This document shows positions 1 to 41,781 of a stretch of 41,781 bases of DNA, piece after piece. This DNA is from Thermoplasmata archaeon (lineage in GTDB: Archaea; Thermoplasmatota; Thermoplasmata; UBA10834): positions 1-41,781 of the forward strand of contig JALOTQ010000003.1 in assembly GCA_025457815.1 (NCBI GenBank), read 5' to 3'. Each line of letters begins with the position of its first letter. Positions within the stretch are counted from its first letter, which is position 1. Both the position numbers and the translations under genes were made by a program. The notes below the pieces were generated by a model. The model was not told where the DNA came from, searched no databases, and saw only the letters and a list, made by a program, of their open reading frames with translations.

Positions 1-10
1 TCGAGCGGCC

Positions 11-910
11 TTGAGTCGTATGATGACCTACGAGCACAGGATCTTCGGGTGCCCTGTCTGTGGCTACAGGATTTCCCAGAAGGATGCAGCCTGTCCCAGG
101 TGCGGAAACGCGTTCTCGGGTACGACGAAGGTCGAGTGCCCGTTCTGCGGAGACTTGGTGGAGCAGGGGGCGGGGGCATGCCCTTCGTGCCACGTGGACT
201 ATGCGGAGTTCAGGGCGAGCACTGAGGCGAGGGGCGGCGACGACAGCATCGACGCGCTCCTCAACGAGATCATCAAGCTCGAAGCCTCGTCCGTCAAGGT
301 CGAGGGAAAGATTGTAAGCTGCCCCAAATGCAACTGGCTCCTGAAGGGCGACGAGACCGAATGCCCGAAGTGCGGCATGGAGTTCAGCGAGGACGTCAGC
401 TTCCAGTGCCCCATCTGCGGCTCGCCGGTCGCATCCGACGCCACGAAGTGCAGCGAGTGCGGCGTGGAGTTCGGAGGCGAGGAGGGCGCCGCCGAGACTG
501 AACCGAGCGAGGGGCAAGAGAAGGTCTCGGGAAAGCTGGACGAGATCGCCAGCGCGCTGGGCCTGGGGCCTGTGGAGGAACCAGCGCCTCGGGTGGCACC
601 TCCGCCGAAGGCTTGGAGCGAGCCCGCCCCGCGTGAACCGGAGCCCGAACCGGAACCTGCGCCTGAACCGGCCCCTGAGCCAGTTCCTGAACCCGCGCCT
701 GAGCCTGTCGCCGAGGAACCACAGCCGCGGGCCGAGCCTGAGCCGGTGGCTGAGGAACCTGCGCCGGAGCCTGCGACTGAGGTTTTCGACGAGAGCTCCT
801 TCCAGGAGCTTGAGAGCGCCCTGAAGGAAGTGGAGCAGGCTACTCCGAAGAAGAAGTCGAAGCAGAGGAAGCTGAAGGCCAAATCCCCGGGCGCAAAGAA
901 GCCGAAGTGA
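11..910 (+). CDS. Multi-zinc-ribbon protein with Pro/Glu-rich linker and Lys-rich tail
   Basis: Four successive CxxC...CxxC ribbons (CPVCG..CPRCG, CPFCG..CPSCH, CPKCN..CPKCG, CPICG..CSECG), then PEPEPAPEPAPEP tract and KKKSKQRKLKAKSPGAKKPK tail. Start uncertain (TTG at 11 or ATG just downstream); window edge. Confidence 0.8.
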   Translation: MSRMMTYEHRIFGCPVCGYRISQKDAACPRCGNAFSGTTKVECPFCGDLVEQGAGACPSCHVDYAEFRASTEARGGDDSIDALLNEIIKLEASSVKVEGKIVSCPKCNWLLKGDETECPKCGMEFSEDVSFQCPICGSPVASDATKCSECGVEFGGEEGAAETEPSEGQEKVSGKLDEIASALGLGPVEEPAPRVAPPPKAWSEPAPREPEPEPEPAPEPAPEPVPEPAPEPVAEEPQPRAEPEPVAEEPAPEPATEVFDESSFQELESALKEVEQATPKKKSKQRKLKAKSPGAKKPK

Positions 911-1692
911 GGGCTCAGACCGAGAAGGTTATTTCTTCAGCCGCGCTTCGAGTCATCGATCTGATGATATTCATAGACGCCAGGGAAGGAGCTTCCGGAG
1001 ACATGCTACTCGCGGCCATGCTCGGGCTGCTGGACAGTCCCGACAAGGCTCTGGTCGTCAAGCTGCTCGATGCGGCGGCGTCCAGGCACGGGCTTGGGCT
1101 GCGCGTGCTGGACATCGACGAGGACGGCGTCGCAGGGAAGGCGGTCAACTACGCGGTGGAGCGCCCGGCGAACGAGTCGACATCGAGGGACGAGTGCCTC
1201 CGCATCTTCGCCGAGATCGAGAGAGACCTCGGCTCGGAATCGGATGTCGGCGGCCGCATCCTCGGAGAGATATTCAGGGCGGAGGCTGAGGCGCACGGAA
1301 TTCCGGAGCGCGATGTGCATCTTCACGAGATCGGGAGGCCGCAGGCACTGCTCAACATCGCGGCCATCGGCCTCGTCGCGGGAATGCTCGGGAGAGCGCA
1401 CGCTGGCGAGTTCATGTGCTCGACCATAACCACAGGCATGGGGGTCATCGCCGTCAGCCACGGCGCCATCAGGGTGCCCGCACCCGCGAGCGCCATACTT
1501 CTCAGGGGCATGAAACACCTCAAGGGCGACTCTCCAGGGGAGAGGGCTACCCCCTCGGGGATCGCTGCGCTCAAGGTCCTGTCGAGCTCGCAGGGCGATG
1601 AACTGTCTGGCGAACCGAAACGTACGAGCACGGGCTTCGGCAGCAAGCGGTTCGGGGGCAGGCTCGGCCGGATGACGCTCACCTGGCGCTGA
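907..1692 (+). CDS. LarC-like (DUF111) nickel-pincer cofactor protein, N-terminal part only
   Basis: DAREGASGDMLLAAMLGL, VHLHEIGRPQALLNIAAIG, TTGMGV, RVPAPASAILLRG, ERATPSGIAAL motifs. Start GTG 907 (GTGA overlap with upstream stop) or ATG 964. Confidence 0.8.
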   Translation: MRAQTEKVISSAALRVIDLMIFIDAREGASGDMLLAAMLGLLDSPDKALVVKLLDAAASRHGLGLRVLDIDEDGVAGKAVNYAVERPANESTSRDECLRIFAEIERDLGSESDVGGRILGEIFRAEAEAHGIPERDVHLHEIGRPQALLNIAAIGLVAGMLGRAHAGEFMCSTITTGMGVIAVSHGAIRVPAPASAILLRGMKHLKGDSPGERATPSGIAALKVLSSSQGDELSGEPKRTSTGFGSKRFGGRLGRMTLTWR

Positions 1693-1739
1693 GAGACCGG
1701 ATTGCCTCAGACCTTACTCGGAAGGCACAATGATTATCA

Positions 1740-2069
1740 ATGCTACGAGCCTTCCATAACATCGTTAAATATCAATACGGTCGTCTGCTGGGACGGCTCT
1801 GGGAGAGATTTAACTTGGAAGAAAGTGGCGACCCTATCCCCCAACCCGCCAAGACCCTAGACTGCATCGGCTTGTACTGTCCAGAGCCGGTGTTCAGAAC
1901 CCGTGAGGAGATTTCCTCGATTCCCCTTGGACAGGTCCTAGAGGTCCTGGCAGACGACCCAGCTTCTGAATCCGATATCAGGAGCTGGGCGAAGCACGCC
2001 GGTCAGAAGCTGCTGTCGATCGAGAGGGTGAAAGGCGGTTTCCGGTTTCTGATCAAGCGTGAGACATAG
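1740..2069 (+). CDS. TusA/SirA-family sulfur-carrier protein
   Basis: LDCIGLYCPEPVFRTREEI (CPxP motif), small alpha/beta protein. Real start may be TTG at 1815 given TATA-like taaatatc near 1765. Confidence 0.8.
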   Translation: MLRAFHNIVKYQYGRLLGRLWERFNLEESGDPIPQPAKTLDCIGLYCPEPVFRTREEISSIPLGQVLEVLADDPASESDIRSWAKHAGQKLLSIERVKGGFRFLIKRET

Positions 2070-2082
2070 GAGGGAGAGACTC

Positions 2083-2451
2083 ATGGCGAAGAAGATACTG
2101 TATGTTCAGACCTCGGGCACGGACACGCCCGAGAGGCTGTACGCGCCGTTCATACTGGCGACGACCGCGAGGGCGATGGGTGTCGAGGCGACCGTGTACT
2201 TCCTGGGCAAGGGCGTGACGGCCGTCATGAAGGGGAACGCAGAGAAGGTCAAGCTCGGGTCGTTCCCGACGGTGAAGGAGGTCATGGACCAGGCGGCCAA
2301 GGAAGGCGTCCGGATGCTCATCTGCGGCCAGAGCTGCCAGATGCTGGGCCTCAAGGGCGACCCCGAGGAGTTCGAGGACCCGGCCAAGGTGGTCGGCGCG
2401 GCCACGCTGAACGACCTGTTGCTCGAGTCGGACGCGGTGCTAAGCTTTTAG
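2083..2451 (+). CDS. DsrE/DsrF-like sulfur relay family protein
   Basis: MAKKILYVQTSGTDTPERLYAPFILATTARAMGVEATVYFLGKGV...LICGQSCQMLGL; ATG 2083 preceded by ggaggg. Confidence 0.8.
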   Translation: MAKKILYVQTSGTDTPERLYAPFILATTARAMGVEATVYFLGKGVTAVMKGNAEKVKLGSFPTVKEVMDQAAKEGVRMLICGQSCQMLGLKGDPEEFEDPAKVVGAATLNDLLLESDAVLSF

Positions 2452-2489
2452 GCCGTCCGAGGGTTACTCTTCCTAAGGAGGAAGACCGA

Positions 2490-3743
2490 ATGTTGTTCCA
2501 GGCGAGCGGAGCCAAGAAGAGAGTGTACATGGACTACGCGGCGGCGTCCCCCGTCGACGAGAGGGTGGTCGCTGCCATGATGCCGTACTTCTCGGACAAG
2601 TTCGGCAACCCGTCCTCGCTGCACAACGCCGGCAGGGAACCGAAGAAGGCCATCGAGGACGCAAGGGCCAAGGTGGCGGCGCTGTTCAACGCCAAGAGGA
2701 AAGAGGAGATAGTCTTCACCTCCGGTGGGACCGAGGCCAGCAACATCGGGATCAAGGGGGTCGCGATGAGGCTCAGGCCCGAAGGGAACCACATAGTCAC
2801 TTCCGCCATCGAGCACATCTCCGTGCTCAACATCATGAAGTCGCTCGAGAAGGGCGGGTTCGAAGTGTCCTACATCCCCCCGACGAACGACGGGTTCGTC
2901 GACGTCTCCAAGCTGCAGCAGGCCCTGAGGAAGGACACCATCCTGGTGTCCATCATGCATGCCAACAACGAGATCGGCACGCTCCAGCCCATCGACGAGA
3001 TAGGCGCGCTGCTTGAGGAGCGGGACATCACGTTCCACGTGGACGCGGTCGCGTCCGCCGGTAAGGTCCCGACAGACGTCCAGAGGTCCAAGGCGGACCT
3101 CATGTCCGTATCCTCGAACGACATGTACGGCCCCAAAGGGGCCGGGGCGCTCTATGTCCGCGACGGCACCCGCATCGAGGCAATCTACCAGGGAGGTGGC
3201 CAGGAGCGCGGGCTAAGGTCGGGCTCCGAGAATGTCCCTGCCATAGTGGGCTTCGGGGCCGCCGCTGAAATCGCGAGGAACGAGATGGACTCCGAGGGCA
3301 GGAGGCTCGCCGCGCTCAGGGACAGGCTGGTCAAGGGAATCACGGAGAAGATCGAGGACTCGTTCCTCAACGGCCATCCGACGAGGCGCCTCCCGAACAA
3401 CGCGAACTTCAGGTTCAGATACGTCGAGGGGGAGTCGATGCTCCTCAACCTCGACATGATGGGCGTCTCGGTATCCTCGAGCTCGCCTTGCACCTCAAAG
3501 AGCCTTCTGCCGTCGCACGTGCTGCTCGCGTGCGAGATACCAACGGAGGAGGCCCAGAGCGCGGTCCAGTTCACCCTGGGCAGGTCGAACAACGAGGAGG
3601 AGATCGACTACGTCGTCGGGATCCTCCCGGGCATAATCAAGAAGCTGAGGGCGATGTCGCCGTTCAGCCCCGAGAACCTGGCAGAGATGCGCTCGACCGC
3701 GGGGCACAGGGAAGAGGAAGACCACCATCACATAGAGGAGTGA
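2490..3743 (+). CDS. IscS/NifS-family cysteine desulfurase homolog with substituted PLP-lysine
   Basis: MDYAAASPVDERVV, GNPSSLHNAGR, FTSGGTEASNIGIKG, NNEIGTLQPI, SSSSPCTSKSLLPSHVLLA; SNDMYGPKG where SxHKxYGPKG is expected. Confidence 0.92.
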   Translation: MLFQASGAKKRVYMDYAAASPVDERVVAAMMPYFSDKFGNPSSLHNAGREPKKAIEDARAKVAALFNAKRKEEIVFTSGGTEASNIGIKGVAMRLRPEGNHIVTSAIEHISVLNIMKSLEKGGFEVSYIPPTNDGFVDVSKLQQALRKDTILVSIMHANNEIGTLQPIDEIGALLEERDITFHVDAVASAGKVPTDVQRSKADLMSVSSNDMYGPKGAGALYVRDGTRIEAIYQGGGQERGLRSGSENVPAIVGFGAAAEIARNEMDSEGRRLAALRDRLVKGITEKIEDSFLNGHPTRRLPNNANFRFRYVEGESMLLNLDMMGVSVSSSSPCTSKSLLPSHVLLACEIPTEEAQSAVQFTLGRSNNEEEIDYVVGILPGIIKKLRAMSPFSPENLAEMRSTAGHREEEDHHHIEE

Positions 3744-3855
3744 ATCTCTCACAGGCGCGCGCGTGACGGGCGGTTCTGCAGGGTCCGCGCGAATCGCAGG
3801 CTGTGTATATAGTTTGCTGAGCAATGACGTATGCCAGCGAAAAATACGCAAAAAG

Positions 3856-3867
3856 TTATATATATAC
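3856..3867 (+). promoter_or_regulatory. TATA box of the surface-protein gene
   Basis: ttatatatatac in an AT-rich island, 33-44 nt upstream of ATG 3900. Confidence 0.6.
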
Positions 3868-3899
3868 TACCCCGTTCTTGTTTCCGGATGGGATAGCCT

Positions 3900-6305
3900 A
3901 TGAAAAATAGGATTCTAAGTATAGCGCTGGCGCTAAGCCTGCTCGCTGTGGTATATGCCGCGGTCCCTACGCATGCGGACGTGTACTATACGGGCAGTGT
4001 AGAAACGACAGACGATACGGGAGCCGCGAAGGATACCTATGTTCAGGGGCAGCTTGTCTATGTCTCGGCGATGGTCGAGTACATGGGAGCGCTCTCTGAC
4101 CAGGATATTCGCGTTAGGCTCGAGACCCTAGGCGGTGCATCTGTAAGTCAGTTCACCGCGGTGGCCAACTTGCCCGATATCGGCTGGTACAACAGCACTG
4201 AGGTCGGGGGCATTGCCCTCGGGACCGGCGGTGCGCCGATAACCGGTGACAGGGGCTCGTTCTACGTGGTCCTCTACGAGAGATGGAGCATGACCGAGAT
4301 CGCGAGGGCCTCGATAACGATCCTGAAGGTCGGATTGACGCTCGAACCCCCGGCGGGGATAATGGGCGCCTACTACCCGGGACAGACGCTGACGGCGAAG
4401 CTCGTGACGATGTACACGACTGACATGTTCTATGTCCACGTGACGAACGACACGGGCGCGGACGTCGCGGGCCTTAACTGGACCGCGCAGATCGCACCGG
4501 ACGGCTACTGGGAGAAGACCTTCGCAATAAGTGACTCAATGCCTGACGGAGAGTACATGATGAAGGTCAGGGACTCGACGACGCACGCCTTGAGATACTA
4601 TCTCTACTTCGACGTGCAGATGTACTACTTCGAGGTCAGCGCGGACAGGAGCTACTACCTGCCCGAGATGACCGCGGTGATTGACATCATGACCATCGAC
4701 CTCGCCTCGTTCGAGGTCGCTGAGTCGGTCACGGTAAGGTACTGGGCGCACTGGTACAACTACTCCGCCGACGGCACGGCAGTCTTCGAGAGCTGGGAGA
4801 ACGGCACTCTGGACTCCGCCTTCGGATACATGGAGTGGACGATACCGGCTGACGTGGTCCTGTACGATGACATCGAGATAATGTTCTGGGCCAACGAATC
4901 GGACATAAGGAGTGCCGAGGACTGGGTCTGGCTCTACATGGGCGTGCTCGACGCTGACATATACGTCGACGGCACCTGGTACATGCCAGGCGAGACCGTC
5001 GTCGTGGATGTCTGGGCGGGCGTATACTGGGACTCGCTTGAGGGCGCCGATGTGGACATCACGGTGTTCTACAACGGGACCGCGGTTGACGCCTATGGCG
5101 CCGCTGACCTCGCGACGGACTCTGACGGATGGGTGACCCACACGTTCGCGCTGCTAAGCTCCGCGGGCATGGGCACGTACATCGTGAGGGCCGAAGTGAG
5201 CGAGGCTGGCCAGACGGTTGTCCGGGACGACGTCTTCGAAGTCGAATGGGACGGCTGGATCGGCCTGACCTTCGACAAGGAGTGGTACTACGGCGGAGAC
5301 ACCGCGGTGGTGACGATCGATGCGGTCTGGAACGGAGCTCCTGCCGACCTTGGCGAGTTCGCGTTCTACTTCTCGACTGACGCCGGCATCCAGGTCTGGG
5401 GCAACGGAACGGGCGACTCGGTCAGCTACGACATACCTGACGAGTACTACGGTGGCCTGTCGGTCGGAGTGATCGCGACCCTCAACGGCTACACGATGCA
5501 GGGCTGGAACTGGGCGGATGTCCGGTTCGCGGACGTGCTGCTGAGCACGAACACCCAGAACTACAGGCCCGGCGATGTGGTCGTCTGGAACTGGCAGATC
5601 CTGGGCGGCGCTGAGGTCGCGCACATGGAGTACGTCATCTGGGACAGCGACGGCGTGAAGGTCGCCGGGGAGGAGCTGACATTCGCTCCGACTGGATCCT
5701 TCGAGTACGCCGTGCCGGCACTGAACCCGTCTAACGAGTACGGTGCCTGGATATGGATGACCTCCACTGCTGGCGGATACGCCGACTACGAGGTATGGGT
5801 GGATCTCGTCGCGATGTACGAGCTCATGATATGGCCATCGGACTCCGGATACACGTCCGGGGACTATGCGCCTGGTGACGCGGTGACTGTGCACTACTCC
5901 ATAGGTGCGTATGTGTACGACCACCTGCCTGTCTACGAGCTGTACATCTGGACGAGCTACAACCCGCTCGGCATGAGGCTGCTGGTCTCTGACCCGGAGG
6001 GAACGTTCGAGGTCGAGGTGCCTGAGGACGCGCCGACTGCGCAGTTCAGCATCAGCGCAGACCTGTACGACCCGGTCAACGACGACTGGCTGTCGTGGGA
6101 CAGCACCGCCGTGACGGTCAACAACGAGCTCAGCGGCTGGGACAAGAGCGTCGGAGGCATGAGCGCGATCGACTTCACGATGCTGATCTTGATCGTGATC
6201 ATGATCGTGCTGCTCATCGTGGTGCCCTTCATGAAGGGCAGGATGGGCGCGCCGAAGAGCTCCGAGCCGAAGAGCGAGCCGCCACAGCAGGCTCCCCCAC
6301 CGTAG
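3900..6305 (+). CDS. Large secreted, C-terminally membrane-anchored surface protein
   Basis: N-terminal signal peptide (MKNRILSIALALSLLAVVYAAVPTHA), repeated beta-rich modules, NxT/NxS sequons, C-terminal TM (FTMLILIVIMIVLLIVVPFM) and short Pro-rich tail. Confidence 0.75.
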   Translation: MKNRILSIALALSLLAVVYAAVPTHADVYYTGSVETTDDTGAAKDTYVQGQLVYVSAMVEYMGALSDQDIRVRLETLGGASVSQFTAVANLPDIGWYNSTEVGGIALGTGGAPITGDRGSFYVVLYERWSMTEIARASITILKVGLTLEPPAGIMGAYYPGQTLTAKLVTMYTTDMFYVHVTNDTGADVAGLNWTAQIAPDGYWEKTFAISDSMPDGEYMMKVRDSTTHALRYYLYFDVQMYYFEVSADRSYYLPEMTAVIDIMTIDLASFEVAESVTVRYWAHWYNYSADGTAVFESWENGTLDSAFGYMEWTIPADVVLYDDIEIMFWANESDIRSAEDWVWLYMGVLDADIYVDGTWYMPGETVVVDVWAGVYWDSLEGADVDITVFYNGTAVDAYGAADLATDSDGWVTHTFALLSSAGMGTYIVRAEVSEAGQTVVRDDVFEVEWDGWIGLTFDKEWYYGGDTAVVTIDAVWNGAPADLGEFAFYFSTDAGIQVWGNGTGDSVSYDIPDEYYGGLSVGVIATLNGYTMQGWNWADVRFADVLLSTNTQNYRPGDVVVWNWQILGGAEVAHMEYVIWDSDGVKVAGEELTFAPTGSFEYAVPALNPSNEYGAWIWMTSTAGGYADYEVWVDLVAMYELMIWPSDSGYTSGDYAPGDAVTVHYSIGAYVYDHLPVYELYIWTSYNPLGMRLLVSDPEGTFEVEVPEDAPTAQFSISADLYDPVNDDWLSWDSTAVTVNNELSGWDKSVGGMSAIDFTMLILIVIMIVLLIVVPFMKGRMGAPKSSEPKSEPPQQAPPP

Positions 6306-6416
6306 GAACGTAGGGCCTACCAGGGAAGCACAAACCCTTTTCCCCAATCTCTTTCCTTTTCATTGTTTTGAGCCCCACTGCAAAGTCTTATACGGATTCC
6401 GTGGCATCGGCCTCCG

Positions 6417-7721
6417 ATGGCCCAGGAGAAGGTCGCCGTCGTAGGCCTCGGATATGTCGGCATACCGCTCGCAGCTCTCCTAGCGAGCAAGGGCTACGAA
6501 GTGATGGGCGTCGACGTCTCCGAGGAAAGGGCTAGTAGCGTCGGTGAGGGTAGGCTCCCTCTGAAGGGGGACGAGCCGGGCCTTACGGAGCTACTCGCCA
6601 AAGGCGTCAGGAAGGGCGCGCTGAAGGCCTCTTCGTCGGCTGGGATGCTCGGAGGCAGGAAGGTCATCTTCGTCTGCGTGGACACGCCCATAGACGCCGA
6701 CCGAAGGCCGGATCATTCGAGCCTGAGGAAGGCCCTGGAGTCCGTCGCCAAGAACATGTCCCGCGGGACGCTCGTCATCGTCGAATCGACATTGGCCCCT
6801 GGGACGATGGTCGGGGTCGTGAGGCCCGCGCTCGAGCGCGGCAGCGGCCTCAAGGCGGGGAAGGACTTCGGGCTGGCGCACTGCCCCGAGAGGGTCATGC
6901 CCGGCAGACTGCTGAAGAACATCACCACTTATGACAGGGTCATCGGCGGGCTCGACCTGCGCTCACAGCAGCGCGCGTGCGCGATATACTCGAAGCTCAC
7001 GAAGGGCAAGCTTCACACGACGGACCTGACGACCGCGGAGATAGTGAAGACGGCCGAGAACGCCTACAGGGACGTGCAGATCGCGTTCGCGAACGAGGTC
7101 GCCCTGATAAGCGAGAAGCTCGGGGCGGATGCGTTCGAGGTCCGGAGGCTCGTGAACACGTGCCCGTTCAGGGACATGCACCTACCAGGCGCGGGCGTCG
7201 GGGGGCACTGCCTACCGAAGGACCCGTGGCTGCTCGCGACTGCCGGAAAGGCCGCGAACCCGAAGCTGATACCGATCGCGAGGGCCGTGAACGACTCGAT
7301 GCCGTTCCATGTGCTGGACCTCGCGGACTCGCTCCTGGGCGCATCTGGACTCAAGGTGGAGGACGCGGTTGTGACCGTCCTTGGGGCCTCGTTCCTACAG
7401 GATTCTGGAGATGCCAGGAACTCGCCGTCGCTGCCCGTGGTGGAGTCGCTGAAGCGCGCCAAGGAGCTGCGGGTGCACGACCCGTTCCTGGGAGATTTCG
7501 CCGGCCTGAAGGTCCAGAAGGACCTCAAGAAGGCGCTCGCGGGCGCCGACCTCGCGATATTCATGGTCTCCCACAAGGAGTACCTCAAGCTGGCCCCCGG
7601 CGCGCTGAAGAAGATGATGAAGACCCCGGCGGTCGTGGACGGACGGAACATTTTCGAGGCCAGGAAGATGGCCAAGGCCGGGATCGACTACAGGGGAGTC
7701 GGAAAGGGCTCACTTCAGTAA
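6417..7721 (+). CDS. Nucleotide-sugar (UDP-ManNAc/UDP-Glc-type) dehydrogenase
   Basis: VAVVGLGYVGIPLAALLASKGYEVMGVDV, STLAPGT, HCPERVMPG, TTAEIVKTAENAYRDVQIAFANE, GVGGHCLPKDPWLL. Confidence 0.92.
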   Translation: MAQEKVAVVGLGYVGIPLAALLASKGYEVMGVDVSEERASSVGEGRLPLKGDEPGLTELLAKGVRKGALKASSSAGMLGGRKVIFVCVDTPIDADRRPDHSSLRKALESVAKNMSRGTLVIVESTLAPGTMVGVVRPALERGSGLKAGKDFGLAHCPERVMPGRLLKNITTYDRVIGGLDLRSQQRACAIYSKLTKGKLHTTDLTTAEIVKTAENAYRDVQIAFANEVALISEKLGADAFEVRRLVNTCPFRDMHLPGAGVGGHCLPKDPWLLATAGKAANPKLIPIARAVNDSMPFHVLDLADSLLGASGLKVEDAVVTVLGASFLQDSGDARNSPSLPVVESLKRAKELRVHDPFLGDFAGLKVQKDLKKALAGADLAIFMVSHKEYLKLAPGALKKMMKTPAVVDGRNIFEARKMAKAGIDYRGVGKGSLQ

Positions 7722-8609
7722 TTCCGCCAGGCCCTGGTCGAGGTCGATGGTGGGCTTGAACCCCAGCATCTGTTTCGCCTTCGCGCAATTCGCGAGGCTC
7801 TCACGAATGTCCCCCACCCTGGGGGAAGTGAACTCGGGCTTGACCTTGAGCCCTGAGAGCATGATGGCGCTGATCGCAAGGTCCAGGATGCTGGTCGAGT
7901 GGCCGCTGCCGCAGTTGAAGACCTGGCCGTCCAGGCCTTTCTTGTCCAGCATCAGGGAGATCATCTCGACGACATCGAGCGCGTGTATGAAGTCCCTGGT
8001 CTGGAGCCCGTCGCCCTCGATCACCGGCGGCTTGCCGGACTTGAGCCGATTGACGAACTTGGTGATGACTCCCGAATAAGGGCTCGAAGGGTCGGCTCGG
8101 GGCGAGTAGAAGTTGAACGGCCGTACCGAGGTGACCTCCATCGGGCTGTTCCGGGCGAACGCCAGCGCATACTTCTCCCCGGACAGCTTGGCCACGCCGT
8201 AGTTGCTTATCGGCTCGGTCGGATGGGCCTCGTCGATCGGCGTGTACTTGGGCTGGCCGAAGATGGCGGCGCTGCTGACGTACACGAATCTCTCGACCTG
8301 GGCCTCGGAGCTGAGCTGGAGCATGTTGACGGTGCCGAGGATGTTCACGTTGGCGTCGAAGACCGGGTCCTTCGTCGACTTCTCGACGCTCACCTGGGCG
8401 GCGCAGTGGACCACCCACCGGACACCTCTGAGGGCGTTCGACACGTCCGCGCGGCTCGTGATGTCGCCGACAACGCAGGATTTCTTGAGCGGCTCGAACG
8501 GCTGCGGCCTCGTGTCGAGGCCGACGACCTCGTGGTCCCTCGATAGGCGCTCGCAGACGTACGACCCGAGCTGTCCAGAGCTGCCGGTGACCAGGATCTT
8601 CGTCTTCAC
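7710..8609 (-). CDS. NAD-dependent epimerase/dehydratase (extended SDR)
   Basis: VKTKILVTGSSGQLGSYVCERL...YGVAKLSGEKYAL; GTG start at 8609 overlaps upstream stop (GTGA). It is the 3' part of the 628-aa ORF track entry. Confidence 0.88.
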   Translation of the reverse strand: MKTKILVTGSSGQLGSYVCERLSRDHEVVGLDTRPQPFEPLKKSCVVGDITSRADVSNALRGVRWVVHCAAQVSVEKSTKDPVFDANVNILGTVNMLQLSSEAQVERFVYVSSAAIFGQPKYTPIDEAHPTEPISNYGVAKLSGEKYALAFARNSPMEVTSVRPFNFYSPRADPSSPYSGVITKFVNRLKSGKPPVIEGDGLQTRDFIHALDVVEMISLMLDKKGLDGQVFNCGSGHSTSILDLAISAIMLSGLKVKPEFTSPRVGDIRESLANCAKAKQMLGFKPTIDLDQGLAELLK

Positions 8610-9586
8610 TTTTCCACCGGGACCTTCTTTCCGGACCTGATCGACTCCATCGCGGCCTCTGCGATCTTGAGCGTCTGGAGGGCGTTCTCGCCGGAGACGA
8701 GCGGTTCCTTCCCGGACTTGACGGAGGACATGAAGTCGTCCAGCTCGCGTCTGAGCGGCTCCTCCTTCTTCAGAGCTATCCGCCTCATGTCGAACTCGAT
8801 AGGCACGTTGTAGAGGTTCCCGCCCTCGACGGGCTTGAAGGATGACGAGCAGACCAGCGCCGCCTGGTCCATGTAGTCCATCTCCACGAAGTTCCTGCTG
8901 CATGTGAGCGCCAGCTTGCGGACCTTCATGGGGGTCAGCCAGTTGACTTCGACGAAGCCTGTCATGCCCCCTTCGAAATCGATGAGGATGTTCGCGTGGT
9001 CCTCGTGCTTCATGCCCTTGCCCTGGCCCCCGAGGGCGTACACAGAGATCGCACGCCGGCCCACGATATACTGGACCACGTCGATGTCGTGCACACCTAG
9101 GTCCATGACGACGCCGATGTCCCTTACCCTGGAAGGCATCGACGACACTCGCCTCGTCGCTGCAGTGATGATCTCGCCGAACTCCCCCGCCTGAAGGCTC
9201 TGCTTCGCGAACGCGACGACCGGGTTGTACCTCTCCGTGAAGCCGCCTGCAAGTACGACCTTGTTCTTCTTGGCCAGCTCGATCAGTCCCTTGAGGGTTC
9301 TCGAGCTGCCCGTCATAGGCTTCTCCAGCAGGACGTGCTTCCCGGCGGAGATGGCCTCGGAGGCGATGCGCTCGTGGGTGTTCGTGGGCGTGACCACGAC
9401 AACTGCGTCCACGCCGCTCCGAATCAGCTCGCCGTGGTCGAGGTAGTGCTTCACGCCGTACTTCTGCGCGACCTTCCCGGCGGCATCCGGCGACACGTCG
9501 GCCACGCACGCGAGGACTCCCTTCTCGGCCAGGATGCGCGCATGGTTCTGGCCCATGGAGCCGACGCCGATAACACCGACCCGCAT
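8606..9586 (-). CDS. Gfo/Idh/MocA-family oxidoreductase
   Basis: MRVGVIGVGSMGQNHARILAEKGVL, VVVVTPTNTHERIASEAISAGKHVLLEKPM, GVHDIDVVQYIVG. Confidence 0.9.
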   Translation of the reverse strand: MRVGVIGVGSMGQNHARILAEKGVLACVADVSPDAAGKVAQKYGVKHYLDHGELIRSGVDAVVVVTPTNTHERIASEAISAGKHVLLEKPMTGSSRTLKGLIELAKKNKVVLAGGFTERYNPVVAFAKQSLQAGEFGEIITAATRRVSSMPSRVRDIGVVMDLGVHDIDVVQYIVGRRAISVYALGGQGKGMKHEDHANILIDFEGGMTGFVEVNWLTPMKVRKLALTCSRNFVEMDYMDQAALVCSSSFKPVEGGNLYNVPIEFDMRRIALKKEEPLRRELDDFMSSVKSGKEPLVSGENALQTLKIAEAAMESIRSGKKVPVEK

Positions 9587-9685
9587 GCGTGCGCAATGAA
9601 CGTTAGCGGTATTAATCCTTGGCTCCTCGTGCCCCGCATGAAAGGCTTATTATCGGCCTGGGCCATGCGCTCCGATGGTGGCGAC

Positions 9686-9865
9686 ATGAAGAGAAAGCTC
9701 ATGGACATCCTAGCATGCCCCGTGTGCAAGTTCCATCCCCTCGAGCTGAACGTGAAGAAGGAGGACGAGAAGGAGGTCCTTGAGGGGACCATCAGGTGTC
9801 CCAAGTGCAGCGTGGACTACCCCATCGAGGACGGCATACCGAACATGCTGCCGCCAGAGAAGTGA
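9686..9865 (+). CDS. Trm112-like/UPF0434-type small zinc-binding protein
   Basis: 59 aa MKRKLMDILACPVCKFHPLEL...GTIRCPKCSVDYPIEDGIPNMLPPEK; internal start of the 176-aa track ORF. Confidence 0.8.
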   Translation: MKRKLMDILACPVCKFHPLELNVKKEDEKEVLEGTIRCPKCSVDYPIEDGIPNMLPPEK

Positions 9866-10003
9866 GCCTCCAGAGCCGGCCACTAGGACGAATTCTGTAC
9901 AGTGCACATAGCACAAAGAAGTACGTTGCCGACGGTCCCGTGCAACACATTGATATCTAGGATGCCCCGTTCAAGTTGAGCCGGCCATACGGTCCGGACC
10001 AGG

Positions 10004-11581
10004 GTGAGCCAGATGAAGGTGCTCGTCGCGGACGACATATCGAAGAACGGCGTGGAGCTGCTCAAGGCCCAGGGGTACCAGGTGGATGTCAGGACGGGCC
10101 TCAGGGAGGACGAGCTAGCCAAGGCCATCAAGGACTACGACGTTCTGCTCGTCAGGAGCGCCACGAAGGCCACCCGGAAGGTCATCGAGGCCTCGAAGCT
10201 CAAGGTCATAGGAAGGGCCGGGATCGGCGTGGACAACATCGACGTCGAGGCCGCCACCGAGCGGGGCGTGCTCGTCATGAACGCGCCCTCGGGGAACGTC
10301 ATCTCGACAGCTGAGCTCACCATCGGCATGATATTCGCTCTTGCGCGGAGGATCCCGCAGGCGGACGCCTCCATGAAGAAGGGCGAGTGGAAGCGGAAGG
10401 AGATGAAGGGCGCGCAGGTCCAGGGCAAGACCCTGGGCATAATCGGCCTGGGCAGGGTGGGCGCCGAGGTCGCGAAGAGGGCGCAGGCGCTTGGCATGTT
10501 GGTGATCGCCTATGACCCGCTGGTCTCGCCCGAGGTGGGCGCGAGGCTGCACGTGAGACTGATGTCCCTGGACAAGCTCCTCGAAGTGTCGGACTTCATC
10601 ACGCTCCACACGCCCCTGAGCGCGCAGACGAAGGACCTGCTGGGCAAGAACCAGCTGGCGTCCATGAAGAAGTCCGCGATGCTGATCAACTGCGCCCGAG
10701 GAGGGGTCGTGAACGAGGACGCCCTCTACGAGGCGCTGTCCCAGAACAAGATCGCCGGGGCCGCGGTGGACGTGTTCGTGAACGAGCCACCGGCAGGTTC
10801 GAAGCTCCTCACGCTCCCGACCATCGTGCTCACGCCTCACCTGGGCGCGACCACGGCGGAGGCCCAGGAGGAGGTCGGCTCGGAGATAGCGGAGCAGGTC
10901 ATCGCCTACCTCAGGGACAACGTCATCAAGAACGCGGTCAACATGCCCGCGAAGCTCGACCCCGAGCTGGTGCCGTACATGCCCCTGGCAGAGAAGCTCG
11001 GCACGTTCACCTCCCAGCTGGGCAAGACCAGCGCGGGCAGGATAGAGATACAGTGCCTCGGGGAGCTCTCGAAGAAGGACACGAGCATCATCACCGCGAG
11101 CGTCATCACGGGCCTCCTGAAGCCGCTCTCGGAGGAGTTCAACGTCAACTACATCAACGCCTTCGCGATGGCCAAGGCCAGAGGCATCGAGATAGTCTCG
11201 TCCACGTCCGACGAGTCGGGCAGGTTCTCGAACCTCATACGGGTCTCCCTGCAGACGAACGGCGACAAGGTCTCGACCGCGGGCACGCTGATGCCCGACA
11301 GGGGCGCGAGGATCGTGGAAATAGACGGCAACCCCGTGGACATCGTCCCCGAGGGGCACTTCCTGCTCATCGCGCACATGGACAAGCCGGGCATGATCGG
11401 CAAGGTCGGGACGATCCTGGGGGACAGCGACATCAACGTCGCGAGCATGGAGGTCGCGAGGGCAAGGGCGAGAGGGCCCGCGATGATGATTCTCGAGATA
11501 GACGACGACCTGCCAATCGAGGTCCTCCGCAAGGTCCGGCAGATAAAGGACCTGACGTCCGCCATCGCGATAAAACTGTGA
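10004..11581 (+). CDS. serA: D-3-phosphoglycerate dehydrogenase
   Basis: VLVADDISKNGVELLK, GRAGIGVDNIDVEAAT, GIIGLGRVGAEVAKRA, INCARGGVVNEDALYEAL, TPHLGATTAEAQEEVG, C-terminal ACT domain. Confidence 0.94.
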   Translation: MSQMKVLVADDISKNGVELLKAQGYQVDVRTGLREDELAKAIKDYDVLLVRSATKATRKVIEASKLKVIGRAGIGVDNIDVEAATERGVLVMNAPSGNVISTAELTIGMIFALARRIPQADASMKKGEWKRKEMKGAQVQGKTLGIIGLGRVGAEVAKRAQALGMLVIAYDPLVSPEVGARLHVRLMSLDKLLEVSDFITLHTPLSAQTKDLLGKNQLASMKKSAMLINCARGGVVNEDALYEALSQNKIAGAAVDVFVNEPPAGSKLLTLPTIVLTPHLGATTAEAQEEVGSEIAEQVIAYLRDNVIKNAVNMPAKLDPELVPYMPLAEKLGTFTSQLGKTSAGRIEIQCLGELSKKDTSIITASVITGLLKPLSEEFNVNYINAFAMAKARGIEIVSSTSDESGRFSNLIRVSLQTNGDKVSTAGTLMPDRGARIVEIDGNPVDIVPEGHFLLIAHMDKPGMIGKVGTILGDSDINVASMEVARARARGPAMMILEIDDDLPIEVLRKVRQIKDLTSAIAIKL

Positions 11582-11639
11582 GGAGCAAGATTAATCTCTT
11601 CCGAGTATATCGCACAGGACGAAGGGGCTTGACTCGACA

Positions 11640-12188
11640 GTGGCCATCAGGATAGAGATCAGGGATGCAACCGCGAAGGACCTCCCGGCGGTCGCGGACC
11701 TCTGGGAGATGCTCGCGAAGCATCACGAGAAGCTCTCCCCGCACTTCTCGCTCGCGTGGGACGGCAAGCGCAAGTGGGCCAAATACCTCAAGAAGAAGTT
11801 CTCCGAGATCAGCACGAAGCTGATCGTCGCCGAGGAGGACGGCAGGCTCGTCGGGTTCATGCTCTGCATGCTCTCGCCGAACGCCCCCGTGTACAAGGAG
11901 CGGAAGATCGGCGTGGTCTCGGACGTCTACGTGCTCGAGGAGCGGCGCATGAAGGGCGTGGGCAGGGAGATGCTCAACTTCGCCGTCAAGTGGTTCAAGA
12001 AGAACAGGGTGAAGACCGTCCAGCTGTTCGTGGCCCACGACAACATGGCCGCCAGGGCCGTCTGGCGCCAGCTGGGGTTCGAGCCGTTCATGATCTACAA
12101 GAGGCTGGACCTCGACAGGCTCGAGGAGAAGGCGTCTCCGCTGAGGAAGAGGACCATAATCAGGAGAAAGAAGAAGGTCCGGAACTGA
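11640..12188 (+). CDS. GNAT-family N-acetyltransferase
   Basis: IRDATAKDLPAVADLWEML, GVVSDVYVLEERRMKGVGREML, HDNMAARAVWRQLGFEPFMIYKRL; basic C-terminus; GTG start. Confidence 0.85.
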   Translation: MAIRIEIRDATAKDLPAVADLWEMLAKHHEKLSPHFSLAWDGKRKWAKYLKKKFSEISTKLIVAEEDGRLVGFMLCMLSPNAPVYKERKIGVVSDVYVLEERRMKGVGREMLNFAVKWFKKNRVKTVQLFVAHDNMAARAVWRQLGFEPFMIYKRLDLDRLEEKASPLRKRTIIRRKKKVRN

Positions 12189-12215
12189 AGGCGGTCCGAA
12201 CGCCCCTGATCACGC

Positions 12216-13394
12216 CTATTCGAGGACCTTCCTGATCCGCTCCAGACCATCCTCGATGTTCTTCTTGCCCGTGGCGTATGAGATCCTCAGGTGCTTCTCG
12301 CCCGCCTTTCCGAACGAGGCGCCTCCGGTCAGCGCGACCTCGGCCTTGTCCATGAGGTACAGGGCCATCTCCTCGGAGTTCATCTTGCCCTCGTACTTCG
12401 GGAAAACGTAGAACGCGCCCTTCGGGGTGTCGCAGCTGAACGACGGAATGTCCTTCATGAGCTTCATGACGAGGTTCCTGCGCTCCTCGAACTCCTTGAC
12501 CATCATCTGCACGGGCTCCTGTGGCCCCGTGAGGGCTGCGAGCGCTCCGTACTGCGCGAACGAGACAGCGTGCGTGATCGAGTGCTGCTGTATCTTGTTG
12601 ATGCCCTTGAATATCGGCTTCGGGGCGATCAGCCAGCCCATCCTCCAACCCGTCATGGCGTAGGTCTTCGAGAAGCCGCTTATGGTGATCGTCCGGTCCA
12701 TCATCCCGGGCTCGGCCGCGATCGAGTAGTGCTTCAGGCCGTCGAATATGATCTTCTCGTAGACCTCGTCCGAGAGCACGAGCAGGTTGTGGTCCTTGGC
12801 GAGGTCCGCCAGCCCCTTGATGTCCTCCTTCGTCTCGACCGCGCCGCACGGGTTGGACGGCGAGTTGAACAGGATCATCCTCGTCTTGGGAGTTATCTTC
12901 TCGGCCACCTTCTCCGGGAGGAATCTGAACTGGTCCTCGTCAGAGGCGGTGACGGGCACGGCCTTCCCTCCGGCCAGCTGCACGCACGGCTCGTATGTGA
13001 CCCACGCGGGGTCGGGCATGATCACCTCGTCGCCCTCGTTGACCGTGGCCATGATCGTCTCGAATATGGCCTGCTTTGTGGGCGTGATGAGCACGTTCGA
13101 CGGCTCGCACGGTATGCCATTGTCATCCTTCGCCCTCTTCGCGATGGCCTCCCTGAGCGGCATCAGCCCGGGAGCGTCGAGATACCTCGTCTTGCCCTCG
13201 TCGAGCGCCTTCTTGGCGGCCTCTACGATGTGCTTCGGGGTGTCGAAGTCGGGCTCACCGACCGTGAAGGAGATGATCTTCTTCCCCTCGGCCTTCTTCT
13301 GCCCGGCCAGTTCTTTCATCTTCATCGTGCCAGATTCCTGGACCCTCTTGACTCTCTCCGCTATCATCTGAACCGCCAGGCCGGTGAAGCGCAT
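12216..13394 (-). CDS. Class I/II PLP aminotransferase (aspartate aminotransferase-like)
   Basis: FTVGEPDFDTPKHIVEAAKKAL, NSPSNPCGAVE, DEVYEKIIFDG, SGFSKTYAMTGWRMGW. Start could be ATG 13394 or 13367; a TATA-like tttatatt lies at ~13400-13407. Confidence 0.9.
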   Translation of the reverse strand: MRFTGLAVQMIAERVKRVQESGTMKMKELAGQKKAEGKKIISFTVGEPDFDTPKHIVEAAKKALDEGKTRYLDAPGLMPLREAIAKRAKDDNGIPCEPSNVLITPTKQAIFETIMATVNEGDEVIMPDPAWVTYEPCVQLAGGKAVPVTASDEDQFRFLPEKVAEKITPKTRMILFNSPSNPCGAVETKEDIKGLADLAKDHNLLVLSDEVYEKIIFDGLKHYSIAAEPGMMDRTITISGFSKTYAMTGWRMGWLIAPKPIFKGINKIQQHSITHAVSFAQYGALAALTGPQEPVQMMVKEFEERRNLVMKLMKDIPSFSCDTPKGAFYVFPKYEGKMNSEEMALYLMDKAEVALTGGASFGKAGEKHLRISYATGKKNIEDGLERIRKVLE

Positions 13395-13481
13395 GACCAA
13401 TATAAAGCATTGGTGTCCAACTTTTGTCATAGTGTCGGGCTTGAACAAACACTATTAGGGTCGGAATCAGTTCGACGCAGC

Positions 13482-14483
13482 ATGGCCCTGAAGAGCGGCA
13501 AACTGCCCCCTGAGCTTCTCAAGAAGCTCATCAAGAAGTATCCGGGAGGCCGGGACCGCCGCGTCCTGCTCGGCCCGTCGCTTGGGGAGGACGCCGCCGT
13601 CGTCAAGCTGGGGCGGCACCTCCTGGTCCTCAAGACGGACCCCGTCACCTACGCGTCCGACCTGATAGGCTGGTACGCCGTCAATGTCAACGCGAACGAC
13701 GTCGTCACCAGGGGAGCGACTCCGGCCTGGTTCCAGGCCGCGGTGCTTCTGCCCGTTGGCTCGGACGAGAGCCTTGCGGAGGACATCTTCAAGCAGATCT
13801 CCAAGGCCGCGCAGGAGCTTGACGTGGCGGTAACGGGCGGACACACTGAGGTCACGCCTGGCATCGACCGGCCCATCGTGGTCGGCGACATGCACGGAGT
13901 CGTTGAGGAGGACCTTGTGCGCACATCCGGCGCGAAGCCGGGGAACGCGCTCGTCATGACCAAGTGCGCCGGCATCGAGGGCACCGCTGCGATCGCACGC
14001 GAGAGGCGGAAGGAGCTCCTCGAGGTCTACGACGAGGCCTTCGTCAACCGCGCGGCGAGATACCTGTTCAAGCCCGGCCTGTCCGTCGTGCGCGAGGCGA
14101 GGATCGCGCTGAGCTTCTGCGTCACGAGCATGCACGACCCGACCGAGGGAGGCGTCGCCATGGGCGTCCAGGAGATGGCAGAGGCCTCGGGCAGCTCGGT
14201 CGAGCTTCTAACCGACGAGGTGATCGTGCGGAAGGAGACAAGGGCGATATGCGCGAAGTACGGTCTGAACCCGCTCGGCCTCCTGGGCTCCGGGGCCTTG
14301 CTGGCGGCCTTCAAGCCTGAAGACGCGGAGAGATACGTGTCCGTCGTGCACAGGGTCGGGATAGACGCCGCGATCGTGGGCAGGATCGTCGCGGGAAAGA
14401 ACAGGTCGAAGGCGGTGTCCCGCGGAGGGACTACTCCGCTTTCTTTTTCGGAGCGCGACGAGGTTTTGAAGGTTTTGCAGTAG
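13482..14483 (+). CDS. AIR synthase-related/HypE-ThiL superfamily ATP-binding protein
   Basis: GPSLGEDAAVVKLG, TDPVTYASDLIGWYAVNVNANDVVTRGATP, TGGHTEVTPG, SMHDPTEGGVAMGVQEMAEAS. Confidence 0.85.
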   Translation: MALKSGKLPPELLKKLIKKYPGGRDRRVLLGPSLGEDAAVVKLGRHLLVLKTDPVTYASDLIGWYAVNVNANDVVTRGATPAWFQAAVLLPVGSDESLAEDIFKQISKAAQELDVAVTGGHTEVTPGIDRPIVVGDMHGVVEEDLVRTSGAKPGNALVMTKCAGIEGTAAIARERRKELLEVYDEAFVNRAARYLFKPGLSVVREARIALSFCVTSMHDPTEGGVAMGVQEMAEASGSSVELLTDEVIVRKETRAICAKYGLNPLGLLGSGALLAAFKPEDAERYVSVVHRVGIDAAIVGRIVAGKNRSKAVSRGGTTPLSFSERDEVLKVLQ

Positions 14484-15174
14484 CCTTGGGCGCAGGCTGC
14501 TTCGCGGCGTACTCGATGGCGGACAGCACCTTCGAGGTCACCGTCCACACCTTCATCTGCCTCGGCCCGAGCGACAGCTTGTCGTGCTTGAACTTGCTCA
14601 TGTCGGACTTGAAATCCCCTTTGGGGAACCCGCCGATGATGACGACCACCCGCTCCGCCTTGCTGGGGGCGAACTTCTCGACGATGTCCGCCTGCTCCCC
14701 GCCCGGGGTCAGGACGACGACCTCGTCCGGCTTGAGGGCGTTCACGAGCACGTCAAGCGGCACTCCCTGCCTGAGCTCCAGCAGGGCGTTCTCCCGGCTG
14801 GGCACGACATGCTGCTCGTACAGGGACTCTATGAGGCCAACGAATCTCAGGTAGTGCGGCGGGAGCCTCGTCTCGGGCTTGACCGCGATGACATCGTTGT
14901 TCCTGGTGTGGACGAACACCCTGAGCTTGCCCTCGGCCGAGAGGTCCGAGTCCATGCACAGCATCAGGAAGTAATGCGTCAGGTCCGGGCGTCCCCTGCG
15001 CTCCGACTCCGGCAGCTTGTTGAACGCCGGGTGGTGGTGGGAGGCGTCCAGGAGTATCTTCTCCGGGGCCTTGCCTCTCGCGCGCGCGTTGTTGGTCACA
15101 CATCTCTCCTTGACGATCTCCGGGGGCACGAGCTCCAGCTCTGAATCGCCTAGTATGAAGAAATACTGCGTCAC
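14431..15174 (-). CDS. nep1: rRNA pseudouridine N1-methyltransferase Nep1 (EMG1 family), basic C-terminal extension
   Basis: LLDASHHHPAFNKLPESERRGRPDLTHYFLMLCMDS, RFVGLIESLYEQHVVP, VVIIGGFPKGDF; GTG start at 15174. Confidence 0.85.
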   Translation of the reverse strand: MTQYFFILGDSELELVPPEIVKERCVTNNARARGKAPEKILLDASHHHPAFNKLPESERRGRPDLTHYFLMLCMDSDLSAEGKLRVFVHTRNNDVIAVKPETRLPPHYLRFVGLIESLYEQHVVPSRENALLELRQGVPLDVLVNALKPDEVVVLTPGGEQADIVEKFAPSKAERVVVIIGGFPKGDFKSDMSKFKHDKLSLGPRQMKVWTVTSKVLSAIEYAAKQPAPKATAKPSKPRRAPKKKAE

Positions 15175-16241
15175 GTGAGTACCTCTGTGAGCTTGTTGTT
15201 GTCCTTCGCGTACTTGATCTCCTGTGCGATGCGCCTGCCCGTGGACACGCCGGGCTCTATCAGGTCCGAGTACGGGGAGCCCGATATGAACGGGTTCGTG
15301 CCTGCGACGATCCTCGATGATATCTCGAACACCTTCACGTTCAGGTTGTCGGTGACGATGCACTCCAGGCAGAACGGGCCTATCATGCCTCCGAACAATT
15401 CGAGGGATTTCTCGACGGCCCTCTCGCCCATCTCCAGGAACTTCGGCAGGAGGGATTCCCTCACGACCACGGGCACATTGCCCGTGACCACGAACGTCGG
15501 GTAGTGGCCGAGCTTCTTCAGCTCCTCGAGCGCCCCCAGCTTGTATATCTCGTCGATGTTGGACTCGTCTCTCCTGTCCACGCTGAGCATCTCGAGCACG
15601 CCCTTGCTGAGCCTGTACCCTTCGGTCCTGATCGGCGAGTAGAAGTAGTGAATGTAGTACCTGGTGCCCAGGATGTACTCCTGGATGGAGAACTTCTGCG
15701 AATGGTCTATCCCGAGCTTGAAGTCCGGGTAGTCCTTCGCGATGAAGAACCCGCGGCCGCCCTTTGCGCCGTCGTACTTGACGAGCACGGGCCTGTCTAT
15801 CAGTTTCGGGTCGTCTATCTTGTGCGGCATCTCGAGCCCGGCGCCGCTGAGCCAGACCCGCTCCTTCTCCCTGTCGCTCTCCCAGTCGAGGACATGCCTG
15901 TTGCCGAAGGTAGGCACCGCGATCTCCACGAAGTTCTTCGGGGTCATGTACTCGACGAACGATCCGTGCGGTATCAGGATGACATTCTTCTCGATGAGCT
16001 CGTCGGCCCTGTCGAGCAGATGCGAGTACGAGTCCACATAGAAGAACTCGTCCGGCTTCCCCCTCGGGAAGGCGTCGTAGAACTTGGTCTTCTGTCCGAT
16101 GGCGATGCCGAGTGTCTTGAACCCCTCCTTGCGGGCACCGTCGAAGATCTGGAGCGAGGTGTGGGAACACGCGGTCGCTATGACGAGGTTCTTCTTGTCA
16201 TAGCCCTGGATGATCTTGTTGATAGATTCCTGGGAGACCAT
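15171..16241 (-). CDS. purP: 5-formaminoimidazole-4-carboxamide ribonucleotide synthetase (archaeal PurP)
   Basis: VIATACSHTSLQIFDGARKEGF, IPHGSFVEYM, PVLVKYDGAKGGRGFFIA, GPFCLECIVTDNLNVKVFEISSRIVAGTN. TATA-like tttaaatc ~25 nt upstream of ATG 16241. Confidence 0.9.
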   Translation of the reverse strand: MVSQESINKIIQGYDKKNLVIATACSHTSLQIFDGARKEGFKTLGIAIGQKTKFYDAFPRGKPDEFFYVDSYSHLLDRADELIEKNVILIPHGSFVEYMTPKNFVEIAVPTFGNRHVLDWESDREKERVWLSGAGLEMPHKIDDPKLIDRPVLVKYDGAKGGRGFFIAKDYPDFKLGIDHSQKFSIQEYILGTRYYIHYFYSPIRTEGYRLSKGVLEMLSVDRRDESNIDEIYKLGALEELKKLGHYPTFVVTGNVPVVVRESLLPKFLEMGERAVEKSLELFGGMIGPFCLECIVTDNLNVKVFEISSRIVAGTNPFISGSPYSDLIEPGVSTGRRIAQEIKYAKDNNKLTEVLT

Positions 16242-16332
16242 TGCTGGCAATATTCGATTGTCTGATTTAAACATTCCCCCCAGAGTTGCCGGAGGTGTAA
16301 GCGGCCCGCCGGCCTCAGCTGGCACCCCTGGA

Positions 16333-17091
16333 CTACCGCTTCGCGGGCCTGACAAGCAGCTGGTTCCGACGCCGCTCAGGGCTGGTGTACGGGCACACCT
16401 TCTGGCAGACCGTGCACATGACGTGGGCGTTCGGGGTGAGCTGAACCTCGACCTTGCGCCTGATCCTCTCGAGCTCCCTCGGGGGGTTGTCCCGCTCGCT
16501 CACATCGATCAGGCACCTCTCGGGCGTCAGCACGTGGGGCTTGATGGCCTTCGTCGGGCACGCCCGGACGCATCTCGTGCACCTTCCACAGAGATCCTTG
16601 GAGAACGGCTTGTCTATAGGCATCTCAGCGTCCGTGACGACCGCTTCGAGCCTAAGCCATAGCCCGTGCTTCGGGGACAGCACCATGGAGTTCTTCGCGT
16701 AGGCGCCGATCCCCGCGAGTATCGCGAGGCGTTTCAGCGGGACGAGCCAGTGAGCCGGGGCGGCCCTGTAGCCGCTCTCCCGGAGTATCTTGATGACCTC
16801 TCTCCGCATCCCCAGGAGCGGGTTGTACCCCGGATAGTCCCAGGACTTCTCCCCGCGCCGGATGGCGATCTCGTCCGCATCGTCGACGGACTTGATCGCG
16901 AATACCACGACGGTCTTCGCCTCCGGCATCGACTCGCGTATCTTCACGGACCACCTGTTCACTATCGAGCCGACCTTGATCGTCTCGAGCGCGTCGGCCT
17001 CGTCCACGGACGCTATCCCGAAGGCGGCCGCACCGCGCCTGGTACAGGCATCATTCAAGAGAGCTCTGAGATCCGGTTTCCGCCTGGCCAT
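16333..17091 (-). CDS. QueG-like double [4Fe-4S] cluster protein
   Basis: CGRCTRCVRACPTKAI and CTVCQKVCPYTSPERR ferredoxin motifs; AVVTDAEMP, AYAKNSMVLSPKHGLWLRLEAV resemble epoxyqueuosine-reductase-type proteins. Confidence 0.75.
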   Translation of the reverse strand: MARRKPDLRALLNDACTRRGAAAFGIASVDEADALETIKVGSIVNRWSVKIRESMPEAKTVVVFAIKSVDDADEIAIRRGEKSWDYPGYNPLLGMRREVIKILRESGYRAAPAHWLVPLKRLAILAGIGAYAKNSMVLSPKHGLWLRLEAVVTDAEMPIDKPFSKDLCGRCTRCVRACPTKAIKPHVLTPERCLIDVSERDNPPRELERIRRKVEVQLTPNAHVMCTVCQKVCPYTSPERRRNQLLVRPAKR

Positions 17092-17205
17092 CCTTTCCTC
17101 TCCTGTCCGAGGATAGTGAATCCATGATATTGAATGCTACCATCGCCCGAACGAACGTCTTCGCGCAAGGGCCCCCTGCAACCATTAAATCAATGCAGTC
17201 CCTCC

Positions 17206-17227
17206 CCGGTCCCAAGAAAGGGACCGG
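17206..17227 (+). other. Perfect hairpin in the leader of the MFS transporter gene
   Basis: CCGGTCCC-AAGAAA-GGGACCGG, 8-bp perfect stem, ends 7 nt before ATG 17235. Confidence 0.7.
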
Positions 17228-17234
17228 ACGAGCC

Positions 17235-18497
17235 ATGGCATCTGCTGACCAGGGGTCGGGGAAGAAGAAGGCGATTCTGACCGGCATCACGACCAACGTG
17301 CTGGTGCTCGGGATCGTGAGCCTTCTCACGGATGTGAGCAGCGAGATGATCTACCCGATCCTGCCGATGTTCCTGGGCGCGATCGGCGCGTCAGCGCTGG
17401 TGATTGGGTTCATAGAAGGCGCCGCCGAGACGACCGCATCGCTGCTCAAGGTTGTCTCTGGCTGGTACTCTGACAGGTTCAAGAAGAGGAAGCCGTTCAT
17501 CACCGCGGGGTACGGTACGAGCACGCTGGTCAAACCCCTGCTCGCGCTCGCGGCCTCCCCATGGCAAGTGCTCGGGCTGAGGATAGTCGAGCGCGTCGGG
17601 AAGGGCGTCAGGAGCGCCCCCAGGGACGCGCTCATAGCCGATTCCGTGGACAAGGAGCACAGGGGGATCGCCTTCGGGTTCCACAAGTCGATGGATTCCA
17701 CGGGCGCCGTGATAGGGCCCATCCTGGTTCTGCCAATCCTGCTGTCTGCTGCGGCCGTGACGGAGGACACCTACAGGACCGTCTTCCTGCTGTCGACCAT
17801 ACCCGCGCTCCTCGCGGTCCTGGTCATCATCTTCTTCGTGAGGGACAAGGAGGCGAGCGGCGAGGGACAGATCGGCAAGTTCTCGAGGGAGCTCAGGCAG
17901 CTGGGGAGACCGTTCTACCTGCTGCTTGTCATCGTCATCGTGTTCTACCTCGGAGAAGTAAGCTACGTGTTCTTCATACTGAGAGCGTACGACGCCGGGC
18001 TGACCCTCGGCAGCCTGGACAAGGAGGTCTCCGCGGTGGTGCTGTACATCCTGTACAACGTCATCTTCGTCATCGTCGCCATGCCCGCCGGGAAGCTCTC
18101 CGACATGCTGGGCAGGAAGCCGGTCATCGCGCTGTCGTTCTCGATATTCGCGATCACGTGCCTCACGATGGCCTTCGCTGAAACGCTCATGCTCGCAGCG
18201 CTGGGCTTCGCCCTGTTCGGAGTGTACAAGGGATCCTCTGAGGGCGTGCTCAAAGCATACGTGGTCGACGTGGCGCCGGGCAACCTCAGGGGCACGGCCC
18301 TCGGAGGGTTCCACACGGCCATGGGCCTGGTGATGCTTCCCGGAGGGATCATCGCCGGCCTTCTGTACGACACATACGGGCCGCCGACGGCCTTCGCGTT
18401 CGGCGCTGTCATGGCCGGACTGGCGTTGTTCCTGCTCCTCGTGATCGGTCCTGGGAGGAAGCCCAAGGTTCTTGACAGGGTCGCCGATATCCCCTAG
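17235..18497 (+). CDS. MFS transporter
   Basis: TDVSSEMIYPILPMFLGAIG, SGWYSDRFKKRKPFITAGYG, GKGVRSAPRDALIADSV, about 12 hydrophobic segments. Confidence 0.9.
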   Translation: MASADQGSGKKKAILTGITTNVLVLGIVSLLTDVSSEMIYPILPMFLGAIGASALVIGFIEGAAETTASLLKVVSGWYSDRFKKRKPFITAGYGTSTLVKPLLALAASPWQVLGLRIVERVGKGVRSAPRDALIADSVDKEHRGIAFGFHKSMDSTGAVIGPILVLPILLSAAAVTEDTYRTVFLLSTIPALLAVLVIIFFVRDKEASGEGQIGKFSRELRQLGRPFYLLLVIVIVFYLGEVSYVFFILRAYDAGLTLGSLDKEVSAVVLYILYNVIFVIVAMPAGKLSDMLGRKPVIALSFSIFAITCLTMAFAETLMLAALGFALFGVYKGSSEGVLKAYVVDVAPGNLRGTALGGFHTAMGLVMLPGGIIAGLLYDTYGPPTAFAFGAVMAGLALFLLLVIGPGRKPKVLDRVADIP

Positions 18498-18516
18498 AGC
18501 TCAAGAGGGTTGGACT

Positions 18517-19473
18517 TTGAGAGTGTCGAAGAACGTGGCCTATGGACTGATGGCCCTGGCCGCTGTACTGTGGGCGACGAACGGCATATTCTCGATGCTC
18601 ACCTACGACGAGGGCGCGAGCGTCATGCAGGTCACGGTCATCGCGACGACGCTGAGCGCCATCGTCCTCGTCATCCTGATCGGGTCACTGGACATGAAAT
18701 CCCTGAGGATCAAGAAGAAGGACCTCGGGCCGTTCATCGTGTTCAGCCTCATCACGGGCACATTCTTCGCGCTCGCGTGGTACGCCTGCCTCGAGAGGAC
18801 GGGCGTGGCGACGGCCGTCATCCTCCTCTACCTGTACCCCAGCATGGTCACCATCGCCTCGGTGTTCCTCCTGGGCGAGAAGCTCAACGCGCCAAAGGCC
18901 GTCGCGCTGCCGCTGACATTCATCGGGTGCGTGCTCGTGGCCGGCGCGCAGGAGTTCGAGGAGGGCCTGTCGTTCGACACCATCGGGATAATGCTCGGGA
19001 TCTTCACGGCACTCGCAGGGGCCGTCTACTACCTCTGGGGCAAGAAGTTCCTGGAAGTCTATTCCGCGAACACCGTGATCCTCTACATGACCGTCCTGTC
19101 CCTGCCTGGCCTGTTCGTCATCGGGGCCGCGGCCGACGCGCTAAGCACAAGCCCGAACGCCGACCTCTTCGACCTCGAGATCTCGTCCAACGGATGGATG
19201 TACTTGCTCTTCATCGCCATCTTCCCCGGGACCATCGCTTTCGTCGCGTCCATGGTCGCGCTGAACCACCTGGAAGCCAGCAAGGCCAGCATCATCGCGA
19301 GCATCGAGCCCGTCGCCGCCGTCATCATCGCGTGGCTGGTCCTGACGGAGACCATCAACGGGCTGCAGACCGTCGGGGTCGTGCTCGTGTTCGTCGGGGT
19401 CGTGCTCCTCAGACTGACCACCGAGAAGAAGGCCGCGGAGGAGCCGCCCGCGGCCGTCGTGCTCGAGAGGTGA
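18517..19473 (+). CDS. EamA/DMT-family transporter
   Basis: Ten hydrophobic segments, two EamA-like repeats (AAVLWATNGIFSM; YYLWGKKF; SKASIIASIEPVAAVIIAWLVLTETI). ORF extends to 18472; TTG 18517 is a likely start. Confidence 0.85.
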   Translation: MRVSKNVAYGLMALAAVLWATNGIFSMLTYDEGASVMQVTVIATTLSAIVLVILIGSLDMKSLRIKKKDLGPFIVFSLITGTFFALAWYACLERTGVATAVILLYLYPSMVTIASVFLLGEKLNAPKAVALPLTFIGCVLVAGAQEFEEGLSFDTIGIMLGIFTALAGAVYYLWGKKFLEVYSANTVILYMTVLSLPGLFVIGAAADALSTSPNADLFDLEISSNGWMYLLFIAIFPGTIAFVASMVALNHLEASKASIIASIEPVAAVIIAWLVLTETINGLQTVGVVLVFVGVVLLRLTTEKKAAEEPPAAVVLER

Positions 19474-19530
19474 CGCTCGGGGGGCGCTCAGGAAAGAGCA
19501 TATACTCTCCTGGGTCATCTCGGAAAGCAG

Positions 19531-20283
19531 ATGCTAGTCCCCCGAGCACCCAGCGGCATTCCTGGCCTTGACGCCATCATTCAGGGGGGCTTTCCCACGA
19601 ATTCTACGATTGCTTTGAGGGCGGAGCCCTCGAACCACACAGAGTACTTCGAGCAGCAGTTCGTCATGGAGGGGCTGAAGCAGGGCAAGTCGGCGGTGTA
19701 CTGCTGCCTCTCGAGGCCCGCCGCGAGCGTCATCAGGAGCATGAGGCACCAGGGATTCGATGTCCTGGAGCACATCGCCAACGACCAGCTGGTGTTCCTT
19801 GACTGCTACTCCATGCACAAGGAGATGGCGGTCCTCGGCGTCGACCAGGCCGTCCAGAAGAAGATCATAAGCGTCACGCAGATAGACGACGAGAGGCTGC
19901 TCCAGGACGGGCTCGCGACGGCGGTCGAGCGCATACACGAGCTGAAGGGTATGAGGGCGGTGTGCGAGAGCGTCCCGGGAACGCTCACGGGCGGCACCGC
20001 GGTCGAGATAATGCGCTGGGGCAGGAAGGCCTTCGGCGAGCTGAGGGCGTACGAGATCCTGGCACTGCACACTTTCCCGATAGGGGTCCGCGAGGAGCTA
20101 TTCAACGTGATGGCCCACGACTTCGACGCGATCCTCGAGATCAGGGCCGACAGGGGGCAGGAGAGGGTCCGATACCACCTGAGCATCCAGAAGATGCGCC
20201 TGACGGACTTCCCGCCAAAGATGCACGAGCTCGACACGGATGGGATGATGCTGACCCTAAAGACGGTCCAGAAGATAGGTTAG
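19531..20283 (+). CDS. RAD55/KaiC-like RecA-fold protein lacking a P-loop
   Basis: SGIPGLDAIIQGGFPTNSTIALRAEPSNHTEYFEQQFVMEGLKQGKSAVYCCLSRPAASVIRSMRHQGFD...FLDCYS; family framework present but Walker A degenerate. Confidence 0.75.
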   Translation: MLVPRAPSGIPGLDAIIQGGFPTNSTIALRAEPSNHTEYFEQQFVMEGLKQGKSAVYCCLSRPAASVIRSMRHQGFDVLEHIANDQLVFLDCYSMHKEMAVLGVDQAVQKKIISVTQIDDERLLQDGLATAVERIHELKGMRAVCESVPGTLTGGTAVEIMRWGRKAFGELRAYEILALHTFPIGVREELFNVMAHDFDAILEIRADRGQERVRYHLSIQKMRLTDFPPKMHELDTDGMMLTLKTVQKIG

Positions 20284-20285
20284 GC

Positions 20286-20813
20286 CTACATCGGGTAGCC
20301 GAGCACGTAGATGATTATGCCGATTATCGTGCCCCTGGTGAACCCTGCCAGGAGGTTGGTGAGCGCGAACCCCCGCAGGGACAGCAGCTTGCCCTCCTTG
20401 TTCAGGAGCGAGAAGATGTAGAGCGGGATCGTGTCTATCATGAACGGTATGGACATTATCACGAACAGGGCGTAGTAGCCGTACCTGCGCACGAACTTCT
20501 CGCTCTTCTGCAACAGCCACCTGAACCAGCCCCAGCGCTGGAAGCTGGAGATGGTCTCCTCGATCTTCTCCCCGATGAAGAACACCGCGACCGCGCCCGT
20601 GGCCTTCCCGAATGCGAGGACCAGCACCTTCAGCGGGAAGTAGATGCCGGGGTCGCCTATGAGCGCGACCTCGATCGGGATGGGCAGTATGATCGCCGCC
20701 AGGACGCAGAATATGAAGAAGACGAACAGGTATGTGGCGGGGTCAGCCTGGTTCTGCGAGAGCCAATCCATGAGCCCCGAGAAGAAGCTGGAGATGTCCG
20801 CCCACACGCTCAT
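20286..20813 (-). CDS. DedA/VTT-like membrane protein
   Basis: Multi-TM; IILPIPIEVALIGDPGIYFPLKVLVLAFGKATGAVAVFFIGEKIE, SIPFMIDTIPLYIFSLL. Confidence 0.6.
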   Translation of the reverse strand: MSVWADISSFFSGLMDWLSQNQADPATYLFVFFIFCVLAAIILPIPIEVALIGDPGIYFPLKVLVLAFGKATGAVAVFFIGEKIEETISSFQRWGWFRWLLQKSEKFVRRYGYYALFVIMSIPFMIDTIPLYIFSLLNKEGKLLSLRGFALTNLLAGFTRGTIIGIIIYVLGYPM

Positions 20814-20986
20814 TTCGGACTCGTCAGAAGCCTTTGGTTACTTCTAGATTCCCATGGCCTGCCGCCACGGCGCGCGCACGCGCGGGAAGCCCAAAATCAG
20901 GGCGAGCCAGAAAATTAGAAGGCGGTCAGAATAAATACCAAAGGCTTATATTCGTGGAACATCATTGCCCATAACTGGGATGTACT

Positions 20987-21601
20987 ATGGCTAAGCCCGA
21001 AGGGAAGGAAGAGGGAGACTGGTTTGCCCAGCTGGACGAAGAGCTGGAGAAGAAGACTTCGCAGATAACGGACAACTTCGTAGAGCAGACCACTCAGAAG
21101 GACTCCATAAACAAGGCGCTCCTGGGCGACTTCTTCCGCATTTGGATCAGGTTCAACAAGATCAACGTGCACCTCGCGATGTCCCCCGACCCGCAGGCAT
21201 CCACGTTCGCCACGTTCACCGTCTACCCGGAGCAGTGGAGCTTCCGGCCGGACTACGACTTCGCGGGCCTGGACAACGTATCGCTCATGGACAGGACCCA
21301 GGGCAGGGTCGGAGACTCCATCAAGGTCTGGTACTACAACGTGGACAGCCAGACGCATCTCAGGGCGGTGTTCGAGTTCTGCGAGGGAGAGCACTACTAC
21401 AAGTACGCGGGCTGGAAGAGGATCTTCTCGCAGTACGTGCTCCTCGACGTGCCGATCGGGAAGTTCGAGGAGAAGAAGTACCACGACATGCTCGCGGACG
21501 TGATCAAGCTCTGGTACGAGTCCCACCTGAAGAGGGACCGAGAGATCGTCCTGAAGCACATCAGGGAGAAGTACGAGAAGGGCGAGACCTTCACGCAGTG
21601 A
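20987..21601 (+). CDS. Uncharacterised soluble protein (204 aa)
   Basis: Clean ORF preceded by BRE/TATA aaaggcttatatt (20940-20952); no family recognised. Confidence 0.7.
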   Translation: MAKPEGKEEGDWFAQLDEELEKKTSQITDNFVEQTTQKDSINKALLGDFFRIWIRFNKINVHLAMSPDPQASTFATFTVYPEQWSFRPDYDFAGLDNVSLMDRTQGRVGDSIKVWYYNVDSQTHLRAVFEFCEGEHYYKYAGWKRIFSQYVLLDVPIGKFEEKKYHDMLADVIKLWYESHLKRDREIVLKHIREKYEKGETFTQ

Positions 21602-21610
21602 CCGAACGCT

Positions 21611-22885
21611 TCATAGCTGGTTCGGTCGGTTCTGCAGCCCCTCCATCGCGAAGTAGTACTCCATCAGGCACTGGTACCAGCGTGAGTCGTCGACCAGGTC
21701 GAGCCCTATGTCGTGGTACACGAACTGCCTCGACCAATCCCAGGCCATGCCGTTGTAAAGCGCGAGGCAGGGCGGGAACCATATGTTCAGGCCAGTGATG
21801 ACGTCCTTGAACTTCGCGCTGCTCCCCTCGTTCAGGAGGGCGGCGTTGAACGCGTCCGCGAAGGACGCGATGGCGTCGTCGAGGTCCCCGTCGATCCCCC
21901 TCAACCCCTGCAGCAGAGTGTAGGCATCAGGCACGTACTCGTAGCCTCCCATGCTCTGCCTGTTGCATATGAAGGCGTAGTTCAGGGCAGCCTTGACGGC
22001 ATCCGCATTCTCGGCCACCAGAGGCTCCAGCGCCTCGGCCACGTCCATGAACGCGGCGCCCAGCTCGTCCACGAGCGACATGTCGAACGCGGACAACGTC
22101 GCGTAGTTCTGATCTCCCGGGTCGGTGTGCTCGTAGAGCGTCTTGGAGCCGTAGTACGCCATGTACATGTCGACGAGGTCGTACGCGAATTCGCGCGGAG
22201 CGACCTCCGGGTCGGCCACGAGCGCGGTCAGGATCTGCTGATATGGTAGGCCCTCGTCCGGCATGAACAGCTCAGATGCGACGAACCAGTCGACAGCGCC
22301 CCTGAGCTCGTACACGAACTCCACGGTCGCCGCGTCGCACACGTCCATGGCGAGCACGTCCACACGGACGCCGTTCGAGGCAGACGCCTCCCTGATGGTC
22401 CGGGCCATGTCGTCCACGACCATGATGCCGTTGCCGTTCGTCTCGTCCCTGCACACGCCCCGCCACGCGTATCCGTGGTCTTGGAGCACGAGCATGGTCT
22501 TCTCGGCCGGGTAGTTCTGGAAGCCGTAGTCCAGGAACCGCTCGAGCGTGGCCGAGTCCGAGGAGTTGAGCTCCTCCCAGGTCTCCACCGTGTGGCACTC
22601 GCCGTCGTGTATGTCGTAGATCCACGTGCCGCTGACCGACAGGATGTCCATGTAAACGATGAAGTTGATCTCCGAGTTGTCCGTCAGCGCGGACTTCCAT
22701 GTATCGATAGCGAAGTCGAGGTAGGCCTCGAGGTCGTTGTCCGAGTCCCAGTAGATGAGGAGCGTCCACTCCTTTCCGTCATCGGTCTCCTCCGCTTCCG
22801 GAGATGCGGCGGACGCGCTCGGGAGCGCGAAAGCGATCACAATCAACAGACATAACGGAAGTCTAACGTGTTTGAGGCTAGCCAC
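21611..22885 (-). CDS. Secreted clostripain-like (C11) cysteine peptidase
   Basis: Signal peptide, EWTLLIYWDSDNDLE, LVLQDHGYAWRGVCRDETNG (His), DVLAMDVCDAATVEFVYEL (Cys). Confidence 0.85.
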   Translation of the reverse strand: MASLKHVRLPLCLLIVIAFALPSASAASPEAEETDDGKEWTLLIYWDSDNDLEAYLDFAIDTWKSALTDNSEINFIVYMDILSVSGTWIYDIHDGECHTVETWEELNSSDSATLERFLDYGFQNYPAEKTMLVLQDHGYAWRGVCRDETNGNGIMVVDDMARTIREASASNGVRVDVLAMDVCDAATVEFVYELRGAVDWFVASELFMPDEGLPYQQILTALVADPEVAPREFAYDLVDMYMAYYGSKTLYEHTDPGDQNYATLSAFDMSLVDELGAAFMDVAEALEPLVAENADAVKAALNYAFICNRQSMGGYEYVPDAYTLLQGLRGIDGDLDDAIASFADAFNAALLNEGSSAKFKDVITGLNIWFPPCLALYNGMAWDWSRQFVYHDIGLDLVDDSRWYQCLMEYYFAMEGLQNRPNQL

Positions 22886-23000
22886 CCTGTCCCCCCTGGC
22901 TTATGTGCCTCCCGCATGGCTCCGCCTGACCATAAACACTCACGTCGGATGAGGCAGTCAGTATCCGAAATTCAGCCTTCGGCGACCGCACTCGAATCGG

Positions 23001-23405
23001 CTAGTCTATGGAGCACTCCGCGACCCTCATGCACACGCTCCTCGCCTTCTCGTAGTCGCTCACGACGAAGACGAAGCTCATGGAGTCGTCCTTCTGCCCG
23101 AGCAGGTATGACGCGTTTATCTCGATGCCGCTCTCCACGAGCGACCTCGCCACCCTGAGCCATTGGCCCGGCTTGTTGAACACCCTGACGACCATGACCT
23201 GCCGGTCTCTGTATTGCAGGCCGGCCTTCATCAGCATCCTCCGGACCTCCTCCTCTGATCCCGTCAGGAACTTCACGACGTACCTTCCATCCACCTTGGC
23301 CGTCGCGACGGTGTTCAGGTTGATGTTGTGCTCTGCGAGTATCGATATCGCGTCGAGCAGTTCCTTCGTCGAGCCCTTGAATTCCAGTTCGAACTCGGTC
23401 GCCAT
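23001..23405 (-). CDS. ACT-domain protein
   Basis: STKELLDAISILAEHNINLNTVATAKVDGRYVVKFL and VVRVFNKPGQWLRVARSLVESGIEINASYLLG, two ACT-like repeats; ATG 23405. Confidence 0.75.
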   Translation of the reverse strand: MATEFELEFKGSTKELLDAISILAEHNINLNTVATAKVDGRYVVKFLTGSEEEVRRMLMKAGLQYRDRQVMVVRVFNKPGQWLRVARSLVESGIEINASYLLGQKDDSMSFVFVVSDYEKARSVCMRVAECSID

Positions 23406-23507
23406 ATGTTCCCTCCTAAGCTCCGGGACGGAATAGGGAGGCGAGTCATATTTATCCTGAACGATGCCCGACTTCGGCAATGGCCGAAAGAAACCAGAAG
23501 GGAAGGT

Positions 23508-23527
23508 CCGGGGCCGTCCGGCCCCGG
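23508..23527 (-). terminator. GC-rich perfect hairpin downstream of the second C11 peptidase gene
   Basis: CCGGGGCC-GTCC-GGCCCCGG 8-bp stem, just after the minus-strand stop at 23538. Confidence 0.45.
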
Positions 23528-23537
23528 TGTTTTGCGC

Positions 23538-24785
23538 TCACTCGAGCGAGTTCGCGTAGTAGGCCATCAGGCAGTCGTACCACATCGACTCGGCCACTAT
23601 GTCTAGCCCGATCTCGTGGTACACGAACTGCTGCCCCCAGACCCAGCTCCGGGACTCGTAGTTCGACAACGAGGGCGGGAAGTTGACCGTCAGCCCGTGG
23701 GCCGTGTCGTGGTACTTCCTGCTGTGGTCCTCCGCGAGCAGCGCGGCGTCGTAGGCCGACATGAAGTCCATGATGGCCGATGCCAGGGCGGGCTGGTCGG
23801 TTATCGACTCCTGCAGGCACTCCATGTACTCTATCATGTCGATCCCCCACTCGATGCTCGCGATGTTCGCCCATGGGCCGATCAGCGCTGAGCCCCTTGC
23901 GCCCTCGATCTGCCTCATGTAGTGCTCGAAGAGCGGTTCCAGGGTCTCGGTGAATGTGGAGAACGACCTGCCGAGCCCGTCAACCTTGCTCATATCGAAC
24001 GCGGAGCAGGTCGCGAAGTCCTGACTGTACTTCATGATGTGCTCGTAGTCCTTCTTCGAGCTGTAGTAGAGCACGTACTCGTGCACGATGTTGATTGCCA
24101 GCTCCTCGGGCGTCAGGTCGGGATCCTCCACGAGGTCCGTTATGAACATCTTGTACGGAAGGCCGTCGTACGGCACCATCGACTCGGACCCGACGACGTA
24201 CGACACGGCGTCCTTGAGCTCGTAGATCGCCTCGATGGTCATCATGTTGCACGCGTCGAACGCGAGCAGGTCGACGCCCGCGCCCCGGGCCTTGACGTTC
24301 TCCAGGGCCGTCGCGAGCATGTCCAGGCTCATGAGCGTGTCACCGTTCGTCTCGTCCTGGCAGAGGCCGCGCCATCCGTATCCGTGGTCCTGCATCACAA
24401 GCATCGTGTTCTCGGCAGGGAACTCGTCGACGCAGTAGTCCAGGAACCGCTCCAGGGTGGCCGGGTCTGAGGAGTTCAGCTCCTCCCATGTCTGGACGAG
24501 GTGTCTCTTCCCGTCGACAATGTCATAGACCCATGCGCCGTCCTCGGATAGGATGTCGATGAACGCGACGATGTTTATCTCGGAGTCGTCCGAGAGCGCC
24601 TTCTCCCAGGTGCTCATCGCGAACTCCGTGCAGAACTCCAGGTTGTTGTCCGCATCCCAGTACATCATCAGGGTCCATTTCTTTCCAGACGATTCTGTGA
24701 CCTGCCCCGCCATCGCGCTCACAGGCAGGGCGACGGCGACTGCGGTCAGCAGGCACAATAGAACATGCGTTCTCCCAAGCTTCGT
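23538..24785 (-). CDS. Secreted clostripain-like (C11) cysteine peptidase, paralog
   Basis: KWTLMMYWDADNNLE, LVMQDHGYGWRGLCQDETNG, DLLAFDACNMMTIEAIYEL. Open frame reaches TTG 24866, but signal peptide and SD point to a start at ACG 24785. Confidence 0.8.
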   Translation of the reverse strand, partial: TKLGRTHVLLCLLTAVAVALPVSAMAGQVTESSGKKWTLMMYWDADNNLEFCTEFAMSTWEKALSDDSEINIVAFIDILSEDGAWVYDIVDGKRHLVQTWEELNSSDPATLERFLDYCVDEFPAENTMLVMQDHGYGWRGLCQDETNGDTLMSLDMLATALENVKARGAGVDLLAFDACNMMTIEAIYELKDAVSYVVGSESMVPYDGLPYKMFITDLVEDPDLTPEELAINIVHEYVLYYSSKKDYEHIMKYSQDFATCSAFDMSKVDGLGRSFSTFTETLEPLFEHYMRQIEGARGSALIGPWANIASIEWGIDMIEYMECLQESITDQPALASAIMDFMSAYDAALLAEDHSRKYHDTAHGLTVNFPPSLSNYESRSWVWGQQFVYHEIGLDIVAESMWYDCLMAYYANSLE

Positions 24786-24827
24786 ACCAGACTCCCCCCA
24801 AATGCTACTGACTCCCGTATCCGAGGC

Positions 24828-25676
24828 ATGTCTGATAAGGATTTCCCACTCCGACCAGCAGCGCAACTGAATTATCGGGCCGAGGGCATCAGGGCGCGGG
24901 ACGGTAAGTCATTGGGCCTCTCGTTTGACAGGATCGCGGACAGGTACGACACGACGAGGTGGTATCCAGACCAGGTCATGGAGGACATCCTGGCCGTGCT
25001 CGAGAAGAACATCGACCCAGAAAGACCGATACTGGACGCAGGGGTGGGCACCGGGAGGTTCGCGAAACCGCTCCAGGACGCGGGCTTCACGGTGGTCGGC
25101 GTGGACATATCGGCGCGCATGCTGGAGAAGGCGAGGCAGAAGAGCGTGCAAGACCTCCTCCGGGCGGACATAACCGCCCTTCCGTTCAAGGACGAGGTGT
25201 TCGGCTCCGCCATGAGCGTCCATGTCCTGCACCTCATCTCCAACTGGAAGCTGGCCCTGAGGGAGATATCCAGGGTCACGACCGGACATCTGGTGTCCGT
25301 GGCCTTCAACAAGATGGAATCGCCCGCAGAGGAGCTGAGGAGGTTCTACGACCAGACCTGTGCGGACCTCGGGCACGTCGTGCACCATCCGGGCATGCGG
25401 GAGCGCGAGATGCCGGAGGTGTTCGAGCCCGACGAGGAGATCACGATAACCATGCACGAGCACCCCATCGACGTCCGGAACATCATCTCGGACTACTCGA
25501 ACAGGACCTACTCCAACCAGTGGATGATCCCCGAGGAGATCCACCAGCAGGCCATCGAGGCGCTCCAGGAGCGCTACGACGGCGTGGACCAGATCATAGG
25601 CCGTGAGAGGATATCGCTCCTCAAGTGGAGCGCCGACCGGATCTGGGAGTTCGCGGGCGATTTGGCCGCCAAGTGA
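24828..25676 (+). CDS. SAM-dependent class I methyltransferase
   Basis: RYDTTRWYPDQVMEDIL, PILDAGVGTGRFAKPLQDAGFTVVGVDISARMLEKAR, ADITALPFKDEVFGSAMSVHVLHLI. Confidence 0.88.
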   Translation: MSDKDFPLRPAAQLNYRAEGIRARDGKSLGLSFDRIADRYDTTRWYPDQVMEDILAVLEKNIDPERPILDAGVGTGRFAKPLQDAGFTVVGVDISARMLEKARQKSVQDLLRADITALPFKDEVFGSAMSVHVLHLISNWKLALREISRVTTGHLVSVAFNKMESPAEELRRFYDQTCADLGHVVHHPGMREREMPEVFEPDEEITITMHEHPIDVRNIISDYSNRTYSNQWMIPEEIHQQAIEALQERYDGVDQIIGRERISLLKWSADRIWEFAGDLAAK

Positions 25677-25779
25677 GCGCACACTTTCGGCTGCCCGTAG
25701 TGAATCCCTTTATATGCACGACCCTGGTTGTGTAGACAGCAGCGAAGGAAAAACAACGGCTGCTAAGAGGGGAGTTATT

Positions 25780-27096
25780 GTGGAGATAGAGAAGCTAGCG
25801 CCCCACGTTCAAGAGATTTCCAGGGCGCTCGGGGACAAGTTGTCAGAGGAACAGATAGCAGAGGAACTTCAGAAGTGCGTCGACGTCTACAGGCTCAGCA
25901 TACCGATGGCCAAGAGGAGCATCGTGAAGAAGTACGGAGGCGACGTCTCCGGCTTCTCGCTCACGTCGCAGAGGAAGCTCGCGGAGCTGAGGCCGAACGA
26001 GCCCGTCGTGGATTTCGTGGCCAAGGTCCTGTCTTCCAACATGAAGGAGATCAGCGTCAAGGGCGAGAAGAAGACCATTATGTTCGGCTTCCTGGGGGAC
26101 GAGACCACATCGCTTCCCTACACCGCGTGGGAGACCGAAGGCCTGGACATCAAGAAGGGCGATGTCATCACAGTCAAGGGCGCCTACACGAGGGAGTACC
26201 AGGGCAGGATCCAGATCAACTTCGGGAACAGGATCTCGATCCGCAAGGAGGACCCGTCCGTCATAGGGGACATACAGGTCGCCCAGGGACCTCCCAAGGT
26301 CGTGACCATAGGCGGCCTCAGGGAATCCATGGGATATGTCGAGGTGAAGGGACGGATACTCTCGGTCGAGCCGCGAGAGGTCACCGTCCAGGGAGAGCCG
26401 AAGAAGGTCTTCTCGGGGATCGTCGCGGACGAGACGGGCAAGGTCCAGTTCACCGCGTGGTCGGATTTCAGGCTCAAGCAGGGAGAGGTCGTCAGGATCT
26501 CGAAGGCCACCGTGAAGGCCTGGCGCGGGGTGCCCCAGCTGAGCTTCGACGAGCGCGGCGACGTCACCAAGGTGAAGGAGAAGTTCCCCTCGGCCGAGGA
26601 GCTCGCGAAGGGGCCTGTCCGGATGATATCAGAGGTCTCCGCGATGGGCGGCGGGATGGACGTGACGGTCCGCGGAACCCTGCTCGAGATCAGGGAGGGC
26701 TCCGGGCTCATCATGCGCTGCCCGGAGTGCAAGCGCGCCCTCCAGAAGGGCGTGTGCAAGCTCCACGGGCGCGTCGAGGGCGTCCCTGACCTGCGCATCA
26801 AGGCGATCCTGGACGACGGGAGCGGCGCGGTCAGCGTCGTGCTCAACCGCGATCTCACGGAGAAGCTCACGGGCGTCACGCTCGAAGAGGCCATGCAGAC
26901 GGCCAAGGACAAGATGGACCTGGAGGTGGTCGGGAACATGATGGCCGACACGCTCGCGCTCAAGGTCGCGACCGTGACGGGCTCCCTCAGGTCCGACCCC
27001 TACGGGCTATCGATGATAGCGAACGACGTCGAACTCAAGGCCGAGGACGCGAAGCCCGAGGCCGAGAAGCTCCTGGCCGACCTGGGGGGAGCCTGA
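25780..27096 (+). CDS. Replication protein A, large subunit-like ssDNA-binding protein
   Basis: Multiple OB-fold repeats (GFLGDETTSLPYTAWE, GIVADETGKVQFTAWSDF), zinc finger CPECKRALQKGVCKLHG; GTG start 25780 with aagagggga SD. Confidence 0.88.
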   Translation: MEIEKLAPHVQEISRALGDKLSEEQIAEELQKCVDVYRLSIPMAKRSIVKKYGGDVSGFSLTSQRKLAELRPNEPVVDFVAKVLSSNMKEISVKGEKKTIMFGFLGDETTSLPYTAWETEGLDIKKGDVITVKGAYTREYQGRIQINFGNRISIRKEDPSVIGDIQVAQGPPKVVTIGGLRESMGYVEVKGRILSVEPREVTVQGEPKKVFSGIVADETGKVQFTAWSDFRLKQGEVVRISKATVKAWRGVPQLSFDERGDVTKVKEKFPSAEELAKGPVRMISEVSAMGGGMDVTVRGTLLEIREGSGLIMRCPECKRALQKGVCKLHGRVEGVPDLRIKAILDDGSGAVSVVLNRDLTEKLTGVTLEEAMQTAKDKMDLEVVGNMMADTLALKVATVTGSLRSDPYGLSMIANDVELKAEDAKPEAEKLLADLGGA

Positions 27097-28016
27097 TGAA
27101 CGCCCGCGAGGTCGCTTGGCGCGTGTTCGCAGAGGAGTACAACTCATCGGTGCTAGAACACAAAGGAGAGGGCGAGAAGCCCGTGTCGTACTTGGTCACG
27201 CCTCTCGGTGCCCGGGTCAACCGCATGCTCGTCGTGGGCGTCGTGACGGACGTCGAGGACGTGGGCGAGCAGGGCAAGCCGATGTACCGGGCGAGGATAA
27301 CGGACCCGACGGGCACCTTCTACGTGTCCGCCGGCCAGTACCAGCCCGAGGCGGCAGCTTCGCTTTCCAAGATCTCCCCGCCCGCGTTCGCAGCGGTGGT
27401 GGGGAAGAGCAGGGCGTACTCGCCCGAGGAGGGCGTGAAGTACCTGAGCGTCCGCCCCGAGACGATCCGCGAGGTGGACGCCGCGGCCAGGGACTACTGG
27501 GTCGTCGAGGCAGCCAAGAGCACCCTGCTCAGGATAGACGCCGTCGAGGACGGGCTCAAGATGGCCCAGCCGTCGGTCGCGGAGCTGGTCAAGCTGGGAT
27601 ACCCGCAGAACCTGGCGGAGGGCGTGGTCCAGGCCATCGAGTACTACAAGGACATCGACCTGGACAGGTTCAGGAACTCCGTCCGGGAGGCGCTCAGGTC
27701 CATCCTCCCCGAGGCCGGCGAGCATCGGATGGCGACGACCGCCAAGCCCGCGAAGAAGGAGGTGCCGCGCCCGAAGGCCGAGGAGCCTGAGAAGTCCGAG
27801 CACAAGGATGGCAAGGTCTCGGCGGATGAGGAGGAGGCCGTGCTCGAGATGATCTCCGGCCTGGATCAGGGAGGCAGAGGGGCCCCGTGGGACAAGCTGG
27901 TCGAGGTCGCCAAGGCCAAGAAGGTCGACAAGGTCAGGCTCGAGGAGATCGTGGGGAGCCTGCTGGACAAGGGCGAGATCTACGAGCCCGAACTTGGCAT
28001 GATGAAGCGCATCTGA
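27096..28016 (+). CDS. RPA-associated protein (RPAP; OB-fold)
   Basis: MNAREVAWRVFAEEYNSS, PLGARVNRMLVVGVVTDVEDVGEQGKPMYRARITDPTGTFYVSAGQYQPEA; ATGA coupling to RPA. Confidence 0.85.
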   Translation: MNAREVAWRVFAEEYNSSVLEHKGEGEKPVSYLVTPLGARVNRMLVVGVVTDVEDVGEQGKPMYRARITDPTGTFYVSAGQYQPEAAASLSKISPPAFAAVVGKSRAYSPEEGVKYLSVRPETIREVDAAARDYWVVEAAKSTLLRIDAVEDGLKMAQPSVAELVKLGYPQNLAEGVVQAIEYYKDIDLDRFRNSVREALRSILPEAGEHRMATTAKPAKKEVPRPKAEEPEKSEHKDGKVSADEEEAVLEMISGLDQGGRGAPWDKLVEVAKAKKVDKVRLEEIVGSLLDKGEIYEPELGMMKRI

Positions 28017-28022
28017 GCGCGC

Positions 28023-28502
28023 TCACAGCTCGTCGAACTCGTCCTTCGAGCCGACCAACAGGATCGTGGCCAGAAGCCCTAGCGCGATCAGCGTGCCCGT
28101 CCCGTAGGCCGTGGTCAGAATGGCGATGGAGGATGTGAGGACCCCTCCGACCAGCGCCCATGCGAACCTTGTCCTTCGGAGGGCGTAGTATCCTCCGGCC
28201 ACAGCCAATGGCCCGACCATCATCATGGACACCGCTGAGATGATTATGACCGCGTCCTCTTCCTGAAGGGACGGCACTTCGCTCCCGTAGACTACCAGGA
28301 GCTCCAACGCGACTATGAGCTGTGAGAGTCCGGACACCATTATCAGACCGCCGGCCAGAAGCGGCATCGGCGTCCTCCTGACCCTGGGCCGAGACTCGGC
28401 CAAAGGCCTGAAGTCGTGGCCGCACACGGGGCAGAAGCTCGCGTCCTCAGGCATCATGTTGTTGCAGGCGGTGCACTTCCTCGAGGTGGGCGTCATGCTC
28501 AC
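28023..28502 (-). CDS. Zinc-ribbon membrane protein
   Basis: CTACNNMMPEDASFCPVCGHDF, then about four TM helices. Confidence 0.7.
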   Translation of the reverse strand: MSMTPTSRKCTACNNMMPEDASFCPVCGHDFRPLAESRPRVRRTPMPLLAGGLIMVSGLSQLIVALELLVVYGSEVPSLQEEDAVIIISAVSMMMVGPLAVAGGYYALRRTRFAWALVGGVLTSSIAILTTAYGTGTLIALGLLATILLVGSKDEFDEL

Positions 28503-29029
28503 AACCTCCGGCCGTATCTGGCGTAGTGGTCCTCGACATGAATCATCTCAGGCCCGGATGCCGGTCCCTGCATGAACCCCCGCGACTCGAACTCGTCGGA
28601 TGACACGACGATGAAGAGCAGGCCCGCGAGTCCCACCCCGATCCCCAAGCCCATCGCCCCGCAGAGCCCTCCGACGAAAGCCAGCCCGAAGTGCTGCCTG
28701 GTGATTGCGCTCAGGCCCCCTATCAGGCCGATGACAGCGAGGAAGCTGTGGAAAAGCAGCAACGAGAATGGGAGGTCCACGAAGTTGAGGAGAAAGTAGT
28801 ACCCCCAGTAGTATTCGTCCGTGTTGAGGCCAATCGAGACTCCCCAGAGATTCAGCAGTGCTGAGGCTATGAGAAGGACGCCCCCTATGACGGGCATAGG
28901 TGTGGGCAACTTATTCTGGGCCCGTTCTCTCCGCAGCAACACGCCGCCGCAGTACTGACAATACCGTGCCGCTGGATCGTTCAGTCTCCCGCACTTGCCG
29001 CAATTCACACCTGGAAACGTCCCCGCCAT
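28499..29029 (-). CDS. Zinc-ribbon membrane protein
   Basis: CGKCGRLNDPAARYCQYCGG, then four hydrophobic segments; ATG 29029 chosen, TATA-like gatatatct upstream (~29070). Confidence 0.7.
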   Translation of the reverse strand: MAGTFPGVNCGKCGRLNDPAARYCQYCGGVLLRRERAQNKLPTPMPVIGGVLLIASALLNLWGVSIGLNTDEYYWGYYFLLNFVDLPFSLLLFHSFLAVIGLIGGLSAITRQHFGLAFVGGLCGAMGLGIGVGLAGLLFIVVSSDEFESRGFMQGPASGPEMIHVEDHYARYGRRL

Positions 29030-29164
29030 CACGAACCACGCTCCCTCTGACACTGAATGCAGAGACGAGATATATCTGGCTTCCTGGGCAATCCAGCATC
29101 CGCAGGATGGAAACATGAAAAACTGGAGATGGAAAGGGTTTAGGTGTCTCTCAGAACCGAGCGC

Positions 29165-29614
29165 CTACTCGAACTCTTCCCTCGAGATCGCGATGAGTAT
29201 CAGGCCGATGAGGGCTACGATGAAGTATCCGCCCAGGCCCAATATGCCGCCGAGGACAGCCAGGCCGAAGTGCTGCCTCTTGATCGCGAAGAAGCCGCCT
29301 AGCAGCGCCACGAGCCCGACGATCGCCCATATCACGCCGCAGATCACCAGGATGTCGCTGAGGCCGAGGAAGTCGCCGAAATCAATCAACGCGCTCCCAC
29401 CTGCGATCAACGAGACACCCGTTATCAGCTCAAGGATGCCTGCGATGATTATCAGTATGCCGCCCACCATGGGCAGCGCAGTCTTCTTCTTGGCCGGCGC
29501 CGACCCGGGCGCCCCGGCACGATAGTCGTGCCCACAATACTGACACACGTTGGCGTCGAACGCTATTGCGCGCCCGCAAGACACACACTGTCTGGTTCCA
29601 GATCCACTCGTCAT
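29165..29614 (-). CDS. Zinc-ribbon membrane protein
   Basis: CVSCGRAIAFDANVCQYCGHDYR, then three to four TM helices. Confidence 0.75.
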   Translation of the reverse strand: MTSGSGTRQCVSCGRAIAFDANVCQYCGHDYRAGAPGSAPAKKKTALPMVGGILIIIAGILELITGVSLIAGGSALIDFGDFLGLSDILVICGVIWAIVGLVALLGGFFAIKRQHFGLAVLGGILGLGGYFIVALIGLILIAISREEFE

Positions 29615-29719
29615 ATTCTCTCTCCGTTGAATCAGGAAAGAGACCCATCCCTACCGGTCTCACTTCCGACTAATCACCAGTTAGCGATATTTGGAAATAT
29701 AAACCTTTGCTGATAATTT

Positions 29720-29744
29720 CCAGTATTGCTAGACGCAATACTGG
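29720..29744 (-). terminator. Perfect 10-bp hairpin after DUF2085-like gene
   Basis: CCAGTATTGC-TAGAC-GCAATACTGG, 10 nt past the minus-strand stop at 29755. Confidence 0.55.
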
Positions 29745-29754
29745 CCTCGCGAGT

Positions 29755-30420
29755 CTATGAGGCTGGGAACAGGCTGTCGTGAAGCAGGGCCAGTATCAGG
29801 AGGAGCGATATGCCGATTGCCGTTCCCAGGGCGATCTTCTGAAGGGCTGTAAATGGTCGCTTCTCGAGCAGGATGGACGTCTGCGCCGAGATGGCCAGCG
29901 AGTAGAAGACGAACATGCCTGCGATTCCGGTCAAGGAGACCCCCCAGAACAGGGGTCCATAGTCGCTCGACAGGAGGATCGCGCCCGCGCCCATGACGTA
30001 TAGGCCCGCGAGCCACATGAATCCAGCGGGCCTGTCCAGCACGGGTTTCGTATTCAGCCCAGGATAGAGGACATAGTTCAGAAGAGGGACAAGCAGGAAC
30101 GGGAGCGGCACGCCTAGCGCGAGCCCGCTGAGGGTCCTCCTGAGGTTGTCCGACTCGCTCAGGCCGGAATACGAAAGAATGGAGTCGCCCAGGAAGACTG
30201 ACATGACGGCCCCGAGCACGGCCAGCTGCCAGACGCGAGGAAGGGCGGAGGAGAACCTTCTGGGCCCCGTCGACAGGTAAATCACCGAGAGCACGAACCC
30301 GAGATGGATGCCGATGCAACGAGCGCAGAGCGGCATCTGCACCTCGCCCAGGAAGTAGGACCTCTCGGGGAGCTGATGGCACAGCCCGGACCCAAGGAAC
30401 ATCAGCAGATCCTCGATCAT
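29755..30420 (-). CDS. DUF2085-like membrane protein
   Basis: CHQLPERSYFLGEVQMPLCARCIGIHLGFVLSVIYL; multi-TM. Confidence 0.75.
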   Translation of the reverse strand: MIEDLLMFLGSGLCHQLPERSYFLGEVQMPLCARCIGIHLGFVLSVIYLSTGPRRFSSALPRVWQLAVLGAVMSVFLGDSILSYSGLSESDNLRRTLSGLALGVPLPFLLVPLLNYVLYPGLNTKPVLDRPAGFMWLAGLYVMGAGAILLSSDYGPLFWGVSLTGIAGMFVFYSLAISAQTSILLEKRPFTALQKIALGTAIGISLLLILALLHDSLFPAS

Positions 30421-30510
30421 TCGGCTCCCGCTCCAGGATGCCGTGGCCGGGCATTAATGATTGCCTGGATTGTGGAGAAACGCGAAAAGAAGAATATGGG
30501 AAACGGTTTG

Positions 30511-30528
30511 CCGCCTCCGCAGAGGCGG
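30511..30528 (-). terminator. Perfect 7-bp hairpin after zinc-ribbon gene
   Basis: CCGCCTC-CGCA-GAGGCGG downstream of the minus-strand stop at 30560, followed on the minus strand by a pyrimidine-rich stretch. Confidence 0.5.
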
Positions 30529-30559
30529 GCCTTGGTCGGCGGCTGCAACCCTGCCGTTC

Positions 30560-30886
30560 TCAGATCAAGAACGCGAAGTTGCACACGAGCCCGATCAGGA
30601 ACCCGACGATGCCCAGTATCAGGCACATCTTCCCGAATTCCTTGCTCTCGTTGTCCGGCTTCGTGTAGTAGATGATGCCGACGATTATTCCGATGATGGG
30701 TATGAAGAACGACAGGAGATAGAGTATGATCTTCATCCCCTCGCTCATCCCGAGCCCCCCTTGGGCTGGCGCCATCATCTGCATCCTGTAGTCATGCCCG
30801 CAGTACGGGCAGACGTTGGCGTCCCATGAAATCGCGCGGCCGCACCCGGTACAGTTCCTAGTCCCTTGCGAACCTGAGGCTTCCAT
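30560..30886 (-). CDS. Zinc-ribbon two-TM membrane protein
   Basis: NCTGCGRAISWDANVCPYCGHDYRMQ...LSFFIPIIGIIVGIIYY. Confidence 0.75.
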   Translation of the reverse strand: MEASGSQGTRNCTGCGRAISWDANVCPYCGHDYRMQMMAPAQGGLGMSEGMKIILYLLSFFIPIIGIIVGIIYYTKPDNESKEFGKMCLILGIVGFLIGLVCNFAFLI

Positions 30887-31006
30887 GTGTCACCCTCCAA
30901 ATTCCGAAGCAAGGGGGAACTCCCCCGAGCTTCCTGCGCCTGGATTGGCCAGATTCCTATTAAACTGTTGCCAGGGGAACCCAGACTTCGCGTGGAGTCC
31001 TCACCA

Positions 31007-31351
31007 TCATAGGAACGAGAAGACCAGGAGCCCGGCGGCTAGCCAACAGACCAACACGATGATGATCGGGAGGAGTGCGATCAGTATGCACATCTTGCCC
31101 ACGTGTTTGCTGTCCTCGTCCTTGGCCGTCACGATGAGGACCAGGCCGATGATTATCCCCGCCAAGGGGATGAAGAACGACAGGATGTAGAGGACATACC
31201 GAATGCCACCCATGCCCGAACCTTGAGACTGCTGCGAGGGATACGCCCCCATGCGGTAGTCGCGCCCGCAGTACGGGCAGACATTGGCGTCCCATGAGAT
31301 CGAGCGGCCACAGGTCACACAGTTCCGCGTGTTTGACGACACTAGCACCAT
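31007..31351 (-). CDS. Zinc-ribbon two-TM membrane protein (paralog of 30560..30886)
   Basis: NCVTCGRSISWDANVCPYCGRDYRM...LSFFIPLAGIIIGLVLI; ATG 31351 preferred over 31384 because a hairpin sits between. Confidence 0.72.
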   Translation of the reverse strand: MVLVSSNTRNCVTCGRSISWDANVCPYCGRDYRMGAYPSQQSQGSGMGGIRYVLYILSFFIPLAGIIIGLVLIVTAKDEDSKHVGKMCILIALLPIIIVLVCWLAAGLLVFSFL

Positions 31352-31356
31352 CGCCC

Positions 31357-31377
31357 GTGCGGCCTTCGAGGCCGCAC
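31357..31377 (-). other. Perfect 9-bp hairpin between two genes
   Basis: GTGCGGCCT-TCG-AGGCCGCAC; ends 5 nt upstream of minus-strand ATG 31351 and ~27 nt after stop 31405. Confidence 0.6.
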
Positions 31378-31404
31378 TTCCCATGAATCGTCCCCAGACC
31401 TATT

Positions 31405-31959
31405 TCACTCTTGTCCGGGCTTTCCCTCGCCCGCGCTCCTCTTCTTCCTCGAGTCCTCCTGAAGTACCAGCATGAAGTGCGCGATCAGGAGGGACAGCGC
31501 CAGGCCCGCGATGAGACCCGTGACGACCCTGAGGATGTTGTTGGACTCGTATGAGGTGACCGCCTGGAGGCCACCGTCGATCGCGATCGGGACGAGGCCC
31601 GCGAGCGCTATCAGGGGGTGTATCTTGTACCTGATGAAGCTGGCCACGCCGAAGCCCACAGCGACGCCAACGAAGATGCCCACATCGCGCGCGCAGAACG
31701 GCATCTGATTGCCGTTCAAGAAGAAGCTCCGATTGGCCAGCTGGTGGCATTCAGCGTCCCCCAGCCAGTACACCGCATGAGGGATGGCGGACAGGTCGTC
31801 GAACTGATCCTCGTTCTCATGGCCGCCGACCACCCCCGAGAGGTCCACGAGGGTGTCCGATGGGACCATCAGAGGAGCGGCCACAGTGAGGACTGCCCAG
31901 ACCGTGCAGAAGATGAACACCGCGAACAATGGCAGCGACGTGACGGAGGGCGTCTTCAT
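31405..31959 (-). CDS. DUF2085-like membrane protein, paralog
   Basis: CHQLANRSFFLNGNQMPFCARDVGIFVGVAVGFGV; ATG 31959 (MKTPSVTSLPLFAVFIF). Confidence 0.68.
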   Translation of the reverse strand: MKTPSVTSLPLFAVFIFCTVWAVLTVAAPLMVPSDTLVDLSGVVGGHENEDQFDDLSAIPHAVYWLGDAECHQLANRSFFLNGNQMPFCARDVGIFVGVAVGFGVASFIRYKIHPLIALAGLVPIAIDGGLQAVTSYESNNILRVVTGLIAGLALSLLIAHFMLVLQEDSRKKRSAGEGKPGQE

Positions 31960-31982
31960 CGCACCCGCTAGGCCGCCACACC

Positions 31983-32825
31983 TTAATCTTGTTTTTCTAT
32001 GACGACCGAGGCGTAGCCAACCACATCCCTCATCGGCTGGACGTCGCCGGACGTCGCGTACTTCAGCACGCTCGCCTTTCCGCCCGCGCACGCGGTCATC
32101 GTCGCTATCACTGGACCGTAGCCGCACATCGAGATGTTCTCGTCCTGGACGACCTCATAGAGGCCCTTAGAATCCATGTTCTTGACTGCGTCCAGGGCAA
32201 GAGCGTCTTTCCGCTTGGCGGTCTCCCTGGACACGTAATGGGACATGTCCGTGGAGGCTATGACTATGACGTCCTTCCCCTTGATGGCGTCTCGGATTGT
32301 CGTCCCGACGGAGGTCGCGGAGTCGAAGTCCTGGAAGGCCATGCATATGGGCACGAACTTGACTTCCGGGGACAGATACTGAAGGAACGGCAGCTGGACC
32401 TCGATCGAGTGTTCCGCGTGATGAGCTTCGTTGTCCTCGTCGACAAGATCCTTCCGGAGCGCCTTCGCGAGCTCCTTGTCGATCCTGGCGACGCCCAGCG
32501 GGGTCTGGAAGTCCTCCGAGGCGACCGCGAGTCCCGAGCCTCGGCCCGTGTGGTTCGGGCCCAGTATTACGAACGACTTCGGGAGGCCGTCCTCGGCGAT
32601 CCTCGAGTACAGGTGCGCCGCGACCATGCCCGAGTAGATGTAGCCCGCGTGAGGCGCCACGCCCCCCAGTATCCTGCGGGCCTTGGCACCTGGCTTCGGG
32701 AGCTTCCCCGGGCCGAGAGGCCCCAGGAAGCACGCTTCTATCTGGTTCCGGAGCCCTCTCTGGTCACCCTCGTAGAACATTCCCGCGACCGATGGATGCC
32801 TTATGTTCCCACCAAGCGAATCCAA
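31983..32825 (-). CDS. MEMO1 family protein (AmmeMemoRadiSam system protein B-like)
   Basis: RHPSVAGMFYEGD, GGVAPHAGYIYSGMVAAHLY, ILGPNHTGRG, AEHSIEVQLPFLQYL, STDMSHYVS. Confidence 0.9.
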   Translation of the reverse strand: MDSLGGNIRHPSVAGMFYEGDQRGLRNQIEACFLGPLGPGKLPKPGAKARRILGGVAPHAGYIYSGMVAAHLYSRIAEDGLPKSFVILGPNHTGRGSGLAVASEDFQTPLGVARIDKELAKALRKDLVDEDNEAHHAEHSIEVQLPFLQYLSPEVKFVPICMAFQDFDSATSVGTTIRDAIKGKDVIVIASTDMSHYVSRETAKRKDALALDAVKNMDSKGLYEVVQDENISMCGYGPVIATMTACAGGKASVLKYATSGDVQPMRDVVGYASVVIEKQD

Positions 32826-32874
32826 AGCGCTTCGCTAGCCCAATACATTTTCGCATGATAATCTGAGAAAGGGC

Positions 32875-33510
32875 TCAGAGGGACGCTTCGAACTCATCGA
32901 CGGTCATCTTGAAGTCGTCGTCGTTCGCGAGCTGCCCCCGGGCCTTCATGACCTCCCTTGTGAGGAGCCAGTAGACCGTCGCGAGCGCGCGCCTGCCCTT
33001 GTTGTTGGATGGGATCACGAGGTCGACGTACTTCGTCTCGTTGTTGGCGTCGCAGATCCCTATGACCGGTATGCCGACGTTGAGTGCCTCGTTTAGCGCC
33101 TGCTCGTCTGCGGCAGGGTCGGTGACGAAGAGCATCTCGGGCTCGATGAAGTTCGGCAGGATCGGGTTGGTGAGCGAGCCCGGGACGAACCTGCCCGCGA
33201 TGACCTTTGCGCCCACTGCCTTGCCGAACACCTTGGCCGGCTTCTGGCCGTACTGCCTCGCGGAGACGATGAGTATCCTCTCGGGAGGGAAACGCGCCAT
33301 GAACCTGGCGGCGACCCTTATCCGCTCATCGGTCTTCTTCACGTCGAGTACGTAGAGCCCGTCCGACCTGACCTTGAAGATGAATTCCTTCATGTCGGCG
33401 CTCTTCTGCTGGGTGCCGATGTGAACGCCGGACGTGAGATAGACGTCCTCGGGAATCAGAAGGCTCGTTCCAGTGTCGGTCTGTGGCTGCGTGTCTGATA
33501 CCTCGTCCAT
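32875..33510 (-). CDS. rps2: 30S ribosomal protein S2 (uS2)
   Basis: [78 protein letters not shown]. Confidence 0.95.
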
Positions 33511-33519
33511 CCCTATTCC

Positions 33520-33690
33520 TCACTCTCTCTTAACGGTCATTGGAATTACGTGCTTGTCGTACTCCATGATAGAAATCTCGATGGGATCGATGGTCTCATC
33601 GGGGACATCCACGAGTATCGGAGCGCCGAGGCTTATCTGGAGCGCCCTCGCCCCTATTATCCTGGCCCTCTCGAACCTCGTGTATTTCAA
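33520..33690 (-). CDS. rpoK: DNA-directed RNA polymerase subunit K (Rpo6/RpoK)
   Basis: Manual translation (56 aa): [59 protein letters not shown] start right after an in-frame stop, SD-like gaggt upstream, TATA tttatata (plus 33734-33741). Absent from ORF track because <60 aa. Confidence 0.9.
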
Positions 33691-34000
33691 GTCTCAAACC
33701 TCGCTGAGGAGGTATCCCCTAAAATGTGGGTCCTTTATATACGTTGTGGGTCACCCCGAGGCTCGGCGTCGAACATGACCCTCGGCCTCGGTTCGGCTGA
33801 CGCACCGCGCACCCTCACATTGATGATTAATTATATTAAATAATGTATGCAAGTTCGCGACGCCTAGGCTCCCGTCGAAATCCGCTCCGTTTATCGTATC
33901 TCCGCGTTCGAAACCGGTGTTTTTCGGCCCGGCGAATAGAGGTATTTCCACAACCGATTTATCGAGCAGTTGCTTACCGTGAGCCAACAGGGGAATCACA

Positions 34001-35344
34001 ATGCCGAAGGTTCCGAACATTAAAGTCGAGCCTCCGGGCCCGGAGGCCAAGAAGGTTGTCGCCAAGGATGTCGAGTACATCGTGAAGGCGACGAAGACTG
34101 CCCCGCTAGTGTTCAAGAAAGCGGAAGGTGCCGTGATCGAGGACGTCGATGGGAACACATACATCGACTTCTACGCCGGAGTCGGCGTGCTCAACGTCGG
34201 CGCGAGGCACCCGAAGGTCGTCGCTGCGATCAAGGACCAGGTGGAGAAGTACACCCACGTCGCAGGCACTGACTTCTATTGCGGCCTACAGTCAAGGTTG
34301 GCTGAGAGGCTCGCGAAGACAGCGCCTGGAAAGAACAAGAAGATGGTGTTCTTCTCCAACACGGGAGCTGAATCCGTCGAAGCTGCCATCAAGATCGCCA
34401 AGAGGGGCACGGGCAAGCAATGCTTCCTGGACTTCCTTGGAGCGTTCCACGGCAGGACGACCGGAGCGATGACGCTCACGGCGAGCAAGTGGGTTCAGAG
34501 GGAAGGATACACCGCAACGCTCATGCCTGGCGTGTTCCACGTTCCGTATGCGTACTGCTACAGGTGCGCTTACAAAATGAAGTATCCAGAGTGCGACATG
34601 TGGTGCGCGAAGATCATCGAGGAGGTCTACTTCGAGAACCAGATACCTCCGAACGACCTCGCGGCCATCAGCATGGAGGTCGTGCAGGGCGAGGGCGGAT
34701 ACGTCGTCCCGCCGAAGGAGTTCGTCAAGATGGTCTACGACCTCACGAGGAAGTACAAGTGCCTGTTCATCGACGACGAGGTCCAGTCCGGCATGGGCAG
34801 AACCGGCAAGATGTGGGCGGTGGAGCACTTCGACGTCGTGCCCGACATCATCTGCAGCGCCAAGTCCCTAGGGGGCGGCCTGCCGATCGCGGCCACGATA
34901 GTCGATGCTAAGCTCGACTTCGACAGGTACGGAAGGCACTCCAACACATTCGGAGGAGCTTCCCTGGCTCACGCGTCTGCCCTGGCGACGCTCGACGTGA
35001 TCGAGGAGGAGAAACTCCTGGACCGCGCGGCCAAGGTCGGAAAGGAGACGAAGAAGCGCCTCGAGGAGATGCAGCAGAAGTACGAGATCATCGGCGACAC
35101 GCGCGGTGTCGGCATGATGCTCGCGCACGAGTTCGTCCAGGACAGGAAGTCCAAGAAGAACGCTGCGAAGAGCAGGGACAAGATCTCGGACATGGCCTTC
35201 AAGAAGGGCCTGATGCTCCTTCCGTGCGGCAAGTCCAACATCAGGTACATCCCGCCACTGAACATCCCGCAGGACCAGCTCGACGCGGGCCTAGAGGTCC
35301 TCGAGGATTGCATAAAGTACGTCAACAAGAACAGGGCGGACTGA
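34001..35344 (+). CDS. Class III aminotransferase (4-aminobutyrate/ornithine-type)
   Basis: DVDGNTYIDFYAGVGVLNVGARHPKVV, FFSNTGAESVEAAIKIAKRGTG, DEVQSGMGRTGKMWAVEHF, SAKSLGGGLPIAA, NTFGGASLAHA. Confidence 0.92.
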   Translation: MPKVPNIKVEPPGPEAKKVVAKDVEYIVKATKTAPLVFKKAEGAVIEDVDGNTYIDFYAGVGVLNVGARHPKVVAAIKDQVEKYTHVAGTDFYCGLQSRLAERLAKTAPGKNKKMVFFSNTGAESVEAAIKIAKRGTGKQCFLDFLGAFHGRTTGAMTLTASKWVQREGYTATLMPGVFHVPYAYCYRCAYKMKYPECDMWCAKIIEEVYFENQIPPNDLAAISMEVVQGEGGYVVPPKEFVKMVYDLTRKYKCLFIDDEVQSGMGRTGKMWAVEHFDVVPDIICSAKSLGGGLPIAATIVDAKLDFDRYGRHSNTFGGASLAHASALATLDVIEEEKLLDRAAKVGKETKKRLEEMQQKYEIIGDTRGVGMMLAHEFVQDRKSKKNAAKSRDKISDMAFKKGLMLLPCGKSNIRYIPPLNIPQDQLDAGLEVLEDCIKYVNKNRAD

Positions 35345-35370
35345 AGGGACTGACCCTCAAACCCCTTTCC

Positions 35371-35396
35371 CGAACTCCGGGGTTCCCCGGAGTTCG
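35371..35396 (+). terminator. Strong perfect hairpin after aminotransferase gene
   Basis: CGAACTCCGGGG-TT-CCCCGGAGTTCG (11-bp stem with 4-nt loop), 26 nt past the stop at 35344. Confidence 0.6.
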
Positions 35397-35447
35397 ATGG
35401 TCTCATTTATCTCTACTGCGTTTTGTGATTCAGCCGGCTGTGACATC

Positions 35448-35702
35448 ATGAGCGACGACCGTGGGCAGAGAGGGTACGAGAAGGACTACGCGATCGCGAC
35501 CATGTACAGGCTCGACCCCGAGAGGATCGCGGCGGTGCGCCGCGCGGTCTCGGGCAAGACGAGATGCCCTGAATGCGACGAGGTGAATCCGGCCGACCAA
35601 CCCCGGTGCTACAAGTGCGGCGCGAAACTCTATCCCGAGGTCCCCGACAACGAGGAGGAGAGGCTCCTCAAGCTACAGGCGAGGAAGAGGAAGAACCGCT
35701 AA
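35448..35702 (+). CDS. Small zinc-ribbon protein
   Basis: TRCPECDEVNPADQPRCYKCGAKLYPEVPD, basic C-terminus; ATG 35448. Confidence 0.75.
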   Translation: MSDDRGQRGYEKDYAIATMYRLDPERIAAVRRAVSGKTRCPECDEVNPADQPRCYKCGAKLYPEVPDNEEERLLKLQARKRKNR

Positions 35703-35806
35703 CCCCCCCTGCATCTCTCCCCTGCGCTCGCCTAATATGGAAGTATGTGCCAGTTATCACTCTTCGGAATCTGACGGTCTAGTATTTGAAGGAGCGAGGG
35801 ACTCGA

Positions 35807-37273
35807 ATGAACGATCGAATGCTCACAGTTCTCAGCAAGAATGACATCGAGGCGATCCACGGGGCGACCATGGAGGTCCTCGACAGAACCGGTGTGAAGA
35901 TGGACTCCCCTGAGGCTCTGAAGCTGCTTCAGGAGCATGGTTGCGAAGTGGACGAGAAGACCAAGACCGTACGCATGAACGAGGCGATCGTCATGGACGC
36001 GGTCAAGAGTTGCCACGGGAACTTCAGGTGGCACGGGCGCTCAGAGAAGGATTCGTTCGACGTCGTCAATGGCAAGACGAAGTTCGGTCCCGGGGCCCAA
36101 TGCCTATACTACATCGACCCGGACACGGGTGAGTTCAGGCATTCAACGCTCCAGGACGGGATACGGATCTGCAGGCTGCTCGACGCACTGGACACATGCA
36201 GCCTCGGATATGTTCCTGTCTACCCCACTGACGTGCCTGATGGTGCCATGAGCCCGATCATGTGGGTCGCGGGATTGGTGAACACGTCCAAGCCCACGTA
36301 CGGCGGCTGGGGGGATGATGCCGAGTTCGAATTGATGCTGCGCGTTGCCGAGGCGCTGCTTGGCGACAGGGAGCTCGTGAGGAAGAAGACGCTGTTCCCG
36401 GCGTACATCGATCCGGTGAGCCCGCTCGGGCACGACCAGTACATGACCCAGACGCTTCTTAGGTACGCGCAGTGGGACATCCCGGTGTTCGTGATGGTGA
36501 TGGCCCTCGCGGGCGGGACCGCTCCTGCTTCTCTCGCAGGCCTGCTGGTCCAGCAGAACGCGGAGATTCTCAGCGCCGTGGTCACTGCCAAGTGCGTCAC
36601 TAAGCGCCCGAAGATCATCTACGGCTCCGTCTCGTGCCCGCTCGACATGAGGTCCGGCATCGCGGCGACAGGCTCCCCGGAATTCTCGCTCCTGGGCGTG
36701 GGGGCAGTGCAGATGGCCAAATCGTACGGCCTCCCGAGCGACATGGGCATCCAGAGCGACTCCAAGACCGTCGATGCGCAGACGACCTACGAGAAGACCC
36801 AGGCTGCCCTCATGGCAGTCATGTCCGGAGCTGACTTCGCGGAACTCTTCATGGGCTCCACCGAGGCGTTCAACGCGTTCTCGCCCCTGCAGCTGATGAT
36901 CGACGACGAAATTGCATCGAACGTTCAGCGCATCGCGCGCGGCATCGAGGTGAACGATGAGACGTTATCCGTCGGAGTCATAGGTAAGACCGGCCCGCTG
37001 GGCAACTTCCTGAAGCAGAAGGAGACTCTGACGCAGTTCAAGAAACAGCATATGATTCCGAAGCTCTCCGACAGGGCCACGCGGCAGCAGTGGACGTCGT
37101 CGGGCTCCAAGGATTCTCTCCAGAGGGCCAAAGAGCGCATGAGAGAACTGTTGAGGACCCACGAGCCCGAACCTTTGGACCCGGATGTGGCGAGGTCTCT
37201 CGAGGCCCTCGTGAAGGAATACACCAAGGAATATGACCTCGGGTCGCTGGCCAGAACCGGTCCGGTACGATAG
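35807..37273 (+). CDS. MttB-superfamily (trimethylamine/glycine-betaine type) corrinoid methyltransferase homolog, no in-frame amber codon
   Basis: IHGATMEVLDRTGVKMDSPEALKLLQEHGCEVDEKTKTVRM, TKFGPGAQCLYYIDPDTGEFRHST, ALAGGTAPASLAGLLVQQNAEILSAVV, GSPEFSLLGVGAVQMAKSYGLPS. Confidence 0.88.
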   Translation: MNDRMLTVLSKNDIEAIHGATMEVLDRTGVKMDSPEALKLLQEHGCEVDEKTKTVRMNEAIVMDAVKSCHGNFRWHGRSEKDSFDVVNGKTKFGPGAQCLYYIDPDTGEFRHSTLQDGIRICRLLDALDTCSLGYVPVYPTDVPDGAMSPIMWVAGLVNTSKPTYGGWGDDAEFELMLRVAEALLGDRELVRKKTLFPAYIDPVSPLGHDQYMTQTLLRYAQWDIPVFVMVMALAGGTAPASLAGLLVQQNAEILSAVVTAKCVTKRPKIIYGSVSCPLDMRSGIAATGSPEFSLLGVGAVQMAKSYGLPSDMGIQSDSKTVDAQTTYEKTQAALMAVMSGADFAELFMGSTEAFNAFSPLQLMIDDEIASNVQRIARGIEVNDETLSVGVIGKTGPLGNFLKQKETLTQFKKQHMIPKLSDRATRQQWTSSGSKDSLQRAKERMRELLRTHEPEPLDPDVARSLEALVKEYTKEYDLGSLARTGPVR

Positions 37274-37332
37274 GGAATCGGTGCCCGCTAGGAGCAAAAG
37301 GTACATTAGGAGCCTTACTCTCGGGCCATCCG

Positions 37333-38301
37333 ATGCCGAACCTGAACGTGGCCGTCATCGGCTCTCCGGATTACGCCAAGGGCATCGGCAAGAAATCCAC
37401 CACATCCGATGTCACGTTCTACGATCTCAAGAGAGGGGATGTGACTGTCTCCCTTGTTGAACCCACCAAGTATCCTGAGAAGCTCGCATCTCTGTTCTTC
37501 TCGGTCTCCCTCGCCGACGTTGCCGTCGTGGTCGTCGAGCATATCGGCCCGGTCTTCGGCGAATGCGTCGTCATGCTCGACTGCGCGGGAATCAAGAAGG
37601 GCTACATCGTGACCAAGGGCTACACGGCCCCGGAGCAGATCGCGCCTCTTACCAAAGGCACTGTCCTCGAGGGATATCACGTTGTCGCGGATGATCCGGT
37701 CAAGCTGCGCGAGATGCTCCTGGCAGAAGCGGAGAAGGTGGCGACAGACGAGAAAGTGGAAGGCGCTTCGAGAGGATCCGTTCCGGTCGACCACTACTTC
37801 GATGTGAAGGGAGTGGGCACAGTCGTCCTTGGATGTGTCTCGGCGGGGACAATCAGGAGACATGATGCCGTCATGGCCTATCCTGGCGCAAAGGAGGCGG
37901 AGATTAGGTCGATCCAGAAGCACGACGATGATTTCGATTCCGCGGCCAAAGGCGACAGGGTCGGCCTTGCCTTGAAAGGGATCTCCGTGAGCGACCTTGA
38001 CAGAGGGACAGTCCTCTCGAACGACGACACGCTGGTCAAGAGCCGCGAGATCGTCGCCCGAGCGCACCTCGTCAAGTATTGGCTCAACCCGTTGCGAGAG
38101 GGCATGATGCTCCACATCGGCCACTGGATGCAGTTCGAACCCGCAAGGGTGTTGTCCTTAGGGTCCGATGCTGACTGGCGCAACCCAGAGGTCAAGCTGG
38201 AGCTGCAGAAGGATTTCGTCTACCCTCCAGGGTCAAGGGCCGTGATGACTCACCTGGAGGGCGGCAAGCTCAGGGTCGTCGGTACACTCGACCTCGTCTA
38301 G
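37333..38301 (+). CDS. SelB/EF1A-like protein with degenerate GTPase domain (aSelBL-like)
   Basis: EF-Tu domain-2-like segment VPVDHYFDVKGVGTVVLGCVSAGTIRRHDAVMAYP...AAKGDRVGLALKGISVSDLDRGTVLS; N-terminal domain lacks GHVDHGKT and DxPGH motifs. Confidence 0.8.
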   Translation: MPNLNVAVIGSPDYAKGIGKKSTTSDVTFYDLKRGDVTVSLVEPTKYPEKLASLFFSVSLADVAVVVVEHIGPVFGECVVMLDCAGIKKGYIVTKGYTAPEQIAPLTKGTVLEGYHVVADDPVKLREMLLAEAEKVATDEKVEGASRGSVPVDHYFDVKGVGTVVLGCVSAGTIRRHDAVMAYPGAKEAEIRSIQKHDDDFDSAAKGDRVGLALKGISVSDLDRGTVLSNDDTLVKSREIVARAHLVKYWLNPLREGMMLHIGHWMQFEPARVLSLGSDADWRNPEVKLELQKDFVYPPGSRAVMTHLEGGKLRVVGTLDLV

Positions 38302-38365
38302 TCCAAACGAGACAGAAAAATGAGAAATCTCGAAAGGGTTTGAACCCGAGCTATTCCCGCAGGAA

Positions 38366-38866
38366 TCACTCGAGGAAGGGGGACTTCTTGACTATGGACG
38401 TGTTCGCCCACCAGTTGCCCAGACCCCACCATCTTCCCGGCTTCACGATCATCGTGCCGATGAAGAGAATGGCGTAGACGATATGGTCGTCCAAGAACGG
38501 GTTGTTTTCGGGCGGCAATCTCGTAGACCACAACAGTATCATGAGCGCAGCACCTGAGATGCCCGCGATCTTCTGACCGACGCCAAGTATCATAGCGACG
38601 CCGACCGCGAGAAGCGCCAGCATGAAGAGCGCATCAACGACGGAGTTCCCGGAGAGACCGCTCCAGAAGTCCGCGAGGAGTCCGTCCGCAGCGTACTGAA
38701 GGTAGCCCGCGGTCGGGGAACCTCCGTTCAGCCATGAGTTGCTTGATTCTGTCGCATATCCCAATCCGAATGTCTTGTCGAGGAACGCCCACAACAAGGT
38801 CCAGCCAAGGGCGAGTCTTACGCCCACCCAGATGTACTGCTCTTTCTCGAGCTTCTTGAGCTCCAT
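38366..38866 (-). CDS. DoxX/DoxD-like membrane protein
   Basis: ALGWTLLWAFLDKTFGLGYAT, FWSGLSGNSVVDALFMLALLAVGVAMILG, HIVYAILFIGTMIV. Confidence 0.7.
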   Translation of the reverse strand: MELKKLEKEQYIWVGVRLALGWTLLWAFLDKTFGLGYATESSNSWLNGGSPTAGYLQYAADGLLADFWSGLSGNSVVDALFMLALLAVGVAMILGVGQKIAGISGAALMILLWSTRLPPENNPFLDDHIVYAILFIGTMIVKPGRWWGLGNWWANTSIVKKSPFLE

Positions 38867-38967
38867 TGGTACACTCTCCCGTTGCCTATAACGGCGTTAT
38901 ATCGAGAGAGTCGGCCCTTATGAATCTATCACCGAAATCGGGCTCCGGGAGGGATGCCCGAGCTAAT

Positions 38968-38988
38968 GATCCAGAATGACCCTGGATC
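38968..38988 (-). terminator. 7-bp perfect hairpin downstream of zinc-ribbon membrane gene
   Basis: GATCCAG-AATGACC-CTGGATC, ~50 nt beyond the minus-strand stop at 39039. Confidence 0.35.
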
Positions 38989-39038
38989 CGCTGCCAGAGG
39001 CCGGGACGCACGGGCAGCGTCGCCACCGAAGAATGATT

Positions 39039-39500
39039 TCATCTGCACGGTGGTTTGTTGGTGACACTCTCGTAGACTTCGCGGACCTCGTTTGCTTCTG
39101 ACTCTCCCAATCGATAGTGGCCGTAGAGCACGGAGGAATAGCTGGCCGCTCTCGGATGTCTGCGAAGGGCAAATAGAATCGCAACGGCCGATGCGACTAA
39201 TGCAATACCTGTGAGCGTCAAGAAGACATCAAGAGCGAACAAGCCGAGAATCGACGCCGATACTCCGACAATCACCAGGGCGGCGAACATGAACACTCCG
39301 ATCTGCCACATCCAGAGCTCGTCCGACCAGTACACGTGCCCGAACTTGTCGATGTCCTTGGACTCGATCAGCGCCTCTGACTCCTGCTCGTCACCGAGCT
39401 TCGGCCGAGAGTCGAATCCGGCGCTGGTGAGATTCCTCCCGCACGCGCTGCAGTATCTTGCCTGCTCGCCGTTGTCCGCACCACATGCAAGACATTTCAT
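39039..39500 (-). CDS. Zinc-ribbon two-TM membrane protein
   Basis: MKCLACGADNGEQARYCSACGRNL, then two hydrophobic helices. Confidence 0.72.
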   Translation of the reverse strand: MKCLACGADNGEQARYCSACGRNLTSAGFDSRPKLGDEQESEALIESKDIDKFGHVYWSDELWMWQIGVFMFAALVIVGVSASILGLFALDVFLTLTGIALVASAVAILFALRRHPRAASYSSVLYGHYRLGESEANEVREVYESVTNKPPCR

Positions 39501-39752
39501 CGAACCACCGTATTGATGAGAAGAACGGCGGAGGGGCATTTAACAATTCTTCTGGGGTTCCCTAGGATGGGCACCATCTCTTCTTGGAGAACGGAAGAAG
39601 GAACCGTGACGGCTGAGCACGTTGCACGCGGAAAGCCAAACCGTACAGGCCCTACTCCAATTGGGGGAGGAATGGTTTGGAAGGACGCCGCAGTTCGCCA
39701 TTGCTCATCTCGTGATTCTCAGAGGAGACTCTGGGAGATTTGTTAGCAGGAG

Positions 39753-39826
39753 CGGGCCCGGTGGGATTTGAACCCACGTCGTCGGCTCCGAAGGCCAAAA
39801 GGATATCCGGACTACCCCACGGGCCC
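39753..39826 (-). tRNA. tRNA-Arg (anticodon UCG)
   Basis: Minus strand GGGCCCG TG GGGTAGTCCGGATATCC.. TTGGC-CTTCGGA-GCCGA .. GTGGG-TTCAAAT-CCCAC CGGGCCC G; 7-bp acceptor; loop CUUCGGA gives UCG; no encoded CCA; TATA-like tattatatg ~20-30 nt upstream. Confidence 0.93.
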
Positions 39827-39869
39827 GATGCAGTGATTGTGCTGGCATATAATAGGTTTTGGCGGAGCG

Positions 39870-39974
39870 CTAATGTCGGTGAGAGAGGAGCCGCAGAAGC
39901 ACGTACAATAGAACGAACAGCGCGATGCCAATCCCGACGATTCCCAGCGTGTCGACGATCAACACCTGTGCCAT
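39870..39974 (-). CDS. Candidate 34-aa single-TM small protein
   Basis: Manual translation MAQVLIVDTLGIVGIGIALFVLLYVLLRLLSHRH; below the 60-aa cutoff of the track. Confidence 0.45.
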   Translation of the reverse strand: MAQVLIVDTLGIVGIGIALFVLLYVLLRLLSHRH

Positions 39975-40019
39975 TGCAGACTGACAGAACGAGACTCCAG
40001 CCATATAGTTGTCGCACAA

Positions 40020-40517
40020 TCATCGCTTCTTGAGGCCGGCCTTCACGAACGGCACGAGGCCTCCCGCATCGAGTATCTCCCTGAGATGTGGTGGCATCGG
40101 CTCGATCGCAGCGACCCTCAGCCCGTCGTATGAGACGAACCTGTTGGCGGACATGTCCAGCTCGGCAGCCTCCCCTTCCTCGAACACAGCGAACGCCTCT
40201 GGAGAGACTACGACGGGGAGTGCGAGGTTCACTGCGTTCCTGTAGAATATCCGCGCGAACGATTTGGCGACTACTGCGCTGACGCCCGCGTGCTTGAGCG
40301 CAATCACCGCCTGTTCCCGGCTCGATCCGCACCCGAAGTTCCTGCCCGCGACGACGAAGTCCCCCCTGCGGACCCTGCCCGCGAACTGCCTGCTCGCACC
40401 CTCCATCACGTGAGCTGCGAGGTGTGCGGGATCGTAGTTGTCGAGGTATCTGCCGGGAATGATGAGATCAGTGTTCACATCGTCGCCGAACTTCCATACG
40501 CGGCCCCTGAAGGCCAT
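40020..40517 (-). CDS. leuD: 3-isopropylmalate/homoaconitate dehydratase small subunit
   Basis: RVWKFGDDVNTDLIIPGRYLDNYDPAHLAAHVMEG, VVAGRNFGCGSSREQAVIALKHAGVSAVVAKSFARIFYRNAVNLALPVV. Confidence 0.92.
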   Translation of the reverse strand: MAFRGRVWKFGDDVNTDLIIPGRYLDNYDPAHLAAHVMEGASRQFAGRVRRGDFVVAGRNFGCGSSREQAVIALKHAGVSAVVAKSFARIFYRNAVNLALPVVVSPEAFAVFEEGEAAELDMSANRFVSYDGLRVAAIEPMPPHLREILDAGGLVPFVKAGLKKR

Positions 40518-40816
40518 CGGTACCCACCTCTCTCCTGTGTCGTTAGTTGCGTTTTGTGATGTTATTCAACGCTTTATCTCTTGTCCCACGGGCGAGGTGC
40601 GATGCACTGATGTCGCGCACCCGCAGAAGAGCATACGAAACGGCCCGAGCATCAGTATCAAAATTGGTAATGAAAACCTCGCCTGGCTAGTACAATCTTC
40701 GAAGACGCCACATATGTGCAGAAACATACATTATCAACGACCAACCTAAGTTCCGTTCGCTCTAAGCCTGCGTCAGTACACGCAAGAGAGAGCTATCGTA
40801 GGGGGAGGAGGAGCAC

Positions 40817-41752
40817 ACGAGTAGACGTTGTGGGCTCGTAGTCTTAGCATTTGTGGTAGTGGCAGCGATGACGATCGCGCCGTCGGGGCTGGCATACACG
40901 GGCGGCGTTGTGGATTCCGATCTTGCTTATGACTGTGGCGGCTCGTGCCACTCTGCGCCGAGCACGTCGGTTATCGAGATGTATGCTTCCTCCGTGAATC
41001 CCACACCAGGACAGACGGTCACCGTCACCGTGAACGTCACGGGCGGCGAGTGCGTCGGCCGCATGATAGGTGTGATGCTCGTTGCCTCTTTGCATGTGGA
41101 GAACAGCCTGCCCTCGGATGAGAACTGGACCATCCTGTCCGATCCGAGCGGTTTCACTGCGTACAACTACTTCCAGGTCGAGACTTTCACCGGTGAGGCC
41201 TCTTTGACCTGGACGCTCAAGGCGCCTTCGACCAGCGGCGTCCGGACGCTGTACGCGCGCGAGATGCACGGAAACGGGGGCATGTACGGGAACGACTGCC
41301 TGACCGGCGTCATCTTCACAATCGGTGAGTCGGAAATGGCCGTGTGCGCACCGAGCATATACGTATCCACTCCGTCAGAGGGGGAGAAGGTTTACGGGGA
41401 AGTCACTGTGTGCGCGAACGTGCAGAGCACGAAGCAGCACTGCTACTGCGTGCTCAGAGTCGACGGAGAGACGCTTCAGAACGTCACGAGCGGCCCGTAC
41501 GCGTGGAAGATCGACACGACGATGTTCGACGATGGCACCCACGTCATAAACATCACTGCCGTCGACGCTGACGGCCACGTCGGTTCGTTCGAGTTCGTGA
41601 TAGAGGTCAACAACGAGGGTGAGCGCGCCCTCTACCTCGCCTGGCTCGCCACCATGGCGTCAGGGAGCTTGCTGATAGTCGCGATCTCGGGGCTGGCCAT
41701 CACCGGGGCGCTGTTCTACAGGTCCAAGGGATGCTGCAGGAAGGTGAAATGA
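40817..41752 (+). CDS. Secreted C-terminally anchored protein with CGGSCH motif and Ig-like domain; probable non-canonical start
   Basis: Frame from ACG 40817: (M)SRRCGLVVLAFVVVAAMTIAPSGLAYTGG..., SD-like ggggaggagg at 40802-40811; ORF track start is GTG 40853. C-terminal TM LAWLATMASGSLLIVAISGLAITGALFY. Confidence 0.65.
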   Translation, partial: TSRRCGLVVLAFVVVAAMTIAPSGLAYTGGVVDSDLAYDCGGSCHSAPSTSVIEMYASSVNPTPGQTVTVTVNVTGGECVGRMIGVMLVASLHVENSLPSDENWTILSDPSGFTAYNYFQVETFTGEASLTWTLKAPSTSGVRTLYAREMHGNGGMYGNDCLTGVIFTIGESEMAVCAPSIYVSTPSEGEKVYGEVTVCANVQSTKQHCYCVLRVDGETLQNVTSGPYAWKIDTTMFDDGTHVINITAVDADGHVGSFEFVIEVNNEGERALYLAWLATMASGSLLIVAISGLAITGALFYRSKGCCRKVK

Positions 41753-41781
41753 TGGTGAGCATGTCCGCGCTTCACTCCCTG

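Follow-up and report, generated by a model that had tools for sequence, protein, structure and literature searches.

The window analysed here, a stretch of 41,781 nucleotides of a Thermoplasmata archaeon (contig JALOTQ010000003.1), encodes a lysine-less IscS of the Archaeoglobus fulgidus type, with Asn-Asp at the site of the PLP lysine, Ala in place of Gln, no substrate-binding Arg and a retained persulfide cysteine (Table 1). The strongest clue to its function lies just upstream, where sulfur carriers of the TusA and DsrE families are encoded. On sequence grounds we consider it rather probable, though by no means assured, that this protein no longer desulfurates cysteine and would instead take part in a PLP-independent persulfide relay that runs from TusA to DsrE, from there to the lysine-less IscS and on to an acceptor.

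Table 1. Genes and residues of the lysine-less IscS locus, with positions in the window.
Feature	Position	Strand	Basis
LarC N-terminal (nickel-pincer cofactor) protein	907..1692	+	NCBIfam nickel_LarC1, 93.3 bits (cut-off 90)
TusA-family sulfur carrier, CPxP Cys47 at 1878-1880	1740..2069	+	Pfam TusA, E 6e-22
DsrE-family sulfur carrier, Cys81 at 2323-2325	2083..2451	+	Pfam DsrE, E 2e-19
Lysine-less IscS (IscS/NifS fold without PLP lysine)	2490..3743	+	ORF and translation, Pfam/NCBIfam, nearest structure, model
Ala188 codon (canonical Gln, E. coli Gln183)	3051..3053	+	Alignment; column outside selection
Asn210-Asp211 codons, replacing His-Lys of PLP site	3117..3122	+	Sequence, alignment column
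Window-family-specific cysteine loop SSSSPCTSK (residues 329-337), including Lys337 (Cys+3)	3474..3500	+	Alignment
Cys334 codon, persulfide cysteine	3489..3491	+	Alignment
Gln360 codon (canonical substrate-binding Arg, E. coli Arg356)	3567..3569	+	Alignment; column outside selection

The IscS/NifS-like reading frame starts with ATG and encodes 417 amino acids, and its homology to Pfam Aminotran_5 extends across the full fold (E 1e-74). The protein scored below the equivalog cut-offs of NCBIfam FeS_nifS (498.6 bits, cut-off 530.75) and IscS (438.2, cut-off 643.2) and above that of the subfamily PRK02948 (308 bits, cut-off 304). Its AlphaFold model (pLDDT 88.7) has A. fulgidus structure 4r5f as the best fold match (TM 0.96 on target), and structures of canonical IscS, like those of A. 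fulgidus IscS, match it with a TM of about 0.9 or more on target. The motifs read as SSNDMYGPKG, HVDAVASAGK and SAVQFTLG, with the cysteine segment SSSSPCTSKSLLPSHVL and the C-terminal tail HREEEDHHHIEE.

A first-pass annotation had read in these motifs the replacement of HK by ND, of DAVQ by DAVA and of Arg by Gln, together with an intact active-loop cysteine, and alignment to other IscS loci bears out all four readings. The 45 Lys-bearing loci in the alignment have Lys (45/45), Gln (45/45), Arg (42/42 readable) and Cys (42/42) in these columns. Every locus of the ND type has Asn-Asp and every canonical locus has His-Lys, but part of the lysine-less set was retrieved with a pattern that itself requires a residue other than Lys; since the pattern excludes Lys, the informative columns are those of Gln, Arg and Cys. 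Among the matches listed, Gln was lost in all 127 ND loci (Ala in 121, Val in 3, Pro in 3), a residue other than Arg was found in 119 of 120 readable ND loci, and Cys was present in 122/122 ND, 4/4 HE and 5/5 Q-type loci. The sole lysine-less IscS with the substrate Arg (LRLTLGK) among the 120 readable loci listed belongs to Candidatus Methanoperedens nitroreducens (L153). The window protein also has Ala19 where all canonical copies have Thr, and it retains the PLP cofactor cradle, consisting of Thr81, His109, Asp185 and Ser246 (Ser/Thr in the family). The alignment places no alternative lysine at the Schiff-base site, and two candidates for that role were rejected: K216 (GPKG) is common to canonical enzymes and K337 sits in the cysteine loop. 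Lys337 is present in 122/122 ND loci among the matches listed versus 11/42 canonical loci. The further suggestion of the first-pass annotation, a metal-binding C-terminal tail, proved weak: the His-rich tail varies even inside the family (HREEEDHHHIEE, HREKEDHHHSEE, HKERDEDHHQDG, HRERHGRGGHQRS), and it was rejected as a conserved metal site because its sequence differs between members.

The nearest solved structures, by sequence (E 4e-134) as well as by fold, are those of A. fulgidus IscS (4eb5/4eb7/4hvk and the D199K mutant 4r5f), the protein that the first-pass annotation had named as a precedent and for which the Lys-to-Asp change is published. Over the aligned part the two proteins are about 53% identical, and A. 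fulgidus IscS likewise has Asp at the PLP-Lys position, Asn where canonical enzymes have His and Ala where they have Gln, has lost the Arg and has kept the Cys; its cysteine loop reads STGSACSSK, whereas that of the window family is SSSSPCTSK. According to PMC7585200, the Lys-to-Asp change leaves A. fulgidus IscS without desulfurase activity, and the protein gives a cysteine ligand to the cluster on IscU. The presumed desulfurase inactivity of the window protein is carried over from the A. fulgidus publications. Together with the A. fulgidus structures, this account favours the proposal, also made at first pass, of a persulfide or Fe-S scaffold role in place of a PLP enzyme. Methanosarcina acetivorans IscS1, whose gene cluster also holds IscU1 and four genes without known function, is likewise described as lacking the catalytic Lys and has been compared to A. 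fulgidus IscS (PMC7585200); its likeness to the window protein is taken from this published description. Canonical IscS/NifS proteins, such as E. coli IscS and MisS of the MIS system, share the fold, the position of the cysteine loop and the PLP cradle, but differ in having Lys, His, Gln, Arg and Thr and in their operons.

A closed genome of 2,178,400 bases, taken as A. fulgidus because it encodes a protein with a 100% match to 4eb5, contains TusA-DsrE-IscS-IscU at about 164 kb and DsrE-IscS-IscU at about 512 kb, both with the lysine-less IscS. Carriers thus stand upstream as in the window, while IscU lies directly downstream in both operons, unlike in the window family. Past IscU, the first operon (L258:89-3585) continues with genes for a second DsrE-like protein (by eye), an uncharacterised protein of 346 aa, a paralog resembling SepCysS and one more protein. 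No Lys-bearing type I/II desulfurase was found among the 10 PF00266 matches of this genome, five of them weak and judged by their low score only; the other matches include, as judged by eye, two proteins that resemble SepCysS and one that resembles an aminotransferase and carries GSQK. Several metagenome-assembled genomes are further candidates for having lysine-less copies only, but since these assemblies are incomplete, the claim is restricted to the closed A. fulgidus genome.

The lysine-less state is widespread. In a first survey, 200 genomes of the window's class were searched for lysine-less relatives, which revealed Asn-Asp throughout the window's family and Asn-Asp, Gln-Asp or Gln-Glu in several other families. 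A pattern scan of named genomes for an acidic residue, Asp or Glu, at the Lys position matched at least 118 stretches and gave at least 80 loci; among the matches listed, five had no IscS match, one was canonical (L110) and at least 74 were lysine-less homologs. Those listed belong to many phyla, namely Bathyarchaeia, Thor-, Loki- and Hermodarchaeota, ANME-2, Methanoperedens, Hadesarchaea, Nitrososphaeria and Thermoplasmata among the archaea, and deltaproteobacteria, WOR-3/Stahlbacteria, Aminicenantes, Nitrospinota, Eisenbacteria and Nitrospirae among the bacteria. In a quick tree from which the four trait columns were omitted, ND and Q-type sequences formed one group (SH-aLRT 98). The free tree suggested two independent losses of Lys, one in the ND clade and one in the Nitrospirae with SAHE; two losses are not claimed because a tree with a single lysine-less clade including SAHE scored better by 37 log units, and a single origin was not rejected (p-AU 0.86). 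The four Nitrospirae loci (L086, L101, L140, L167) have SAHE for SAHK, Gln-to-Ala and Arg-to-Val changes, TusA upstream in 3/3 and IscU downstream in 4/4. The gene for the Q-type IscS with SQD or SQE (L085:3801-4706; L147, L139, L156) directly follows that of a Cys-rich 302-aa protein, to which Pfam gave no match, and is convergent with the gene for a PLP enzyme of the cystathionine-gamma-lyase type; neither TusA nor DsrE nor IscU was found near these loci. The AlphaFold model of the 302-aa partner is poor (pLDDT 65) and gave no fold match at E < 0.5, and an in-frame TAG considered as readthrough in the SQD loci is the terminal stop of the reading frame.

For neighbour counts, profiles built from the neighbouring genes were searched across the collected loci, of which 181 (about 180) IscS loci remained after strict duplicate removal. 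TusA and/or DsrE immediately precedes IscS in the same orientation at 94 of the 105 lysine-less ND loci with enough flank among the matches listed (TusA 91, DsrE 58, both 55) and at 3/3 SAHE loci with enough flank, versus none of 39 loci with a Lys-bearing IscS. A Fisher test on an earlier, less strictly deduplicated set of 191 loci (100/121 lysine-less of all types pooled versus 0/39) gave p 3e-22, a value that overstates independence because the loci are related and the tree allows a single lysine-less origin. In genomes with both kinds, the Lys-bearing copy stands without TusA/DsrE (e.g. L214 versus L229). Eleven ND loci and all Q-type loci are without adjacent TusA/DsrE. Downstream, IscU follows the lysine-less IscS in 89 of 101 ND loci outside the window family, among the matches listed. 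The cysteines that would carry sulfur are conserved in the operon homologs, i.e. the CPxP Cys of TusA in 100/101 and Cys81 of DsrE in 66/66, and the three cysteines and the Asp of IscU are near-invariant. The same carrier families with conserved cysteines make up the E. coli TusA-TusBCD relay and the TusA-DsrE pairs of sulfur oxidisers, but here they stand upstream of a desulfurase fold that lacks the desulfurase residues, and IscU is the usual end of the operon. Other operon neighbours at several loci (L067, L075, L107, L121, L125, L130 and others) resemble, by eye, heavy-metal P-type ATPases and the oxidative-stress proteins of anaerobes, namely rubrerythrin, desulfoferrodoxin, flavodiiron protein and ferritin. 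The lysine-less state and the inactivity have already been published for A. fulgidus, but the operon context is apparently undescribed: we found no description of a link between TusA-DsrE and a lysine-less IscS, or of an IscU-less branch, in a literature coverage outside which most subscription papers fell.

The window family reads as a derived branch that has kept TusA-DsrE-IscS, without adjacent IscU and with an altered cysteine loop. Among its 12 loci the three genes are kept in 10/10 with flank, IscU is adjacent in 0/12, and the loop SSSSPCTSK replaces the xSxGSACxxK found elsewhere. The window genome is 88% complete and does contain a second, canonical IscS (SGHKFHGPKG, DAVQ, LRLTLGR; contig C148), located beside the only IscU detected, as well as a SufS-like protein (contig C49) and LarE. 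The LarC gene adjoins TusA upstream in the window and in six relatives from its genus and sister genus, and its membership of the operon is uncertain. A LarE-type sulfur transferase is encoded within 8 kb of the lysine-less IscS in A. fulgidus (L259:562-1359) and at four Asgard loci (L084, L141, L171, L176). The proximity of LarC and LarE hints at a possible sulfur supply for nickel-pincer synthesis in the window family.

In the relay that we favour, sulfane sulfur would be loaded on the CPxP cysteine of TusA, passed to Cys81 of DsrE and from there to Cys334 of the lysine-less IscS, which would hand it to an acceptor. This acceptor would usually be the IscU encoded next door, in which case the operon would assemble Fe-S clusters from a sulfur supply other than L-cysteine. 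Within the window family, the protein would serve an unlinked IscU or another acceptor, for which LarE is a candidate. The residues of cysteine chemistry (Lys, His, Gln, Arg and Thr19) have been replaced as a set while Cys334 is kept, which suggests a carrier of persulfide and not a maker, and since the neighbours are sulfur-relay carriers and the last gene is usually a scaffold, the order from TusA via DsrE and the lysine-less IscS to the acceptor is favoured. We infer the direction of sulfur flow, the original sulfur donor and the acceptor in the window. Against the relay counts that a gene neighbourhood gives no direction of flow and that E. coli IscS passes sulfur on to TusA and does not receive it from there, that nearly all members conserve the PLP cradle, for which a pure relay has no obvious use, that the eleven ND loci and the Q-type loci named above are without adjacent carriers, that the window family is missing an adjacent IscU, and that the loci are not independent, a single lysine-less origin being compatible with the tree. 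Moreover, TusA could be loaded from cysteine by a canonical desulfurase in many genomes, as the His-Lys desulfurase motif was matched in 35/50.

The main rival is the published A. fulgidus view, in which the IscS cysteine would be a mere ligand of the nascent [2Fe-2S] cluster on IscU and free sulfide the source, without transfer through IscS. It draws on the structure of the A. fulgidus IscS-IscU complex, in which the IscS cysteine ligates the cluster, on the reported absence of desulfurase activity and on the frequent adjacency of IscU outside the window family. However, it leaves the near-constant upstream TusA/DsrE unexplained, and the window family keeps these carriers with IscS at loci that lack IscU; we regard it as unlikely, although a serious contender. 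A reversed flow seems more doubtful still. Here canonical IscS would charge the lysine-less protein, which would pass sulfur to TusA and DsrE to serve tRNA thiolation or cofactors, in the manner of the E. coli pathway from IscS to TusA and TusBCD. The known partners of E. coli IscS include both TusA and IscU. TusA and DsrE are homologous to components of the E. coli pathway, TusA docks on E. coli IscS as a direct partner (PMC2854127; 3lvj), and the window genome has both a canonical IscS and LarE. Yet a lysine-less IscS, if inactive, cannot make its own persulfide, A. fulgidus yielded no Lys-bearing desulfurase among its PF00266 matches that could start the chain, and the operon usually ends in IscU.

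There is a slim chance that the protein is still an enzyme, which would bind PLP or PMP non-covalently, with Asp211 or a different base catalysing slow desulfuration or some other PLP reaction. This could account for the conserved cradle, and one publication refers to the A. fulgidus protein in its title as 'an unusual L-cysteine desulfurase', but the Arg that binds the substrate carboxylate, the Gln and the Thr have been lost too, and a later publication, as cited in PMC7585200, reports no activity. Lastly, the lost catalytic residues might mark a decaying paralog or pseudogene, a reading that is ruled out for practical purposes by purifying selection, with a dN/dS of 0.09-0.19 against seven relatives of 75-82% identity, by substitutions kept across many phyla and in 11/11 relatives fetched from the window's genus and family, and by the conserved operon, in agreement with the first-pass argument against random decay.

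More broadly, and with less assurance than for the relay itself, we tentatively propose that TusA-DsrE-IscS-IscU with a lysine-less IscS may represent a widespread cysteine-independent ISC system, in which a former desulfurase would have become an obligate relay of inorganic sulfane sulfur, redirected to another acceptor in the window lineage. As a rule for annotation, an IscS with SSND and upstream TusA/DsrE should not be named cysteine desulfurase. For M. jannaschii, the sulfur source of Fe-S clusters was described as unknown until sulfide was put forward (PMC12192291). The operon, found in Asgard archaea, ANME, Bathyarchaeia, Archaeoglobi and several anaerobic bacteria, offers a concrete and testable route by which sulfide-rich anaerobes without an active cysteine desulfurase may supply their Fe-S clusters with sulfur.
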